Positions 1-56,056 of a DNA stretch of 56,056 bases are shown piece after piece. The position numbers and the translations under genes are program-made. The notes under the pieces were generated by a model. That model was not told the origin of the DNA. It did not search any database and saw only the letters and a list, made by a program, of their open reading frames with translations. The stretch is from contig VGKY01000001.1 of the NCBI GenBank assembly GCA_016866875.1, forward strand, positions 1 to 56,056. Direction: 5' to 3'. Positions within the stretch are counted from its first letter, which is position 1, and the number at the start of each line of letters is the position of its first letter. Source of the stretch: Candidatus Peribacteria bacterium (GTDB taxonomy: Bacteria > Patescibacteriota > Gracilibacteria > Peribacterales > Peribacteraceae).

Positions 1-3000
1 CCTTCTTCTCGGCAATCTTTTTCGCAAGACCTTCGCTTTCACCCTTGAGTCCCTTGGTCTCTCCATTGAGCGCATCGATGCGATCTTTGAGTCCCTTAGT
101 CTGCTTTTCTAGAGTCTGCTTCTTTTCTGCAATGAGCTCTTGAGCGGAATTGACTGCGGAGTCTTTGACCTCCTTGCGCAGGCGACCCTTTCTCGCTTCA
201 GGTGTCTCGGCTCCGCGTTCAGTGGGTTGCTCTGATCCGTCTGTAGGCTTGCTTGCCCCGTTGTCCTTGGGTTTGTCTGTGGGCTTACTGCCGGCGACCT
301 CTGCGGGTTGCGCCTCTCCCCTGCCCATCGCGGATCGCCAGAGTGCCATGATGGCACCGATCGCTTGGATGGCGGCAATGAGCTTTTCTCCTCCGGTCGC
401 ATTGGGGTCCTTGAACGCATCGCCCATGTCATCGAGAGCTCTGCGAGCGACATCCGCTCGCGTTGCGTTCTCAGGCAACTCTCCTTTTGAATCCTTAATC
501 TGTGCAGCTATATCTTTGGCCTCTGCCTTGAGTGCATCTCGCTTATCGAGTAAGGGCTTCATCTGCTGTTCCACCTGAGTAATCTTCTGATCGATATCTG
601 CAGTGTCCTCATTTTTCGCAACCAATGCTGCCCGCTCACCCTTGAGCTGCTGCAGTTGTCCGTTGAGAGGCGCAAGCTCTTGATTGACCTCGCCAATCTT
701 ATTGTTGACATCGACCATTTGCGTACGCAGATCTGCGACGCGCCTGACTGCTTCGGGAGCCCCTGCGGGCACCTGATCATCTGCGGAGACTGAAGGAGCA
801 GCATTTGGTTTGACGATTCCCCTCTCTACTGCCAAACGATCTTGCTCATTATGCAGCTTGTCATACATATCGTTTTCTTCCTGCGAAAATTGAGAGGCGT
901 TTTTGTCCAAAACTGCCTTGCCCTCCGGGGAAAGTGATTTATTTAGTTTTATGAGCTTTCCAGTATCATTCTCAGCAATCATCTGTATTTTAATACGAAT
1001 ATCATTCGGACTCAGCTGCGCGAGCTCTTCCACTATTTTTGGCCCAGCCTTGTCGTAGATCTCCTTCTCCTTGGGAGAGAGGACTTTATATGAGTCCATA
1101 AGAACGCGCGCCTGTTCCGGATCCAGACTCTCGATTGCAGCCATCACCGCCTTCATTTTTTCGGGTGACAGATTGGCATAACGCTCACCAAAGTGATTTT
1201 TTGCCTCCTGAATCGCTGGAGGAAGTTCCTTAGATGCCTCTACCCCTTTCCTACCCCCATCATTGGTTTTTTCACCAGCCCCTTCGACCTTGTCACCCCC
1301 AGCGGCACCGGATACTTCTGTCGCTTTATTATCCGGAGTATCTGTTTCCGAAGAAGAAATTTTATGGCCATCGATTGATGTACTACCCTCCGCCTCGCCC
1401 TTGCCACCCTCTTGCGTATAGCGAAGACGAATGCCGTTGAGAAGATGGGAAATTTGAGAAGGACTCGTTTGCATTCCCATCTCCAAGGGTTTTCCGTTTT
1501 CATCCTGTCTCTCGACAATATTGATGGACCGCGCCGCAAAGAGCGCGACAGCGCGGAATTCCGTTGCCATATTCGCACTGGTGCTTAGGAATGTTTTTCC
1601 GTCCTTATCCTGCCGTACATTAGCCTTCTCCATGAAACGTCCGATGACCGTTTTTTGGGCATCTTTTGGCATATCCTTGAACAGTTGTCGAAGCTCTTCG
1701 GTACCACGCGCATCTGTCCGCCAAGACTCTTCTCCGGGCTTCTCCTGAAAGGATTCCGTGATAAACGACCCGGAACTCACTTGCGCATCGAAACGCTGTT
1801 GAGTTTTCTTTGGATCGGCCTCTGTGGAGAATGCCGTCGTTATTTCTTCCAAGGCTTCTTCCACGTGCCGCACCTGCTCCTCAAGAGGCATGTCGTCGCA
1901 GCAAACGAGCTCCTCGAGGTCAATTGTCACCTCATGATTGCTAATTTCAATCGTTTGGTTACCGCGTCTTACATCACCGGACCCGGTTGCTGGATTATAG
2001 GAGGTAGCATCGTACCCGATCTTACTGATGAGATTGAGCGTGCCTGCAGTCGCCCTACATTTCAAAACTATATCCTCTCGTGCTCTATTGCCACTCTGCG
2101 TGCCCGTCACCTTTTCAAAGCGACCAGTCAAGATCGTCTCCGGCACGGGGGAGTTTTTGGCGTTTGGGAGTTTGCTCAGCGCTTCCTTGGCGCTATCCAG
2201 TGATTGATTAATCTTGGTGTTGAGTTGATCAATGGTCTTTTCGCCAGATTCCGCCCCCTTCTCCGGTTGTCCATTCGGCGCTTTGCTTTCATTGGGATAG
2301 TTTCCCAGTTGCTCACGCCGGTTGCGCTGCTGGGCTATTTCGGTGTCCAGTGTGCTCTGACGGTCGACATTGGTAACCAGATCATCCGCCCGCAGATAGC
2401 CCTGTTCGCTATTTGCAGCCGTGATGTACGCATCGATCGCAGCGGTGATTGCCTGAGTATTTTCGGGCGTATACCCTTCCATTTCGGCCTTTGCCTCGGC
2501 ATCGCGCACGGCCTGCAGGAGTTGCTCTGTCTTCCCCTGCATTTCCGCCATGATGACCTGTCGATTTTCCGGGGGGTCTGCCCTTCCCCCTTCAGCCATT
2601 TGATCATCCGTCACCTTTTTTTCGGCACTATCATCAGCTGGTCCTACGGGTGCGGGAGCCTCGGGGGCAGGAGCCTCAGGCTGGGGTTCCTCCCCACCTT
2701 GAGCCATTTGATCATCCGTCACCCCTTTTTCAGCACTATCATCAGCTGGTCCTACGGGTGCGGGAGCCTCGGGGGCAGGAGCCTCAGGCTGGGGTTCCTC
2801 CCCACCTTGAGCCATTTGATCATCCGTCACCCCTTTTTCAGCACTATCATCAGCTGGTCCTACGGGTGCGGGAGCCTCGGGGGCAGGAGCCTCTGGCTTG
2901 GCTGCCTCCTCTTTTGCTGCGACTGCAGCATCTTGTGCGGCCTCAGCCCGAATCTTTGCCCGCATCTCCGCGTTGCCACGCGGCTTTCTGGCCTTAGCCT

Positions 3001-3295
3001 CTGGGGCATTTTTCACTTCTCCAGCGGGGGGCACTGTGTCCACTGGCGTCTTTTGGCTTGCATCTGCTGTTTCGCCCATATCTTCAAGAACCTTGCCGAG
3101 GTTTCCTGAGCGCACATCCATCTGAGTTTTTGCTCCGTCTTGCATCCCCTGAGAGGAACCATCGCCATCTGGGGGTAGAAGAGCCTCTCCTATCTGTTCG
3201 TTATTAGATGTGGGTGTATCACCGGCAACCTCAGACGACATCCGGCACAGTCGTGCTTCTCCCAGAACTCGGAAATTGTAATGTTTGTTCTTCAT
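1..3295 (-). CDS. Very large Ala/Glu/Pro-rich repeat and coiled-coil protein, 3' end beyond the left edge
   Basis: The reading frame is open from an ATG at 3295 to the left edge, giving at least 1098 codons without a stop in the stretches I translated. The start reads MKNKHYNFRVLGEARL and lies 5 bp after the stop of the small gene at 3301, so the two are probably one operon. No signal peptide or membrane segment is seen. Residues about 50-240 are Ala/Glu/Pro-rich and contain three copies of a 36-residue unit (GPADDSAEKGVTDDQMAQGG followed by EEPQPEAPAPEAPAPV). The middle is mixed charged helix. The visible C-terminal part is a long Lys/Glu/Gln coiled coil (pattern such as IGEVNQELAPLNGQLQQLKG). 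I recognise no catalytic domain. A structural or scaffold role is only a guess. Confidence 0.7.
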   Translation of the reverse strand, partial: MKNKHYNFRVLGEARLCRMSSEVAGDTPTSNNEQIGEALLPPDGDGSSQGMQDGAKTQMDVRSGNLGKVLEDMGETADASQKTPVDTVPPAGEVKNAPEAKARKPRGNAEMRAKIRAEAAQDAAVAAKEEAAKPEAPAPEAPAPVGPADDSAEKGVTDDQMAQGGEEPQPEAPAPEAPAPVGPADDSAEKGVTDDQMAQGGEEPQPEAPAPEAPAPVGPADDSAEKKVTDDQMAEGGRADPPENRQVIMAEMQGKTEQLLQAVRDAEAKAEMEGYTPENTQAITAAIDAYITAANSEQGYLRADDLVTNVDRQSTLDTEIAQQRNRREQLGNYPNESKAPNGQPEKGAESGEKTIDQLNTKINQSLDSAKEALSKLPNAKNSPVPETILTGRFEKVTGTQSGNRAREDIVLKCRATAGTLNLISKIGYDATSYNPATGSGDVRRGNQTIEISNHEVTIDLEELVCCDDMPLEEQVRHVEEALEEITTAFSTEADPKKTQQRFDAQVSSGSFITESFQEKPGEESWRTDARGTEELRQLFKDMPKDAQKTVIGRFMEKANVRQDKDGKTFLSTSANMATEFRAVALFAARSINIVERQDENGKPLEMGMQTSPSQISHLLNGIRLRYTQEGGKGEAEGSTSIDGHKISSSETDTPDNKATEVSGAAGGDKVEGAGEKTNDGGRKGVEASKELPPAIQEAKNHFGERYANLSPEKMKAVMAAIESLDPEQARVLMDSYKVLSPKEKEIYDKAGPKIVEELAQLSPNDIRIKIQMIAENDTGKLIKLNKSLSPEGKAVLDKNASQFSQEENDMYDKLHNEQDRLAVERGIVKPNAAPSVSADDQVPAGAPEAVRRVADLRTQMVDVNNKIGEVNQELAPLNGQLQQLKGERAALVAKNEDTADIDQKITQVEQQMKPLLDKRDALKAEAKDIAAQIKDSKGELPENATRADVARRALDDMGDAFKDPNATGGEKLIAAIQAIGAIMALWRSAMGRGEAQPAEVAGSKPTDKPKDNGASKPTDGSEQPTERGAETPEARKGRLRKEVKDSAVNSAQELIAEKKQTLEKQTKGLKDRIDALNGETKGLKGESEGLAKKIAEKK
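2593..2895 (-). repeat. 108-bp in-frame tandem repeat, nearly three copies
   Basis: The word atcagctggtcctacgggtg recurs at 2633, 2741 and 2849, an exact period of 108 bp (36 codons). Copies differ by only a few bases, which suggests recent expansion. It encodes the acidic Pro/Ala repeat of the large protein in which it lies. Confidence 0.9.
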
Positions 3296-3300
3296 AGAAA

Positions 3301-3636
3301 TTAAGAAAAGAGAGATTCCATTTGTCGAAGCTTCACTGCCTCCTCTGCCTGAGACTTGATCTCAGCAGATCGCATTGCCTCCTTTTTGTGCGCCTTCTTT
3401 GCGGTCTTCAGCTGCTTTATGTGCGTGGCCGCCGCGCGATCAAACTCTGTATAGGCTTTGTTGTAGCGCTCGACGCGCTTCGCTCTGTCTTCCTTGCTCT
3501 CGTCTTTGTACTTCTCCGCAAGGTGAGGAATAGTGTCGCTACAGAGCTCTGGCTCTATGCCCCGCATGATGCTGTCATACAGCTCCTGCCCTGGATTGCG
3601 AGCGGTCACCGTCGCCTGTGCGGAAGTAGTCGTCAT
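3301..3636 (-). CDS. Small helical hypothetical protein
   Basis: A 111-residue protein starting MTTTSAQATVTARNPGQELY. It is hydrophilic and almost wholly helical in composition, with a Lys/Ala-rich stretch (HIKQLKTAKKAHKKEAM) near the C-terminus and no signal peptide. An upstream in-frame ATG at 3678 would add 14 residues, but a TACAAT box (complement of 3658-3663) lies inside that extension, so the later start is preferred. It is the first gene of a two-gene operon with the giant repeat protein. I do not recognise the family; it could be a partner or chaperone of the neighbour, but nothing shows this. Confidence 0.6.
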   Translation of the reverse strand: MTTTSAQATVTARNPGQELYDSIMRGIEPELCSDTIPHLAEKYKDESKEDRAKRVERYNKAYTEFDRAAATHIKQLKTAKKAHKKEAMRSAEIKSQAEEAVKLRQMESLFS

Positions 3637-3730
3637 GGATGTTTGTGAAATCTCTCTATTGTACAGGAAAATAGGCATTTCTCATAGGTATTCTGCGCAG
3701 CAGGAATCACCGCAGCAGAAGGCCATTTGC

Positions 3731-3806
3731 CCCCTACCTGCTACCTGCTACCTGCTACCTGCTACCTCCTACTTTCTGCCTCCTACCTCCTACTTTCTCC
3801 TTCCTA
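3731..3806. repeat. Degenerate tandem repeat (ctacctg / cctactttc words) after mfd
   Basis: Four copies of ctacctg are followed by alternating cctacctcc / tactttc words up to the mfd stop codon at 3804. The repeat forms the end of the gene and its downstream flank. Similar purine/pyrimidine-biased words occur near 37170-37230 and 51680-51728. Confidence 0.8.
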
Positions 3807-6800
3807 CTTTCCCTCTTTCTTCAGCATCCCCACTTGTTGCGTGAGCCCCTTGAGCCACTGCGCTTCTGAGTCTCCTGTTTCCTTCTTGAGCTCTCCAAAA
3901 TGGATGCGGAGCTGCTGCCCGGAAATCCTCCACTGCGGGTGCTTACTCACAAGCTGCATGATTTCTTTTGCGGTCACGCGGGCACCCAGGGTCATCACCG
4001 CCTCCTCTCTGTTTGCTCCAGACTCCATCTTGATACGGTGCACACCGGCCGAGCGACAGGCGATTTTGAGGCGGAGAATGGCAAAGAGATTCTCCACCTG
4101 CTTCGGCATCTTGCCGTACTCCTCCGTGAGATCCTTCTCGAACTCGGAGAGAATGGTCGTCGTCTCACTCCCCGCGAGCTTTTGGTACACGGAGATCCTC
4201 TCCCCTTCATCGGGGATGTAAAACGACGGGAGGAGGGCTGTGACAGGCAAAAGAATTTCGATATTCACCTCCTGCTCGGCATCGGCAGTGCCGCCCGCCT
4301 TGAGCTCCTCCACCGCACTTTTCAGCATGCGTAGGTAATGCGAAACACCGACGGTCTGGAGCGCGCCCGACTGCTCCGCCCCGAGGATCTCCCCTGCACC
4401 ACGGATCTCGAGATCGCGCATGGCAACCTGGAACCCGCTTCCCAGCTCACAGGCTTCAACGATGGCCCGGAGACGCTTCTTGGCGTCCTCGTGGAGCTTC
4501 TGGCCGTGGTAGAGGAAGTACGCGTACGCCTGCAATTTGCTACGACCAACGCGACCACGGAGCTGGTAGAGCTGGGCGAGACCAAATCGCTCGGCCTCGT
4601 TGACGATCAGCGTATTGGCTCGCGGGAGGTCGATACCGTTTTCGATGATCGTCGAGCTCACGAGCACATCAAATTCGCCATTCTTGAAGGCCAGGATGCG
4701 TTCTTCGAGGACGTCAGGCTTGAGCTGGCCATGCCCCACCACAAACCGCGCCTTGGGCACGAGAAGCCTCAGCTTGTCGGCAAACGCATCGATCGTCTCC
4801 ACACGATTGTGGAGGACGTAGATCTGCCCCTCACGCTTGAGCTCGGTCATGATCGCCTCACGCATCAGCACATCGCTAAATTTACGAACTTCGGTGATGA
4901 TGGGGAGTCGCCCGGGCGGCGGCGTGGTGATCGTGGTGATGTCACGGAGCTTGTGGAGGCCGAGATTGAGCGTGCGCGGAATGGGAGTCGCTGTGAGAGT
5001 GAGGATGTCGACATTGGCGCGCATCTCTTTGAACTTCTCCTTCTGCTTCACACCAAACCTCTGCTCTTCGTCGATGATGAGCAGGCCGAGATTGAGGAAG
5101 TGCACGTCGTCTTGCAGCAGCCTGTGCGTGCCGATGACGATGTCGAGATCGCCCTTGCGAAGCTTCTCGAGCGTAGCGCGTTGTTCCGCAGCCGAGCGGA
5201 ACCGGGAGAGCATGTCGATGCGCACGGGAAACCCCTGCATGCGCTTGCGGAAGGAATCGAAGTGCTGTTGCGCGAGGATGGTAATCGGCGCGAGGACGGC
5301 CACCTGCTTGCCGTCCTGGACGGCCTTGAAGGCGCTGCGCATCGCCACCTCAGTCTTCCCAAAGCCCACGTCACCGCACACCAAACGATCCATGGGGTGC
5401 ACATCCTCCATGTCGCGCTTGATATCCTCGATGGCCTTGAGCTGTCCTGGCGTCTCTTGGTACGGGAATGCCTCTTCGAACTTCTTCATCACATCCGTAT
5501 CGAGACCGTAGGAGTGGCCGCGGGCCTTGGCTCTGAGCGCGTAGATCTTCAGGAGCTCCCCAGCGATCTTCTGCGTTTCCTCTTTGAGCCTGCCCTGGAT
5601 CTTCTTCCAGTCGCTCGTACCAAGGCGCGTGAGCACCGGCTCGTTCCCCTCTTCGTAGACGTACTTGCTGAGCTTGTCCGCCTGATCCACCGGCACGAAG
5701 AGCTTGTCCCCCTCGGCGTAGGTCAATTCCAGATACTCCCGCACGGTCTCATCCACCTCCTTCTCCGTCATGCCCTCGAAGTGTCCAATCCCGTGCTCCA
5801 TATGCACGACAAAGTCCCCCGGGACGAGGGAGGTGATGAAGTCGAGCGCGAGTTTTTGGACCGAGCGCTCGCGCCCTGCTTTGCGCAGGGAAAAGATTTC
5901 GCGATCGGTGAGGAGGGCAATCTTGAGATCGGGATTTTGGAGGGAGTGCGGGAGGAGATCATTGACCTCGGCGGGAACGAGCGTGATGGCCCCCGGCCTG
6001 CGTTCGAGTCCTTTGGTGAACGGCACTTTTTCCTCAGTGCAGATGCCGGAGAGCTCGTCGATGCGCTTCGTGACGACGAAGAGCGTCCACTCCTGCGCGA
6101 GCTTATCGCGGACATCGTTGAGGAAGTCGGTGAGGGTGTAGAACTTCAAGACGGAGAGGTAGCGCAGGTGCACGTGATGTTCGGCCCCCTCGGGAAAAGG
6201 GGTGAAACGCAAGGTGTGAACATCTTCGAGATCTTCGATGTCATCCTGGTCGTCGATGAGGAGAAGATGCGATGATGGAACCTGCCCACTGAGCGGCGCC
6301 ATGCGCTCGTAGACGATGGGCCAGATGGCAACGGACTCTGTGGGGGCGACGGCAACCGAGGGGTCGTCCGCTCGTAGCGTGTGGATGCTCTCGATGCGAT
6401 CGAACTCCAAGGTAATCCGGTATGGGTGAAACTCCTGCACGGGGTAGATTTCGAAGACGTCCCCCACTCTGCGGTACTGCCCCGGTGTAAGGAACCGATC
6501 CTCGCCGTGCACGTACCCCATGGCAATGAGGGCTTCGATACTTGCTGTGAAATCCACGGTGCTACCTACAGAAAACTGCAGTGCGCCGCTCTCCAGGTCT
6601 GTAAACGACGGAAAGTGTGCTTGCCAGACATCGCGCGGGACCAGGGAAATGGCAGCGGCTCCGTCGCGCATGGAGAGGAGGAATGTCCGGAGCGCCTCGG
6701 GGATGATTTCGCCGTTCTCGTTTTCCGTAAGGTGCATCCTCCGCGTCACAACTCCAAAGAAGCGCAACCAGTGCTCGAGAGATTCGGCATACGCCTCATC

Positions 6801-7004
6801 CTCTGTGACGAGAAACGCAGGCTGGTTCCTGTGCCGCAAAACTGCAGCCGCAAGAAGCGCCTTGGCAGTCTCGTTGGAGGCGCCGCTGAGCACGAGCGTT
6901 CCTCTCGCGTGCAGGGCATCAGCGAGGTCTCGGTGCGTCTTTTCCCCAAGAAATAAAAGTGGGTCCACAGGAGAGTGATGTACAAATGGGATTTCAGGCT
7001 TCAA
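3804..7004 (-). CDS. mfd: Transcription-repair coupling factor Mfd
   Basis: A 1066-residue protein that frees stalled RNA polymerase and recruits UvrA for nucleotide excision repair. Domains in order: a UvrB-like N-terminal module (motif RRVGDVFEIYPV near 180), the CarD-like RNA-polymerase interaction domain from about 395 (PGDFVVHMEHGIGHFEG), then a superfamily 2 translocase with Walker A GDVGFGKTE near 546, motif II DEEQ near 646, TATPIPRTL, and QLRGRVGRS, followed by the C-terminal UvrA-related domain. It is slightly shorter than the usual 1130-1180 residues, mostly at the N-terminus. The start is TTG with GAGGGAAGG about 6-13 nt upstream. The gene follows dnaN on the same strand after 145 bp. 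Confidence 0.95.
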   Translation of the reverse strand: MKPEIPFVHHSPVDPLLFLGEKTHRDLADALHARGTLVLSGASNETAKALLAAAVLRHRNQPAFLVTEDEAYAESLEHWLRFFGVVTRRMHLTENENGEIIPEALRTFLLSMRDGAAAISLVPRDVWQAHFPSFTDLESGALQFSVGSTVDFTASIEALIAMGYVHGEDRFLTPGQYRRVGDVFEIYPVQEFHPYRITLEFDRIESIHTLRADDPSVAVAPTESVAIWPIVYERMAPLSGQVPSSHLLLIDDQDDIEDLEDVHTLRFTPFPEGAEHHVHLRYLSVLKFYTLTDFLNDVRDKLAQEWTLFVVTKRIDELSGICTEEKVPFTKGLERRPGAITLVPAEVNDLLPHSLQNPDLKIALLTDREIFSLRKAGRERSVQKLALDFITSLVPGDFVVHMEHGIGHFEGMTEKEVDETVREYLELTYAEGDKLFVPVDQADKLSKYVYEEGNEPVLTRLGTSDWKKIQGRLKEETQKIAGELLKIYALRAKARGHSYGLDTDVMKKFEEAFPYQETPGQLKAIEDIKRDMEDVHPMDRLVCGDVGFGKTEVAMRSAFKAVQDGKQVAVLAPITILAQQHFDSFRKRMQGFPVRIDMLSRFRSAAEQRATLEKLRKGDLDIVIGTHRLLQDDVHFLNLGLLIIDEEQRFGVKQKEKFKEMRANVDILTLTATPIPRTLNLGLHKLRDITTITTPPPGRLPIITEVRKFSDVLMREAIMTELKREGQIYVLHNRVETIDAFADKLRLLVPKARFVVGHGQLKPDVLEERILAFKNGEFDVLVSSTIIENGIDLPRANTLIVNEAERFGLAQLYQLRGRVGRSKLQAYAYFLYHGQKLHEDAKKRLRAIVEACELGSGFQVAMRDLEIRGAGEILGAEQSGALQTVGVSHYLRMLKSAVEELKAGGTADAEQEVNIEILLPVTALLPSFYIPDEGERISVYQKLAGSETTTILSEFEKDLTEEYGKMPKQVENLFAILRLKIACRSAGVHRIKMESGANREEAVMTLGARVTAKEIMQLVSKHPQWRISGQQLRIHFGELKKETGDSEAQWLKGLTQQVGMLKKEGK

Positions 7005-7149
7005 AACAGCCTTCCCTCGGCAGGGAAACGTGTCTACAGGATGATGATCGGTGGCTTGTACTCATGGCCATCACAAGCCCTTTCTCTGTCGCTAGCATAG
7101 CAGTGCACACATCAAGATTCAATCCTTCTGCAAGAGAAAATGCTGCCAC

Positions 7150-8322
7150 CTACTCCTCTTGCAGCCGAAGCGGCATGATGAGGTGACTAAATCCCTCAAC
7201 GCCAGGAATAGTGAAGAGTGCAGGGTGCTGACTATCCGTGATGCGCATCTCCACCTCGCCCCCGGGGATGTGCCCGAGGAAGTCGAGGAGGTAACTCGAA
7301 CTGAGGGCAATTTTATTATCTGCCCCGGAGACCACTGCCCCGAGTGTGGCCTCGTCTCGGCCAGACTGGGTAGTAGGTGTAGTGATGCGAATGCCTTCTT
7401 TGGTGATGTGGAAGGTAAGGTTGTTATTCGTCTCCTTTGCGAAGTAGTGCATGCGCCGGATTGTTGGGAGTAACTCCGAAACGGGAATGGTGACAGTGGT
7501 TTTGGGGGCTTTGGGGATGATTTGTTCGTAATCAGGAAACTTCCCATCAATCAGGCGGGAGAGAAGGGTGGTAGACCCTGTGGTGATCTCGATTTGTTGG
7601 CTACTGAGGGCAACCTCAACATGCGCCGCGGAGGACTTTTTTTCTTGCTTCTCACCCTCATCACCTGCCCCCTTCGTCTTCCCAGAGCTTTTCTCTTTTT
7701 GACTACCGACGATGGCCTGCAACTCATCGAATACTTTTTTGGGAATGATGCAGGAAACATCCACACTGCTGTCGACGGGGAGTTTGTACTCCGAGAGACG
7801 ATAGCTGTCTGTGGCCACAAAGATGAGTTTTCCTTTTTGTGAACGAACATACACACCGGCGAGAACAGGGCGTAATGTTGTTGTTGCCGCAGCGAATGTA
7901 ACGGAGTGCAAAGCATGGAGAAGAGGATCTGCCACAAGGGGGAAGCTTGTCTCTTTTTTTATAGAAGTGATCGTGGGATACTCTGCAGCCGCCTCACCAG
8001 AAATCAGTGTTTTGGCCTTCTTTGAAGTACAACGCAATTGCGTGCCCTCACTTGTCTCAAGGAGAACCTCTGCATCAGTGTTGTACTGAGCGAAGTTGAG
8101 AAATGCTTTTGCAGGAATAGTAATAGCCCCTTCATTTTCTACATCGGCCGGGAAGTGCGTCATGATGCTCAGTTCCAAATCCGTTGCGCTGCAGGTGCAA
8201 CGCTTGCCCTCAACATGTAGTAAAATATTTCCAAGAATAGGAAGTGCTTGTTGATTGCTGATTGCACGACTCACAAGATGGAGTGCTTGCTGGAGATCGG
8301 TGGTTTTACACAGAAGCTTCAT
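7150..8322 (-). CDS. dnaN: DNA polymerase III sliding clamp (beta subunit)
   Basis: A 390-residue protein with three repeated clamp domains, starting MKLLCKTTDLQQALHLVSRA and ending in the clamp-type tail LIMPLRLQEE. It forms the ring that tethers the replicative polymerase to DNA. Domain 2 contains FVATDSYRLSEYKL and the last domain LDFLGHIPGGEVEMRI. Unusual is a charged insertion at about residues 207-236 (SQKEKSSGKTKGAGDEGEK), rich in Lys, Glu, Gly and Ser, which probably loops out of domain 2. Upstream is a long AT-rich region with DnaA boxes; the box TATACT lies 11 bp before the ATG. Confidence 0.95.
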   Translation of the reverse strand: MKLLCKTTDLQQALHLVSRAISNQQALPILGNILLHVEGKRCTCSATDLELSIMTHFPADVENEGAITIPAKAFLNFAQYNTDAEVLLETSEGTQLRCTSKKAKTLISGEAAAEYPTITSIKKETSFPLVADPLLHALHSVTFAAATTTLRPVLAGVYVRSQKGKLIFVATDSYRLSEYKLPVDSSVDVSCIIPKKVFDELQAIVGSQKEKSSGKTKGAGDEGEKQEKKSSAAHVEVALSSQQIEITTGSTTLLSRLIDGKFPDYEQIIPKAPKTTVTIPVSELLPTIRRMHYFAKETNNNLTFHITKEGIRITTPTTQSGRDEATLGAVVSGADNKIALSSSYLLDFLGHIPGGEVEMRITDSQHPALFTIPGVEGFSHLIMPLRLQEE

Positions 8323-8692
8323 GTGTACGTATAAGTATAAAAGAAATATATAGTATATTCGTCATAGTAGTAGCACCTTGTTTTTCCTCAACATTTTCAG
8401 TCTCATCTCGTGGAGAACAGGAGCGAACAACAGGAGAAGGGGTGGTGAATGAGGAGAAAGTGGCTTACGGGAGCGCCAAGGGCTTATTGTGGGGGCTGTG
8501 GAGGGGGTGTGGAAAACTTGTGAAGAACTTCGAGAGGATGGCAGAACTCCATAGTATTAACTTTTTGGCTTCATAGAGAGCAAAGAGCCCATAGCTCTGG
8601 AGAAGGACGCCAAACCCCCCACAAACGTTATCCACCTGTTCCCCCAATCATTGTGGATAACTTTTTTATACAAAAGGGGCATTTCCAACCCT
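8323..8692. other. Probable replication origin / dnaN promoter region
   Basis: A 370-bp gap with no gene, upstream of dnaN and downstream of the GlmU-like gene. It holds one perfect DnaA box on the minus strand (TTATCCACA, complement of 8652-8660) facing a near-perfect one on the plus strand (TTATCCACC, 8628-8636). A weaker box is TTTTCCACA (complement of 8508-8516). The stretch 8330-8365 is strongly AT-rich (tataagtataaaagaaatat) and could be the unwinding element. Origins often lie next to dnaN. dnaA itself is not in the window. Confidence 0.55.
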
Positions 8693-9994
8693 TTATGTAC
8701 TGATCGCGGAACGAAAATTTGAGCGCTTGGATGCAGCATTGGTCGTCGTGCGGTTCTTGCGCACATGCATCTCCCCCCCCTTCATCGTCACGAAGCTTCC
8801 GTCGGGCACATCAGTCCCCACAACCACGGCGGAGCTCACAAAACTGCCAGCCCCAATGTTCACACCGGGTTGGAGACTCACATGGATACCGAGCCGGCAT
8901 CCATCCCCCACAATACATCCCAACTTTGTGAGACCTGTATCGATCCGATCGCCATCAAACGCCGAAGAGATCATTCCTTCATCGAGCCGCAGGTTCCCGG
9001 TGATGCACCCGCCGCCAAACGAAACGTTGTTACCGACCACGCTTTCTCCAAGGTAGGTCATATGTGTCCAGACATCGTGCCCGAGCACCGACCCCTTCAC
9101 TTCCGTTCCATAACCGATGACACAGTTGTTGCCGATGCTTGAGGCGCGCACGAGGGCGTTATTGCCCACGATCGTTCCTGAGCCAATGACACAGGGGCCA
9201 ACGATAGTCGCGTGGGGCAGAATCCGTACTCCATCACCCAAAACAACGTTGCCATCAACGACGGCGCTGGGGTGGATAGAGACATTTTCTCCCACAAAAG
9301 GTCGCTCAATGCCCAAAAGCAACGTCTCGAGGAGCGGCACCATGTGCCAGGGGTACTTCACCGCGCGCCACACCCCTTCGTACGGTGCTGCAGCGTAGCG
9401 CTTCGTGGCAAAGAGCTCTGCGAGTGCGAGCTCATACCCATCATCACGCTTGGGGCGAACGTGTTTCAGAGAGGCCAGGAGTGATCGGGGGTCGTTGTGC
9501 ACATGCGCAACAATGGTGACGAGCTTGCTCGGCTCCGACCCTGGCTTCGGCTTTTCTACAATGCCGGAGATGCGAGCCCCCTTCATCGTGAGGTACCCGC
9601 CCGGGAAGTACGCCTTCATCTTCTTAGCGAGGACTGCGCCATCACCCTTCTTCGCTTTTTGCATGACGAGTGCATACGCCTCAGAGTCGACGACATCGTT
9701 TCCACTGACGATCAATACCGGCTCGTCTGCACGGATTTTCGGGAGAGCGACGAGGAGCGCGCCCCGCATACCGAGATCTAGATCTTTTTGCAGGACGCCC
9801 GTAAGCCCCGTCAGGTGCTTCGCTTCTGTGAGATTGTGCGCGCCACCGACGAGCGTGATGTGCTTGAGGCCCGCCGCGCGGAGGCGATCGATCTGATGTT
9901 CAAGGAGTGTCTTCCCACAGATCGGAAACAAGGTTTTCTCATTGAGGGGCCAGAACCGCCGACTGCGGCCGGCGAGGAGAAGGAGAGCCTGCAT
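8693..9994 (-). CDS. GlmU-like sugar-1-phosphate nucleotidyltransferase with left-handed beta-helix
   Basis: A 433-residue protein with an N-terminal nucleotidyltransferase (LLLAGRSRRFWPLNEKTLFP, a variant of the usual GxGTRLxP signature, and SGNDVVDSEAY near 100) and, from about residue 235, a hexapeptide-repeat left-handed beta-helix (SIHPSAVVDGNVVLGDGV and later repeats). This is the layout of GlmU and of glucose-1-P thymidylyltransferase/acetyltransferase proteins making activated sugars for the envelope. Residues 345-405 match the GlmU-type end of the helix (IGAGSFVSSAVVVGTDVPDG). The His expected in the GlmU acetyltransferase site was not pinpointed, so substrate specificity is open. 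The gene is followed by the origin-like region. Confidence 0.75.
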   Translation of the reverse strand: MQALLLLAGRSRRFWPLNEKTLFPICGKTLLEHQIDRLRAAGLKHITLVGGAHNLTEAKHLTGLTGVLQKDLDLGMRGALLVALPKIRADEPVLIVSGNDVVDSEAYALVMQKAKKGDGAVLAKKMKAYFPGGYLTMKGARISGIVEKPKPGSEPSKLVTIVAHVHNDPRSLLASLKHVRPKRDDGYELALAELFATKRYAAAPYEGVWRAVKYPWHMVPLLETLLLGIERPFVGENVSIHPSAVVDGNVVLGDGVRILPHATIVGPCVIGSGTIVGNNALVRASSIGNNCVIGYGTEVKGSVLGHDVWTHMTYLGESVVGNNVSFGGGCITGNLRLDEGMISSAFDGDRIDTGLTKLGCIVGDGCRLGIHVSLQPGVNIGAGSFVSSAVVVGTDVPDGSFVTMKGGEMHVRKNRTTTNAASKRSNFRSAIST

Positions 9995-10007
9995 GAATCC
10001 TGTACAC

Positions 10008-10037
10008 GGTAGCGGAAGATCATGATCTTCCGCTACC
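10008..10037. repeat. REP-like palindrome, copy 1
   Basis: A perfect 30-bp palindrome with arms ggtagcggaagatca / tgatcttccgctacc. It lies between the GlmU-like and ComEC-like genes and supplies the TAG stop codon (10033-10035) of the latter. It belongs to the same family as 17183-17210, 33887-33918 and 42551-42590. Confidence 0.9.
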
Positions 10038-10875
10038 GGAGAACAAGGGAGATTTCCCCTTCCTGGTCCGTTCGCAGGATCGCGATTCCGTGTGCGCTGA
10101 GCCGATCGAGCACACTGCGGTGTGGGTGCCCAAAGCGATTGCCGTCGCCTACAGAGATCACAGCTATGGAGGGTTCTGCAGCGAGGAGGAACCCCGTCGA
10201 GGTCGATGTTTTACTTCCATGGTGCGCTGTTTTCAGCACGGATGAGCGCACATCTGCACCCGACCGGAGGATTGCCCTCTCCGAAAGCTCTTCGATGTCC
10301 CCTGTAAGGAGGATCGCGCCGCTATGAAAGAGTGCGCGCAGGACCACCGAGGTGTTATTGGTATCTGGTGTTTGTGAGCCATGTACGTCTCGAGGTGGCC
10401 AGACGACGTCCAAGATGAGCCCATCGGAGAACGCGAGGTCCTTCTGAGGATCTGCGAGAATGACAGGAATTCCTTGTGCAGAGAGGAGTGTGAGAAATTT
10501 ACGGTACTGCAGCTTATCTGTTTGTATCCCGCTCATGAGCACTCCTCCAACGCGGTAGCGTTTCAGCACCTCGGAGAGTGCACCGATGTGATCGAGATCC
10601 GGATGCGTGAGGACGAGGAGATCGATCGTGCGGTCAAAAAATGACATGTGCCTGCCGATGCCCTCAAGGGCGGAATGGTCAGGGCCGCCATCGATGAGAA
10701 TCTGCTTTCCCGATGGCGATAGGAGAAGCGTTGCGTCCCCCTGCCCCACATCGAGGAAGTGGGCACGGAGAGTGCCGTCGGCCATACGTTCGCTGTCGCG
10801 CACAAGCAGAACCGCTGCGCAGGCAACGCAGAGAAACGGCGCGAACCATATTCGAAGCAACTGCAGTGTAGGCAT
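10033..10875 (-). CDS. ComEC/Rec2-type metallo-beta-lactamase domain protein
   Basis: A 280-residue protein. An N-terminal hydrophobic segment (LLRIWFAPFLCVACAAVLLV) anchors or exports a metallo-beta-lactamase domain with FLDVGQGDATLLL, the metal motif THPDLDHIG, LTGDIEELSE and KTAHHGSKTS. This is the sequence pattern of the C-terminal nuclease-like domain of ComEC, the DNA-uptake channel, but the multi-span competence domain is absent, so it is a stand-alone version. A role in degrading the non-transported DNA strand is possible by homology, not shown. The start ATG has TAGGAT 6 bp upstream, and a 14-bp palindrome shared with comM lies exactly 24 bp before that box. Confidence 0.85.
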   Translation of the reverse strand: MPTLQLLRIWFAPFLCVACAAVLLVRDSERMADGTLRAHFLDVGQGDATLLLSPSGKQILIDGGPDHSALEGIGRHMSFFDRTIDLLVLTHPDLDHIGALSEVLKRYRVGGVLMSGIQTDKLQYRKFLTLLSAQGIPVILADPQKDLAFSDGLILDVVWPPRDVHGSQTPDTNNTSVVLRALFHSGAILLTGDIEELSERAILRSGADVRSSVLKTAHHGSKTSTSTGFLLAAEPSIAVISVGDGNRFGHPHRSVLDRLSAHGIAILRTDQEGEISLVLR

Positions 10876-10881
10876 CCTCCA

Positions 10882-10925
10882 ATCCTAGGCTTCCTCTTGC
10901 GAAAAATCAGGTGTACGTACGTACA
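10882..10925 (-). promoter_or_regulatory. Putative regulated promoter of the comEC-like gene: TGTACGTACGTACA operator plus -10 box
   Basis: A perfect 14-bp palindrome at 10912-10925, then 24 bp, then TAGGAT (complement of 10882-10887), then 6 bp to the ATG. No good -35 box is present, which fits an activator-dependent promoter. The same arrangement precedes comM. Confidence 0.55.
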
Positions 10926-10949
10926 GCCTTCCACGCACTCGTTGCACGC

Positions 10950-12527
10950 TTACGCGCGCGACCGCTTCGACCGCTTCCACCCGATGAGGGCGCCGATACA
11001 AGAAGATCCAGCGGCGAAGAGGCCGATGCCTGTCTTCGAGAGATTGTCCTTCCGCGCGATGATCGAGTGCCCTTGGACCATGTGTGGGATGCTCCCCTGG
11101 ACCATGCTGGTCAACGGGGGAAGTGCGGGTACAGGGAGGGGCATCGGTGGCACAGGCGGAGCGGTGGGCGCTCCCACAGGCACGTTGCCTGGAAGCGTCA
11201 CAGTGCTAAACACGCCGGTCGATACTGCGCCGTAGACGTTAACGACGTTGAGGGAAATGCCGAGCGATCCGGGCTGCGCCCCCTTGATCTCGATGCCGCC
11301 GATGTCCATAGGCACCGGCTCGGGATCGCTATAGGTCAGTCCACCATCGAGGGTCTGACGGACCACGTAGTAGGCGATGTCTCCGCGCGACAGATCGGGA
11401 TCCCACTGTGCAAGAACTGTGTAGGTCTTCCCGCCAGTTTCAGGTGTTGCTTGCAGGCGGAAGCCCATGACGTCTTTGGCGAAAGCAGGGTTGTACACAG
11501 CGGGCGGAGCCTGAGGTGCATCCCCCAGCTCGTGCCCGGCAAACGTCGCCGACCGGTCCGTTGCATGAAGAGGCTCGCCTGCAGTGCTCTGCAGTGGCTC
11601 ACTCAGTATCACGCGGTACGTGCTCCCCCTTTGCTGGGGTGCCGTTTCGAGCACCATAATTTTATCGCTGATCAGTAGTTGCGTAATGTGCAGATTGCCA
11701 CCCAGGCCCTCGATCCGAAGCGCCCCTGGAGCGGATGTCTCGTCGATCATGACCTCCGCCGAGAAGGTCAACTTCACCTGCGTAGGCGACAACGCCTCTG
11801 CGGAGAGAAGGTGCACATACCCGTCCGATGGAGGCGCGGTGAGCATGGGTACCGAGGGATTCACATTCGTCACCGTCGGTGTCGGAGGGAGTGTGAGCAC
11901 GGGTGGTGCTATGGAAGTGGGGGATGACGATGCAGGCGCTACGGGCGAGCTCGGCGCGCGTGGCGTGACCGGCGGCAGGGCCACGGGCGTCGGGGTTGGC
12001 GTTACGCCGTTTTGTCCGAAGACGCCGAGTTCCTCCAGCGTCGGCAGCTTGATATCGATTACTGGAGCAACAAACCCTAGCGAGGAAGAGGAAGCAGCAG
12101 CGGCAGAGCTTGCAACAGGCTGTACCGGTTTGGGCGTAGGTGTGGGTGCAGGTGCCTGCGCCGCAAGATCAATCCGAATCTCCTCCATGAATGAGTCACT
12201 CTCTTCACCAACGGAGTTGACTCCGAGTACGGTAATGAAGAGGAAGGATTGCTTAGGGGGGTCGGTGAAGGTGAACTCCGTCACTGCGCCATTCGTCTCC
12301 TCAAAATCGTCGTAGAGCCCCTCACTTTCCAAGATGGAATCCGCACTGTAGTACAGTCGATAGAGGACAATGTCCGCGCCTGGTAGTGGGTCCCATCGCA
12401 CGACGACCTTTCCATCGGGCATTGCTTCTCCGGAGAGATTGGTCACGGGCCCCGGCGCTGCGGCTACGCAGAGGATGGGGAGCGCAAAACTACAGAGCGC
12501 GGCAGAGAGTCGAGTGCGGATTGTCAT
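10950..12527 (-). CDS. Secreted, membrane-anchored surface protein with Ig-like/fibronectin domains
   Basis: A 525-residue protein. It has a signal peptide (RLSAALCSFALPILCVAAAPG), a fibronectin-III-like domain at about 27-120 (VVVRWDPLPGADIVLYRLYY), a Pro/Thr/Ser/Ala-rich linker at 125-240, a beta-sandwich resembling bacterial Ig-like Big_5 domains at about 250-340 (LSPTQVKLTFSAEV), a second fibronectin-like domain at 355-450, a Pro-rich stretch and a C-terminal hydrophobic segment followed by WKRSKRSRA. The tail looks like a membrane anchor or sorting signal. An adhesive or structural surface role is inferred. It precedes the comEC-like gene on the same strand by 74 bp. Confidence 0.75.
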   Translation of the reverse strand: MTIRTRLSAALCSFALPILCVAAAPGPVTNLSGEAMPDGKVVVRWDPLPGADIVLYRLYYSADSILESEGLYDDFEETNGAVTEFTFTDPPKQSFLFITVLGVNSVGEESDSFMEEIRIDLAAQAPAPTPTPKPVQPVASSAAAASSSSLGFVAPVIDIKLPTLEELGVFGQNGVTPTPTPVALPPVTPRAPSSPVAPASSSPTSIAPPVLTLPPTPTVTNVNPSVPMLTAPPSDGYVHLLSAEALSPTQVKLTFSAEVMIDETSAPGALRIEGLGGNLHITQLLISDKIMVLETAPQQRGSTYRVILSEPLQSTAGEPLHATDRSATFAGHELGDAPQAPPAVYNPAFAKDVMGFRLQATPETGGKTYTVLAQWDPDLSRGDIAYYVVRQTLDGGLTYSDPEPVPMDIGGIEIKGAQPGSLGISLNVVNVYGAVSTGVFSTVTLPGNVPVGAPTAPPVPPMPLPVPALPPLTSMVQGSIPHMVQGHSIIARKDNLSKTGIGLFAAGSSCIGALIGWKRSKRSRA

Positions 12528-12688
12528 GGGTGTTTCTTTCTATTCTATCAGATTTGGCTGTGTTCGGCAATGTTCCCCTCTTCTCTTTAATGCATCAAGA
12601 CAGTCATTTGCTCCCATTCGGCACAGCAGAAGATCGCGAAATTCATCGGCCCGCAGTCAGGAAAGTATTGGCACCCTATGCAAAATAG

Positions 12689-14161
12689 TCACGGCATCCC
12701 TACCGTTTTTGTCGGCAAGAATATCGTGTGAATCCTCACAGCAAACATAAAGACAGTCATCGCGATGCTTGCTGCAACCAATCCGATCACCGTTGGGATT
12801 TCACTGGTGAGGAGCGGCACCGCTTTCCACAGTCCCACTCCAAGCACGCAAGCAAACAGGAAAATTTTCAGGAGAGCTTGTGCGAAGATGTGCGCGGCCA
12901 TCGTTCGCGATGCTCTAACCATCAGCGTGATTGTCAGAAGAACATGAACGATATTGCTGGTGGTCGTCGCGCCGATGTACCCATAAGAAGGAATCAGCAA
13001 ACCATTGAGGCCTATGGATAGGACCGCGGCCGATCCCAATATCTTCACGAGCGGTTTGCTCTGTCCGCGGTTTAAAAGCACATAGAAGCCGTACTGTACG
13101 AGACCGTTGAGGAATATCGGTAGCGCCATGAGCCGTAGCGCCGTGTCCGATCCAGGCTTTCCCGGTGTGCTGAGGTAGGCATCTGTCGTGAGGAGCTCTA
13201 TGAGCGGGCGTGCCCACAAAGCACTGAAGAGTGCAGCGATAGCTCCCAGTAGCAGAAGGACGATCAATGTTTTTCCGAGAAGCTCGCGGGTGTCTTCGCC
13301 TCTGGCGTCACGCTCGCTTAGGGTGGGGAGGACAGAGTTTAGGAGGAACGTCGGAATGACGTAGCCCATCTCCACCATCCTGAGCACAAATCCGTACTCC
13401 GCATTTTGAATCTCGAAATCCGGCCGCAGGAGCGCGATCATCGTCACATCGATCTGGCGATAGAGCGCCATGCAAAGGAACGCAACGCCGAAGGGCACGG
13501 ATTGCCGCAGGACGGATCGGATGACTGCAGGGTCTCGACGCCACTGTATGCGCTCGAGGCGGCTCGAGGCGGCAAGTGAGATGAGCAGCAGCACGAAAGC
13601 GCCAAGGCCGCCGATGAAGAGGAAGACATTGAGCAGTCTGACATCGCTACTTCCCCGAACGCCTGCGACGATGAAGAGCGCGATGAGTCCGGTCGTGATG
13701 ATGCGCTGCGTGACCTCTGCGAGAAACACGTACTGCATCTTGTGGTGGACTTGAAACACTGTCCGAAGGATTCCTGCGAGGAGCGTGAAGAGCGGAACGA
13801 GCGCGGCGACCGTGACCGAGAGCGGCAGTGGTGTCCCTTGCCATTGCGGCAGAAGCCAGACGAGTGCGAGAGCTAGCGTGAGTGAGAACAGGAGAATCAC
13901 CGAGCGGATGATGATGAGTGCGCAGAGTACGGCGGAGCGGTCTTTTGCTCGCGCCATCTCGCGCACACCGACCGCATACAAACCAAAGTCAGCGAGGATG
14001 CCAAAGAGCTGGAGAAATCCGTACGCAGAGTTGTAGTTGCCGGCGAGCTCTTTACTGAGGCCGATCGCCACAAACTTCACCGTCAGAATCGAAAGCGCAG
14101 CCATGACTACCTGGCTGCTGAGTTGCCACAAGGTGGAAGAAGCGATTTGTCGGGAAGGCAT
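12689..14161 (-). CDS. Polysaccharide flippase (Wzx/MATE-type)
   Basis: A 490-residue protein with about 12-14 predicted membrane helices, starting MPSRQIASSTLWQLSSQVVM. The pattern fits O-antigen/teichoic-acid flippases that move undecaprenyl-linked sugars across the membrane; NYNSAYGFLQLFGILADFGL in the second helix region is characteristic. The start at 14161 is preferred over an upstream ATG at 14284, because TACAAT lies 7 bp before it and the longer form would cross the divergent pyrB promoter. It fits with the other envelope-glycan genes in the window. Confidence 0.85.
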   Translation of the reverse strand: MPSRQIASSTLWQLSSQVVMAALSILTVKFVAIGLSKELAGNYNSAYGFLQLFGILADFGLYAVGVREMARAKDRSAVLCALIIIRSVILLFSLTLALALVWLLPQWQGTPLPLSVTVAALVPLFTLLAGILRTVFQVHHKMQYVFLAEVTQRIITTGLIALFIVAGVRGSSDVRLLNVFLFIGGLGAFVLLLISLAASSRLERIQWRRDPAVIRSVLRQSVPFGVAFLCMALYRQIDVTMIALLRPDFEIQNAEYGFVLRMVEMGYVIPTFLLNSVLPTLSERDARGEDTRELLGKTLIVLLLLGAIAALFSALWARPLIELLTTDAYLSTPGKPGSDTALRLMALPIFLNGLVQYGFYVLLNRGQSKPLVKILGSAAVLSIGLNGLLIPSYGYIGATTTSNIVHVLLTITLMVRASRTMAAHIFAQALLKIFLFACVLGVGLWKAVPLLTSEIPTVIGLVAASIAMTVFMFAVRIHTIFLPTKTVGMP

Positions 14162-14222
14162 CAGGAGGATTGTAGAGAAAGAAGCATAAACGCATAAAAT
14201 TATAAAGAAACATAAATTACAT

Positions 14223-14250
14223 TTGTCAAATTCCTTGAACAGGGTACAAT
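14223..14250 (+). promoter_or_regulatory. pyrB promoter giving a probably leaderless mRNA
   Basis: TTGTCA (14223-14228), 16 bp, TACAAT (14245-14250), then 8 bp to the pyrB ATG. A transcription start 6-8 bp after the -10 box would fall on the start codon. Confidence 0.6.
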
Positions 14251-14258
14251 GCGCAGCG

Positions 14259-15176
14259 ATGGGTCTCCCCTTCACCCACCTCACATCGACAAAACAGCTC
14301 TCGCGGAGTGATACGGATGCTATTGTAGGAGTTGCTCAGGATATGGAAGGGATTCTCAAAAAAGGGGGTTGCGATCTCCTTCGCGGGAAGATTCTCGGGA
14401 GCCTTTTCTATGAGCCGAGCACGCGCACGCGCTTGAGCTTTGAGTCCGCCATGCAGCGCCTTGGTGGAGACATCGTCACTGCAGATGGCATTCAGTTCAG
14501 CTCGCTCTATAAGGGCGAGTCCATCGAGGACACTATCGTTGTTGCGTCGCAGTACTGCGACATCATCGCCATGCGCCATCCGGAAGTGGGCAGCGCTGAC
14601 CGAGCTGCTGCGGTCTCTCTGGTGCCTTTCATCAACGCAGGGGATGGCCCAGGGCAACACCCTACGCAGGCGCTCCTCGATCTCTTCACCATTCAAAAGG
14701 AGTGCGGGAAGATTGACGGACTCAAGGTGGCCATGGTCGGGGATCTGCGGTTCGGGCGCACGGTGCACTCCCTCAGCTTCCTCCTCGGGCTCTATGACAA
14801 GATCACGCTGGTCTTCGTCTCGCCCAAAGAGCTCACGATGCCTGAGAAGGTGATCACCTTCTGCAAGGAGAAGGGCATCGCGTTTTCCGAAGAGCGCGCA
14901 CTCGATGCCGCGCTCACGGCAGACGTCCTCTACATGACGCGCATCCAGGAAGAGCGCTTCACTGACCATAGCGAGTACGAGCGTCTCAAGAGCGTGTACA
15001 CACTCAAGGCCGCCCACCTCAAAGGAAAGCGTACGGTGATCATGCACCCCCTCCCCCGCGTCACCGAGATCGCTACCGACGTCGACGCACTTCCCAATGC
15101 CGCTTACTTCCGCCAAGTCCGAAACGGCGTCCCCGTCCGCATGGCACTTCTCGCGATGCTTCTCGGAAAATTATGA
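14259..15176 (+). CDS. pyrB: Aspartate carbamoyltransferase, catalytic subunit
   Basis: A 305-residue protein that condenses carbamoyl phosphate with aspartate, the second step of UMP synthesis. It shows the carbamoyl-phosphate loop FYEPSTRTRLSFE at about 50-60, HPTQALLDLF near 134, DLRFGRTVHSL near 165 and HPLPRVTEI near 262. The length is standard. The start at 14259 (MGLPFTHLTSTKQL) is chosen because a good promoter ends 8 bp upstream; an in-frame ATG at 14223 overlaps that promoter. No regulatory pyrI gene is next to it. Its TGA overlaps the ATG of the following AT-rich methyltransferase. Confidence 0.95.
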   Translation: MGLPFTHLTSTKQLSRSDTDAIVGVAQDMEGILKKGGCDLLRGKILGSLFYEPSTRTRLSFESAMQRLGGDIVTADGIQFSSLYKGESIEDTIVVASQYCDIIAMRHPEVGSADRAAAVSLVPFINAGDGPGQHPTQALLDLFTIQKECGKIDGLKVAMVGDLRFGRTVHSLSFLLGLYDKITLVFVSPKELTMPEKVITFCKEKGIAFSEERALDAALTADVLYMTRIQEERFTDHSEYERLKSVYTLKAAHLKGKRTVIMHPLPRVTEIATDVDALPNAAYFRQVRNGVPVRMALLAMLLGKL

Positions 15177-15721
15177 AAAAAAAGGATTTTTTTAAAATTG
15201 TTTTAAAAGACTACAAGCTTGTGGGCGCGGTGGCGCCTAGCTCCTCGTATGCGGTTCGCCGAATTATGCACGCCTTAAAGCCGAACGTAAAGTATATTAT
15301 TGAATACGGCGCCGGCGATGGAGTGGTTACTAAAGCCCTTTTAAATGCCTTACCTGCCGACGGCAAGCTTGTTGCAATTGAGCTGCAAAAAGATTGCGCT
15401 GAGCTTTTGGAAAAGATCAGTGATTCGCGTCTGAAAGTGATAAACGAAGATGTGATTACTGTTTCAAAAAAATTTTCTCAACTCAAACTGCCGCGCATTG
15501 ACGCTATTGTCTCCGGCATTCCTTTTTCATTTTTAAAACCAGAAGAAAGAGAAGAGTTAATTTCAGCCAGTCACGAAGCGCTGGTTGAGGGCGGACAATT
15601 TATCGGCTATCAGGCCACTCCTTATCTCCATCGGTCTCTGCGTAAGCGCTTTTCGAAAGTAAAAGCGATATTTGAAGCGAGAAACCTCCCGCCATACTTT
15701 ATTACGGTGGCAGAGAAGTAA
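15173..15721 (+). CDS. SAM-dependent methyltransferase, PmtA/KsgA-like
   Basis: A 182-residue Rossmann-fold methyltransferase: IIEYGAGDGVVTKALLNAL is motif I, VAIELQKDC motif II, VINEDV motif III and VSGIPFSFL replaces the usual NxPY-type motif IV. The SGIPFSF signature is typical of phospholipid N-methyltransferase-like proteins and sets it apart from rRNA dimethylases. Its base composition is much richer in A+T than both neighbours and Lys is usually AAA, so it looks recently acquired. It overlaps the pyrB stop by 4 bp and starts the foreign patch that ends within the next reading frame. Confidence 0.8.
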   Translation: MKKKDFFKIVLKDYKLVGAVAPSSSYAVRRIMHALKPNVKYIIEYGAGDGVVTKALLNALPADGKLVAIELQKDCAELLEKISDSRLKVINEDVITVSKKFSQLKLPRIDAIVSGIPFSFLKPEEREELISASHEALVEGGQFIGYQATPYLHRSLRKRFSKVKAIFEARNLPPYFITVAEK

Positions 15722-15747
15722 TTTTTTAAAAAAGTAAGATATAAAAT

Positions 15748-16416
15748 ATGGAAATGATAAAAGTTTCATCAATTTTAATCGGCGTAGCTGATCTCAATAA
15801 ATCAAAACCATTCTATGAAGAAATTCTTGGAATGACTTTTGATGAATTTCGTCCACCATTTGCTTCCGCAAAACTTGGTGAAGTTGAATTTAACATTGAA
15901 GAAGACGCGAGTTATAGAGCAAAAGATTGGGCCAAAAAATACATCGGCGGACGGATTCTTTTCCTTATCCCGGTCACACTGATGTCCCGTATGCTCGGTG
16001 TCGTTTTTCTTGTCTTGGCGGTCAAAGACTTCTTTCCATCGGCACGACTGCGCATGCGGCCGACGACGTGGATTCTGGTCTCCGGCGAAGCAGTCAACGG
16101 GCTTCTTGGCGGTATTCTCGGAAACGCCGCCATCATGCGCGGGCAAGTGCTGCTCGCACTCGGTCTTTCAAAAGCGGAGTTCGTTGGCACGTCCACCACC
16201 ATCGCGCTGCCGATGAACATCGGAAAGAGTTCCGCATACGTCACGCAGATCGAGTGGTCGCAGGATCTCATCATCCTTTTCATTGCCGGTATTCCTCTCA
16301 TGCTCCTCGGTGTCCGGATCGGCAAACAATTTCTTTCGTACGTCAGCACGCATGCGTTTGAGTCCTGCCAGCGCGTGATCATTCTCATCGGTGCTGCACG
16401 CTTTCTGCTATTCTAA
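15748..16416 (+). pseudogene. Chimeric frame: glyoxalase (VOC) N-terminus joined to the C-terminal half of a TauE/SafE permease
   Basis: The 222-codon frame has two unrelated parts. Residues 1 to about 67 match the first half of a VOC/glyoxalase domain (ILIGVADLNKSKPFYEEILG) in AT-rich DNA. Residues about 68-222 are GC-rich and form four or so membrane helices typical of the C-terminal repeat of a TauE/SafE anion exporter (GEAVNGLLGGILGNAAIMRG). The switch of composition lies at about 15940-15955. Each half lacks its other part, so the product is unlikely to have either original function, though an intact frame means it could still be expressed. It probably marks the right end of an insertion that deleted the front of the permease gene. 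Confidence 0.7.
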
Positions 16417-16454
16417 GTTTCATGACGTGCGCAGTACAAACCTTTGGCCATCAC

Positions 16455-16526
16455 TGGTGGAGTGGACGGGAATCGAACCCGCACACCAAGGTCTCAAGTC
16501 TCAGTGTAACCACCAGGTACCACCCC
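16455..16526 (-). other. tRNA-like sequence with a good acceptor stem and T-arm but abnormal D and anticodon arms
   Basis: Read on the minus strand, the 3' end is a textbook T-arm (GCGGG TTCGATT CCCGT), acceptor CCACTCC, A73 and encoded CCA. A 5' strand GGGGTGG, 72 nt upstream, pairs fully with it, including a G3-U70 pair, the identity element for alanine. Between them there is no canonical D-arm; instead an 8-bp hairpin (ACACTGAG / CTTGGTGT) carries a 9-nt loop, ACTTGAGAC. It may be a decayed tRNA, an integration scar or a tRNA mimic. No standard anticodon can be assigned. Confidence 0.5.
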
Positions 16527-16538
16527 CCAAATGACGGC

Positions 16539-16552
16539 TGTACGATCGTACA
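16539..16552. promoter_or_regulatory. TGTACGATCGTACA palindrome
   Basis: A perfect 14-bp palindrome of the same form (TGTACGNNCGTACA) as the sites before comM and the comEC-like gene. It lies 29 bp upstream of the -35 box of the pyrC leader promoter. Confidence 0.4.
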
Positions 16553-16581
16553 CCCAATAAAAGGCCTTTTACAAGCTTTTA

Positions 16582-16683
16582 TTGACATTTGTAAGCAAAA
16601 AATGTACCCTGTGATCGAGGTCTCAAGTCTCGGTGTAATCCGACGGGTCTCGGATGCCGCCCATCATAGGAGCGGCTTTTTTT
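16582..16683 (+). promoter_or_regulatory. Strong promoter, structured leader and terminator just before pyrC
   Basis: TTGACA (16582-16587), 17 bp and TACCCT (16605-16610) form a near-consensus promoter. The transcript would begin near 16617 and fold into a hairpin ATCCGA / TCGGAT, then GCCGC / GCGGC followed by seven Ts (16677-16683). The T-run ends 10 bp before the pyrC ATG. This looks like transcription attenuation of pyrC, or a roughly 65-nt terminated small RNA. A 21-nt word aggtctcaagtctcggtgta at its 5' end is repeated with one change inside the tRNA-like sequence about 130 bp upstream. Confidence 0.6.
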
Positions 16684-16693
16684 GTACCGTTTT

Positions 16694-17884
16694 ATGTCCC
16701 CCATAATCACCTTCCCCGGCCTCATCGATTGTCACGTACATTTTCGTGAGCCTGGGCTTACACACAAAGGAGATATGGCATCCGAGTCTGCAGCCGCCGT
16801 TGCCGGTGGGGTACTCACGGTGTGCGAGATGCCAAACACCATTCCCTCAACAACGAGTGTGGATGCATTGGCGGATAAAGTGAGGCGGGCAGGGAAATTG
16901 AGGAATGCAGGAATGCAGGAATGCAGGATGTTCTTTTTCATGGGGGCTACCGAGAAGCGGCATCTCCTTGCCCTTCGCGATGTATGGCGCGGCACCTCTC
17001 CTACATTGCAAGAGCTCAGAAAAAGCTGCTGCGGTTTAAAAGTGTACTTCGATCACTCCACCGGCAATCAGGGGGCAGATCTCGAGACTATCACCGAAGC
17101 ATTCCGGTTATGTGGAGAACTGGGCGTTCCTCTTGTGGCGCACTGTGAAGATGCAGGGATGAATGACGTAGCAAAGAAATCCGTAGCGGAGGCTCATAAA
17201 CCTCCGCTACAGGCCTCATCCCATTCAAAAATGCGGCCACCAGAATCCGAAGTCGCCGCCATCAGACAGGCAATCAATCTTGCGCGGGCACATCGTACGA
17301 AGTTCCATGTCGCGCATCTTTCCACAGCAGGAGGACTGCAGCTGGTGCGTGAAGCAAAGAGCGAAGGATTATCTGTGACGTGCGAGGTTGCACCACATCA
17401 TTTGTTCCTGACGATCGACGATTACAAAACGCTTGGTGCCCTCGGAAAGATGAATCCCCCATTACGCTCAAAAGAAGATCAGGATGCGCTCTGGGCAGGC
17501 ATCGCGGATGGTACTGTCGACTGCATTGCTACCGATCATGCACCACACACATTGGAAGAGAAGCAGTCCGGTGATCCACTACAGGCGCCCAGTGGCGTAC
17601 CAGGTGTAGAGACGATGCTGCCACTACTTCTGACAGTGGTTGCGGGAAGATGGCCAAACCCGAGAAAGCTGACAGCTGTCAGCTGTCAGCTGTCAGCTTC
17701 TGATATCGTTCGGCTCTGTTTCGAAAATCCCAATCGGATCTTTGGGCTGGGTCTTCACAAAGAAGATCGCACCATTACCGTTGATCTCGATAAGGAATGG
17801 ATTGTCGAAGCTCAAAATCTCCACAGCAAATGCGGCTGGACACCGTATGAGGGGTGGAGGGTCCAGGGCAAAGTGGTAATATGA
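16694..17884 (+). CDS. pyrC: Dihydroorotase
   Basis: A 396-residue amidohydrolase catalysing the third step of UMP synthesis. Metal ligands are seen in DCHVHFREPG (near 12), the Lys in CGLKVYFDHS, HCEDAG, FHVAHLSTAG and the Asp of IATDHAPH. The start MSPIITFPGLIDCHVH directly follows the terminator of the leader. Three short repeats are inserted in frame without disrupting these motifs: GAATGCAG x3 (residues about 70-78), a REP-like palindrome (about 163-172, coding SVAEAHKPPL) and AGCTGTC words (about 324-335, coding LTAVSCQLSA). It overlaps the next membrane-protein gene by 4 bp (ATGA). Confidence 0.93.
   Translation: MSPIITFPGLIDCHVHFREPGLTHKGDMASESAAAVAGGVLTVCEMPNTIPSTTSVDALADKVRRAGKLRNAGMQECRMFFFMGATEKRHLLALRDVWRGTSPTLQELRKSCCGLKVYFDHSTGNQGADLETITEAFRLCGELGVPLVAHCEDAGMNDVAKKSVAEAHKPPLQASSHSKMRPPESEVAAIRQAINLARAHRTKFHVAHLSTAGGLQLVREAKSEGLSVTCEVAPHHLFLTIDDYKTLGALGKMNPPLRSKEDQDALWAGIADGTVDCIATDHAPHTLEEKQSGDPLQAPSGVPGVETMLPLLLTVVAGRWPNPRKLTAVSCQLSASDIVRLCFENPNRIFGLGLHKEDRTITVDLDKEWIVEAQNLHSKCGWTPYEGWRVQGKVVI
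16903..16926 (+). repeat. GAATGCAG tandem repeat inside pyrC
   Basis: Three exact 8-bp copies (16903, 16911, 16919). The unit length of 8 times three is 24 bp, so the frame is preserved. Confidence 0.9.
17183..17210. repeat. REP-like palindrome, copy 2, in frame within pyrC
   Basis: Perfect 10-bp arms GTAGCGGAGG / CCTCCGCTAC around an 8-nt loop. Read in the pyrC frame it encodes VAEAHKPPL, between the HCEDAG motif and the RPPESE segment, a position where dihydroorotases vary. Confidence 0.9.
17666..17699. repeat. AGCTGTC tandem/palindromic insertion within pyrC
   Basis: Outer arms AAGCTGACAGCT / AGCTGTCAGCTT flank further AGCTGTC units. The same words occur in lspA at 35537-35600. It encodes LTAVSCQLSA in a loop before the conserved FENPNRIFGL. 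Confidence 0.85.
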
Positions 17885-18276
17885 CGGTGCACATGAATAT
17901 CGTGTCCGCAAAGTTTTGGCGGCTGATTACAGGGCTTCTGATCGGAGCTCTTCTCGATGTCGTAGCGCTTTGGATTTTAGGCGAAAGCAAAACCTTCTCA
18001 GGAATTCCATCTTCTCTGCAATGGGCAGAATCATTGCTCATGCCTCCACTAGCCATCGCGGCACTTTTTGATACATTTCCAAATCCCCCAGGCCTATTGG
18101 GGGATCTTATAAATAGCGTCGCCCTTTTTTTGGTGTTTGGACTCTATCCAATCGCATTGGCAATAATGTTTGCTCTTCCGTGGGAAGAGAAAAGAAACAA
18201 AAGCATCATCATAACCCTGGGCATACTATTTGTGATTGCTTCGCTTGGATACGTGTCAGTAGCAACGCGTCCATGA
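17881..18276 (+). CDS. Small integral membrane protein
   Basis: A 131-residue protein starting MTVHMNIVSAKFWRLI, with three or four membrane helices (LITGLLIGALLDVVALWIL, SVALFLVFGLYPIALAIMFA, IIITLGILFVIASLGYVSV). Its ATG overlaps the pyrC stop (ATGA), so it is probably translated from the same message. I recognise no family or catalytic motif. Confidence 0.65.
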   Translation: MTVHMNIVSAKFWRLITGLLIGALLDVVALWILGESKTFSGIPSSLQWAESLLMPPLAIAALFDTFPNPPGLLGDLINSVALFLVFGLYPIALAIMFALPWEEKRNKSIIITLGILFVIASLGYVSVATRP

Positions 18277-18290
18277 TTATAGGTACCACC

Positions 18291-18320
18291 ATCCCCCTTC
18301 GCCCTGTGGGGCTTCGGGGG
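18291..18320. terminator. Hairpin between convergent genes, candidate bidirectional terminator
   Basis: Arms CCCCC..CGCCC / GGGGC..GGGGG with a mismatched internal loop lie between the membrane-protein gene and the RNase J gene, which converge. There is no clear T-tract, so it is only a candidate. Confidence 0.35.
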
Positions 18321-18351
18321 ACGAGAGGATACTTCTCCATCACAGGGGAAT

Positions 18352-20223
18352 CTACTGCTCTACAATGATCGGAATCACCATCGGTTCTCGATCCAGCGCA
18401 CGGTCGAAGTAGCGATAGAGCGCTCCGGTGACGGCGCGCTTGAGTGCCTTGCGGTCGGTCTCACCGCGGTTCACAGCTTCCTCGTACGCCTTCTTGCTGG
18501 CGTGCACGACTTCGGCGGTGATCTTCTGCTGTTCGGATCCGTAGATGAGTCCGCGGCTGAGGACGTCGGGGTCGCCGACGAGGCGCTTACTCTGGCTGTA
18601 GGCCCTGAGGATGATCATGACGACGCCGGACTCGCTCATGATTTTTCTGTCGAGCAGCACTCTCTGGCCTTCGCCAGCAGATCCGCGGCCGTCGATGATG
18701 ACATCTTGGACAGCGATCTTGTGCTTGCTCTTGCGTGCACCGCCTCCCTTTTCAAATTCGAGAATCTCGCCGTTGCTGAGGAGGTGTACCTGGTTTTCCT
18801 GGTACCCGATACTGCGCGCAATGTCCGCGTGTGCGGCGCGCATGTGCGGTTCTCCGTGCTCAGGGATGATGTGCGCCGCTCGCACGAGCCGGTGCATGAG
18901 GAGGATGTCTCCCCGGTGGCCGTGACCGGTGACGTGCAGCGCGAGTTCCTGATTGGTCTTCACGTTGGCGCCACGGGTGTGGAGATTGTTGATCACCTTC
19001 GCGACGGCGCGCTCGTTGCCGACGATGGGGTTGCTACTGAGGATCACCGTGTCCCCTTTCTTCACCTCGATGTGCCTGTGGGTTCCCAGCCCCATGCGTG
19101 CGAGTCCAGCAGTTTCCTCCCCCTGACTTCCGGTAGTGATGATGAGCGTTTCGCGATCGGGGATCTTGTCCATGCCTGGGCCTACCTTGCGGATGAGTCC
19201 GCGAGGCGCTCGGAGGTACCCAAGGTTTTGAGCAATCTCCACGTTGGCTTCCATACTGCGGCCGGAGATGAAGACTTTGCGGTTGTAGGTCTTCGCATGC
19301 TCCACGATCTGTTGGATGCGGTTGAGAAGCGAGCTGAACGTTGAGACGATCACGCGCCCCTTGGCATCGCGTATCAAGTCCTCCAGCGTCGCAGAGATCT
19401 CACTCTCACTCTTGCTGAATCCCGGCTTTCCGGCATTCGTAGAGTCGGCGATGATCGCGAGCACTCCTTCCTTGCCGAGCTCCGCCAGGCGCTGGAAATC
19501 CGCCGGGGGTTCGTACCCGGTCGGCGTGAGGTCAAACTTGAAGTCGCCTGTGTGGACGATCTTTCCATACGGTGTATGTAGCACGATCGCCGCTGAGTCG
19601 GGGATGCTATGCGTAACGCGGAGGTACTCCACTTCTACTTTGCCGATCCGGATTTTCTGACCGTACGTGACATTGGTCAGCTTGGCCTGGCTGGTGATCC
19701 GCTCTTCGTCGAGACGCTTGCGGATGAATGCCGTTGTGAGCTTGGTGCCGTAGCACGGGGGATAATGGAGTTGTGGGAGCAGGTGCTGAACGGCACCGAT
19801 ATGGTCAAGGTGCGCGTGGGTGAAGAGAATGGCTTTGATCCGGTTCTCCCTTCCGCGCAGCGATGAGATATCGGGGATCAGGTAGTCGATGCCGAGCATG
19901 TCCTCATCGGGAAACTGCAATCCCAAGTCGATGATGTACAGATCCCCATCGACGTCGATCACGCAGGAGTTTCTTCCCACTTGGTCAAACCCTCCGAGCG
20001 GGTAGAACTTCAACCCTCCGCGCTGTGGACCCTCCTGTTGGGTTGCCTCGGGACGTGCCTGAGCCGGCGGACGGCCGCCTCTGGCATCTGAACGGTGGTT
20101 TCCTTGTGGGCGCTGTTGCTGCCCACCGGCGTTTCCATGGGAAGGTTGAGAGCCGCCCTTCATGGGACGTCCCTCTTTCTTGGTATTGAGGTGCCTTTGC
20201 ACCCACTCTCCAACAGTTTTCAT
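18352..20223 (-). CDS. rnj: Ribonuclease J
   Basis: A 623-residue RNase J-type metallo-beta-lactamase/beta-CASP nuclease, which acts on RNA as a 5'-3' exonuclease and endonuclease. It carries the metal-binding motif THAHLDHIGAV near 137, VTHSIPDS, HTGDFKFD, a beta-CASP region with STFSSLLNRIQ and SGRSM, and GHGHRGDI. An unusual N-terminal extension of about 70 residues is rich in Gly, Gln, Arg and Pro (GNAGGQQQRPQGNHRSDARG), probably disordered and RNA-binding. The start at 20223 (MKTVGEWVQRH) is used; an in-frame ATG at 20265 is possible. Confidence 0.93.
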   Translation of the reverse strand: MKTVGEWVQRHLNTKKEGRPMKGGSQPSHGNAGGQQQRPQGNHRSDARGGRPPAQARPEATQQEGPQRGGLKFYPLGGFDQVGRNSCVIDVDGDLYIIDLGLQFPDEDMLGIDYLIPDISSLRGRENRIKAILFTHAHLDHIGAVQHLLPQLHYPPCYGTKLTTAFIRKRLDEERITSQAKLTNVTYGQKIRIGKVEVEYLRVTHSIPDSAAIVLHTPYGKIVHTGDFKFDLTPTGYEPPADFQRLAELGKEGVLAIIADSTNAGKPGFSKSESEISATLEDLIRDAKGRVIVSTFSSLLNRIQQIVEHAKTYNRKVFISGRSMEANVEIAQNLGYLRAPRGLIRKVGPGMDKIPDRETLIITTGSQGEETAGLARMGLGTHRHIEVKKGDTVILSSNPIVGNERAVAKVINNLHTRGANVKTNQELALHVTGHGHRGDILLMHRLVRAAHIIPEHGEPHMRAAHADIARSIGYQENQVHLLSNGEILEFEKGGGARKSKHKIAVQDVIIDGRGSAGEGQRVLLDRKIMSESGVVMIILRAYSQSKRLVGDPDVLSRGLIYGSEQQKITAEVVHASKKAYEEAVNRGETDRKALKRAVTGALYRYFDRALDREPMVIPIIVEQ

Positions 20224-20460
20224 TCGTAGTGATTGGTAATGCCGCAAGTCGCGGTACGTCCCCACTGTACTCCATGGTTATTATAAAATCAATAGTTACA
20301 TGTCGATGTATCAATATTTTGGCTTAGAATAAACAAATTTTTATTTTTTAAATATGAATTTTGTTCCTACTAAGGACGGAGTATGTCGTGTCGGCGATCA
20401 GCGGACTCCCTTCACCACCCCTTGCCGTTCCCATGACCTCAAGGTAGCCTCCTGTACCGT

Positions 20461-22410
20461 ATGGACACTACGGTCCAAACGGGCCAGACCAAGTCCTTAA
20501 GCGGAACCTCTCTCGGTGGCCTTTCTCTTGAGTCTGCGCAGGGCGAACGCGCGCTGCTCCTCTTGCAGATCGAGGCCGATGCACATGATGCAAAGTCTCT
20601 CGAAAAGGAGATGGGCAGCATCATCCGCGCGAGTTTGTTGGAAACGGAGGGCGAAGCATCCTCTCGCCTGGATGGCACGCTCAAGGAGCTCAATGGGCTT
20701 TTGAAGGGATTGCTGCTTTCTGGCACGATTCAAGACATTCACGCGATCATCGGTATCGTCGACATGGATGGTACGTTGCACGTTTCCCATGCAGGGCGCG
20801 CCGAGGCATACGTCGTGCGTGGCTCTTCGGCCAGCCAAATTACGGAGTACACCCGAGGAAAGCCGACGCCGGCATTCGTCTACGTCGCAAGCGGCGCACT
20901 TGAACAGGGTGACATCGTGATTCTCTCCACGCAACGACTTCTGCGGGCATTCACTCCAGCGCAGCTCACACAAGTTGTCCAGCGCGGCGGAGACATTCTC
21001 GGGGAGGTGACCCACGTGCTTGAAGGGGAGAAGGAGCATGCCTCCGTGGCGACACTGGCAGTCGACCAAGGAGGACGACTGCCGCTTGGCAGAGAGGGGC
21101 GCAAGACGGTGAGCAGGACATCACAGCGTCAGCGCGGCAGCGGCCGATCGAGGACGTGGACTTCCCTGATCGCATGGTATGCGCTTGCGGGGGTGGATTG
21201 GATGCGCGGACTCAATATCGTAGGGCGCCTGCCCGCGCTACGCTCCTGGGCGGAATCTTTCTTTCGGGATTTGCGCGATCCGAAGCGCAAGAAGAGGGCA
21301 CACCTCCTCCTCCTCGCTGGGACCATCGCGGTATTCCTGGTCATTTGGGTGCTCCTGCAGCTGACCATGAACAGTGAGCGAAGCAAGACACGCGAAGAGC
21401 TCGGCGCCATCGTGGAGCAAGTAGGCACAGAGCTCAAAACTGCTGAGAATAGGCGTATCGCAGGGGATATCGACGCTGCCAATGCCATCCTCGAGCGTGC
21501 GGAGGAGCGCAGCAAGCAAGTCATGGACAATGACAGGGGGCTCTATCGCATAGAGGCTTTGGATTTGCTGGATCGCATCCGCAACAAGCGTGAAGAGATC
21601 AATAATATCGTGAGACTCTCCCCGCGTGTCGTCGCCAACCTCGCCGCTAAGAATCCGGATGTCACTGCTCTGGGGTTCATCGGCCTCGCGGATGGTGAGT
21701 TCGTCGCCTACGATCGTCAAAATATCTATCGGGTTCTGCTGAACTCCGTGGAGAATCCTGTGCGCGTCAGCGATGAAGAGCTCATCGTCTCGGGGGCGTC
21801 CTTCCCGCGCTACCAGACTCAGGTGTTCCAAACGACCGGCAACACGCTCATCGAGAGCATTGCAAGGCAGCACACGATCATGAAAACAGAAGATCCCGCC
21901 GGATGGGTGACGGGCAAGAGCATCGAAGCATACCTCCGCTTCCTCTACATCCTCTCTCCGGAAAACAACCAGATCTACAAGTACGAGCGCCTCAGTAATC
22001 GCTACGGTCCCCCATCGCCCTATAACGTCAACGGCGATGTATCGCATGGAATCGACATTGCAATCGATGGGAACATGTATGTGCTCAGAGACGATGGCAC
22101 GGTGCTGAAGTTGCTGCGCGGAGAGGAAAAGCCCTTCGTCATCCGCCACGCGCCGGATGGCTTGCTCCAAGACACCACGCGCATCTACAAAGTCTTGGAT
22201 GGAAGCATGTACTTCCTCGATCCCGTTGGCGCTCGGGTCATCGTCGTGAGCGATGGTGGCCAGACGGGGGAGTCCACCTACGCGAAGCAGTATGTCCTCG
22301 AGGGGGATCAGATCGGCAAGCTCGCGGATATGTATGTCGATCCGGACGAGACCCATGTGTACGTCATCGATGAGAAGAGGATCTACGCGGTGGATTTGAG
22401 GACGAAGTAG
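20461..22410 (+). CDS. Membrane protein with PP2C-like cytoplasmic domain and extracytoplasmic propeller-like domain
   Basis: A 649-residue protein. Residues about 20-205 resemble a degenerate PP2C-type phosphatase fold (IIGIVDMDGTLHVSHAGRAEAYVVR, then GDIVILSTQRLL); the metal-binding Asp set is not complete. A single membrane helix (HLLLLAGTIAVFLVIWVLLQL) is at about 280-300. It is followed by a coiled coil at 305-380 (TREELGAIVEQVGTELKTAE) and repeated beta-strands ending with YVDPDETHVYVIDEKRIYAV, suggesting a beta-propeller outside the membrane. This could be an envelope sensor. No partner kinase is visible. Confidence 0.65.
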   Translation: MDTTVQTGQTKSLSGTSLGGLSLESAQGERALLLLQIEADAHDAKSLEKEMGSIIRASLLETEGEASSRLDGTLKELNGLLKGLLLSGTIQDIHAIIGIVDMDGTLHVSHAGRAEAYVVRGSSASQITEYTRGKPTPAFVYVASGALEQGDIVILSTQRLLRAFTPAQLTQVVQRGGDILGEVTHVLEGEKEHASVATLAVDQGGRLPLGREGRKTVSRTSQRQRGSGRSRTWTSLIAWYALAGVDWMRGLNIVGRLPALRSWAESFFRDLRDPKRKKRAHLLLLAGTIAVFLVIWVLLQLTMNSERSKTREELGAIVEQVGTELKTAENRRIAGDIDAANAILERAEERSKQVMDNDRGLYRIEALDLLDRIRNKREEINNIVRLSPRVVANLAAKNPDVTALGFIGLADGEFVAYDRQNIYRVLLNSVENPVRVSDEELIVSGASFPRYQTQVFQTTGNTLIESIARQHTIMKTEDPAGWVTGKSIEAYLRFLYILSPENNQIYKYERLSNRYGPPSPYNVNGDVSHGIDIAIDGNMYVLRDDGTVLKLLRGEEKPFVIRHAPDGLLQDTTRIYKVLDGSMYFLDPVGARVIVVSDGGQTGESTYAKQYVLEGDQIGKLADMYVDPDETHVYVIDEKRIYAVDLRTK

Positions 22411-22457
22411 GTGAACGCAGGTGGTAGGGGGCAGGGGGGAGGGCGTAGGATTGCCGT

Positions 22458-22847
22458 GTGCGTGTATTGATGTTTGGGACGTTTGATCGGCTCCATCCGG
22501 GTCACAGGTTTGTCCTCGACCAGGGGCTTTTGCGTGGAGAGCTCCATGTCGTTGTCGCTTGCGACGTTACCGTCGAGCGCATCAAGGGGAGAAAGCCCAG
22601 GCAGTCCCAAGAGGAGCGCATGGCAGCAGTGGCACGCGACTACCCTGCAGCGCATGTGACGCTCGGAGACGAGAGGGATTATCTGAGGCCCGTTACACGC
22701 ATCGCGCCGGATCTCATCCTCCTTGGGTACGATCAAGAGTTGCCGCCGGGCGTAGAGGTGCAAGATCTCCCCTGCCCCATGGAGCGCTTGGCTGCATTTC
22801 AGCCGGATAGATTTAAGAGCAGTTTGCACAGGGAAAAGGGTATGTAG
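22458..22847 (+). CDS. Cytidylyltransferase-family protein (TagD/RibL-like)
   Basis: A 129-residue nucleotidyltransferase starting with GTG, with MFGTFDRLHPGHRFVLDQ containing the HxGH catalytic motif, CDVTVERIKGRKP, and a C-terminal KSSLHREKG in place of the usual RTxGISTT/SSTxIR loop. Members activate glycerol-3-phosphate or make FAD from FMN; the exact substrate cannot be told. The length is normal for the family. Confidence 0.8.
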   Translation: MRVLMFGTFDRLHPGHRFVLDQGLLRGELHVVVACDVTVERIKGRKPRQSQEERMAAVARDYPAAHVTLGDERDYLRPVTRIAPDLILLGYDQELPPGVEVQDLPCPMERLAAFQPDRFKSSLHREKGM

Positions 22848-22939
22848 GCGATCCTGGCCTCAGGCCATAGTGCAGCGTCCCTAGTTTGTTCCTACGCCTA
22901 CGCCCACTATGTTCTATTCCTCTCGCACGTTAAATCTGC

Positions 22940-22945
22940 TATACT
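22940..22945 (+). promoter_or_regulatory. -10 box TATACT before the surface-protein gene
   Basis: TATACT lies 21 bp before the ATG at 22967, leaving room for a short leader. The -35 element is not clear. Confidence 0.35.
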
Positions 22946-22966
22946 AGTTCGATACCCACACACACC

Positions 22967-23512
22967 ATGAGTAACGGTCCATCCCTCGTAAAGCAGCTCA
23001 CCGGCGCCATCGTCGGCGGAGCACTCGGTCTCATTGCCTACTATGGGTATGAAGCCGCCCCGCGCCTTACTGCGTGGACGAGCATCCCGCAGCAGTGGCT
23101 TCCCGGTGGAGGACAAGGATCTGCGGTGGCAGATAAAGACCAGGCTGGGGATCGTACCGGTGCCCACTTCGAGTCCAGGGCAAAGGAGATTTCCGAGAAA
23201 TTCGGTGCGGCATATAAGAAGTATCAAGTGGAGGGGGGCTCCAGCTCACGTGCTTCCAGTGCGGATGCATCCTCTGAATCCGTCTCGTCTGCTGAGGCAA
23301 TGTGGAGCGAGTCTTCGTCAGTCGCCTCGGTACCCGCTCCTTCATGGATCGATGGAGCTGCGAGTTCGTGGGACGATTCCGCTATGGAAAAAGCTCCCGG
23401 ACCGGATACTGATGAGCTCCCGGGTTCTGGCATCGGTACCCTCGGCGCACTCATTGCTGCAGGCATGGGAGCCGGAGGATTGCGGGCATGCAAGCGTCGC
23501 CCACGAACGTAG
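22967..23512 (+). CDS. Ser-rich surface protein with LPGSG-type C-terminal sorting-like signal
   Basis: A 181-residue protein. An N-terminal hydrophobic segment (LTGAIVGGALGLIAYYGYEA) is followed by a hydrophilic Ser/Ala/Glu-rich middle. The C-terminus has LPGSGIG, a hydrophobic helix (LGALIAAGMGAGGL) and a basic tail (RACKRRPRT). This tripartite tail resembles LPxTG-class sorting signals. No sortase gene lies in the window. The neighbouring prepilin peptidase may or may not be functionally related. Confidence 0.6.
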   Translation: MSNGPSLVKQLTGAIVGGALGLIAYYGYEAAPRLTAWTSIPQQWLPGGGQGSAVADKDQAGDRTGAHFESRAKEISEKFGAAYKKYQVEGGSSSRASSADASSESVSSAEAMWSESSSVASVPAPSWIDGAASSWDDSAMEKAPGPDTDELPGSGIGTLGALIAAGMGAGGLRACKRRPRT

Positions 23513-23561
23513 GTCAGAAGCGCAACGTCGCATCATCGGAAAAATGCGCTAGGCTACCAAG

Positions 23562-24317
23562 GTGTCTTTGAACCTTTTTTCTGTCGCCACGCTCCTCTTT
23601 CTTGGTCTTGCACTCGGGAGTTTCGGGTCCGTGATCGTTGCGCGGGTGCCACAAGGTAGGGGCATCGGGGGTCGGTCGGTGTCACCATGTTGCAAGAAGA
23701 AGATCGCAGCGCGCGATCTCATCCCGCTTGCGAGCTACGCACTACTCCGTGGTCGATGTCGCGTATGTCATCGCCGTATTGCGCTGCGCTACCCTCTCCT
23801 CGAGGCATTCAGTGCTGCTCTTGTAGCCCTTCCCTCGCTTCATGAGGGATACATAGATTCTTACACCCTTGCGACGGGAGTGGCGCTCTGGCTCTTTCTC
23901 CTCCTCGCTGCGTTGGATGCGGAGTCCCAGCACATTTCCGATGCGGTCACACTCCCCTTCCTCGTGTTTGCGCTTTTTGCAGCCTACCTGCGTGGATACG
24001 TTCACTGGCTTGGGCCGCTCCTTGGCGGAGGATTCTTTTCTTTGCAGTGGGTTCTCTCTCGCGGTCGGGTGCTTGGCAGCGGGGACATCTTCATGGGCAT
24101 TGCCATGGGGTTGCTGCTCGACAGCTGGCAGGAGACGCTTCTGGGCATCGCCCTTTCCTACAGTATTGGCGCGGCCATTGTCAGCGTGCTCCTAGTTACC
24201 GGTCGAGCGAAGCGCACGGATCGCATCGCATTCATCCCCTATGTATTTGCAGGAACACTCGTCGCGTATCTTGGCGGCGCGCCCCTTCTTTCGGTGCTTG
24301 CTCCTTGGGCGTATTGA
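23562..24317 (+). CDS. pilD: Prepilin peptidase / N-methyltransferase (type IV leader peptidase)
   Basis: A 251-residue integral membrane aspartic protease that cleaves type IV prepilins. The N-terminal cytoplasmic domain has the two Cys pairs (PCCKKK and CRVCHRR) and ALLRGRCRVC. The catalytic Asp motifs appear as ALDAESQHISD and GSGDIFMG (GxGD). About seven membrane helices follow. It starts with GTG at 23562, with TAGGCT 6 bp upstream. Its likely substrate is the pilin at 27887. Confidence 0.92.
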   Translation: MSLNLFSVATLLFLGLALGSFGSVIVARVPQGRGIGGRSVSPCCKKKIAARDLIPLASYALLRGRCRVCHRRIALRYPLLEAFSAALVALPSLHEGYIDSYTLATGVALWLFLLLAALDAESQHISDAVTLPFLVFALFAAYLRGYVHWLGPLLGGGFFSLQWVLSRGRVLGSGDIFMGIAMGLLLDSWQETLLGIALSYSIGAAIVSVLLVTGRAKRTDRIAFIPYVFAGTLVAYLGGAPLLSVLAPWAY

Positions 24318-24333
24318 TCACCACATAAAAATT

Positions 24334-24371
24334 GGGACATCGTCCTGATCGCGAGATGAGGACAATGTCCC
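24334..24371. repeat. Inverted repeat GGGACATCGTCCT / AGGACAATGTCCC
   Basis: Thirteen-base arms with one mismatch around a 12-nt loop, 16 bp after the prepilin peptidase stop. No T-tract follows, so it may be a repeat rather than a terminator. Confidence 0.6.
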
Positions 24372-24416
24372 TACGTCTGCGGTCGATATTTTTCGAGATG
24401 CAGAAGCATTCGCCGC

Positions 24417-24498
24417 CCCCGCACCTTTTTTCACGTCTGTGGCTATCCAGTGGTAATCGTTATGCGTGATTACGACAGACAGGAAAAAAGGTGCGGGG
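24417..24498. repeat. Hairpin element (CCCGCACCTTTTTTC family), intergenic copy
   Basis: An 82-bp element with terminal arms CCCCGCACCTTTTTTC / GAAAAAAGGTGCGGGG and an inner partly paired region (GTCTGT.. / ..ACAGAC; GTAATC / GATTAC). It is the same family as the three elements inside the RNase P RNA gene at 28745, 28944 and 29229; in reverse orientation its inner sequence is closest to the third of these. Confidence 0.9.
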
Positions 24499-24518
24499 AG
24501 GATATCTTGAGCAGACCC

Positions 24519-24538
24519 ATCCATAATATGGATTTTTT
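24519..24538 (+). terminator. Intrinsic terminator upstream of smpB
   Basis: ATCCAT AAT ATGGAT followed by five to six Ts. It would end transcripts arriving from the prepilin peptidase gene. Confidence 0.5.
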
Positions 24539-24607
24539 ACCATTTGTCAATGCCTCCGTGAGCCCTAATGCAAGCGTTTTTTACATCGTATACGCTATTC
24601 TGGCCCC

Positions 24608-25048
24608 ATGAAGGTCGTTGCCAGTAACCGCCGGGCACGCTTCGATTACGATATTCTCGAAACGATCGAAGCAGGAGTGATGCTCTCAGGACCCGAAGTG
24701 AAGTCCTGCAGAGCGGGGCATGTGACTCTCGCAGGAGCCTATGCTCTGCTGCGCGATGGTCGGGCATACATTCGTCATATGGCCATCGCACCGTACCGCT
24801 ATGCCGCAACGGATGCCGGGTACCAGCCATCGCGCGAACGGGAATTACTGTTGAAAGCAGAGGAATCCCTGCGCCTCACAGCGTCGGTGGATCAGAAGGG
24901 ATGCACGCTCATTCCCCTGGAAGTTCGTGCCGGGCGCTTCATCAAGATTGCGCTCGGTGTGTGCCGTGGGCGCAAGAAGTTCGACAAGCGTGCGGCGATC
25001 AAAAAGCGCGACACGGAGCGCCGCATACGTGAGGGGAGAGAGGTGTGA
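24608..25048 (+). CDS. smpB: SsrA (tmRNA)-binding protein
   Basis: A 146-residue SmpB, which carries tmRNA to stalled ribosomes. The beta-barrel opens ASNRRARFDYDILETIEAGV, with LSGPEVKSCRAGHVTLAGAY, and the basic C-terminal tail KKFDKRAAIKKRDTERRIRE is the part that enters the mRNA channel. The box TATTCT lies 6 bp before the ATG, suggesting a leaderless start. No complete tmRNA gene was found in the window. Confidence 0.95.
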   Translation: MKVVASNRRARFDYDILETIEAGVMLSGPEVKSCRAGHVTLAGAYALLRDGRAYIRHMAIAPYRYAATDAGYQPSRERELLLKAEESLRLTASVDQKGCTLIPLEVRAGRFIKIALGVCRGRKKFDKRAAIKKRDTERRIREGREV

Positions 25049-25076
25049 TTTTTGCGGTTTCCGCTACTCTATTTCC

Positions 25077-25673
25077 GTGTCTCTCCTCCCCGCCCCCCTT
25101 CAGCGCACGATCGAAGAATTCAGCAAGCTTCCGGGTATCGGTCCGAAGTCCGCGGAGCGTCTGACCTTTCATCTCCTTCGAAGCTCCAAGGCTTCTCCGG
25201 AGGCGCTTGGGAAAGCGCTTTTGGATCTACGTGTAGAGCTCAACTATTGCTCGGAATGTCAGATGGTGACGCTGCAGAACAAGTGCTCTGTGTGTGAGGA
25301 TGCATCACGTGATCGCTCGACTATTCTTGTCGTCGAATCTCCCCTGGAAGTGATTGCCTTTGAAAAAACTGGATACAAAGGTTTGTATCACGTGCTTCAT
25401 GGTGTGCTCTCCCCCATCGATGGCCTCGGGCCGGAGCAGCTGAAGCTCAAGGAACTGGTGGATCGTTGTGGTAAGGGTGACATTGCCGAATTAATCATCG
25501 CCACAAATCCTGATGTAGAAGGTGAAGCGACGGCGACGTACATCCGGCAAAAATTGGGAGATTGTGTGCAGAGAATTACACGGTTAGCGCATGGTCTTCC
25601 CATGGGTGCCGACATCGAATTTGCGGATCAGGTGACGCTGAAAGAGGCGATTGCGGGTCGAAGATCTCTGTAG
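25077..25673 (+). CDS. recR: Recombination protein RecR
   Basis: A 198-residue RecR, part of the RecFOR complex loading RecA at gaps. It has the helix-hairpin-helix KLPGIGPKSAERLTFHLL, a zinc finger (CSECQMVTLQNKCSVC) and a Toprim domain (ILVVESPLEVIAFEKTG; ATNPDVEGEATATYI). The start is GTG at 25077, with TACTCT 6 bp upstream; the gene begins 28 bp after smpB. The last 14 codons are duplicated downstream in diverged form (25709-25755), see findings. Confidence 0.95.
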   Translation: MSLLPAPLQRTIEEFSKLPGIGPKSAERLTFHLLRSSKASPEALGKALLDLRVELNYCSECQMVTLQNKCSVCEDASRDRSTILVVESPLEVIAFEKTGYKGLYHVLHGVLSPIDGLGPEQLKLKELVDRCGKGDIAELIIATNPDVEGEATATYIRQKLGDCVQRITRLAHGLPMGADIEFADQVTLKEAIAGRRSL

Positions 25674-25687
25674 CGCCCATTTCTACG

Positions 25688-25755
25688 GATGATCCTGAGC
25701 CTGTCGAAGGGTGACACTGAAAGAGGCGATTGCGGGGAGGAGGGCGCTCTGTTGA
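25688..25755 (+). repeat. CTGAGCCTGTCGAAGG word and diverged duplicate of the recR 3' end
   Basis: After the recR stop comes gatcctgagcctgtcgaagg, and then a second copy of the recR end coding VTLKEAIAGRRAL with its own TGA. It looks like an insertion near the recR end that duplicated or displaced its last codons. A related word (cttcgtcagggctcagggtg) forms the end of the SpoIID gene at 54769-54788. Confidence 0.7.
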
Positions 25756-25818
25756 TGATATCAGGGGGCCGCACGCCGGTAGGCGATGCGGCTGATATTG
25801 GTTGGATAGGTTCAAATA

Positions 25819-27330
25819 TTAATGTCTAAAAACACGTACTCCAGTTGTCACCATCGAAATCCCCAACGCATTTGCCTTTGCAAACACCTCTGCATCACGG
25901 ATCGATCCGCCCGGTTGGATGATGGCGCTGATCCCATGCTTGGCGGCTTCTTCCACAGAGTCCGGGAACGGGAAGAAAGCATCACTCGCCATCACCGCGC
26001 CCTTCGCACGGTCTCCCGCGCGTTTCACAGCGATCCAGGTGCTGTCCACTCTGCTCGTCTGGCCGCAGCCGATGCCGACGGTCACCAAATCTTTTGCAAA
26101 GACAATCGCATTGCTCTTCGCGTGCTTCACCACCTTCCAGGCGAAAAGCAGATCGGCAATTTGTTCAGCGCTTGGCTTCGTTTCCGTGACGCACGTGAGG
26201 TCTTTCTCGGTGACGATACTGCTGTCGGGATTCTGCAGAAGCATGCCGCCGAGAACAGTGCGATAGCTTTGAGCCTCGAGCTTTGAGCTTTGAGCGGAGC
26301 ATTCTATAGCCCGGATTTTTGGCTTCTGCTTGAGCAGTTCCATCGCCTTAGGCTCAAACGACGGAGCGATGATGACCTCAGCAAAAATCTTCTGATCGAT
26401 GATCTTTTGGATGATCGCTCCCGAGCACGGGCGATTGAGCGCGACGATCACGCCGAAAGCAGAGAGCTTGTCGGTGTCGTACGATCGCTGGAATGCTTCT
26501 TCGATTGTTCCATTGCTCGCTACCCCGGAAGGATTGGCGTGCTTGATGCAGGCTGCTGCTGGGATCGAAAATTCCTGTACAAGATTCCACGCGCCATCAG
26601 CATCCAGGAGATTCAAGTAGCTCATTGGTTTTCCTGCCTCCTCCTGCACGATCTTCCACGGTCGCTTGGTGTTCCACAGGTCGTAGTACCTTCCCCACTG
26701 GTGCGGATTTTCGCCATAGCGCAGCGTCGTTCGGTTGTGCAGCATGCAGCCGGCGTACATGCCTTCCGAGAGTGTTTCTGCGATGAGCGCATCGTATGCG
26801 GCAGTTTGCGCAAAAGCTTTTTTCGCAAGCTCTTGCCGTGATTCCCGTGTCACTTCTCCGTTCTCTATTTGTGTGATTGCACGTTCATAATCTGCTGCGT
26901 CACAGATCACCGTAACAAATGCCGCATTCTTCGCGGCGCTGCGCAGGAGTGTGGGTCCACCGATATCGATTTGTTCAATGAGAGCAGCTCGATCAACATT
27001 TTTTTTGAGCGTCTCTTCAAAGGGATACAGATTCACGACGACCAAATCTATCGGTTCGATTCCCTGCTCCTTTGCCTCTTGCATATCCGATGGATTATCT
27101 CTGCGCATCAAAATTCCTCCCATGATCTTCGGATGCATCGTCTTTACGCGTCCGCCGAAACATTCGGGAGACTGCGTTACGTTCTCTACGGGCGTCACGG
27201 TTACCCCGTGGTCTTGCAGTGTTTTCTGCGTTCCCCCGGTGGAGAGGATCTCCCAGCCGCACTGTTGCAGTCGCTTTCCAAGATCAACGATGCCGGTTTT
27301 ATCGGAGACGGAGAGGAGAGCGCGGGGCAT
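25819..27330 (-). CDS. purH: Bifunctional AICAR transformylase / IMP cyclohydrolase
   Basis: A 503-residue protein performing the last two steps of purine synthesis. The N-terminal MGS-like IMP cyclohydrolase domain contains LLSVSDKTGIVDLGKRLQ, STGGTQKTL and GRVKTMHPKIMGGIL; the transformylase has AACIKHANPSG and SDAFFPFPDSVE. The start MPRALLSVSDKTG at 27330 matches the family; the upstream open frame to 27525 is probably non-coding. Near residue 350 a GCTCAAA-type repeat inserts the residues AQSSKLEAQS in frame, away from catalytic motifs. Confidence 0.94.
   Translation of the reverse strand: MPRALLSVSDKTGIVDLGKRLQQCGWEILSTGGTQKTLQDHGVTVTPVENVTQSPECFGGRVKTMHPKIMGGILMRRDNPSDMQEAKEQGIEPIDLVVVNLYPFEETLKKNVDRAALIEQIDIGGPTLLRSAAKNAAFVTVICDAADYERAITQIENGEVTRESRQELAKKAFAQTAAYDALIAETLSEGMYAGCMLHNRTTLRYGENPHQWGRYYDLWNTKRPWKIVQEEAGKPMSYLNLLDADGAWNLVQEFSIPAAACIKHANPSGVASNGTIEEAFQRSYDTDKLSAFGVIVALNRPCSGAIIQKIIDQKIFAEVIIAPSFEPKAMELLKQKPKIRAIECSAQSSKLEAQSYRTVLGGMLLQNPDSSIVTEKDLTCVTETKPSAEQIADLLFAWKVVKHAKSNAIVFAKDLVTVGIGCGQTSRVDSTWIAVKRAGDRAKGAVMASDAFFPFPDSVEEAAKHGISAIIQPGGSIRDAEVFAKANALGISMVTTGVRVFRH
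26265..26296. repeat. GCTCAAA/TTTGAGC tandem words within purH
   Basis: Three copies of agctttgagc-type words, one interrupted by ctcg. The frame of purH is kept. This resembles the short-word insertions in pyrC and lspA. Confidence 0.75.
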
Positions 27331-27886
27331 GGGACGGGAGGTGGGAGGCAATGCCGGACAACGCACTTGTACCCGTTTGTATCCGACAACGCTATAATCA
27401 CCGATTTTGCCGTTTTCTCCTATAATTTTATCGAATATCCACACCGTGTCCGACCAGGAGAAATCCCCGCTGCAAGCCGCAATGCGCGGTGGAAAGCACA
27501 TTCTCATCATCGAGGAAGAGTCCACAAGACAGAGTGCTTAAATGAGCTTTTATGCGTTACATACCATCCGTCTGCAACTCCCGCATACCTATAGCAAGGA
27601 ATGCACATTCACTACATAACGTTTCCCGCTGGATATATTTTCCGGCAATGCATGTGGTTGCGCCCCCGTTTACGAGATGGGTGCCTATGCCTGGTGTGCG
27701 TGAGCGTGGACGGTGTGCCATCGCTCAGGTACCCCATAATCTGTCCGTAAAAAATAAAACGTCATAGTTTTTTTTGAGCGCAAGGCAATCGAGCAGATCC
27801 ATTGCGTATAGAGGTACAATGCCTTTCCAGCGGCTGGGGGATTTTGGTTTTCTCCCGGTGATTACTTCCCTTCCCTCCTTTTTCCT
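27331..27886. other. Gap between purH and the pilin gene
   Basis: About 550 bp between divergent purH and pilin genes. It holds two TATAAT boxes (27393-27398 and 27421-27426), the 31-codon frame at 27446-27541, and a TACAAT box at about 27815-27820 that may drive the pilin gene with a leader of roughly 60 nt. Nothing else recognisable is seen between 27542 and 27810. Confidence 0.5.
27446..27541 (+). CDS. 31-residue frame resembling the first strand of a response-regulator receiver domain
   Basis: It starts with GTG 19 bp after TATAAT and ends with TAA. The product has RGGKHILIIEEESTRQSA, like the KILIVEDD start of receiver domains, then stops. It may be a remnant of a decayed gene, or a real small protein; the evidence is thin. 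Confidence 0.25.
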   Translation: MSDQEKSPLQAAMRGGKHILIIEEESTRQSA

Positions 27887-28345
27887 ATGAACTTCCATGC
27901 TAAGAGCCGATCGGGTTTCACCCTCATCGAGCTCCTCCTCGTTATCGGAATCATCGCGATTCTGGCTGCGATCGTCGTCGTCGCGGTCGACCCGACCAAG
28001 CAGCTTGCTGATGCGCGCAATGCACAGCGACGCAGCGATGTGAATACCATTCTCAATGCGGTGTACCAGTACGCAATCGACAACGACGGCACGCTGCCGG
28101 GTTGTCTGCCATCCGCAACTGTCGGAACAACATATAACATTTGTACGATTGCTGCCTGTACAGGTGTGACGAACGGATGCGACCTTATGCCCCTCACTGA
28201 CAAAGACCTCGTTTCCATGCCTGTCGATCCCAGTGGAGCCACGGGCAATGACACGCGCTACGACATCTCCAAAGATGCCAACAACCGTGTGACGGTCTCT
28301 GCGGACTCTGCCGAGCATGGGGAAACAATCAGTGTCACTCGCTGA
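27887..28345 (+). CDS. Type IV pilin-like protein
   Basis: A 152-residue prepilin with a short basic leader and cleavage motif RSG^FTLIELLLVIG (Glu at position 5 of the mature protein), then the hydrophobic helix IIAILAAIVVVAVDP and the spine RNAQRRSDVNTILNAVYQYA common in Patescibacteria pilins. The C-terminal domain has four Cys residues that may form disulfides. The prepilin peptidase at 23562 is the likely processing enzyme. A strong terminator follows. Confidence 0.92.
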   Translation: MNFHAKSRSGFTLIELLLVIGIIAILAAIVVVAVDPTKQLADARNAQRRSDVNTILNAVYQYAIDNDGTLPGCLPSATVGTTYNICTIAACTGVTNGCDLMPLTDKDLVSMPVDPSGATGNDTRYDISKDANNRVTVSADSAEHGETISVTR

Positions 28346-28358
28346 CCTCGTACAAGAA

Positions 28359-28385
28359 AGAGCCCCGGTTCCGGGGCTCTTTTTC
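28359..28385 (+). terminator. Intrinsic terminator of the pilin gene
   Basis: AGAGCCCCGG TT CCGGGGCTCT followed by TTTTT: ten perfect base pairs with a minimal loop. Confidence 0.92.
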
Positions 28386-28386
28386 G

Positions 28387-28691
28387 TCCACCTTCGCAGG
28401 AAACCACTGCCGTGAGGCAGTGGAGGAATGCGAAAGCTGTTTCCATGTATGCTTCGATGGATTTTGGAACGATGCCGCAGACGTGTGCGGGGAAACCATC
28501 GGCGCGAGCTGGTGGAGCTTCATGCGTAAACTTCGCCGGATCCCCTTTTGGATATGTAGGCCATAGAACGCGGAAATCGTGCGCAAAGGAGTCGGTCTCC
28601 GCGCCGCACTCCTACATAGATTACGTTACTTCAGCTTCCCTGTTGCACCCTATGACCCGTATATATGCTCACGGACTGCACGCAAAGGGAC
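28387..28691. other. Gap before the RNase P RNA gene
   Basis: About 300 bp. A small inverted repeat CCACTGCC / GGCAGTGG is at 28403-28422. A 48-codon GTG frame on the plus strand (about 28418-28564) is Cys/Trp-rich (EECESCFHVCFDGFW) but has no start context or recognisable family, so it is not called a gene. Confidence 0.4.
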
Positions 28692-28720
28692 TTGATCCCT
28701 ACCTCTCGATGCGAGACAAT
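28692..28720 (+). promoter_or_regulatory. rnpB promoter
   Basis: TTGATC (28692-28697), 17 bp, GACAAT (28715-28720). It places the transcription start at about 28726, at the 5' strand of helix P1. Confidence 0.7.
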
Positions 28721-28744
28721 AGAGGTCTGCTCCTTGGATGACCG

Positions 28745-28827
28745 CCCCGCACCTTTTTTCGTGAAAGGAGTAACCACGATCCCGCGTACATTCAGCGGTT
28801 ACCGAGACCACGAAAAAAGGTGCGGGG
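28745..28827. repeat. Hairpin element in rnpB, P3 position
   Basis: Arms CCCCGCACCTTTTTTCGT / ACGAAAAAAGGTGCGGGG with an inner stem GTAACC / GGTTAC. It directly precedes the CR-I core. Confidence 0.93.
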
Positions 28828-28943
28828 AGGAACGTCCGGACTTCACAGGAACGCCATGTGGGTAACGCCCACCGCGGCGGCGCATACGCATCGTAAGATG
28901 CCAAGGCCGTTCGTAGGACCAGTGCCACAGTGACGAACCGCGT

Positions 28944-29024
28944 CCCGCACCTTTTTTCGTGAAAGGAGTAACCATGATCTCGCGTACATTCAGCGGTTAC
29001 CGAGACCACGAAAAAAGGTGCGGG
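28944..29024. repeat. Hairpin element in rnpB, P12 position
   Basis: Nearly identical to the P3 copy: only a few bases differ in the inner region. It lies between GAACCGC and GCGGGTGAAAC, where the P12 stem of E. coli RNase P RNA is found. Confidence 0.93.
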
Positions 29025-29228
29025 ATGCGGGTGAAACGCCCCGGGAACCGGGGACCTGCAACCGTCTCAGGCATCGCCTTACCGGCGGTGTCCGGGTCCA
29101 TGCAGTTCGGCAAACTCTTGGTGAAGCAAGGAGGATTTGGGTAATGGGAATCGACTATGGTTCCGTAGTCCCCACTACCCCTCCGCTCGAGCCCGCGAGC
29201 AATCACGGGCCTAGACAGATGGTCATCC

Positions 29229-29310
29229 CCCGCACCTTTTTTCCTGCCTCATTGTGACCAATGATCATGCGCGATCATTCGTTACCGCAGACATGAAAAT
29301 AGGTGCGGGG
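29229..29310. repeat. Hairpin element in rnpB, between P2 and CR-V
   Basis: Same arms (CCCGCACCTTTTTTC / GAAAATAGGTGCGGG, one change), different inner sequence (ATGATCATGCGCGATCAT). It sits immediately before ACAGAATCCGGCG, where some bacteria carry helix P19. Confidence 0.93.
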
Positions 29311-29341
29311 ACAGAATCCGGCGTATAGAGAAGCAGCAGAC

Positions 29342-29365
29342 AGAGGACCGCAAGGTCCTCTTTTC
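29342..29365 (+). terminator. rnpB terminator
   Basis: AGAGGACC GCAA GGTCCTCT then TTTT, directly after the P1 3' strand. Confidence 0.92.
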
Positions 29366-29532
29366 TGATACAGGCATGTACAATGCCCGTGCGCCGCTGC
29401 TCGCCCGTACCCGCCGGACCTGTCGGGCTGGCCGAACGGTACGTTCGAGCGGGGGCTCCCACCTACGCTCTGATGAGCTTCGGTGGGCGGGATATGCTGC
29501 TACTGGTCATTCAGGTCTTTCCTCCTTCATAG

Positions 29533-29607
29533 GCCGCTGTAGCTCAGTGGTAGAGCAACGCACTTGTAATGCGTGGGTCGAGAGTTCAATCCTCTCCAGC
29601 GGCTCCA
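29533..29607 (+). tRNA. tRNA-Thr (anticodon TGT)
   Basis: Acceptor GCCGCTG / CAGCGGC, D-arm GCTC..GAGC, anticodon stem ACGCA / TGCGT with loop CTTGTAA (anticodon TGT), T-arm GAGAG TTCAATC CTCTC, discriminator T and encoded CCA. All four arms pair. Confidence 0.95.
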
Positions 29608-29737
29608 GATCCTTCCATAAAACAACAAGACGAGAGCGTCACCGATGCATTCTCCACGGCGCGTGGGTCACATTACCCGGGATGACAACTCTATTCCGCA
29701 GCAATCATCTCGGATGTGCGCTACACTGAGGCACTCC

Positions 29738-31132
29738 ATGAAGAAATCCGAAGCCATTCTCGGGCTGCTGCGGATCCCCGTGGATGCACTTGCTGCTCTC
29801 GCTGCGCTCCTCTTGAGTTACCGCTTACGGAGCAGCAGCGTCGATCTCATCCCGGGGGTTCGGCTTCTCGACCCCCCCACGAGCTTGCCGGCGATGGATG
29901 TGTACATTGCGGAGTTCGCGCTCCCCGGAGTGCTACTCTTTTTGGCCATTGCTGGCCTGCTTTCCCTCTACATCCTACGCACAGATCGAAGTGGTTGGAA
30001 CGAAGTGGCGAGGATATTCGTCGCAGCGGCGCTGTGGCTTGTCTGTGTGATGGCTTGGTTCTTCCTCGTACGCAGGGAGCTCTTCTACTCGCGACTCCTC
30101 CTCCTCCACGCCACGGCGCTCATCGTCCTGTTTGTGGGTTCAGCGCGCGCAGCAGTGCTGCTGCTGCAGAGGGGCATGCTCAAGATGGGCATCGGCGTTC
30201 GTCTAGTTGTATCCATAGGAGCACATCCATTGCCCGAAGCTGCCATGTATGTGCTCACCAAAGACCGTCGTTACCTCTACCTCGGGCATTTGCCCGATCT
30301 CCTCTCGCTCGAGCAGCTCGAGCACCGTCGTCACCTGGATCTGGTGGTGCAGACGGATCCCGACTCATCAAGCAAAGCGACGTTGGCGCTCATCGATTAC
30401 TGTCGCAGCAACCACATTGGGTACGGGTTCCTCCCCCCCGTTCTCGCCGACCTTCCGCATTTGCTGCGGGTAGAGCGTCTGGGGCTTCTCCCACTTGTGC
30501 AGTTCCAGCCCACGCCTCTCGATGGTTGGGGGCGCGTGTTTAAGAGGCTGTTTGATATCTGCGGATCACTCGTGCTTCTCCTCCTCTTTGCGCCGCTTTT
30601 TGCGCTCATCGCCGTCGCAGTGCTCATCGAGTCCGGTGCCCCAGTGCTCTACGTGTCCCACCGTGTCGGCGAACACAGACGCACGATGATCGGCCTCCTC
30701 AAGTTCCGCTCGATGTCCCGCAATGCGGATGCACGAAAGCCCGAACTGCTTTCCATGAACGAGCGCAAGGATGGTCCTCTCTTCAAGTTGCGCTGCGATC
30801 CCCGGGTCACGAAGGTCGGCAGGATCCTCAGGAGATTTGACCTCGATGAATTGCCGCAACTGCTCAATGTCCTTCTTGGGCATATGTCGCTCGTCGGGCC
30901 ACGGCCACACCTTCCCGATGAGGTGGAGCGCTACGATCCGTACCAGCGCCGCGTCTTTGCCGTGAAGCCGGGGATCACGGGCTTGAGCCAGATCTCCGGC
31001 CGATCTTCCCTCCCGTTTGCCGAGGAGGTGCGCCTGGATCTGCGGTACGTGGAAGAGTGGTCGCTCCTCCTCGATATCTGGATCCTCTGGCGCACGGTGT
31101 GGGTGGTGCTCGGAGGGAAGGGGCATGCGTGA
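29738..31132 (+). CDS. Polyprenyl-phosphate sugar-phosphotransferase (WbaP/exopolysaccharide type)
   Basis: A 464-residue enzyme that starts lipid-linked glycan synthesis by moving a sugar phosphate to undecaprenyl phosphate. Four N-terminal membrane helices are followed by a divergent Rossmann-like part, a membrane re-entry segment (ICGSLVLLLLFAPLFALIAV) and the catalytic domain with LLKFRSM, LRRFDLDELPQLLNVLLGHM, SLVGPRPHLP and KPGITGLSQISGRS. The start MKKSEAILG at 29738 is preferred, because the upstream extension crosses the tRNA-Thr flank; TACACT lies 10 bp upstream. It probably feeds the flippase and glycosyltransferases elsewhere in the window. Confidence 0.93.
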   Translation: MKKSEAILGLLRIPVDALAALAALLLSYRLRSSSVDLIPGVRLLDPPTSLPAMDVYIAEFALPGVLLFLAIAGLLSLYILRTDRSGWNEVARIFVAAALWLVCVMAWFFLVRRELFYSRLLLLHATALIVLFVGSARAAVLLLQRGMLKMGIGVRLVVSIGAHPLPEAAMYVLTKDRRYLYLGHLPDLLSLEQLEHRRHLDLVVQTDPDSSSKATLALIDYCRSNHIGYGFLPPVLADLPHLLRVERLGLLPLVQFQPTPLDGWGRVFKRLFDICGSLVLLLLFAPLFALIAVAVLIESGAPVLYVSHRVGEHRRTMIGLLKFRSMSRNADARKPELLSMNERKDGPLFKLRCDPRVTKVGRILRRFDLDELPQLLNVLLGHMSLVGPRPHLPDEVERYDPYQRRVFAVKPGITGLSQISGRSSLPFAEEVRLDLRYVEEWSLLLDIWILWRTVWVVLGGKGHA

Positions 31133-31195
31133 AATGAGCAATGAGCCATTAGGAATGAAGAATGAGGAATTGATAATTGAGAATTATATGCAAAT
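31133..31195. repeat. Degenerate ATGAGCAATGAG / GAATTGAGAATT words
   Basis: A run of atgagcaatgagccattagg, gaatgaagaatgaggaattg and ataattgagaattat words fills the gap. It has the look of a simple-sequence-derived dispersed repeat and no coding sense. Confidence 0.6.
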
Positions 31196-31228
31196 GCCTG
31201 AGAATAGGCCTGAAGGGTCATCCTTGTT

Positions 31229-31585
31229 ATGCGTTTCCATCCTGAAAAAGCCACCATTGGTGTCCTCGCAGCGATGCTGATCATTCTCGCGGTGCAAACC
31301 GCGCGCGGTCCCGTCATGCATGGAAAGCCGGGGGACCTCGCCGTAGATGGGGATCCCTGCATTGGCGAAGCGATTGTCGTTGATTACCCCTATGACTACC
31401 GCATGCTCGAACCACACGCGTGCAAAGTGCAGTGCAACGATCAGAAACCCCGCTACATCCTCTACACCAACCGCATGGCAACCCAGTGCGAAACCCCGCC
31501 GGGGTGCAATGACTGGGGGGAGGACAGAAGGGTGACGTGCACCCCGCCGCAGGCGGACGCGGATGCGAGTGCCACAGGTTCGTGA
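31229..31585 (+). CDS. Small exported Cys-containing protein
   Basis: A 118-residue protein with an uncleaved or signal-anchor helix (ATIGVLAAMLIILAVQTA) and a mature part with six Cys residues (DPCIGEA, HACKVQC, TQCETPPGC, TCTPPQ), likely disulfide-bonded outside the cell. I recognise no family. It converges with the exonuclease-helicase gene 14 bp downstream. Confidence 0.55.
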   Translation: MRFHPEKATIGVLAAMLIILAVQTARGPVMHGKPGDLAVDGDPCIGEAIVVDYPYDYRMLEPHACKVQCNDQKPRYILYTNRMATQCETPPGCNDWGEDRRVTCTPPQADADASATGS

Positions 31586-31599
31586 TGTCATCTTGCCCA

Positions 31600-33879
31600 T
31601 CACAGCAGCCGCATTTGCTCCTGTGGTGATCGCTTCGCCGATTGTGCATACTGCTCCAAGTACGCTCGTACCTCTGCGCCATAGTTCTTTGTGCGCAGTC
31701 GGTCATCGCATATCTGCACATCTGCATGGTCGGTCGCATGTCGCATATAAGTTCGCAGCAGACGGAAGAGCCGAGCTTTCAGTCTTGGGAGCGAGTACTC
31801 CCCAAAGGCATCGCGGTAGTGAGCCGCGCGGCGACTGATCACTGCGTGACTCGGATGATCAAAGGGTAGGGTAAAGAGGATCAGATGATCGACGGTGCCC
31901 ACCGGCAGCTCCACGCCTTCGTAGGTCCACGGCGTGAGGAGCCAGAGTGCAGGTGTGCTTGCAGCCATGAATTCCGCCTGCATACGTTCCTGCCCACCAC
32001 TCAAGTTCTGGCAGATGAGCGTCACACCTTTTGCCTCGAGTGTTTCCGTGTGCCGCACAAATGCATCTTCGATGATTTTACGACTGCCGAGGAGCACCAC
32101 AGTTTTTCCCGGTGGCGGATTGCTCATGATGGATTCGAGACTTGCGGCTTCAGGAAAGATCATGGGCATCGTCAGCTCTATGCCAACGGCGGGATGGCGC
32201 TCCGTCGCGACTCCGGGGGGCAGGATTTCGCGGAAATCCTCCTCAGGGCCTGCAGGGAACAGCAGCGTTGTTGGGAATGCATCATAGAGACTTGCCTTGA
32301 GCAGGGTGCCGATCCTTTCTGGAACGGACTCGAGAAATTGACTACCGTTTTGCCGCTGTTCGATCCAGGTAATGCGCCCATCCAGATTCTCAGGGTCGAG
32401 AATTTTGCCCGCATGTTCGAGCATGCGCTTCAAAAGCACAGGGGTTTGCTCATCGATGAGCAAAGGAATTCTCTCGCGCAGTGCTTTGGCATCCTTCGAT
32501 TCGGTGTCGGCCCTCACTACGTATCGCAGATCTTGGAAGTTGCGCGTGCGCTCGATCCAGATCTGGAGGAGGTCGGTGAAGCTGACGAGATCAGGATTGC
32601 CCTGGGCTGCCGCCCGCAGTCCGTCGAGGCTGAGTGACCATCCGTAGGCTTTCGTCGCAGTGTCCTCGAGCATGGAGGCATCATCGATGATGATCCGCGC
32701 GCCCGTGTGTAGTGCGCCATGTGCTTCATGGGTGGGATCCGTAAGGAAACGCAGCAGCTGCCGCTGATCGAGTAAGACAACTGGCGGGAGATCGCGGAAT
32801 TGCGCGGTGTAGACATCCGACGTATCGGTCGCCGCCAGCTTTCCCGTCCACACGGCACGCTCTTCCCCGTGGATGGGGATATCCCCTTGGACGCGCGGGG
32901 CATACCAGCGGAGCTTGGTCAGGAGCGACGCTTCGTCGCTGGTCAGAGATTCCTGAGCACGTAACGTGCTGACTGCCTTCGGATCGAGGAGGAGGAATGG
33001 GGGGTGCAACACGCGCACGCCGGAAAGCAGCGGTAGGAGTCTCCGCAGCGCATTTTCCAGGTTCTTCACGGCGATCCACGTTGTACCTTCTCCGCTTGCC
33101 GCTGCCTTGGTGAGCTTTACAAGCGTGCCTGAGTCGAGCGTTTCTGTGAGGAGGGTGACATCGCATTGTTGTGTTTCTGAAAAAATTTTCCTTTTGGAAA
33201 AGGCTGTAGAGGTAGCAGAGTGAGGAGAGGTGTCGGAGACCGGCTTGAGCCAAGGCGGTGTCTTCTTCACGAAGGATTTCTCCGGCAGTGCATCCGCAAG
33301 CATCTTGTACCCTGCGGAGCTTCTCGAAAATGCATCACGCAGCTGATCCAGTTTGTCTTGGGGAAGCTCCAGAAACCGCTCCCAGCATCTCTCGAGCAGT
33401 TCCAGTGTCGCAACCACATCGCCCATTGCGCGGTGGATGGGCTCATGCTTGAGCTTGAGTACGGTACTCACGTACGAGAGCGAGTAGCTTGCGAGCTCGG
33501 GGAATACGAGCGATGCGAGCATCGACGTATCGATCCAGGGGCGCCCGGAGAGATCCATCCCCTCTCCTTTAAGCATCCTGATGTCGAAGCCGACGTTTTG
33601 CCCGATAATCAAGGTGCCCTCGCCGATGTGTTCCAAAATCTTCTCCGCGCATTCTGCGAATGTCGGTTTTCCATTGAGCGCATCGGGCCTGATGCGCGTG
33701 AGCACCTGAATCACTGGCGGGACATCGTTTCCAGGGATCGCTATGAGCTCCTCACACCTGTCGACCACTTTCCCGCCCTCCACACGGAGCGATGCAAACT
33801 CAATGACGCGGTTCGTGCGCGGCACAAATCCCGTCGTTTCGGTATCGAGGATGGTGAAGGAGAGACGGGGGAGTGACAT
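31600..33879 (-). CDS. DnaQ-type 3'-5' exonuclease fused to an inactivated DinG-like helicase
   Basis: A 759-residue protein. Residues 1-170 form a DEDDh exonuclease: FTILDTETTGF, IIGQNVGFDIRML, and HRAMGDVVAT with the catalytic His and Asp. The rest follows the DinG family: PVVLLDQRQLL, ARIIIDDASMLED where the DEAH box should be, LWLLTPWTYEGVELPVGTVD and LILFTLPFDHPSHAV near the C-terminus. No Walker A motif (GxGKT/S) is present, and the DEAH box reads DDAS, so ATP-driven unwinding is doubtful while nuclease motifs are intact. The start MSLPRLSFTIL is chosen because the upstream in-frame ATG lies inside a REP palindrome. Confidence 0.85.
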   Translation of the reverse strand: MSLPRLSFTILDTETTGFVPRTNRVIEFASLRVEGGKVVDRCEELIAIPGNDVPPVIQVLTRIRPDALNGKPTFAECAEKILEHIGEGTLIIGQNVGFDIRMLKGEGMDLSGRPWIDTSMLASLVFPELASYSLSYVSTVLKLKHEPIHRAMGDVVATLELLERCWERFLELPQDKLDQLRDAFSRSSAGYKMLADALPEKSFVKKTPPWLKPVSDTSPHSATSTAFSKRKIFSETQQCDVTLLTETLDSGTLVKLTKAAASGEGTTWIAVKNLENALRRLLPLLSGVRVLHPPFLLLDPKAVSTLRAQESLTSDEASLLTKLRWYAPRVQGDIPIHGEERAVWTGKLAATDTSDVYTAQFRDLPPVVLLDQRQLLRFLTDPTHEAHGALHTGARIIIDDASMLEDTATKAYGWSLSLDGLRAAAQGNPDLVSFTDLLQIWIERTRNFQDLRYVVRADTESKDAKALRERIPLLIDEQTPVLLKRMLEHAGKILDPENLDGRITWIEQRQNGSQFLESVPERIGTLLKASLYDAFPTTLLFPAGPEEDFREILPPGVATERHPAVGIELTMPMIFPEAASLESIMSNPPPGKTVVLLGSRKIIEDAFVRHTETLEAKGVTLICQNLSGGQERMQAEFMAASTPALWLLTPWTYEGVELPVGTVDHLILFTLPFDHPSHAVISRRAAHYRDAFGEYSLPRLKARLFRLLRTYMRHATDHADVQICDDRLRTKNYGAEVRAYLEQYAQSAKRSPQEQMRLL

Positions 33880-33886
33880 GAAACTA

Positions 33887-33918
33887 CCGTAGCGGAGATT
33901 CATGAATCTCCGCTACGG
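33887..33918. repeat. REP-like palindrome, copy 3
   Basis: A perfect 32-bp palindrome with arms CCGTAGCGGAGATTCA / TGAATCTCCGCTACGG, between nusA and the exonuclease-helicase gene. Confidence 0.95.
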
Positions 33919-33933
33919 AGAAGTTGGCATTCC

Positions 33934-35172
33934 CTAGGCAGCCGAAGAGTTTCCCTGCTCTTGTCCTTCCTCAGGCTTCACTTCCTCTGCGGGCACCAGA
34001 GCGGCCGGCGTCGGTTCATCTACAGGCTCCCCCTCGGTGGCATTGGGGATTTCTACAGCAGCAACAGGCCCTCCGCGGATCTCGGCGAGCTTCGCCTTGA
34101 AGGCTGGAAGCTCCTCGTAGTTGTACATGTCGAGTTCGTACCCCGTGAGCTCGGTAGCAAGCCGGATATTTTGTCCTTTCTTTCCGATGGCCATCGGACG
34201 CTGCGCTTCCTCGACGAACACGGCTGCGCGCTTCTTCACCCGTCTGCCTTGCTCATCGAGCGCCTCTTTGTCGTTCACGATGATCACGGCGGAGATTGCA
34301 GCAGGCTGCAGAGCCGTGGAGATCAGGCGGATCGGATCCTCGCTCCACTCGATCATATCGACGCGCTCGCCATTGATCTCCTCCATCACGGCCTGGATGC
34401 GCACGCCCTTTTGGCCGACGCACGCGCCGATCGGGTCGATCCTGGGATCCTTGCTCTTCACCGCAACCTTGCTCCGGAATCCCGCGTCGCGGGCGATGGC
34501 CTTGATCTCCACATCGCCGTTTCTCACCTCCGGGATCTCGAGTTCCAGGAGCTTGCGTATGAGTCCTGCGTGCGTGCGGGAGATGCGAAGCTGCGGACCT
34601 TTGCCCGTCATCTCGACGGTGTCCAAGTAGACGCGGATGCGCTTACCCGTGTAGTAGTGCTCGCCGGAAATCTGCTCCCTCCACGGCAGCGATACCGTCA
34701 TACCTTCGATCTCGAGCGTCACCCAGTTGGGTTCCACCTTTGTCACCGTTGCCGTGAGGAGCTCTTCCTCGCGGTCCTTGAACATCTCATACAGAGACAT
34801 CTTCTCGGCCTCCTGGAGCTTCTGGAGGATCACCTGCTTCGCCGCCTGTGCCGCGATGCGTCCGTAGCCCTCTGGCGTGACGTCGATCTCGATCTCGTCG
34901 CCGACTTCGGCATCGGACTTGATCTTCTTGGCGTCCTTGAGATTGATCTCGAAGTTCTCATTCTCCACATCTTCCACGATCTCCTTTACGAGGAGGATCA
35001 CGGGGTGCTCCTTTCCTTCAGGCAGATCGACGCGGATCTCCTGCTCTTTGTTGCCGAAGTCCTTTCGGTACGCGGTGGCAATCGCCTGCTTCACAGCTTC
35101 GATGACCTGATCGGGACTGACATTTTTCTCCGCGCAGATCTGGTTTACCGCGGCAATGAACGAAGCTTTCAT
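33934..35172 (-). CDS. nusA: Transcription termination/antitermination factor NusA
   Basis: A 412-residue NusA: N-terminal RNA-polymerase-binding domain (AVNQICAEKNVSPDQVIEAV), S1 domain at about 130-200 (TATVTKVEPNWVTLEIEGM), and two KH domains with VGQKGVRIQAVMEEINGERV and AIGKKGQNIRLATELTGYEL. The C-terminal acidic repeats of proteobacterial NusA are absent; instead there is a short Pro/Glu/Ala tail. It lies just downstream of REP copy 3 and is divergent from lspA. Confidence 0.95.
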   Translation of the reverse strand: MKASFIAAVNQICAEKNVSPDQVIEAVKQAIATAYRKDFGNKEQEIRVDLPEGKEHPVILLVKEIVEDVENENFEINLKDAKKIKSDAEVGDEIEIDVTPEGYGRIAAQAAKQVILQKLQEAEKMSLYEMFKDREEELLTATVTKVEPNWVTLEIEGMTVSLPWREQISGEHYYTGKRIRVYLDTVEMTGKGPQLRISRTHAGLIRKLLELEIPEVRNGDVEIKAIARDAGFRSKVAVKSKDPRIDPIGACVGQKGVRIQAVMEEINGERVDMIEWSEDPIRLISTALQPAAISAVIIVNDKEALDEQGRRVKKRAAVFVEEAQRPMAIGKKGQNIRLATELTGYELDMYNYEELPAFKAKLAEIRGGPVAAVEIPNATEGEPVDEPTPAALVPAEEVKPEEGQEQGNSSAA

Positions 35173-35301
35173 AGGAGAGGACGAAGAGGACTAAAAAGAC
35201 GAAAGAAGATGGAAAATCGACCGTTCCATGATCCATGGAACAGTCATCAATTCGCTGGTCTCCATTGTACAGGAATTTCGAAGGAGTGCAAGATAGCGGC
35301 G

Positions 35302-35766
35302 ATGCACATTCTGGCTATTTCGAGCGTTGTTTCCGCTGTGGCGAGTATAGCCTCTGCGGTATTCACCGATCGCTTTCTCATGGATCGTATCCCCGTCATC
35401 GGCTCCTTCGCCGGTTTCGAGCTCTCTTACAACTCTGGTATCGCCTTCGGCATTCAGCTGCCGCCGGTAGTGCAGGAAGTGCTGATCGGTATTGCCTTGG
35501 TTCTTGTGGCCATTATTGCGGTGCGGCATATACAGAAAGCTGTCAGCTGCCCGTCCGAACGGCGCACCGGCCGGGCGGGTCAGCTGTCAGCTGTCAGCTT
35601 CGGCCTCATTCTCGGCGGCGGCATCGCCAACGTGATCGACCGGATTCCCGATGGCCTTGTTACGGATTTCATCCAGATGGGAACATTTCCCACGTTCAAT
35701 ATCGCCGATAGCTGCATCACGGTAGGGGCGGCTTTGTTGCTCTGGGAAAGCTGGAGACATAGATAG
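35302..35766 (+). CDS. lspA: Lipoprotein signal peptidase II
   Basis: A 154-residue membrane aspartic protease that cleaves lipoprotein signal peptides. It shows four helices, FELSYNSGIAFG (the N-x-G-x-A-F/G motif), GGGIANVIDRI with the first catalytic Asp and PTFNIADSCITVG with the second. A 64-bp repeat (AGCTGTC words around a GC-rich core) inserts about 21 residues (AVSCPSERRTGRAGQLSAVS) between helices 3 and 4, in frame. The ATG at 35302 is used; CAAGAT lies 7 bp upstream. Confidence 0.9.
   Translation: MHILAISSVVSAVASIASAVFTDRFLMDRIPVIGSFAGFELSYNSGIAFGIQLPPVVQEVLIGIALVLVAIIAVRHIQKAVSCPSERRTGRAGQLSAVSFGLILGGGIANVIDRIPDGLVTDFIQMGTFPTFNIADSCITVGAALLLWESWRHR
35537..35600. repeat. AGCTGTC palindromic insertion within lspA
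   Basis: AAGCTGTCAGCTG on the left, CAGCTGTCAGCTGTCAGCTT on the right, and a GC-rich partly symmetric centre (cccgtccg...cgggcggg). The words are shared with the insertion in pyrC. Confidence 0.85.
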
Positions 35767-35901
35767 TGATATTGATCATCGTTGAGGAGATGGCAAAGGG
35801 CACGCAGGCTGTGGATCTCCTGCTTTCGAGCACCGAAACCTCCGTAAACTTTCATGTCTTTCGTGTTTCATACCACCCTGCCAGCGCTATACTTTTGCTC
35901 C

Positions 35902-37182
35902 ATGCCAGATCTCCGTTATCGCGTCCGCGGCGGCATCCCCCTCAGGGGAGATATCACCATCAGTGGCTCGAAGAATGCGGCCCTACCGCTGATTGCCGGC
36001 AGCATCCTCTGCACGGGGGAAACCGTTTTCCGTAATGTGCCCAGACTTCGGGACATCGAAGTCATGCTTGAGATTCTCCGGTTTCTCGGTGCAGATGCCT
36101 CGTTTCACGAGGGCACGGTGCGCATCCGCACGGATCGCATGCAGAGCAAGCCTATCCCGGGAGAATTCGTTGGGAAGCTCCGAGGATCCATCGTCCTCCT
36201 CGGGCCGCTCCTTGCTCGCTTCGGGGTAGTGGAGATGGCGTACCCGGGAGGGTGTGTGCTCGGGAAGCGTCCGGTCGGCGCCCATGTCGCTGCACTCGTG
36301 CAGATGGGAGCGACGGACATGAGCACTGAAGAGGCTTTGCATCTCCAGGGTGCGCTTCACCCGGCGCATGTGGTTCTGCCCGAGTTCTCCGTTACAGCGA
36401 CCGAGAACGTACTCCTCGCCGCGGCACTCCTGCCTGGTCGCACCCGCATCGACATTGCTGCCACCGAGCCACACGTTCAGGACGTCGAGCGCTTTGTGGC
36501 TGCGATCGGCGCGAAGGTTGAGGGTATCGGTACACACACGGTGACGGTCGAAGGTGTGCACCAGCCGGCTTGCGTTGAGCATAGGGTCGTGAACGATTAC
36601 CTCGAGATGGGAGTCTTCGCCCTCGCGGCGCTCGTCACGAAAGGCAAAGTCCGTATCCATGGTGCTGATCCCGAACAGATCACGATGTTTCTCGAAACAA
36701 TCCGTCGGATGGGCGCGGTCTTCCGATGGGACGAAGATGGCGTTCTCTTCGTCGATGGAGAGCTGTCGTCGCTGCGTGCGGTGAAAGTTCAAACACTGAT
36801 CTACCCCGGCTTCCCCACAGATCTCATGGCGCCGATGGGCGTTGCCCTCACGCAAGCAAACGGCGTGAGCCGTATCTTTGAGACGCTCTTCGAAGGACGC
36901 ATGGCGTACCTCTATGAGCTCGAGAAGATGGGTGCGCATATCGAAGTGCTCAACGCGCATGAGGCGCTCATCATCGGGCCCACGCCTCTCCGAGGGCGAC
37001 AGGTGGCAAGCAACGATATCCGTGCAGGTGCAGCCATGGTGCTTGCGGGGCTTTGTGCGGAGGGGGAGACGACCATCACCGACGTGCGATACATCGAACG
37101 AGGATTCGATCGTCTCGATGAAAAGCTCAGAAAGCTCGGAGCGAGCATCGAACGCATAGAGGAGGGAGAAAGTAGCAAGTAG
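35902..37182 (+). CDS. murA: UDP-N-acetylglucosamine 1-carboxyvinyltransferase
   Basis: A 426-residue MurA, the first committed step of peptidoglycan synthesis. It has GGIPLRGDITISGSKNAALP with the Lys-Asn pair, the catalytic Cys in YPGGCVLGKRPVGAH (near 114), VLPEFSVTATENVLLAA, and FPTDLMAPMGVALTQANG. The start MPDLRYRVRGG is supported by TATACT 8 bp upstream, with TTTCAT 16 bp before that. The last codons (GESSK) run into a repeat-like tail. Confidence 0.95.
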   Translation: MPDLRYRVRGGIPLRGDITISGSKNAALPLIAGSILCTGETVFRNVPRLRDIEVMLEILRFLGADASFHEGTVRIRTDRMQSKPIPGEFVGKLRGSIVLLGPLLARFGVVEMAYPGGCVLGKRPVGAHVAALVQMGATDMSTEEALHLQGALHPAHVVLPEFSVTATENVLLAAALLPGRTRIDIAATEPHVQDVERFVAAIGAKVEGIGTHTVTVEGVHQPACVEHRVVNDYLEMGVFALAALVTKGKVRIHGADPEQITMFLETIRRMGAVFRWDEDGVLFVDGELSSLRAVKVQTLIYPGFPTDLMAPMGVALTQANGVSRIFETLFEGRMAYLYELEKMGAHIEVLNAHEALIIGPTPLRGRQVASNDIRAGAAMVLAGLCAEGETTITDVRYIERGFDRLDEKLRKLGASIERIEEGESSK

Positions 37183-37232
37183 AAGGTAGAAAAATAAGAA
37201 GGACAACCTGCTACTTGCTCCCTCCTCCCTAG
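37155..37232. repeat. Inverted, purine/pyrimidine-rich words at the murA end
   Basis: gggagaaagtagcaagtag is mirrored about 30 bp later by ctacttgctccctcc, forming a long imperfect hairpin that starts inside the murA C-terminus. It may act as a 3'-end hairpin; no T-tract follows. Confidence 0.5.
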
Positions 37233-37254
37233 TATCAGTACCATCTCTGGGCTC

Positions 37255-37785
37255 ATGTTGATCTTCACCTCCCCAGACGGCCGCAGCTTGCAGGTGGAAA
37301 CCGGTGACAAGGTTAAATTTGTCTTTTGCCCTCCAAAAGCAGTTTCCGGAGCCATATCCCTGTTTTCCAAGCCGGACGAGGATCCAAAGGAAGGCACGAT
37401 TTCCTGGCCGGGAGAGTACGACATGGGCGGTGTCTCCATCCGGGGCATCGGCCAGAAGGAAGGTGGGCACGTCTCCTTTGTCTGCGAAGCGGAGGGCGTG
37501 CGCGTCGCGGTGCTCCCAGCCCCTCTGCAAGACTGGACCGATCATGATTTCGGACTCCTTGGAGATGTCGCGGTCCTTGCGATCCAAGGGGATGACCCAA
37601 AAATCGCGCAGAAGATCATCGAGGAGGTGGACCCCCGCGTCATCATCCCGCTTGGTTCTGAAGAATCGACCGTCAATGACGTGCTCAAGGTCATCGGCGC
37701 GGTTGGCACTGCCGCTGTGTCTGAGTGGAAGCTCAAAGGCGGGCTGCCGGCAGAGGGAAGGCAGGTGATTGTGCTAGAGGGTTGA
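37255..37785 (+). CDS. UlaG-like metallo-beta-lactamase-fold protein without the metal site
   Basis: A 176-residue protein with the end part of the UlaG-like fold: TISWPGEYDMGGVSIRGIG, GVRVAVLPAP, LLGDVAVLAIQGDDPKIAQK and EEVDPRVIIPLG. The HxHxDH metal motif is missing, and it is shorter than active members. It is probably a non-catalytic relative. It follows murA on the same strand after 72 bp. Confidence 0.65.
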   Translation: MLIFTSPDGRSLQVETGDKVKFVFCPPKAVSGAISLFSKPDEDPKEGTISWPGEYDMGGVSIRGIGQKEGGHVSFVCEAEGVRVAVLPAPLQDWTDHDFGLLGDVAVLAIQGDDPKIAQKIIEEVDPRVIIPLGSEESTVNDVLKVIGAVGTAAVSEWKLKGGLPAEGRQVIVLEG

Positions 37786-37828
37786 GGGAACTCTGCGGCT
37801 CATCTCTTCGCTTAGAGTCATCGCATTA

Positions 37829-37903
37829 TGGTGCTCCCGGCAGGAATTGAACCTGCATTTATCCCTTAGGAGAGGATCGTTCTATCCGTTGAACTACGGG
37901 AGC
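37829..37903 (-). tRNA. tRNA-Arg (anticodon CCT)
   Basis: Minus strand: acceptor GCTCCCG / CGGGAGC, D-arm GTTC..GAAC, anticodon stem ATCCT / GGGAT with loop CTCCTAA (anticodon CCT), T-arm GCAGG TTCAATT CCTGC, discriminator A and encoded CCA. Confidence 0.95.
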
Positions 37904-38309
37904 AACTGGCGACAGATTAGGGGTGGAAGCGCGGAAAGCAATATTGCGGCAAGAGAAACAGGCTGCCCCGTTCTATGGGATCTGGAAGTTTTTCACGGAG
38001 ATTCACGTTTCTGCAATCAATCGCATGAGGCAACCGCTTATCGGACGCTTCGTTGAAGCGTGGCCTCATTACCTTCTATGCAAAACAACCCAGAAATATG
38101 TTTCTGTTGAAGAATATCTCCTTTTGCTATCAGGCATCTCCGTGCGATTGCGATTCATGGTTTTCACGGCTTTCCTTGCGGTTCCCACCATGGTGTTTGG
38201 GCTGTCATTCATTGATCAGAGCGATGACTACGCGGCAGCAGCTCCACGCGCTTCCTTCCGGCGCTGATGTCCACAGTGATCATGGCGCGTGCAGTGCTAC
38301 ACTCTGCCC
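37904..38309. other. Gap between tRNA-Arg and the lipase-maturation-factor gene
   Basis: About 400 bp, more AT-rich than the neighbours. A 114-codon plus-strand frame (GTG at 37923 to 38267) has a C-terminal hydrophobic stretch (RFMVFTAFLAVPTMVFGLSF) but no start context and no recognisable family. Otherwise nothing is seen except TACACT at 38298-38303 before the next gene. Confidence 0.4.
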
Positions 38310-39836
38310 ATGGCGTTCGACTGGCACTTCACCGCGTTGCTCCAATGGATCGGCATGGGTGCGGTGCCGCAATCGGAGTACCTCATCGCGCGGTGGCTGT
38401 TCCTGCGCGTGCTCGGCATCATCTATCTCATCGCCTTCATCTCCCTCTGGGTGCAGGTGAAGGGGCTCATGGGTGGTGGGGGTATCCTCCCCGCGCGGGA
38501 GTACCTAGACGCCCTGCGGCCGCACTACGGCCCGGAGCGGTACTCCATCATCCCCACCGTCTTCTGGTTCGGCGCGAGCGATGTGGCGCTGCAGCTCGCG
38601 TGCGGGCTGGGCGCGCTTGCCGCGGTACTGCTCGTCCTTGGCATCGCGCCGCTCCCCTGCCTCGTCGTGCTATGGGTACTCTACCTCTCGCTCACGAGCG
38701 TCGGGCGGGACTTCCTCTCGTTCCAGTGGGATGTACTGCTGCTGGAAGTGGGGTTCCTCGCCATCTTCCTCGCGCCCCTCGGCTTCCTCCCCGGGCTGGC
38801 CCAGGAGACGGCGGTGCCGCCGCTGATTCTCTTGCTCTTCTGGTGGCTGCTCTTCCGCTTCATGTTTGAGTCGGGCATCGTGAAGCTCCTGAGCGGCGAT
38901 TCGTCATGGAAAGACCTGAGCGCGCTCGACTACCACTACTTCACGCAGCCGCTTCCCGTCTGGACGAGCTGGTACATGCATCATCTGCCGGCATGGTTCC
39001 AGCGGCTTTCCACGCTCTTCATGTACGCTGTGGAGCTGCTCCTGCCGTTCCTCCTCTTCACCGTGCGTCCGCTCAAGCTCGTGGCGGTCGCAGGCATCGC
39101 GCTCCTCAATCTCCTCATCTTCGCGACCGGCAACTACACATTCTTTAATCTGCTCACGGTTACGCTCTGCATCCTGGCGCTCGATGACGGCGTATGGTTC
39201 GCCCTGCTGCCACAAGGTTTCCTGAACGTGGTGGGGGATGCCGCCGCTCCCGCACCTCTGCCACCGTGGTGGCTCGGGGCGTGCGCGCTCGTCGCCCTTC
39301 TCTACCTCTGTGTGAGCGTTCCCCAGTTCCTGCGCACCGCGCTACCTTCCATGCCGATGCCGCGCGTTCTCCTTGCTCTGGAGTCCGCGGTGCAACCTCT
39401 CCGAAGTATCAACCGCTACGGACTCTTCCGGGTCATGACGAAGACGAGGATGGAGATCGTGGTGGAGGGGAGCGATGACGGTGTGACGTGGCGCGCATAC
39501 GAGTTCCGCCACAAGCCGGGGGATCTTGCGCGCAGGCCGGACTTCGTGGAGCCTCACCAACCACGCCTCGACTGGCAGATGTGGTTTGCGGCGCTCGGGA
39601 ACTTCCACTCCGAACCGTGGTTTCAGGCGTTTCTTATCCGCCTTCTCGAGGGATCGCCGGACGTTCTCGCTCTCCTCGGGAACAACCCGTTCCCGGATTC
39701 TCCGCCGCGGTACGTGCGCGCACTCATCTACGAATACGGTTTCACCTCAGCAGCCGAGCGCAAGCAGACGGGCCACTGGTGGCACCGGGGCGAGCCGCGC
39801 ATCTACGCCCCGCCGCTGTCCCTCCGCGGTGGCTAA
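38310..39836 (+). CDS. Lipase maturation factor (LMF1) family membrane protein
   Basis: A 508-residue protein. Residues 1-350 hold about nine membrane helices with the family signature DFLSFQWDVLLLEVGFLAIF; the C-terminal domain has NRYGLFRVMTKTRMEIVVEG, SDDGVTWRAYEFRHKPGD and HQPRLDWQMWFAALGNF, all typical of LMF proteins. In animals LMF1 helps fold secreted lipases in the ER; the bacterial role is unknown. The start MAFDWHFTALLQW is chosen for TACACT 6 bp upstream. It is followed 16 bp later by the SLH surface protein, which could be co-expressed. Confidence 0.88.
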   Translation: MAFDWHFTALLQWIGMGAVPQSEYLIARWLFLRVLGIIYLIAFISLWVQVKGLMGGGGILPAREYLDALRPHYGPERYSIIPTVFWFGASDVALQLACGLGALAAVLLVLGIAPLPCLVVLWVLYLSLTSVGRDFLSFQWDVLLLEVGFLAIFLAPLGFLPGLAQETAVPPLILLLFWWLLFRFMFESGIVKLLSGDSSWKDLSALDYHYFTQPLPVWTSWYMHHLPAWFQRLSTLFMYAVELLLPFLLFTVRPLKLVAVAGIALLNLLIFATGNYTFFNLLTVTLCILALDDGVWFALLPQGFLNVVGDAAAPAPLPPWWLGACALVALLYLCVSVPQFLRTALPSMPMPRVLLALESAVQPLRSINRYGLFRVMTKTRMEIVVEGSDDGVTWRAYEFRHKPGDLARRPDFVEPHQPRLDWQMWFAALGNFHSEPWFQAFLIRLLEGSPDVLALLGNNPFPDSPPRYVRALIYEYGFTSAAERKQTGHWWHRGEPRIYAPPLSLRGG

Positions 39837-39852
39837 CGGTACAATGCGTTCT

Positions 39853-41505
39853 ATGGGAATTCGAGCCTTCGCTTTCGCATTGCTCCTGCTGGTGCCGCGG
39901 GTCTCCGCTCTCGACTATAGCGACCAGAGTCTCATGTATCTGGATGCCCCCTTCCGTTCGGCGGATGCGGCCGGCATCAGTCTGCTCACGAACATCGGAG
40001 CGGTGCAGGGCAACCCTGACGGCACGTTTCAGCCCGACAGGACCCTGAACCGTGCGGAGTTCCTGAAGATCGCTCTTGCGAGCCATCCGAAGATTCTCGT
40101 TTTGAAATCCGACGCGGAACGCTGCTTCCTGGATATCGCACGCGACGCCTGGTTCTCGCCCTACGTCTGTATCGCGAAGAAGCGCGGCATCGTCGGCGGC
40201 TACCCCGATGGAACGTTTGGTCCGGGGAATTCCGTAAACTATGCAGAAGCTCTGAAGATCCTCGGGGAGATGTACGACGTGCAGATTCCCTGGGATGAGC
40301 TTCCGCCCGCCGACCTACGATGGAGGCAGACGCACTGGTATGTTCCCTATCGTGAAGGTGCAATCACTGCCGGAGTTTCTCTCGAGTCTTCATTGGACGG
40401 CAGCATGGATCACTGGCTGACGCGTGGACAGATGGCGCGGCTTGCCGCGGCCTACCGCGCGCACCATGATGGACAGCTTGCGGAGTACCGCAGGGTCGAA
40501 CGGGGCGAGTCTCTTATGCAACCGCAGTCCTCGGCCGCACGTTCGGCGATATCTTCTTTGTCTTCTGCTTCCTCTTCATCCTCTACTCCTCCCCTCAGCC
40601 GCTGGACGCACCCAGCCACCTCCCATTTTCTCATCGTCGGGCAGCAATCGGATCCGATTGCGTCCGGGCTCTTTCAATTTTCAGAACCCCAGGACATCCG
40701 CTCAGTCACTGTAGAGATGAAGCGCGAACTAAAGGCGATTCACGCGTTGGTTCTCGTTGATCATAAAGGGCGTGCGCTTGCTACCCTTGCGATCGATAAG
40801 ACAGATGCCACTCGCAGGCGCTGGCGCGGGGACAACGCTGCAGGCGTTGCCACGGTTGGTCCTGGTAGCGTGCCTTTGGGCATCGCTGCGGTGATCAAGA
40901 CCCCGCTGCAAGGAGGATTTCCCGAGGAGTTCATCGAGGCCAAGAACATCTCGATGATGGTCGGCGATCCCTCTGGGATCTCCACCGAGCAGGCACTTCC
41001 CGTCGAGTGGTCACATCCACCGCATCAGACATCGCTCACGTTCATCGCTTCCGTACGGAACGCAGGGCCTGCGCGCGGCACGCTGCTCATTGGCGATGAC
41101 CAGCGAGTCGCCGAGTTCCGCTTCGCTGCGGGAAGTGGAACACCGATTCATATTGAGCAGCTGACACTCACGGCAAGCATTGGACCAGAGATTTCCGTGA
41201 GCCACTGGCGGGTTGCACGTGTGGAAGGTGGGCCATCCGTATCGTGTTCGGTCGGGTCAGACGGACTACTGACCTGCCCCCTCACCGAAGAGATTGGAGT
41301 GATCAGCGGGGGTTCGACAACACTCGTGGTGATTGCCGACATTGCCAAGGTGCCCGGCAAAGATGGCGGAACACTTCAGGTGATTCTCGATGCTCCCGGA
41401 TCGACATCGTCGTTTGGAGCCGTCCAGTGGAGCGATGGCACGGGTCACTACCGATGGATCGAGGGCGAGGCGCCGCTTGCCGAGGGGACGAGGTGGGCAG
41501 GGTGA
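39853..41505 (+). CDS. Exported S-layer-homology (SLH) domain protein
   Basis: A 550-residue protein. It has a signal peptide (MGIRAFAFALLLLVPRVSA), then SLH repeats at about 30-210: IGAVQGNPDGTFQPDRTLNR, RGIVGGYPDGTFGPGNSVNY and a weaker third repeat (MDHWLTRGQMARLAAAYRA). Next come a Ser-rich linker (SSLSSASSSSSTPP) and two beta-rich domains to the C-terminus. SLH domains usually bind cell-wall polysaccharide. TACAAT overlaps an upstream in-frame ATG at 39844 and lies 7-8 bp before the ATG at 39853; the later one is preferred. It converges with pyrF with no gap between the stop codons. Confidence 0.88.
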   Translation: MGIRAFAFALLLLVPRVSALDYSDQSLMYLDAPFRSADAAGISLLTNIGAVQGNPDGTFQPDRTLNRAEFLKIALASHPKILVLKSDAERCFLDIARDAWFSPYVCIAKKRGIVGGYPDGTFGPGNSVNYAEALKILGEMYDVQIPWDELPPADLRWRQTHWYVPYREGAITAGVSLESSLDGSMDHWLTRGQMARLAAAYRAHHDGQLAEYRRVERGESLMQPQSSAARSAISSLSSASSSSSTPPLSRWTHPATSHFLIVGQQSDPIASGLFQFSEPQDIRSVTVEMKRELKAIHALVLVDHKGRALATLAIDKTDATRRRWRGDNAAGVATVGPGSVPLGIAAVIKTPLQGGFPEEFIEAKNISMMVGDPSGISTEQALPVEWSHPPHQTSLTFIASVRNAGPARGTLLIGDDQRVAEFRFAAGSGTPIHIEQLTLTASIGPEISVSHWRVARVEGGPSVSCSVGSDGLLTCPLTEEIGVISGGSTTLVVIADIAKVPGKDGGTLQVILDAPGSTSSFGAVQWSDGTGHYRWIEGEAPLAEGTRWAG

Positions 41506-42348
41506 TCAGCCAATCGCCTTGGCGATGTCCTTTGCCATTGCGTCCACTGCTTTCCCTGCAGCCTCCTTCCAGTCTTTTCCCTTCGATGCGTAGATGATGC
41601 TCCGCGACGCGTTGACGATGGCTCCCGTTCCATTGCCATGGAACCCCTGTGCGACGTCTTTCGCTGTGCCTCCTTGCGCACCGTAGCCGGGGATCAAGAT
41701 GATGGCGTGTGGCAGCAGGGAGCGGAGGTACGAGAGTTCTTCGGGGTACGTCGCGCCAACGACGGCGCCGACCGCGGAGAATCCTGAAGTACCGAGGCAC
41801 GTCTTGCCCCATGCTGTGACGAGCTGTGCCACGTGCTCATGCACAACCTCGTCGCCGAGGGGAAGATCCTGCAGCTCTCCGGAGGAGGCGTTGCTCGTCT
41901 TCACGAGGACGAAGAGTCCCTTGTCGTTTTTCTGTGCACGCTCGATGAATGGCGCGATGCCATCGAATCCCAAGTAGGGATTGACCGTAAGAGCATCGAC
42001 AGGCTTTTCTGCGCCCAAGTAGGCTTCGGCGTAGGCATCACATGTCGAACCGATATCGTTGCGCTTGCCATCGGCGATGACGATCAGCCCCTTGGTCTTT
42101 GCGTAGTCACAAACATTCCAGAACGCGCGCATGCCCTCCCATCCCAGAGATTCGAAGTACGCGAGCTGTGGCTTGACGCAGCTTGCCGTGCTGGCGACCG
42201 CATCGACGATGCCGCGGCAGAATTCCTCTACTCCATCGGCATTTCTTGCGATGCCTTCGGGCAGCTTGTCGAGTGCTGGGTCGAGCCCTACGCAGACCGG
42301 GGACGTGTCTTGGATGTGGGCGGAGAGGGTGTCTGCGAAATGTGTCAT
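41506..42348 (-). CDS. pyrF: Orotidine 5'-phosphate decarboxylase (type 2)
   Basis: A 280-residue enzyme making UMP from OMP. The catalytic Lys/Asp tetrad region reads VIADGKRNDIGST, preceded by VGLDPALDKLP; VGATYPEEL and ILIPGYGAQGG follow. The length and motifs fit the longer type-2 family of mycobacteria and others. TAAGAT lies 7 bp before the ATG. With pyrB and pyrC it shows that at least part of de novo pyrimidine synthesis is encoded. Confidence 0.94.
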   Translation of the reverse strand: MTHFADTLSAHIQDTSPVCVGLDPALDKLPEGIARNADGVEEFCRGIVDAVASTASCVKPQLAYFESLGWEGMRAFWNVCDYAKTKGLIVIADGKRNDIGSTCDAYAEAYLGAEKPVDALTVNPYLGFDGIAPFIERAQKNDKGLFVLVKTSNASSGELQDLPLGDEVVHEHVAQLVTAWGKTCLGTSGFSAVGAVVGATYPEELSYLRSLLPHAIILIPGYGAQGGTAKDVAQGFHGNGTGAIVNASRSIIYASKGKDWKEAAGKAVDAMAKDIAKAIG

Positions 42349-42358
42349 TGCTTCAATC

Positions 42359-42860
42359 TTACCAAATTTCGACAGGATCTACGATGGACGGAAAGTGCAG
42401 TGAAGACCATGGCCAATCTTCGGGGTCGTCGACGAGCCCGTGGCGCCATGCATTGCATCGCACGTAGGCCAGAGCATTCTCCATTTGCTGTGATGATTCT
42501 ATGCGTTCGTCGTGAAAGCCTTTTTGCCATTTTCTACATGCATCGTCCCCCCCTCCGCAGCGGAGATTCATGAATCTCCGCTACGGAGGGTCGATGCAAC
42601 ATTTGTATATGCCATGAACTATTGCGTTTGAACGATTGCATGAATGCACTTAAACCTTTCACTCCCGGCCTCACGATGATGTGCATGTGATCTGGCAGGA
42701 TGCAGAACGCATAGACTTTCGCTTGCTGGACGTTCCTGGTCATGCGCAGGTGATCGATGACGACTTCCGGTATTCCCGGTCTGGTGAGCCAGGGAATTTT
42801 TCCATATGCATTCGTCGTTATATGAAATGTGCCGTGTTGCTCAGAGTGTTGCTGTGTCAT
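42359..42860 (-). pseudogene. REP-associated tyrosine transposase (RAYT, IS200-like Y1), frame broken by a REP palindrome
   Basis: The N-terminal part (from 42860) has TFHITTNAYGKIPWL and the HUH motif ILPDHMHIIV. The C-terminal part, in another frame (from about 42568), has WQKGFHDERI, the probable nucleophile Tyr in ALAYVRCNAWRHGLV and DPEDWPWSSL. The two pieces join across a 40-bp REP-like palindrome (42551-42590) that shifts the frame and adds SVAEIHESPLRRGG and then a stop. The intact protein would be about 150 residues. The start overlaps the comM stop (ATGA). Confidence 0.88.
42539..42598. repeat. REP-like palindrome, copy 4, inside the RAYT gene
   Basis: The core 42551-42590 has arms CCCTCCGCAGCGGAGATTCA / TGAATCTCCGCTACGGAGGG with one mismatch. 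It is flanked by a further inverted TGCATCG / CGATGCA (42539-42545 and 42592-42598), giving a 60-bp imperfect hairpin. Confidence 0.95.
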
Positions 42861-44350
42861 ACGTCCTCGCCCCCACCCCGGTACTGCAGCGCTTCTGCGA
42901 CGTGCTGTGTTGCGATCTCCTCGCTTCCCGCAAGATCCGCGATTGTGCGCGCTACTTTGATCGTGCGGTGATATGCGCGTGCAGAGAGCTTGAGCTTTTC
43001 TGCCGCGCGGCGCAGGAGCGCCGCGGGGTCTTCTCGCAGGGGGCAGAGCGCGTCGATCTCGCGCACGCCCATGCCGGCATTTGTTCTCGTGCTTTGACCA
43101 GAAAAGCGTGCCTGTTGACGTTGCAGCGCACCGATCACCCGATGACGGATGCTCTCGCTCGCCTCGGCGTCTAGCTGCGGCTTCTTCTGGAGATCCGCGA
43201 TGTCGACGGGATCGACGGGAATCGTCAGGTCGATACGGTCAAGCAATGGCGCGGAAATGCCAGGGCGCCTGCGGGGGTGACTGCGGTCGGTGTCGGGTGG
43301 ATTCATCGCTGCGACAAGTGTGAAATCTGCGGGGAACGTCACGCTTCCCTGGGCGCGCGTGATGGTGATCGTGCGATCCTCGAGCGGCTGCCTGAGGACG
43401 TCGAGCACTGCAGGCGGGAACTCGGCCAGCTCGTCGAGGAAGAGTACGCCACGGTGCGCCAGGCTGATCTCACCCGGGCCCGGCATCTGTCCGCCACCCA
43501 CGATGGAGACGGCACTCGCCGTGTGATGCACCACGCGAAACGGGCGCTGTGCAACGAGCGGTGCGTCCTCGGGGAGCATGTTGGCTACCGAATAGATCCG
43601 TGTGACCTCGATGGATTCCTCGGTCGACATCGGTGGCAGGATTCCCCGCAAGGCTCTTGCAAGGAGCGTCTTCCCCGTGCCCGGCGCGCCGCTCAATAGC
43701 ACGTTGTGCCCGCCCGCCGCCGCGATTTCCAGCGCGCGTTTCGCCCCATGCTGCCCGCGGATGTCTCCGAAATCCGTTTCCACAATCGGCAATGCAATAC
43801 ACGCTTTGGATGCGATCGTGCGCGGGCTTTGCGCCCCAGAGAGGATCTCCATGAGTTCCTGCAGGTTGCATGCTCCGATCACCTTGATGCCCTCGATGAG
43901 TGCTCCTTCCGCAGCATCGACGGCAGGAACCACAAGGGTCTGTATTCCCAGATTTCTGCACGCGATCGCCGCAGGCAGCACTCCTGCGATGTGTCGCAGC
44001 GATCCATCGAGGGCAAGCTCACCGAGGAGTGCCGTGGATTCCAGTCGCTCAGGGGGGATGTCCAGCGCTCCCGTTACGAGGAGAAGGCCAACGGCAATCG
44101 GCAGATCGTAGTGCGGGCCTGCCTTGCGCAGGTTCGCCGGAGCAAGATTGACGGTGATCCTCCTGCCCGTGGGAAATCGGCATCCGCTGCTTCTGAGCGC
44201 GAGGCGCACGCGCTGCTCACTCTCTTTCACCGCAGTATCGCCCAAGCCCACGATCACCATCTTGCCGTCTCCCGGTGGGGCGGCGATTTCTACATCGATC
44301 TTGCGTGCGGCGATGCCGACAGTGGCAAAGGAGGTCAGGCGGGCAAGCAT
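42857..44350 (-). CDS. comM: ComM / YifB-type AAA+ ATPase (Mg-chelatase-like)
   Basis: A 497-residue protein: N-terminal Lon-protease-like domain (VNLAPANLRKAGPHYDLPIA), AAA+ core with Walker A SGAPGTGKTLLARAL near 226 and Walker B GVLFLDELAEF, and a C-terminal helical domain. ComM is a helicase promoting branch migration during natural transformation. The ATG has TACAAC 8 bp upstream, and a TGTACGTTCGTACA palindrome exactly 24 bp before that, matching the comEC-like gene. The RAYT gene is inserted at its stop codon. Confidence 0.93.
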   Translation of the reverse strand: MLARLTSFATVGIAARKIDVEIAAPPGDGKMVIVGLGDTAVKESEQRVRLALRSSGCRFPTGRRITVNLAPANLRKAGPHYDLPIAVGLLLVTGALDIPPERLESTALLGELALDGSLRHIAGVLPAAIACRNLGIQTLVVPAVDAAEGALIEGIKVIGACNLQELMEILSGAQSPRTIASKACIALPIVETDFGDIRGQHGAKRALEIAAAGGHNVLLSGAPGTGKTLLARALRGILPPMSTEESIEVTRIYSVANMLPEDAPLVAQRPFRVVHHTASAVSIVGGGQMPGPGEISLAHRGVLFLDELAEFPPAVLDVLRQPLEDRTITITRAQGSVTFPADFTLVAAMNPPDTDRSHPRRRPGISAPLLDRIDLTIPVDPVDIADLQKKPQLDAEASESIRHRVIGALQRQQARFSGQSTRTNAGMGVREIDALCPLREDPAALLRRAAEKLKLSARAYHRTIKVARTIADLAGSEEIATQHVAEALQYRGGGEDV

Positions 44351-44358
44351 GGCTCCCC

Positions 44359-44402
44359 GTTGTACGTCCGCTTCTTGTCCAGCGCGACTGTACGTTCGTA
44401 CA
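44359..44402 (-). promoter_or_regulatory. Putative regulated comM promoter: palindromic operator plus -10 box
   Basis: A perfect palindrome at 44389-44402 (TGTACGAACGTACA on the coding strand), 24 bp, TACAAC (complement of 44359-44364), 8 bp, ATG. Spacing between palindrome and -10 is identical to that at the comEC-like gene. Confidence 0.55.
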
Positions 44403-44429
44403 CTTGCGCAAATGCAAAATCATGTTGGG

Positions 44430-44443
44430 TGTACGAGCGAACA
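44430..44443. promoter_or_regulatory. Second, imperfect copy of the palindrome, on the yraN side
   Basis: TGTACGAGCGAACA differs from TGTACGNNCGTACA at one position. It ends 39 bp before the yraN ATG, a distance similar to the 36 and 38 bp seen at comEC-like and comM, but no good -10 box is at the matching place. Confidence 0.35.
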
Positions 44444-44482
44444 CTGTTCTTCCCCCGGCATTCCTGCATTGTTGGCTCCACG

Positions 44483-44836
44483 ATGGCTGAGCACCACATC
44501 GTTGGGCGCGAAGGAGAGGACGTGGCGATGCGTCACTTGCTCATCACGGGATACAGTCTGCTCGGGCGTAATGTGCGCATCCATCATGATGAGATCGATC
44601 TCATCATGATGGATTCCATAGATGGTGCCATCGTCTTTGTCGAGGTGAAGTCGCGCAGGAAGGATGACCCCGACTTTGTCCCAGGGCTCAACTTCACAGA
44701 GGAGAAGAAGGGCTGTGTACGCAGGGCTGCGGAGCGGTGGATCGCCGCGCAGGAGCACGAGTGGGGGTGGCGGATGGATCTCGTACTCGTTGCGGATGGC
44801 AAAGTGGTGGATCACATCAAAGATGTCGGGAACTAA
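44483..44836 (+). CDS. yraN: UPF0102 / YraN-family putative endonuclease
   Basis: A 117-residue restriction-endonuclease-fold protein: GREGEDVAMRHLLITGYSLL, DEIDLIMMD (catalytic Asp), and IVFVEVKSRR (ExK). YraN proteins are often next to DNA-processing or comM/dprA-type genes, as here (divergent from comM). The substrate is unknown. It overlaps the convergent pgl gene by 4 bp. Confidence 0.85.
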   Translation: MAEHHIVGREGEDVAMRHLLITGYSLLGRNVRIHHDEIDLIMMDSIDGAIVFVEVKSRRKDDPDFVPGLNFTEEKKGCVRRAAERWIAAQEHEWGWRMDLVLVADGKVVDHIKDVGN

Positions 44837-45516
44837 CCCCACACAACCGTTGCCCTCTCCCCCTTGAGGATTCTTTTTGCGGGCCATCGGCTATCCCCTT
44901 CTTTGCTTTTGAGCATCTCTGCCCATATCTTCTTTTTCTTTTCTCCTTTCAAAAGAAAGAGTTGCTCGTCGCTACACGCAAGGAGATTCAAGCTCACCGA
45001 GATGCGGTCGTGAACGGCAAATGCATCCGTGATTGTGTGGATGATCAGTGCCTGATCACCGAGGGCAAGCTCTGACACTGGCGGAAATAGCGAGGCGATG
45101 TGCCCGTCTTCTCCCATCCCTAGTACCACGAGATCAGGCAGATGATCACTGCAGAGCGTATGCAACGATAGGGCGTAGCGCTCGATGCACTGGGAAAGCG
45201 GGAGGTCTGTATCGGGGAAGCAAAGGTGATCAGTCGTGATGTTCGTTCCCTGGAGCAGCGTCTCTTTGATTAAGTGCTGATTGCTCTCGGCGTGATCAGC
45301 GGGAACGTAGCGCTCATCGACCAAAAAGATGCGCAGGTGTTCCCAGGGAAGTTGCATCGTCGCCAGTGCTTCGTAGACAGGGCGAGGCGTCGATCCGCCC
45401 GAGAGGCCGAGTATGCACTGCCCACGCTGTGCTATAGCGCGCTCAACAGCATCGGCGATGTGCAAAGCTGCGGTGTGCACAAATTCCCGTTCCGTGCGCG
45501 TATGGAGTTCTTGCAT
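44833..45516 (-). CDS. pgl: 6-phosphogluconolactonase
   Basis: A 227-residue DevB/SOL-type lactonase, the second step of the oxidative pentose phosphate pathway. It has CILGLSGGSTPRPVYEAL, RIFLVDERYVPADHAESNQH and VVLGMGEDGHIASLFP. The start MQELHTRTEREFV at 45516 fits the family better than an ATG at 45555. It follows zwf on the same strand after 47 bp. Confidence 0.93.
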   Translation of the reverse strand: MQELHTRTEREFVHTAALHIADAVERAIAQRGQCILGLSGGSTPRPVYEALATMQLPWEHLRIFLVDERYVPADHAESNQHLIKETLLQGTNITTDHLCFPDTDLPLSQCIERYALSLHTLCSDHLPDLVVLGMGEDGHIASLFPPVSELALGDQALIIHTITDAFAVHDRISVSLNLLACSDEQLFLLKGEKKKKIWAEMLKSKEGDSRWPAKRILKGERATVVWG

Positions 45517-45563
45517 CACGCATACTCTCGCTGATCCCCTCCTCTTTGTCACCATAGCTCAAT

Positions 45564-47009
45564 CTAAAACCACTGCACTCCATGGCGCGTCATCCACTCT
45601 GCGGCCTCAGCAGGCCCGTCGGATCCTGCGGTATACGCATGGAGCTTCGTTGAGCGTTTATCGAGGTGCTGCTGCAGTGGATCGATGATGTTCCATGCGG
45701 CACGGATTTCCTCAAAGGACAAGAACCACTGTTGTTTTCCCATGATCGCCTCCAGGAGCAGTAGTCCGTGCTCCGGAAGACAGTCACCGACGCAGACGAG
45801 CGGGTCGCTCATGACGAGCGGCCGGAAATCCGGTTCCGATCCTCCAAGCTTTGTCTGCAGGTGGAGCCGCATGCCCGCCTCACCCTGGAGGATGATATCG
45901 AAACGATTGGGCGTCGCGCCCTTCCCCGCGTGCTCTGGCCCCTGGAAGGCAACGGAGATGCGCGTCTCCTTCCGGCTCATGCGCTTGCCAGTGCGCAGGT
46001 AGAACGGGACCCCTTCCCATCGCGATGAACGGGAAGCGATGCGGAGCGCCGCAAAGGTTGCCGTGCGCGATTGCTTGCTCACGCCTTCTTCCTTGAGGTA
46101 GCTCGTTTGCTGCTTTCCTCCAACGGTGCCCGCTGCGTACTGTCCTTGCATGATGACATCGTCGAGAGATGTTGTCGTAGGTATGAAGAGCTGCTCTATA
46201 GCATGCAATCTTGCTGCGCGGATCTCGCCCTCTGCCTCAAGGCGCATCGTGAGGAGGGCACAGATTTGCAGGAGGTGCGACTGCACCATATCCCTCAGCG
46301 TTCCGACGGCATCGAAGTATCCTGCACGGCCCTCGAGACCCGCCGATTCCATCGCCGTGATCTCCACATGGTGCATGAGTGTGTGCTTGAGGATGCGCTC
46401 GACGATCGGGTTTGCGTAGCGCAGATAGTAGACGTTGCGCACAGCCTCTTTACCAAGGTAGTGGTCGAGCAAAAAGAGTTCTTCCGGAGCAAAGTACGTC
46501 GTGAGGACGGATTGCATCTTCTCGAAGCTTGCAAGGTCAGACCCTACAGGTTTTTCAATGATGCAGCGGAAGTCCTTCGAGCGCTCCTCTCGGTGCACGC
46601 CGCTTTTCGAGAGCAGATGCACGATATCCGCAACGACTGTGGGGGGTGTGGAGAGGTAGGCAAGACGCACGGTATCCTTCCAGCCTTTTTCAAGTTGTTG
46701 TAGGCGTGTCTGCAGGGTCGCAAAATCTTCGAGGACGTTGTATTGCCCCTGACAGTAGTGCACGTGAGAGAGGAGCTCATCGAGCGCCCATTGCGTCACT
46801 TCGGGCATGGCCTCGCGCACAGAGTCGATCACGTAGCGCCGGAAGCCTTCCTCATCCATTGCCGTACGCGCGTATCCCACAATGGCGTAGTCTTTCGGTA
46901 GACGCCTTTTGAGCGCCAGGACGTAGAGCGCGGGGTAGAGCTTGATGCGCGCAAGGTGGCCAGAAGCGCCGAAGATGATGAGCGAGAAGGGGCGGGAGGC
47001 GGTCAGCAT
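45564..47009 (-). CDS. zwf: Glucose-6-phosphate 1-dehydrogenase
   Basis: A 481-residue enzyme oxidising glucose-6-P with NAD(P)+. The coenzyme motif reads IIFGASGHLARIKLYPALY, with His where most homologues have Asp (GASGDLAKRK), the Lys motif EKPVGSD, and the substrate-binding DHYLGKEAVRN. TACACT lies 11 bp before the ATG. It forms an operon with pgl; a 6-phosphogluconate dehydrogenase is not in the window. Confidence 0.94.
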   Translation of the reverse strand: MLTASRPFSLIIFGASGHLARIKLYPALYVLALKRRLPKDYAIVGYARTAMDEEGFRRYVIDSVREAMPEVTQWALDELLSHVHYCQGQYNVLEDFATLQTRLQQLEKGWKDTVRLAYLSTPPTVVADIVHLLSKSGVHREERSKDFRCIIEKPVGSDLASFEKMQSVLTTYFAPEELFLLDHYLGKEAVRNVYYLRYANPIVERILKHTLMHHVEITAMESAGLEGRAGYFDAVGTLRDMVQSHLLQICALLTMRLEAEGEIRAARLHAIEQLFIPTTTSLDDVIMQGQYAAGTVGGKQQTSYLKEEGVSKQSRTATFAALRIASRSSRWEGVPFYLRTGKRMSRKETRISVAFQGPEHAGKGATPNRFDIILQGEAGMRLHLQTKLGGSEPDFRPLVMSDPLVCVGDCLPEHGLLLLEAIMGKQQWFLSFEEIRAAWNIIDPLQQHLDKRSTKLHAYTAGSDGPAEAAEWMTRHGVQWF

Positions 47010-47049
47010 AGGAGGCTCTCAGTGTACCGTACCTTGGAACAGGATTGTG

Positions 47050-48699
47050 TTATCCCTCAGATGAATTGCTTTCAGCATTTGTCCACGTCGGTAGATCCGA
47101 CCGTTCTTTGCGGATCCACACCTGTATCTTGTCGTGAAGAACGGTCAGGTACGGAGCGTACACGGAGAGGAATGCATCGATGCCTTGTCGCGGATTGAGA
47201 CGCTCGTCCTCAAATCGTGCGAGATCGTAGTCATCAAAGATGAGGATGCCACCGGGCTTTAGGAGCTTCCATGCGTAGATCCCATCAAGGAGAACGTTGT
47301 GCGCCATGTGGTCGGCGTCGATGTACACGATGTCGTAACGGTTCTCGACGAGCGTTGGAAGGATATCGTGTGATGCCCCCCTTATCTTGCGTACCTTATG
47401 ACTTGCTCCCAAGGTGCCGAGATTGTGATCGAGACATGCTTCCGTATGGAGTGTCGGGGAAAATGCCCCCTTTTCTGCCAGTGTCTGGAAGTGTCCCTGG
47501 GGTTTTTCCGGGAAGAGATCGATGCATGTCGCGCGGGCAGTGGGATGCGTGAGTACGTTTTTGAGCATCCAGCACAGACTTCTCCCTTCCCATGTCCCTA
47601 CTTCGAGGTAGTGCAGACAAGGACGTCCACTGAGTGTGGCCAGATGCTTCTCCCAGAGGGGGATTTTTCTGCTGAACCAATCGACAGACATCCGAAATGC
47701 ACTGCCTGTGTCAGCGGCCTCCGTGACTATATTCTCGGTCAACTGCCTATCGGGCTCGGAAGGATCTTCTTGCCGAGCCTGGAAGTAGCCCCGTACTGCG
47801 GCATGCAAGTCAGGCTTGGCTGAGGACCATTGCCAACACCCTTCGTCATCGAGGCAGATGTCGGTCTTTGGATCAAAATCGCGCAGGAGCCACTGTCGGT
47901 GGTGGTAGTGACGGTTGCTGCGCGATCCGTGCCAAAGGTGGTAGGCCTTTTCCCTTAGGCAGGAGACACTCCCACCAACCAGTCGTTGCATGGTTTGCCA
48001 CCACGCTTCTGCGTCGGCGCGCAAGGCATCGGGCAGAAAGGTAATGTAGTCGATGCGATCGATTGGGATACCCATGAATGCTCCGAGCATGAGTGCATCA
48101 GCTCCTCCGAGGATCATCTTGTCGTACAGCGGGCAGGATCGCAGGAGGTCCCGTCTTGCGGCGATGGCAAACCCTGGTGCTCCTAAAATGCGTGTCATTG
48201 CGCCATCGATCTCCGCCTGGTGCACCGCGCCGTTGTAGATGTACTCCGTCGGCGGTTCCGGTTCTCCTGGAGCGGGAGGCAAGCACCCGCGCTCCAGACG
48301 TCGCAACTCTCCGAAGGGCTGCACGACTGCGTAGCGCTCGAGCAGATCCAGCGTTTTGGGAATCCACTGGTCATCGGCAAATACTCCGTCGTTGTCCATC
48401 CATACCACGTGCGTGCATGTTCTCGGCAGAGCCTCGATGCCGATATTGAGCAGGCGTTCCTTTTGCCAGAGCACCGCGCTCGCTCTCCGTTGCACCAGGA
48501 TGTCGGCGTCCTCAGAAGTGAGCTCAAACTGCCTGTTGGGGAGTGCCGCCTCGACGGCGATCAATGGCAACCCCTGTCGGCGCAAGGACGCCCGGAATTT
48601 GCGAAAATTCTCTAGCTTGGTTCCGTATGCCTCGAAGTTGAAGTACGACGTCACTCCCCAGATGGGACTCTGCCGTTGGGACTCTGCTGCGGTGGGCAT
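47050..48699 (-). CDS. Glycosyltransferase-like domain fused to a class I methyltransferase
   Basis: A 549-residue protein. Residues about 10-300 look like a GT-A-type glycosyltransferase with a DxD-like HVVWMDNDGVF near 103 and IDYITFLPDAL; residues about 345-530 are a Methyltransf_24-type SAM domain (HYLEVGTWEGRSLCWML, YIDADHMAHNVLLDGIYAWK, GGILIFDDY). This suggests one polypeptide both adding and methylating a sugar of a surface glycan. The start MPTAAESQRQSP at 48699 leaves 26 bp after the upstream gene; an earlier ATG would overlap it. Confidence 0.75.
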   Translation of the reverse strand: MPTAAESQRQSPIWGVTSYFNFEAYGTKLENFRKFRASLRRQGLPLIAVEAALPNRQFELTSEDADILVQRRASAVLWQKERLLNIGIEALPRTCTHVVWMDNDGVFADDQWIPKTLDLLERYAVVQPFGELRRLERGCLPPAPGEPEPPTEYIYNGAVHQAEIDGAMTRILGAPGFAIAARRDLLRSCPLYDKMILGGADALMLGAFMGIPIDRIDYITFLPDALRADAEAWWQTMQRLVGGSVSCLREKAYHLWHGSRSNRHYHHRQWLLRDFDPKTDICLDDEGCWQWSSAKPDLHAAVRGYFQARQEDPSEPDRQLTENIVTEAADTGSAFRMSVDWFSRKIPLWEKHLATLSGRPCLHYLEVGTWEGRSLCWMLKNVLTHPTARATCIDLFPEKPQGHFQTLAEKGAFSPTLHTEACLDHNLGTLGASHKVRKIRGASHDILPTLVENRYDIVYIDADHMAHNVLLDGIYAWKLLKPGGILIFDDYDLARFEDERLNPRQGIDAFLSVYAPYLTVLHDKIQVWIRKERSDLPTWTNAESNSSEG

Positions 48700-48725
48700 A
48701 CGAGAGATGCGGTGCCGCGATGCGT

Positions 48726-51005
48726 TCACGGAAGGAGTACGTATCCCGGCTTCTGGGGGGCTATGCGTTTCCAGGGAAGATCCGCACATCCGCGCGAGAG
48801 CAGTGCATGGTACTTCTGGATCCGGAGCCCGTTCCAGGACGCGTAGTACGTTCCTTGCGGAACTCCCGGAGCACGCAGTAAAAAGAGTATAGCTGTACCA
48901 CTCTCGTCGGAGCCGTCGACAGGTTCGTCATCTGCGGAAGATGCGTATGCTCCACCGAGATCCACAATTCTGATTTGCTCACAGTCCTCAAGGAGCATTT
49001 CCCGCAGTGTTGCGTATGTTCCTTCGTGCAGGATGCTTCGGGGAATGATCATGCCTGCTGTGCCAACCTCATTGGCACGTAGCATCGCATGGATATGCGC
49101 AATGGAGCGCAATACTGGTGATGCGCTCGCATCACGATCGGTGCCAGCGATTCGCGATTTTCGAAGATAGGTAGCTAAAAGTTTCTGCGATCGTTCATCG
49201 TCGTGAAAGGCCTGACTTCCTTTCCCAAGCGCTGTCCCTATCACCGGTATGGTGCCGGGGGTCGAGCAGAGTGTGAGCTCCGCAATGCCACTTCCTGACA
49301 CTCGCAGTTCATCTTCAGGTGCAAGCGGCATATGCAAATCCGCAAAGGCATTTGCCATCCGTATGGTGGCAATCCCGAGCAGATCGGGCGAGCAATCCCG
49401 CACGACCATCTTTTGCAGTAAATGTTTGCGCAGTGTTTCGGGTTGTGCGCCCTTTTGCAAACTTGCATGTGTACTGCGCCGAAGAAATTCGTAGGCAATC
49501 TCTCCTCTGGCACATGCGGGGTCCATCAGGAGAACCTTCGTATTGCCCAGCCCTTGTTCGATGCCGGCTTCGTGTTCCAGGAGCCATTGCAATGTTTGCG
49601 TGAGAAATGCTGAGAGAGGAAGTGGTATCGTCGCACGTTGAGGAGTGATCTGTTGCATGACCGCAAGGAGAACATCATCGGATGCGGTCTGCGCACGGCA
49701 GAGTTGCTTAAGGGTCGACGGATCTTCGCCCGTGATACAGGAGAGTATGTCCTGCACAGCACGTTCAAGCACATGGGGAAGTTTGTCTGAGGCAAGGATT
49801 CTTACGATCCATTGTAGTGATTCTGGCAATGGAGAGATGCAGCGCGAGAGTTGCTGTCTGCGCGTAAGGGCAGTGCCCACAAGCGGGAATTTCGTGCGCA
49901 GGACTCCGGCAAGCATTGCACATGCGCAGGTGATCGCATGCGCCTCTAGAGGAGCTCTCGACACCCCTTGCAACACCGCAAGATCACCATGCTTTTCCAG
50001 TGCAGTTGCCAGTGCATGGATCCCGCTTTGGAGCGTCGCTGTCATGCTCTGCATATCATCTTTGGAGTGCGGCTTGTCGGCCTTTCCTGCAAGCTCAGCG
50101 CACGCAAGCGCTGCGTCCAGCACAACGGCTACGGCTGTCGCTGTGCGCGCAGGGTAGAGCGGGCGTGAAACGGATGTCGTTACCGCATCACGCACCAGGT
50201 TGGGAACGGTCACTGCCCCTTCGGGCATGGCGTAGCGCAGAGCGATATTGCGCAGCTCTCCTATGCTCAGAAGGCGATTTTCTGAGCAGCGTTCCAGCAG
50301 CGCTTGCCACTGATAGCAAGTAGAATGTGTGCGGTCTGGCGTTGCCGAGAGTGCAAGCCACCCCCCGAGTACTTTGCTACAGAGCTGCTCGGAGGAACGC
50401 ACGGGAAAATGTGCCAGGTTCACAGAGGCAGTGTTAATGGAGGGCAGCGGAGCGCCGCTGTCTCGAGAGAGCAAGGTGTGGCATCCCATCGGAAGCACCC
50501 AATCTTGGGTGCGTAGGAGTTTCACGGGTAGCAGCACCTTGCGAATCTGCGGCGTTTCGACACTGCGGCGATGCACGATGCGCCGAAGGACATTGCTCTC
50601 ACTCATGTCATCCTCCGGCGTGGGAACGTAGGTTTTCCAGGGGAGCAAATGCACGCGGTCATCGCCGAGCGCTGCGAGAGAATCCTCCAGAGATCGGCCT
50701 TCGGCAGGTGCGAGGAACTCATCTGCGTCGAGCGGAAGGATCCAATCGGCAATGTCTTCCCGTAGCACGCTGCGCACGCGCTGCGTGAGAACGTCACTTT
50801 GCGGATAGCCGGGGTCGGCGTTCTCATGGATCTCGATCGGCATCCCCTCGGCGCGAAGCTTCTCGAGGATCTCTAGCGTGTTATCGATGCAACGGTGCAG
50901 CACGAAGACCATGCGCGTCGCCAAGGGCGTGTGGTGGCGCACGAATGTCTCGATGATGTCCGCTTCGTTGCGGACAAGAGAGATGGTGACGAGGCGAATG
51001 CTCAT
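48726..51005 (-). CDS. Family 2-like glycosyltransferase fused to a degenerate Eco57I/type IIG-like N6-adenine methylase domain
   Basis: A 759-residue protein. Residues 1 to about 250 are a glycosyltransferase (VTISLVRNEADIIETFVRHH; DWILPLDADEFLAP with the DxD near 93). Residues about 320-759 follow the order of type IIG/Eco57I methylases: VLLMDPACARGEIAYEFLRR (for DPACGSG), CSPDLLGIATIRMANAFADL, then VIGTALGKGSQAFHDDE where the catalytic motif VIGNPPYGKGS should be, and AGMIIPRSILHEGTYATLRE / LREMLLEDCEQIRIVDLGG. The NPPY motif is lost, so DNA methylation is not expected. I know of no described fusion of these two families. Confidence 0.65.
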   Translation of the reverse strand: MSIRLVTISLVRNEADIIETFVRHHTPLATRMVFVLHRCIDNTLEILEKLRAEGMPIEIHENADPGYPQSDVLTQRVRSVLREDIADWILPLDADEFLAPAEGRSLEDSLAALGDDRVHLLPWKTYVPTPEDDMSESNVLRRIVHRRSVETPQIRKVLLPVKLLRTQDWVLPMGCHTLLSRDSGAPLPSINTASVNLAHFPVRSSEQLCSKVLGGWLALSATPDRTHSTCYQWQALLERCSENRLLSIGELRNIALRYAMPEGAVTVPNLVRDAVTTSVSRPLYPARTATAVAVVLDAALACAELAGKADKPHSKDDMQSMTATLQSGIHALATALEKHGDLAVLQGVSRAPLEAHAITCACAMLAGVLRTKFPLVGTALTRRQQLSRCISPLPESLQWIVRILASDKLPHVLERAVQDILSCITGEDPSTLKQLCRAQTASDDVLLAVMQQITPQRATIPLPLSAFLTQTLQWLLEHEAGIEQGLGNTKVLLMDPACARGEIAYEFLRRSTHASLQKGAQPETLRKHLLQKMVVRDCSPDLLGIATIRMANAFADLHMPLAPEDELRVSGSGIAELTLCSTPGTIPVIGTALGKGSQAFHDDERSQKLLATYLRKSRIAGTDRDASASPVLRSIAHIHAMLRANEVGTAGMIIPRSILHEGTYATLREMLLEDCEQIRIVDLGGAYASSADDEPVDGSDESGTAILFLLRAPGVPQGTYYASWNGLRIQKYHALLSRGCADLPWKRIAPQKPGYVLLP

Positions 51006-51127
51006 AGGGAGGAGGGATACCGTACCCCTATCACTCTCCCGAAGCCACGACACTCGTACCCCGCTCTGAATAATGTCAAGAAAAGTTATCTTGAAGGAGC
51101 AATGGCAAGGGTACATTGTTTTTGCGC

Positions 51128-51466
51128 ATGCACGATTCTCTTCGTCAGCGTATCGAGAATCATCAGCAAGGCGACACGCTCGTCATTCACCCCGGCGAGG
51201 TTACGCTTGGAGCGAACGGTCGTATGGTGGTGCAACAGCTGCGACGTCCGGAAATGCATATCAACGATACAGTGACTCCTACGCCCCTATTGGAACATAT
51301 GTGTCGTGCCGGAGTCGAAAATGTAAGAGACGGGAAAGCGGAGGCATGCCCATTCCTCTCAGTAGCTTTGTGCCATAGTCGAATCCAAGGATTAACCATA
51401 CAGATTAGAGGCGCCTGTAGAGAGTGCGCGGGGCGCTTTGCGAGCAATCTCGAAAAGACCAACTGA
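51128..51466 (+). CDS. Small hypothetical protein
   Basis: A 112-residue soluble protein starting MHDSLRQRIENHQQGDTLVI, with four Cys in the second half (HMCRAGV, ACPFLSV, ALCHSR, RECAGRF has another). It is divergent from the glycosyltransferase fusion and upstream of the metK riboswitch. TACATT lies 10 bp before the ATG; a TTG at 51116 is an alternative. No family recognised. Confidence 0.45.
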   Translation: MHDSLRQRIENHQQGDTLVIHPGEVTLGANGRMVVQQLRRPEMHINDTVTPTPLLEHMCRAGVENVRDGKAEACPFLSVALCHSRIQGLTIQIRGACRECAGRFASNLEKTN

Positions 51467-51534
51467 AAGCGGAGAATCCGCAGACACTTCTTGCATATCG
51501 GGAAGGAGGTGATACTGTGTCGCTACATTACCGT

Positions 51535-51640
51535 TTGCTATCCAGAGTGGCGGAAAGGGAACTGGCCCGTTTGATCCGCCCCCCAACCCCCGACGATTCG
51601 GGAAGGTGGGAACTCCAGCCCCTACGGGGGAAGATAGGTC
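51535..51640 (+). ncRNA. SAM-I (S-box) riboswitch upstream of metK
   Basis: It matches the S-box core: CTATCCAGAGTGGCGGAAAG, GGAACTGGCCCGTTTGATCC, then CCCCCCAACCCCCGACGATT and GGTGGGAACTCCAGCCCC, closing with GGAAGATAGG. P1 pairs CTATC (51538-51542) with GATAG (51633-51637). It lies directly before a terminator and metK, so SAM would reduce metK expression, as known for this class. Confidence 0.85.
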
Positions 51641-51647
51641 GCAGTTG

Positions 51648-51673
51648 CGCTTCCCTCTAAGGAAGCGTTTTTG
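51648..51673 (+). terminator. Riboswitch-controlled terminator
   Basis: CGCTTCC CTCTAA GGAAGCG followed by TTTTT, 57 bp before the metK ATG. It is the expression platform of the SAM riboswitch. Confidence 0.88.
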
Positions 51674-51676
51674 TTC

Positions 51677-51728
51677 TCATCCCAACTCCTACGCCCTACT
51701 CCTACTCCTACTCCTACTCCCCCGTTCC
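51677..51728. repeat. TCCTAC tandem words before metK
   Basis: At least four copies of tcctac (ctactcctactcctactcct) fill the leader between terminator and metK; no Shine-Dalgarno sequence is seen. Confidence 0.8.
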
Positions 51729-51729
51729 C

Positions 51730-52887
51730 ATGTCCTCCTTCTTCACTTCCGAATCCGTCACTGAAGGTCACCCCGATAAGCTCTGTGATCAGATCTCCGA
51801 TGCTGTACTCGACTATGCACTCAGCAAAGATCCACGGTCCCATGTTGCCTGCGAGTGTCTTGCCACTACCGGTCTCGTCGTCGTTGCCGGTGAGATCACA
51901 ACGAGTACCTACATCCCCATGGCGCAAGTTGCGCGCAATGTCATCCGCGAGATCGGCTACGACGATGGCATCTTCGGTTTCGATCACAAGGCCTGCGCGG
52001 TGATGGTGTGCGTCGGTGAGCAGAGCGCGGACATCGCTCTGGGTGTCGATGAATCAACGAACAAAGACAAGGAGCAGGGCGCGGGAGATCAGGGATTGAT
52101 GTTTGGTTTTGCGTGCGACGAGACACCCGAGCTCATGCCTCTTCCCATCAGTCTGGCACACGGGCTGACGAAAAAACTCGCGGAAGTGCGGAAGAAAAAC
52201 GGGCTCAAGTATCTGAGGCCCGATGGCAAGAGTCAGGTAACGGTGCAGTACAGCGACGATGGAAAGCCCGAGAGAGTGGAGTGTGTGGTGGTCTCCACGC
52301 AGCATGCGGAAGATGTCTCTCATGAGCAGATCTGCCGCGATATCCGGTCTCACGTTATTGATCCTATCTGCGGCTCGTACATCGATGCCAAGACGAAGTT
52401 TCACATCAACCCGACGGGTCGTTTCGTGATCGGAGGCCCTCCGGGGGACTGCGGATTGACAGGCAGAAAGATCATCGTCGATACGTACGGAGGGTACGGC
52501 CGTCATGGTGGTGGAGCCTTCTCCGGCAAAGACCCGAGCAAGGTTGACCGCTCTGCCGCGTATGCCGCGCGTTGGGTCGCCAAGCACATTGTAAAAGCGG
52601 GACTTGCCCGCAAGTGTGAAGTGCAGATAGCCTACGCTATCGGTGTTGCGGCGCCTGTCTCCGTGCGCGTCGATACCTTCGGTACCGCAACCACGTCCGA
52701 CCGAGCCATCGAGCAGGCGATTTCCAAGGTCTTCGATCTCCGTCCCGCGGTGATCATTCGCGATCTCGATCTTCTCAGGCCCCAGTACCGCGCGCTCGCT
52801 GCGTATGGACACTTCGGAAGGGAGGATCTCGATGTAGCGTGGGAGAAGACGCCGAGAGTGGAGGCGTTGCTTCGTGCATTTTCCTAA
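51730..52887 (+). CDS. metK: S-adenosylmethionine synthetase
   Basis: A 385-residue enzyme making SAM from methionine and ATP. It starts [20 protein letters not shown], with [51 protein letters not shown] and [20 protein letters not shown]. Length and motifs are standard. It is controlled by the riboswitch upstream. Confidence 0.97.
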
Positions 52888-52894
52888 CCTTGCT

Positions 52895-53353
52895 ATGCCT
52901 TCCAATAATGTGCAGTCAGTTCTGATGGATCTCCAAAGGAACTATCCTCCCGACACTGAGAATGGTGATTTGGCGAGGCCTGCAAAGAATCTCCTTTTAG
53001 CGCAGTGCACCCTCGTACAAGAGGTTGTTGCCAACGTATTGCAGCTTTCCTCGCCCTCCATCCGTCCCATACTTAAGGCTTGTGTCAGAGTTCGTACTCA
53101 CTTCGACAATATTTCCGGTGCGCTGTGGCCGCACATCCTTGCCGATTTTTCAGAAGAGTGCGATAAAGAGGGGGCTACCGGGAAAGTAGCTATGGCCCTT
53201 GCTCTGCTCAGTAAAGATGCCCAGTTCGCCCCTCTCAACGTGGGCCAGGAAGTGAGTGTCATATTGCGTGGGCGCAAGCGCAATCGTGATCAGAAGAAAT
53301 ACGACAAGCTTTGCCAGGCTGCCAAACCGGCAACACCCCAGCAGCTTCCCTGA
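52895..53353 (+). CDS. Hypothetical helical protein
   Basis: A 152-residue protein starting MPSNNVQSVLMDLQRNYPPD, mostly helical, with a basic C-terminal region (LRGRKRNRDQKKYDKLCQAA). A GTG at 52874 overlapping the metK end is an alternative start. Its proximity suggests cotranscription with metK. No family recognised. Confidence 0.5.
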   Translation: MPSNNVQSVLMDLQRNYPPDTENGDLARPAKNLLLAQCTLVQEVVANVLQLSSPSIRPILKACVRVRTHFDNISGALWPHILADFSEECDKEGATGKVAMALALLSKDAQFAPLNVGQEVSVILRGRKRNRDQKKYDKLCQAAKPATPQQLP

Positions 53354-53480
53354 TGGACGCATAGGGTCATTGCTGTTCAGCATGTCATTTTTTTGCTGAT
53401 ATAAGCCACACACTACATATGTGAAGGCTTCGTTCCGTGCATGAACTTGCAATTCCAAAATGAGGGTATCTAATGGATGC

Positions 53481-53927
53481 ATGTCTCTCCATGCTCCACC
53501 ATCGGCAGGTACCACCCGGTTGACGCTCAAAGCAGGAGAGCCGAGTCTGGATAGTAGATACGTCTGGACGCGGCAAGATTGCCAATTGTGCAAGAGGATT
53601 CTCCAGGATGCCGAGAAGGCGGGCACGCAGCTCACGAAGGATTATGCGCGTGCGGTTTCCCGTGCTCAGGATCCTCAAAACGCGGTGGATCTTGCGGCGG
53701 TAGTCATCAATGAGCTTGGGCGGGCAGAGCTCCTCGGTGACCCAGTCTACTGTGCGATCGCCACTATGGCGGCTAGTCAGCTCGAGCGATCCGCTAATCC
53801 CGCACTGGCCGTTGCAGGACGCATCCTTGAGCACCGCGTCGCTGTTGCCAAGACGCAGAGCGCGGTACCTTCCGATGTACCTGTCATTCCCTCTGTCCAG
53901 GATGAAAACTGGGATCGCATCGAATGA
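53481..53927 (+). CDS. Hypothetical protein
   Basis: A 148-residue protein (or 155 from the ATG at 53460) starting MSLHAPPSAGTTRLTLKAGE. It has a CQLCKR pair and a long helical, Ala-rich middle (NPALAVAGRILEHRVAVAKT). No family recognised; coding status rests only on length and the balanced composition. Confidence 0.4.
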   Translation: MSLHAPPSAGTTRLTLKAGEPSLDSRYVWTRQDCQLCKRILQDAEKAGTQLTKDYARAVSRAQDPQNAVDLAAVVINELGRAELLGDPVYCAIATMAASQLERSANPALAVAGRILEHRVAVAKTQSAVPSDVPVIPSVQDENWDRIE

Positions 53928-54232
53928 AGGTTTTGCGTCCAGAGTGATCGTCGTTTCCTCTGCCGCAAGTCTTCAACCTAGCGCAATTGCTATGAACGCC
54001 AGCAGCTCGCGCACAGCTCTTTGCTCCTCCTAGAACCTCATCGCCCTTTTGCCTGCGGCCGGCAATGATCAGCGCAAGGCGGTAGAAGAAGTATTCGTGA
54101 CTGAAGCGAAATGCATGCACGCTCTCCCATTGGATCCTCGGGAAAAACCGTTGCAGCTCGTGCTTTCAGATCTCTCATCGAGGCCACATGTCTCGCGTTT
54201 ATAGAGCGCACGGAGCCAAGGAGTTTCGCGTA
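53928..54232. other. Gap without a recognisable gene
   Basis: About 305 bp. Short frames exist on both strands but none has a plausible start or motif. It may be decayed sequence next to the HTH gene. Confidence 0.4.
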
Positions 54233-54718
54233 TTAAGATGGCATCACGTTCATCGGCGGAGGATCAAGCTGCACATCCGCAAAACGCTTAGTGATACGTT
54301 CAGTCAGTTTCGTGATTGCTTCAGGAGTCATGGCATCATGGTGAAGATTGATCTTCCGTACAGGGCGGCTTGCAAGCGTCATGCCGAGCGTGAAGCCGTC
54401 GGCGCACTGGGCAGTGCCATTGGAATTCCCGTTCGTTTTGCAAACGAGCTCGATCGTTACAGGATCAAGAACATCCGCGCGGGGATTTCCCGTGTTTCTG
54501 AGGTACTGAAGCAGCATGTTCCTGTCGATCCGGCGGAATCTCCCCGTTCCTGGCGTGTTCCATTTCCCAGGAATGGTTCCTTCATCCAGAAGTTTGGAGG
54601 CTTGATTGGTCGAGATCTGAAGAACGCAGCCCACTTCCGTTGTTGAAAGCACGTCCATGCGTCCGAGTGTGTGCAATTCTCTGAAGGTCAGTTCATCGGA
54701 AGAGTGCACATGTTCCAT
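54233..54718 (-). CDS. Excisionase/MerR-type helix-turn-helix protein
   Basis: A 161-residue protein. Residues about 20-75 form a helix-turn-helix of the excisionase family: LSTTEVGCVLQISTNQASKL, then LLDEGTIPGKWNTPGTGRFR and RIDRNMLLQYL. The C-terminal half is unrecognised. The promoter is near-consensus: TTGACA, 17 bp, TAACCT, then only 6 bp to the ATG, so the mRNA is probably leaderless. It could be a small transcription regulator; targets are unknown. Confidence 0.75.
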   Translation of the reverse strand: MEHVHSSDELTFRELHTLGRMDVLSTTEVGCVLQISTNQASKLLDEGTIPGKWNTPGTGRFRRIDRNMLLQYLRNTGNPRADVLDPVTIELVCKTNGNSNGTAQCADGFTLGMTLASRPVRKINLHHDAMTPEAITKLTERITKRFADVQLDPPPMNVMPS

Positions 54719-54724
54719 AGAGGG

Positions 54725-54753
54725 AGGTTATGGCGTTACGTGCAATATGTCAA
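54725..54753 (-). promoter_or_regulatory. Near-consensus promoter of the HTH gene, leaderless layout
   Basis: TTGACA (complement of 54748-54753), 17 bp, TAACCT (complement of 54725-54730), 6 bp, ATG. Confidence 0.7.
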
Positions 54754-54782
54754 TAATTCTTGTCTTCGCCCTTCGTCAGGGC

Positions 54783-56056
54783 TCAGGGTGACAGGCCACT
54801 TTGCAAGCGCTCGATCTTCGTTGATGGGTAGTAATACATCAGGATCTGTTCCGCGGTCTTTCCTTCCTTTGCCTGCCCCTTTGCTCCGCAACCACTCATG
54901 CCGACTCCATGCCCTGCCATCGGCAAGCCTTTGCACCATGGATCGGATTTGCTTTGGAAGATTGCCGCGTGCGGAAAATTCTTCCAGCCGATTTCTTCGG
55001 GACTGCGGGTGCGCCCGTCGTCCGAAGAGAAGTATGGGGGCTTGATCAAGATATGTTGGAACTCCAGAACCTTTCCCGCAGTGTCGCGCACAGCTTTCGT
55101 CCAGAGAGTATTTTTCAGTTCAAAGGCGATTCCCTTATAGAGCTGAAACCGTGCCGGTGAGTCATCACCATCGTAGGGCATGCCGGGGAATTTCCGGTTC
55201 TTCTCGCTCATGTAGTACGCGGCGTAGGTGCGCGCAGCGATGGCGAACGCCCGCTGCTTCTCGTAAGGCTCCGTGTCGGGTTCTTCTGCGAGTCCTGCGA
55301 GATAGTCTTCGAGGTGCAGCGTGTTGATGATCGCCGGCTTGCCTTCCAACTCTATGCATTTCAAGGCTCCTCGGTACTGGGTCTTGAGTTTTCGGAGGTC
55401 AATATCCGTACAGCGCGATGCATCGCCTTCGCGCAGCGAGAGACGGATGCGGATGTGCTGTGCTTCGGACGCATGCGTCGGCTGTTGCATCGACGATTGC
55501 CCTTGGGGTTCTGCTGTGTGCGCCCTCCGCCCTTTCACAAGCAGCGTGTAGCGCACGTCGCCAATGGTGAGCGTGTGGGTGCCAGGATCGGTCGGCAACG
55601 TGATCTGTAGGCGGATGGATTGCGTTGAGCGCTGAGCAAGGTCCTCGGGGAGGAGGAGGTCTTCGCGCACGGGGATTGATCCCCCCCCCATTTCCTGTAT
55701 GAGACCAATGCGCGGCGTTGAGCGCGTCACTGTGGCGATGCGTGATCGGCGACTCACTGCGCGGTTGCCGCTTGCGTAGCTCACGAGAAATACTGCAGTG
55801 CCACCCGGCTGCCCTGTGATCGTCGTCGCGCCGACCGCCTGCACACCACTGGAGGAGCTACTGGGGCTCGTTTTCTTGCTCTTCTGACGAGCTGTGAAGA
55901 GTCCCGTACTCTCGCCTTTTTTGGGATTTGGGAAGGTCACTGAGGCGTCGACATCTCCGCGGGAAACGTTGCTGCGGATCTGATCCATGGCTTCCGCAAT
56001 GTAGTACCCTGGGCAATCTGTTGAGAGCAGGTCGCGATGCCCGACGACGGGCGGCA
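54783..56056 (-). CDS. Amidase_2/PGRP-type plus SpoIID-domain cell-wall protein, 5' end beyond the right edge
   Basis: The frame is open to the right edge (at least 423 residues). The first visible residues, PPVVGHRDLLSTDCPGYYIA, are the zinc-binding end of an Amidase_2/PGRP domain (H and C ligands). After a Ser-rich linker and a beta-rich region comes a SpoIID/LytB domain: LHLEDYLAGLAEEPDTEPYE, KQRAFAIAARTYAAYYMSEK, and near the end AGHGVGMSGCGAKGQAKEG. SpoIID proteins act on peptidoglycan glycan strands, amidases on the stem peptide, so this would be a two-activity wall hydrolase. The stop codon comes from a ctgagccctgacgaag-type repeat word. Confidence 0.85.
   Translation of the reverse strand, partial: PPVVGHRDLLSTDCPGYYIAEAMDQIRSNVSRGDVDASVTFPNPKKGESTGLFTARQKSKKTSPSSSSSGVQAVGATTITGQPGGTAVFLVSYASGNRAVSRRSRIATVTRSTPRIGLIQEMGGGSIPVREDLLLPEDLAQRSTQSIRLQITLPTDPGTHTLTIGDVRYTLLVKGRRAHTAEPQGQSSMQQPTHASEAQHIRIRLSLREGDASRCTDIDLRKLKTQYRGALKCIELEGKPAIINTLHLEDYLAGLAEEPDTEPYEKQRAFAIAARTYAAYYMSEKNRKFPGMPYDGDDSPARFQLYKGIAFELKNTLWTKAVRDTAGKVLEFQHILIKPPYFSSDDGRTRSPEEIGWKNFPHAAIFQSKSDPWCKGLPMAGHGVGMSGCGAKGQAKEGKTAEQILMYYYPSTKIERLQSGLSP

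Follow-up and report, generated by a model that had tools for sequence, protein, structure and literature searches.

How did the same palindrome come to occupy three helices of a single RNase P RNA? This question is raised by the rnpB gene in a 56,056-bp stretch of DNA from a Candidatus Peribacteria genome, the whole of which is referred to here as the window. According to the original prediction, the RNA has an intact core into which three copies of one mobile hairpin element have been inserted at the peripheral helices P3, P12, and P19, each of them lengthening a stem, with a spread that appeared to be recent. We assessed these proposals by analyzing the gene (Table 1), the genome to which the window belongs (G000; 1.12 Mb, 98% complete), four other genomes of the genus (G001 to G004), and genomes from a broad range of other bacteria.

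Table 1. Coordinates of the RNase P RNA gene, its helices, and the palindromes found in the window.
Feature	Position	Strand	Basis or remark
rnpB, class A RNase P RNA, P1 to P1	28725–29341	+	Rfam RF00010; P1/P2 helices; alignment to G001 and G003
P1, 5' strand GTCTGCT	28725–28731	+	pairs with 29335–29341
P2, 5' strand GGATGACC	28736–28743	+	pairs with 29221–29228
Palindrome copy 1, forms P3, resident hairpin replaced	28745–28827 (83 bp)	+	19-bp arms CCCCGCACCTTTTTTCGTG/CACGAAAAAAGGTGCGGGG; short hairpins in sister species
P12 own base, 5' strand CCGCGT	28938–28943	+	pairs with 29025–29030
Palindrome copy 2, inserted in P12	28944–29024 (81 bp)	+	arm search, copy comparison
P12 own base, 3' strand ATGCGG	29025–29030	+	pairs with 28938–28943
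P2, 3' strand GGTCATCC	29221–29228	+	pairs with 28736–28743
Palindrome copy 3, forms P19, interior diverged	29229–29309 (81 bp)	+	arm search, copy comparison
P1, 3' strand AGCAGAC	29335–29341	+	pairs with 28725–28731
Fourth palindrome copy, intergenic, upstream of smpB	24418–24497	.	arm search; orthologous copy in G004
smpB, context of the fourth copy	24608–25048	+	Pfam PF01668, 3.4e-42

An RNase P RNA Gene With Palindromes in Three Peripheral Helices

The covariance model RNaseP_bact_a (Rfam RF00010) matched the gene with 106.8 bits (E 2.3e-33) and thereby placed it in class A, above the gathering threshold of 100 bits despite about 245 inserted bases. Because the insert in P3 displaces the true 5' end of rnpB, the model alignment starts at position 28795. 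P1 and P2 form helices without a mismatch, and the limits of the gene given in Table 1 are therefore exact. Its conserved core aligns with the genes of sister species and, with the palindromes taken out, the gene can be aligned end to end with those of G001 and G003 from the same genus. The proposed intact core was thus confirmed, and both the Rfam alignment and the alignment with G001 and G003 agree on the placement of the palindromes in P3, P12, and P19; the covariance model put none of them outside these helices.

All three palindromes possess the arms CCCGCACCTTTTTTC/GAAAAAAGGTGCGGG, about 19 bp in length, and in addition to these an inner helix; a single RNase P RNA hence does carry one element in three of its peripheral helices. 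The copies in P3 and P12 are 96–98% identical over 81–84 nt and are a recent duplication. The copy in P19 is only about 73% identical to that in P3, its right arm contains one change (GAAAATAGGTGCGGG), and it is older, separate, or a member of another subfamily, so that the recent spread envisaged originally applies to the P3/P12 pair and not to P19. In the same vein, the notion that an added hairpin lengthens a stem holds for P12, which alone retains its own base with the palindrome on top. At P3 and P19, the palindrome stands where sister species have a short hairpin; here, the resident hairpin has been replaced.

Occupation of the Sites Varies Among Species of the Genus

The rnpB genes of G001 and G003 lack the element and have short, unrelated hairpins at P3, P12, and P19, while that of G002 contains the element at P3, P14, and P19 and that of G004 contains it at P3. 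Three sites in the 23S rRNA gene of G000 also hold the element, and G001 and G003 possess other hairpins there (e.g., CCCATAATTTATTATGGG). From this patchy occupation across the genus, we conclude that the helix used varies by species and that the element takes the place of resident hairpins. The unrelated hairpins of G001 and G003, the use of P14 in G002, the copies present elsewhere in the genome, and the 4-bp target duplications at related copies described below together support the proposal of mobile copies as opposed to ordinary variation of helices.

Base changes in the arms are compensatory, among them an exchange of C-G for A-U at the third pair: 95.7% of the cells are paired, with 14 two-sided changes, a result found in 0 of 500 shuffles and set against values of 41–61% in slid controls. 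The element was not found in G003 with the arm pattern CMGCACCT. In this genome, the hairpins in rnpB P3 and in 23S helix 25 (L063, L127) both have the arms CCCTGTACC and perhaps represent a second arm subfamily.

Dispersed Copies Concentrate in RNA Genes of the Genome

The ends of the element are inverted repeats of the form CC[C/A]GCACCTTTT…AAAAGGTGC[G/T]GG. When the genome of 1.12 Mb was searched with the arm pattern, ten copies were recovered, and none with a reversed control pattern, which argues against chance occurrence. Three of these copies reside in rnpB and three in the 23S rRNA gene; the remaining ones are found upstream of smpB, upstream of rplA, in a conserved sequence between tRNAs and gmk, and close to where a small gene begins, opposite an ORF6N gene. 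The probability that six of ten copies fall by chance into rnpB and the 23S gene is 1e-12 for the whole genome and 9e-7 when 10% of the genome is taken as non-coding. Leaving out the rnpB copies that prompted the search, three of seven copies are in the 23S gene (P 0.0014). These three are positioned at about 276–285, 540–547, and 1163–1185 in E. coli numbering, and two of them sit at the classic sites of intervening sequences (IVS), helices 25 and 45, a definition that by its nature places the rnpB copies outside. The 23S gene of G000 is 3973 nt long and also contains a long AT-rich hairpin insert near E. coli position 1413.

The arms of the copy upstream of smpB are identical in G000 and G004, while its interior is unrelated and its flanks have drifted. 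At this site (window positions 24400–24510; L287, L291, and L290 in G001, G002, and G003, respectively), a long hairpin is apparently present in every species of the genus; arm sequences differ among these three genomes and the window, i.e., the hairpin is kept and its sequence exchanged. The sequence next to gmk (L087/L115, about 8081–8320 on C25 of G000; homologues L084, L089, and L090) is conserved, apparently structured, and non-coding. It adjoins tRNA-Ala/tRNA-Arg, and one of its hairpins holds the element in four of five species. It has no match in Rfam and is possibly a new ncRNA.

A Longer Form of the Element Encodes a GIY-YIG Nuclease

In the genomes G059 (Parcubacteria) and G068 (Omnitrophota), arm pairs about 290–300 bp apart enclose an open reading frame of 85–86 aa that matches the Pfam GIY-YIG family. 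A search of 380 Patescibacteria for arms spaced 280–311 bp apart yielded seven matches besides the pair in G000 rnpB (control: 0), six of which contain a GIY-YIG reading frame of 81–97 aa exactly between inverted repeats of 18–23 bp (null 11–12). Four further GIY-YIG-bearing cases are added by G059, G068, G002, and G161, and the full form is about 280–310 bp in size. All seven longer forms scanned matched PF01541 (1e-12 to 1e-18), and no gene other than that for the GIY-YIG protein was present between the arms in the ten long-form cases. The three rnpB copies of the window lack such a gene. Unpaired arms in other genomes were mostly short copies with one mutated arm and included no further nuclease copies. 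Querying the PDB with the sequence of the G002 nuclease produced no match at E 0.01. In the seventh long-form match (L236 1440–1780, G307), the arms bracket a complete tRNA-Pro, and the 5' half of tRNA-Pro is found directly outside the left arm.

The GIY-YIG form occurs in P3 of rnpB (G274, G161), in the 16S rRNA gene (G002, from the window's genus), and in the 23S rRNA gene (G137). One 16S site is filled by the GIY-YIG form in G002 and by a 70-bp copy without a reading frame in another Peribacterium, both with the identical end sequence, while G001 and G003 have the small hairpins CCCACACGCAAGTGTGGG and CCTCGCAAGAGG at the matching site. In the rnpB gene of G161, P3 is occupied by a GIY-YIG copy and P12 by a short one whose 17-nt arms are the same; this gene is a close parallel to that of the window. 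The arm-bearing GIY-YIG proteins of several phyla group together and separate from the armless ones (1 label change versus 8.9 when shuffled), with low branch support (41/88) and an armless set that stems nearly entirely from the window's genus. Other small GIY-YIG genes of the genus (L247 1415–1818; L249 1378–1785; L254) directly adjoin tRNA-Ile or tRNA-Tyr; part or all of the tRNA is repeated on their far side, and one of these repeats has a D-arm hairpin.

Insertion Signature and Distribution

Outside RNA genes, a perfect 4-bp direct repeat was present immediately outside [C/T]C...G[G/A] in 12 of the 21 copies tested, which derive from genomes other than G000 (permutation p<1e-5). These duplications are nearly always TTTA, TAAA, or TTGA, and two of them are at GIY-YIG copies. 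In pgk (Pfam PGK 4e-109), one copy is inserted in frame and has TTTA on either side. At the rnpB and rRNA sites, no target duplication is visible, and the resident hairpin is replaced, not interrupted. At one site on C5, where a small gene begins, both arms are changed around a loop that is similar to the native sequence.

Scanning 257 Gb of GTDB genomes for the pattern GCACCTTTTT N31–61 AAAAAGGTGCKGG returned 23 stretches, compared with about one expected (an estimate assuming uniform composition). They come from Peribacteria, Parcubacteria, Microgenomates, Kerfeldbacteria, Nealsonbacteria, Omnitrophota, and Bacteriovoracia, with two stretches in an Akkermansia MAG. All 23 have CC[C/A] in front of GCACC, although the pattern did not require this triplet. 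The element is present in the rnpB genes of two Omnitrophota, one of which (G068) contains three full copies plus a short fourth hairpin, as well as within rnpB of the Parcubacteria genome G059 and a Peribacteria 16S gene (L138). RNase P RNA has been invaded repeatedly, in at least four lineages, with two or three helices filled in several of them, and this amounts to a natural experiment on the helices in which large additions can be accommodated. The P3 form is absent from most Patescibacteria. There are 20 copies in G068 and 10 in the Nealsonbacteria genome G067; most of them are intergenic, so that short copies do not in general show the preference for RNA genes found in G000.

Intergenic copies in the Omnitrophota genome G068 (L171–L188) and in G071 (L200–L207) are bordered, beyond the palindrome, by additional conserved sequence, TGTSCGAAYTTA, which the rnpB copies lack. 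The tmRNA of a Microgenomates bacterium (L132 6843–7350) has one palindrome immediately 5' and one immediately 3' of it.

Origin of the Palindromes

Taken together, we consider it probable, at roughly 0.7, that the hairpins in the window's rnpB gene are MITE-like copies, devoid of a reading frame, of a palindromic mobile element that is mobilized by a GIY-YIG nuclease and tolerated in RNA hairpins. The nuclease, the putative mover of the element, would recognize the arms or the target and make the cut that starts insertion. Since G000 has no arm-bearing GIY-YIG gene that we could find in its 98% complete assembly, its short copies would have been moved in trans. Copies in RNA genes would persist because the palindrome folds out as a hairpin, which takes the place of a peripheral helix or prolongs it and leaves the core undisturbed; RNase III may also trim their arms, in the manner of 23S intervening sequences. 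Three observations fit simple insertion poorly: the near-perfect arms of the copy upstream of smpB while its interior has diverged, replacement as opposed to addition at RNA hairpins, and the native-like loop between changed arms on C5. Copying from arm to arm during repair could explain arm conservation, hairpin replacement, and the loop on C5. No GIY-YIG nuclease is known to transpose DNA with target duplications on its own.

The hairpins might instead be intervening sequences that spread by recombination between RNA genes and are excised by RNase III so that the RNA stays fragmented, with the GIY-YIG gene as incidental cargo. The position of two 23S copies in helices 25 and 45 agrees with this proposal; arms of about 19 bp with an inner helix would be plausible substrates of RNase III, and short non-intron inserts at IVS sites have been reported in a survey of CPR rRNA genes (PMC11270868). 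The arms, however, are also found in frame in pgk and, accompanied by 4-bp target duplications, in the DNA that separates protein genes; their sequence is specific across phyla, while any double strand would suffice for processing. We therefore regard this explanation as unlikely; it is compatible with a mobile element, since processing could follow insertion.

Arms that are identical upstream of smpB in two species around an unrelated interior and between drifted flanks, and whose base changes are compensatory, could also point to a functional motif, retained by the cell as a protein or processing site and shared across phyla through a conserved binding protein and not through mobility. Such a motif should not be as patchy among sister species as the element is at every rnpB and rRNA site, nor would the P3 form be absent from most Patescibacteria, and both the target duplications and the GIY-YIG gene would be left unexplained; we judge this quite unlikely. 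That the nuclease gene parasitized an existing, independent family of palindromes is very improbable: short copies are indeed more numerous than GIY-YIG copies and are present in genomes that yielded none of the latter, but the two forms have the same site and the same ends in the 16S gene and the same arms in G161 rnpB, and the arm-bearing proteins cluster across phyla.

Several other candidates were discarded. A self-splicing intron was rejected because no Rfam intron family matched the elements; Intron_gpI had no match in the GIY-YIG forms, although the same library detects one elsewhere in the G000 23S gene. A phage origin was dismissed, as viral contigs contained no match to the element. 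A bidirectional terminator does not agree with a T-run inside the hairpin, nor with copies that lie in RNA genes and, in every orientation, between genes. A DNA uptake sequence was considered in view of the arm's similarity to the Haemophilus signal, but about ten copies per Mb are too few for this function. An assembly artefact is unlikely because independent assemblies (G002, G004, G068, G161, and G274) agree.

Relation to Known Elements

Rickettsia palindromic elements (RPE) are found in M1 RNA, in tmRNA, and in frame in protein genes (PMC2229807). The present element resembles them as a small palindrome in RNA genes and, in pgk, in frame in a protein gene. Compared by their descriptions, RPE are 105–146 bp, Rickettsia-specific, and described without a mobility gene (PMC2229807), whereas the arms reported here cross phyla and a GIY-YIG gene is part of the full form; its hosts are Patescibacteria and Omnitrophota, not Rickettsia. 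With 23S intervening sequences, the element shares a hairpin in place of the tips of helices 25 and 45; it differs from them by its additional presence in RNase P RNA, 16S, intergenic DNA, and pgk, by arms conserved in sequence, and by target duplications. Like bacterial MITEs, the short palindromes are dispersed, have inverted-repeat ends and a target duplication, lack a gene, and possess a longer partner with the same ends. That partner, however, encodes a GIY-YIG nuclease and not a transposase, and the inverted repeat spans most of the element. In cyanobacteria, STRR, tandem heptanucleotide repeats of the genome, occur within a peripheral helix of RNase P RNA. They are alike in being genome repeats at such a location and differ in being tandem heptanucleotides, not palindromes.

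In the survey of CPR rRNA genes, GIY-YIG genes were encountered in inserts belonging to neither the group I nor the group II introns; these were sparse and judged to be outside homing (PMC11270868). They probably include the element described here, although that survey concerned rRNA only and inverted repeats are not mentioned, in contrast to the arms and the copies in RNase P RNA that we report. RNase P RNAs of the CPR are divergent, have extended helices, and their genes are often missed by models (PMC8172020). Our findings help to explain both these missed genes and the short, unexplained inserts that fill 23S genes of the CPR. We found no literature that joins palindromes, nuclease, target duplication, and RNase P RNA, in a search for the most part outside subscription papers, so that this absence is no proof; reports on GIY-YIG proteins with rnpB concerned only fungal and algal mitochondrial and fungal genomes.

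Palindromic inserts in RNA genes such as RPE and IVS have long been without a known mover. Since the short palindromes and the nuclease form share ends, sites, and hosts, there is now a concrete and testable candidate. The comparisons of genomes presented here suggest a previously unrecognized family of mobile elements that shelter in the hairpins of essential RNAs. Whether it is a new class, namely a minimal palindrome of about 300 bp with nothing but an 81–97 aa GIY-YIG nuclease, a 4-bp TTKA duplication, spread between phyla among mostly ultra-small uncultured bacteria, and derivatives without a reading frame that serve as working helices of RNase P, 16S, and 23S RNAs, is a proposition to which we would give even odds. 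It would be one if the nuclease were shown to move the element, and elements of this kind could then be a source of palindromes and intervening sequences that have no known mover.

Two further features of this genome deserve mention. A group I intron is located in the 23S gene of G000 near E. coli position 1951 (L114 5082–5327, C1), and the window contains a SAM riboswitch (51535–51640) upstream of a likely S-adenosylmethionine synthetase gene (51730–52887).
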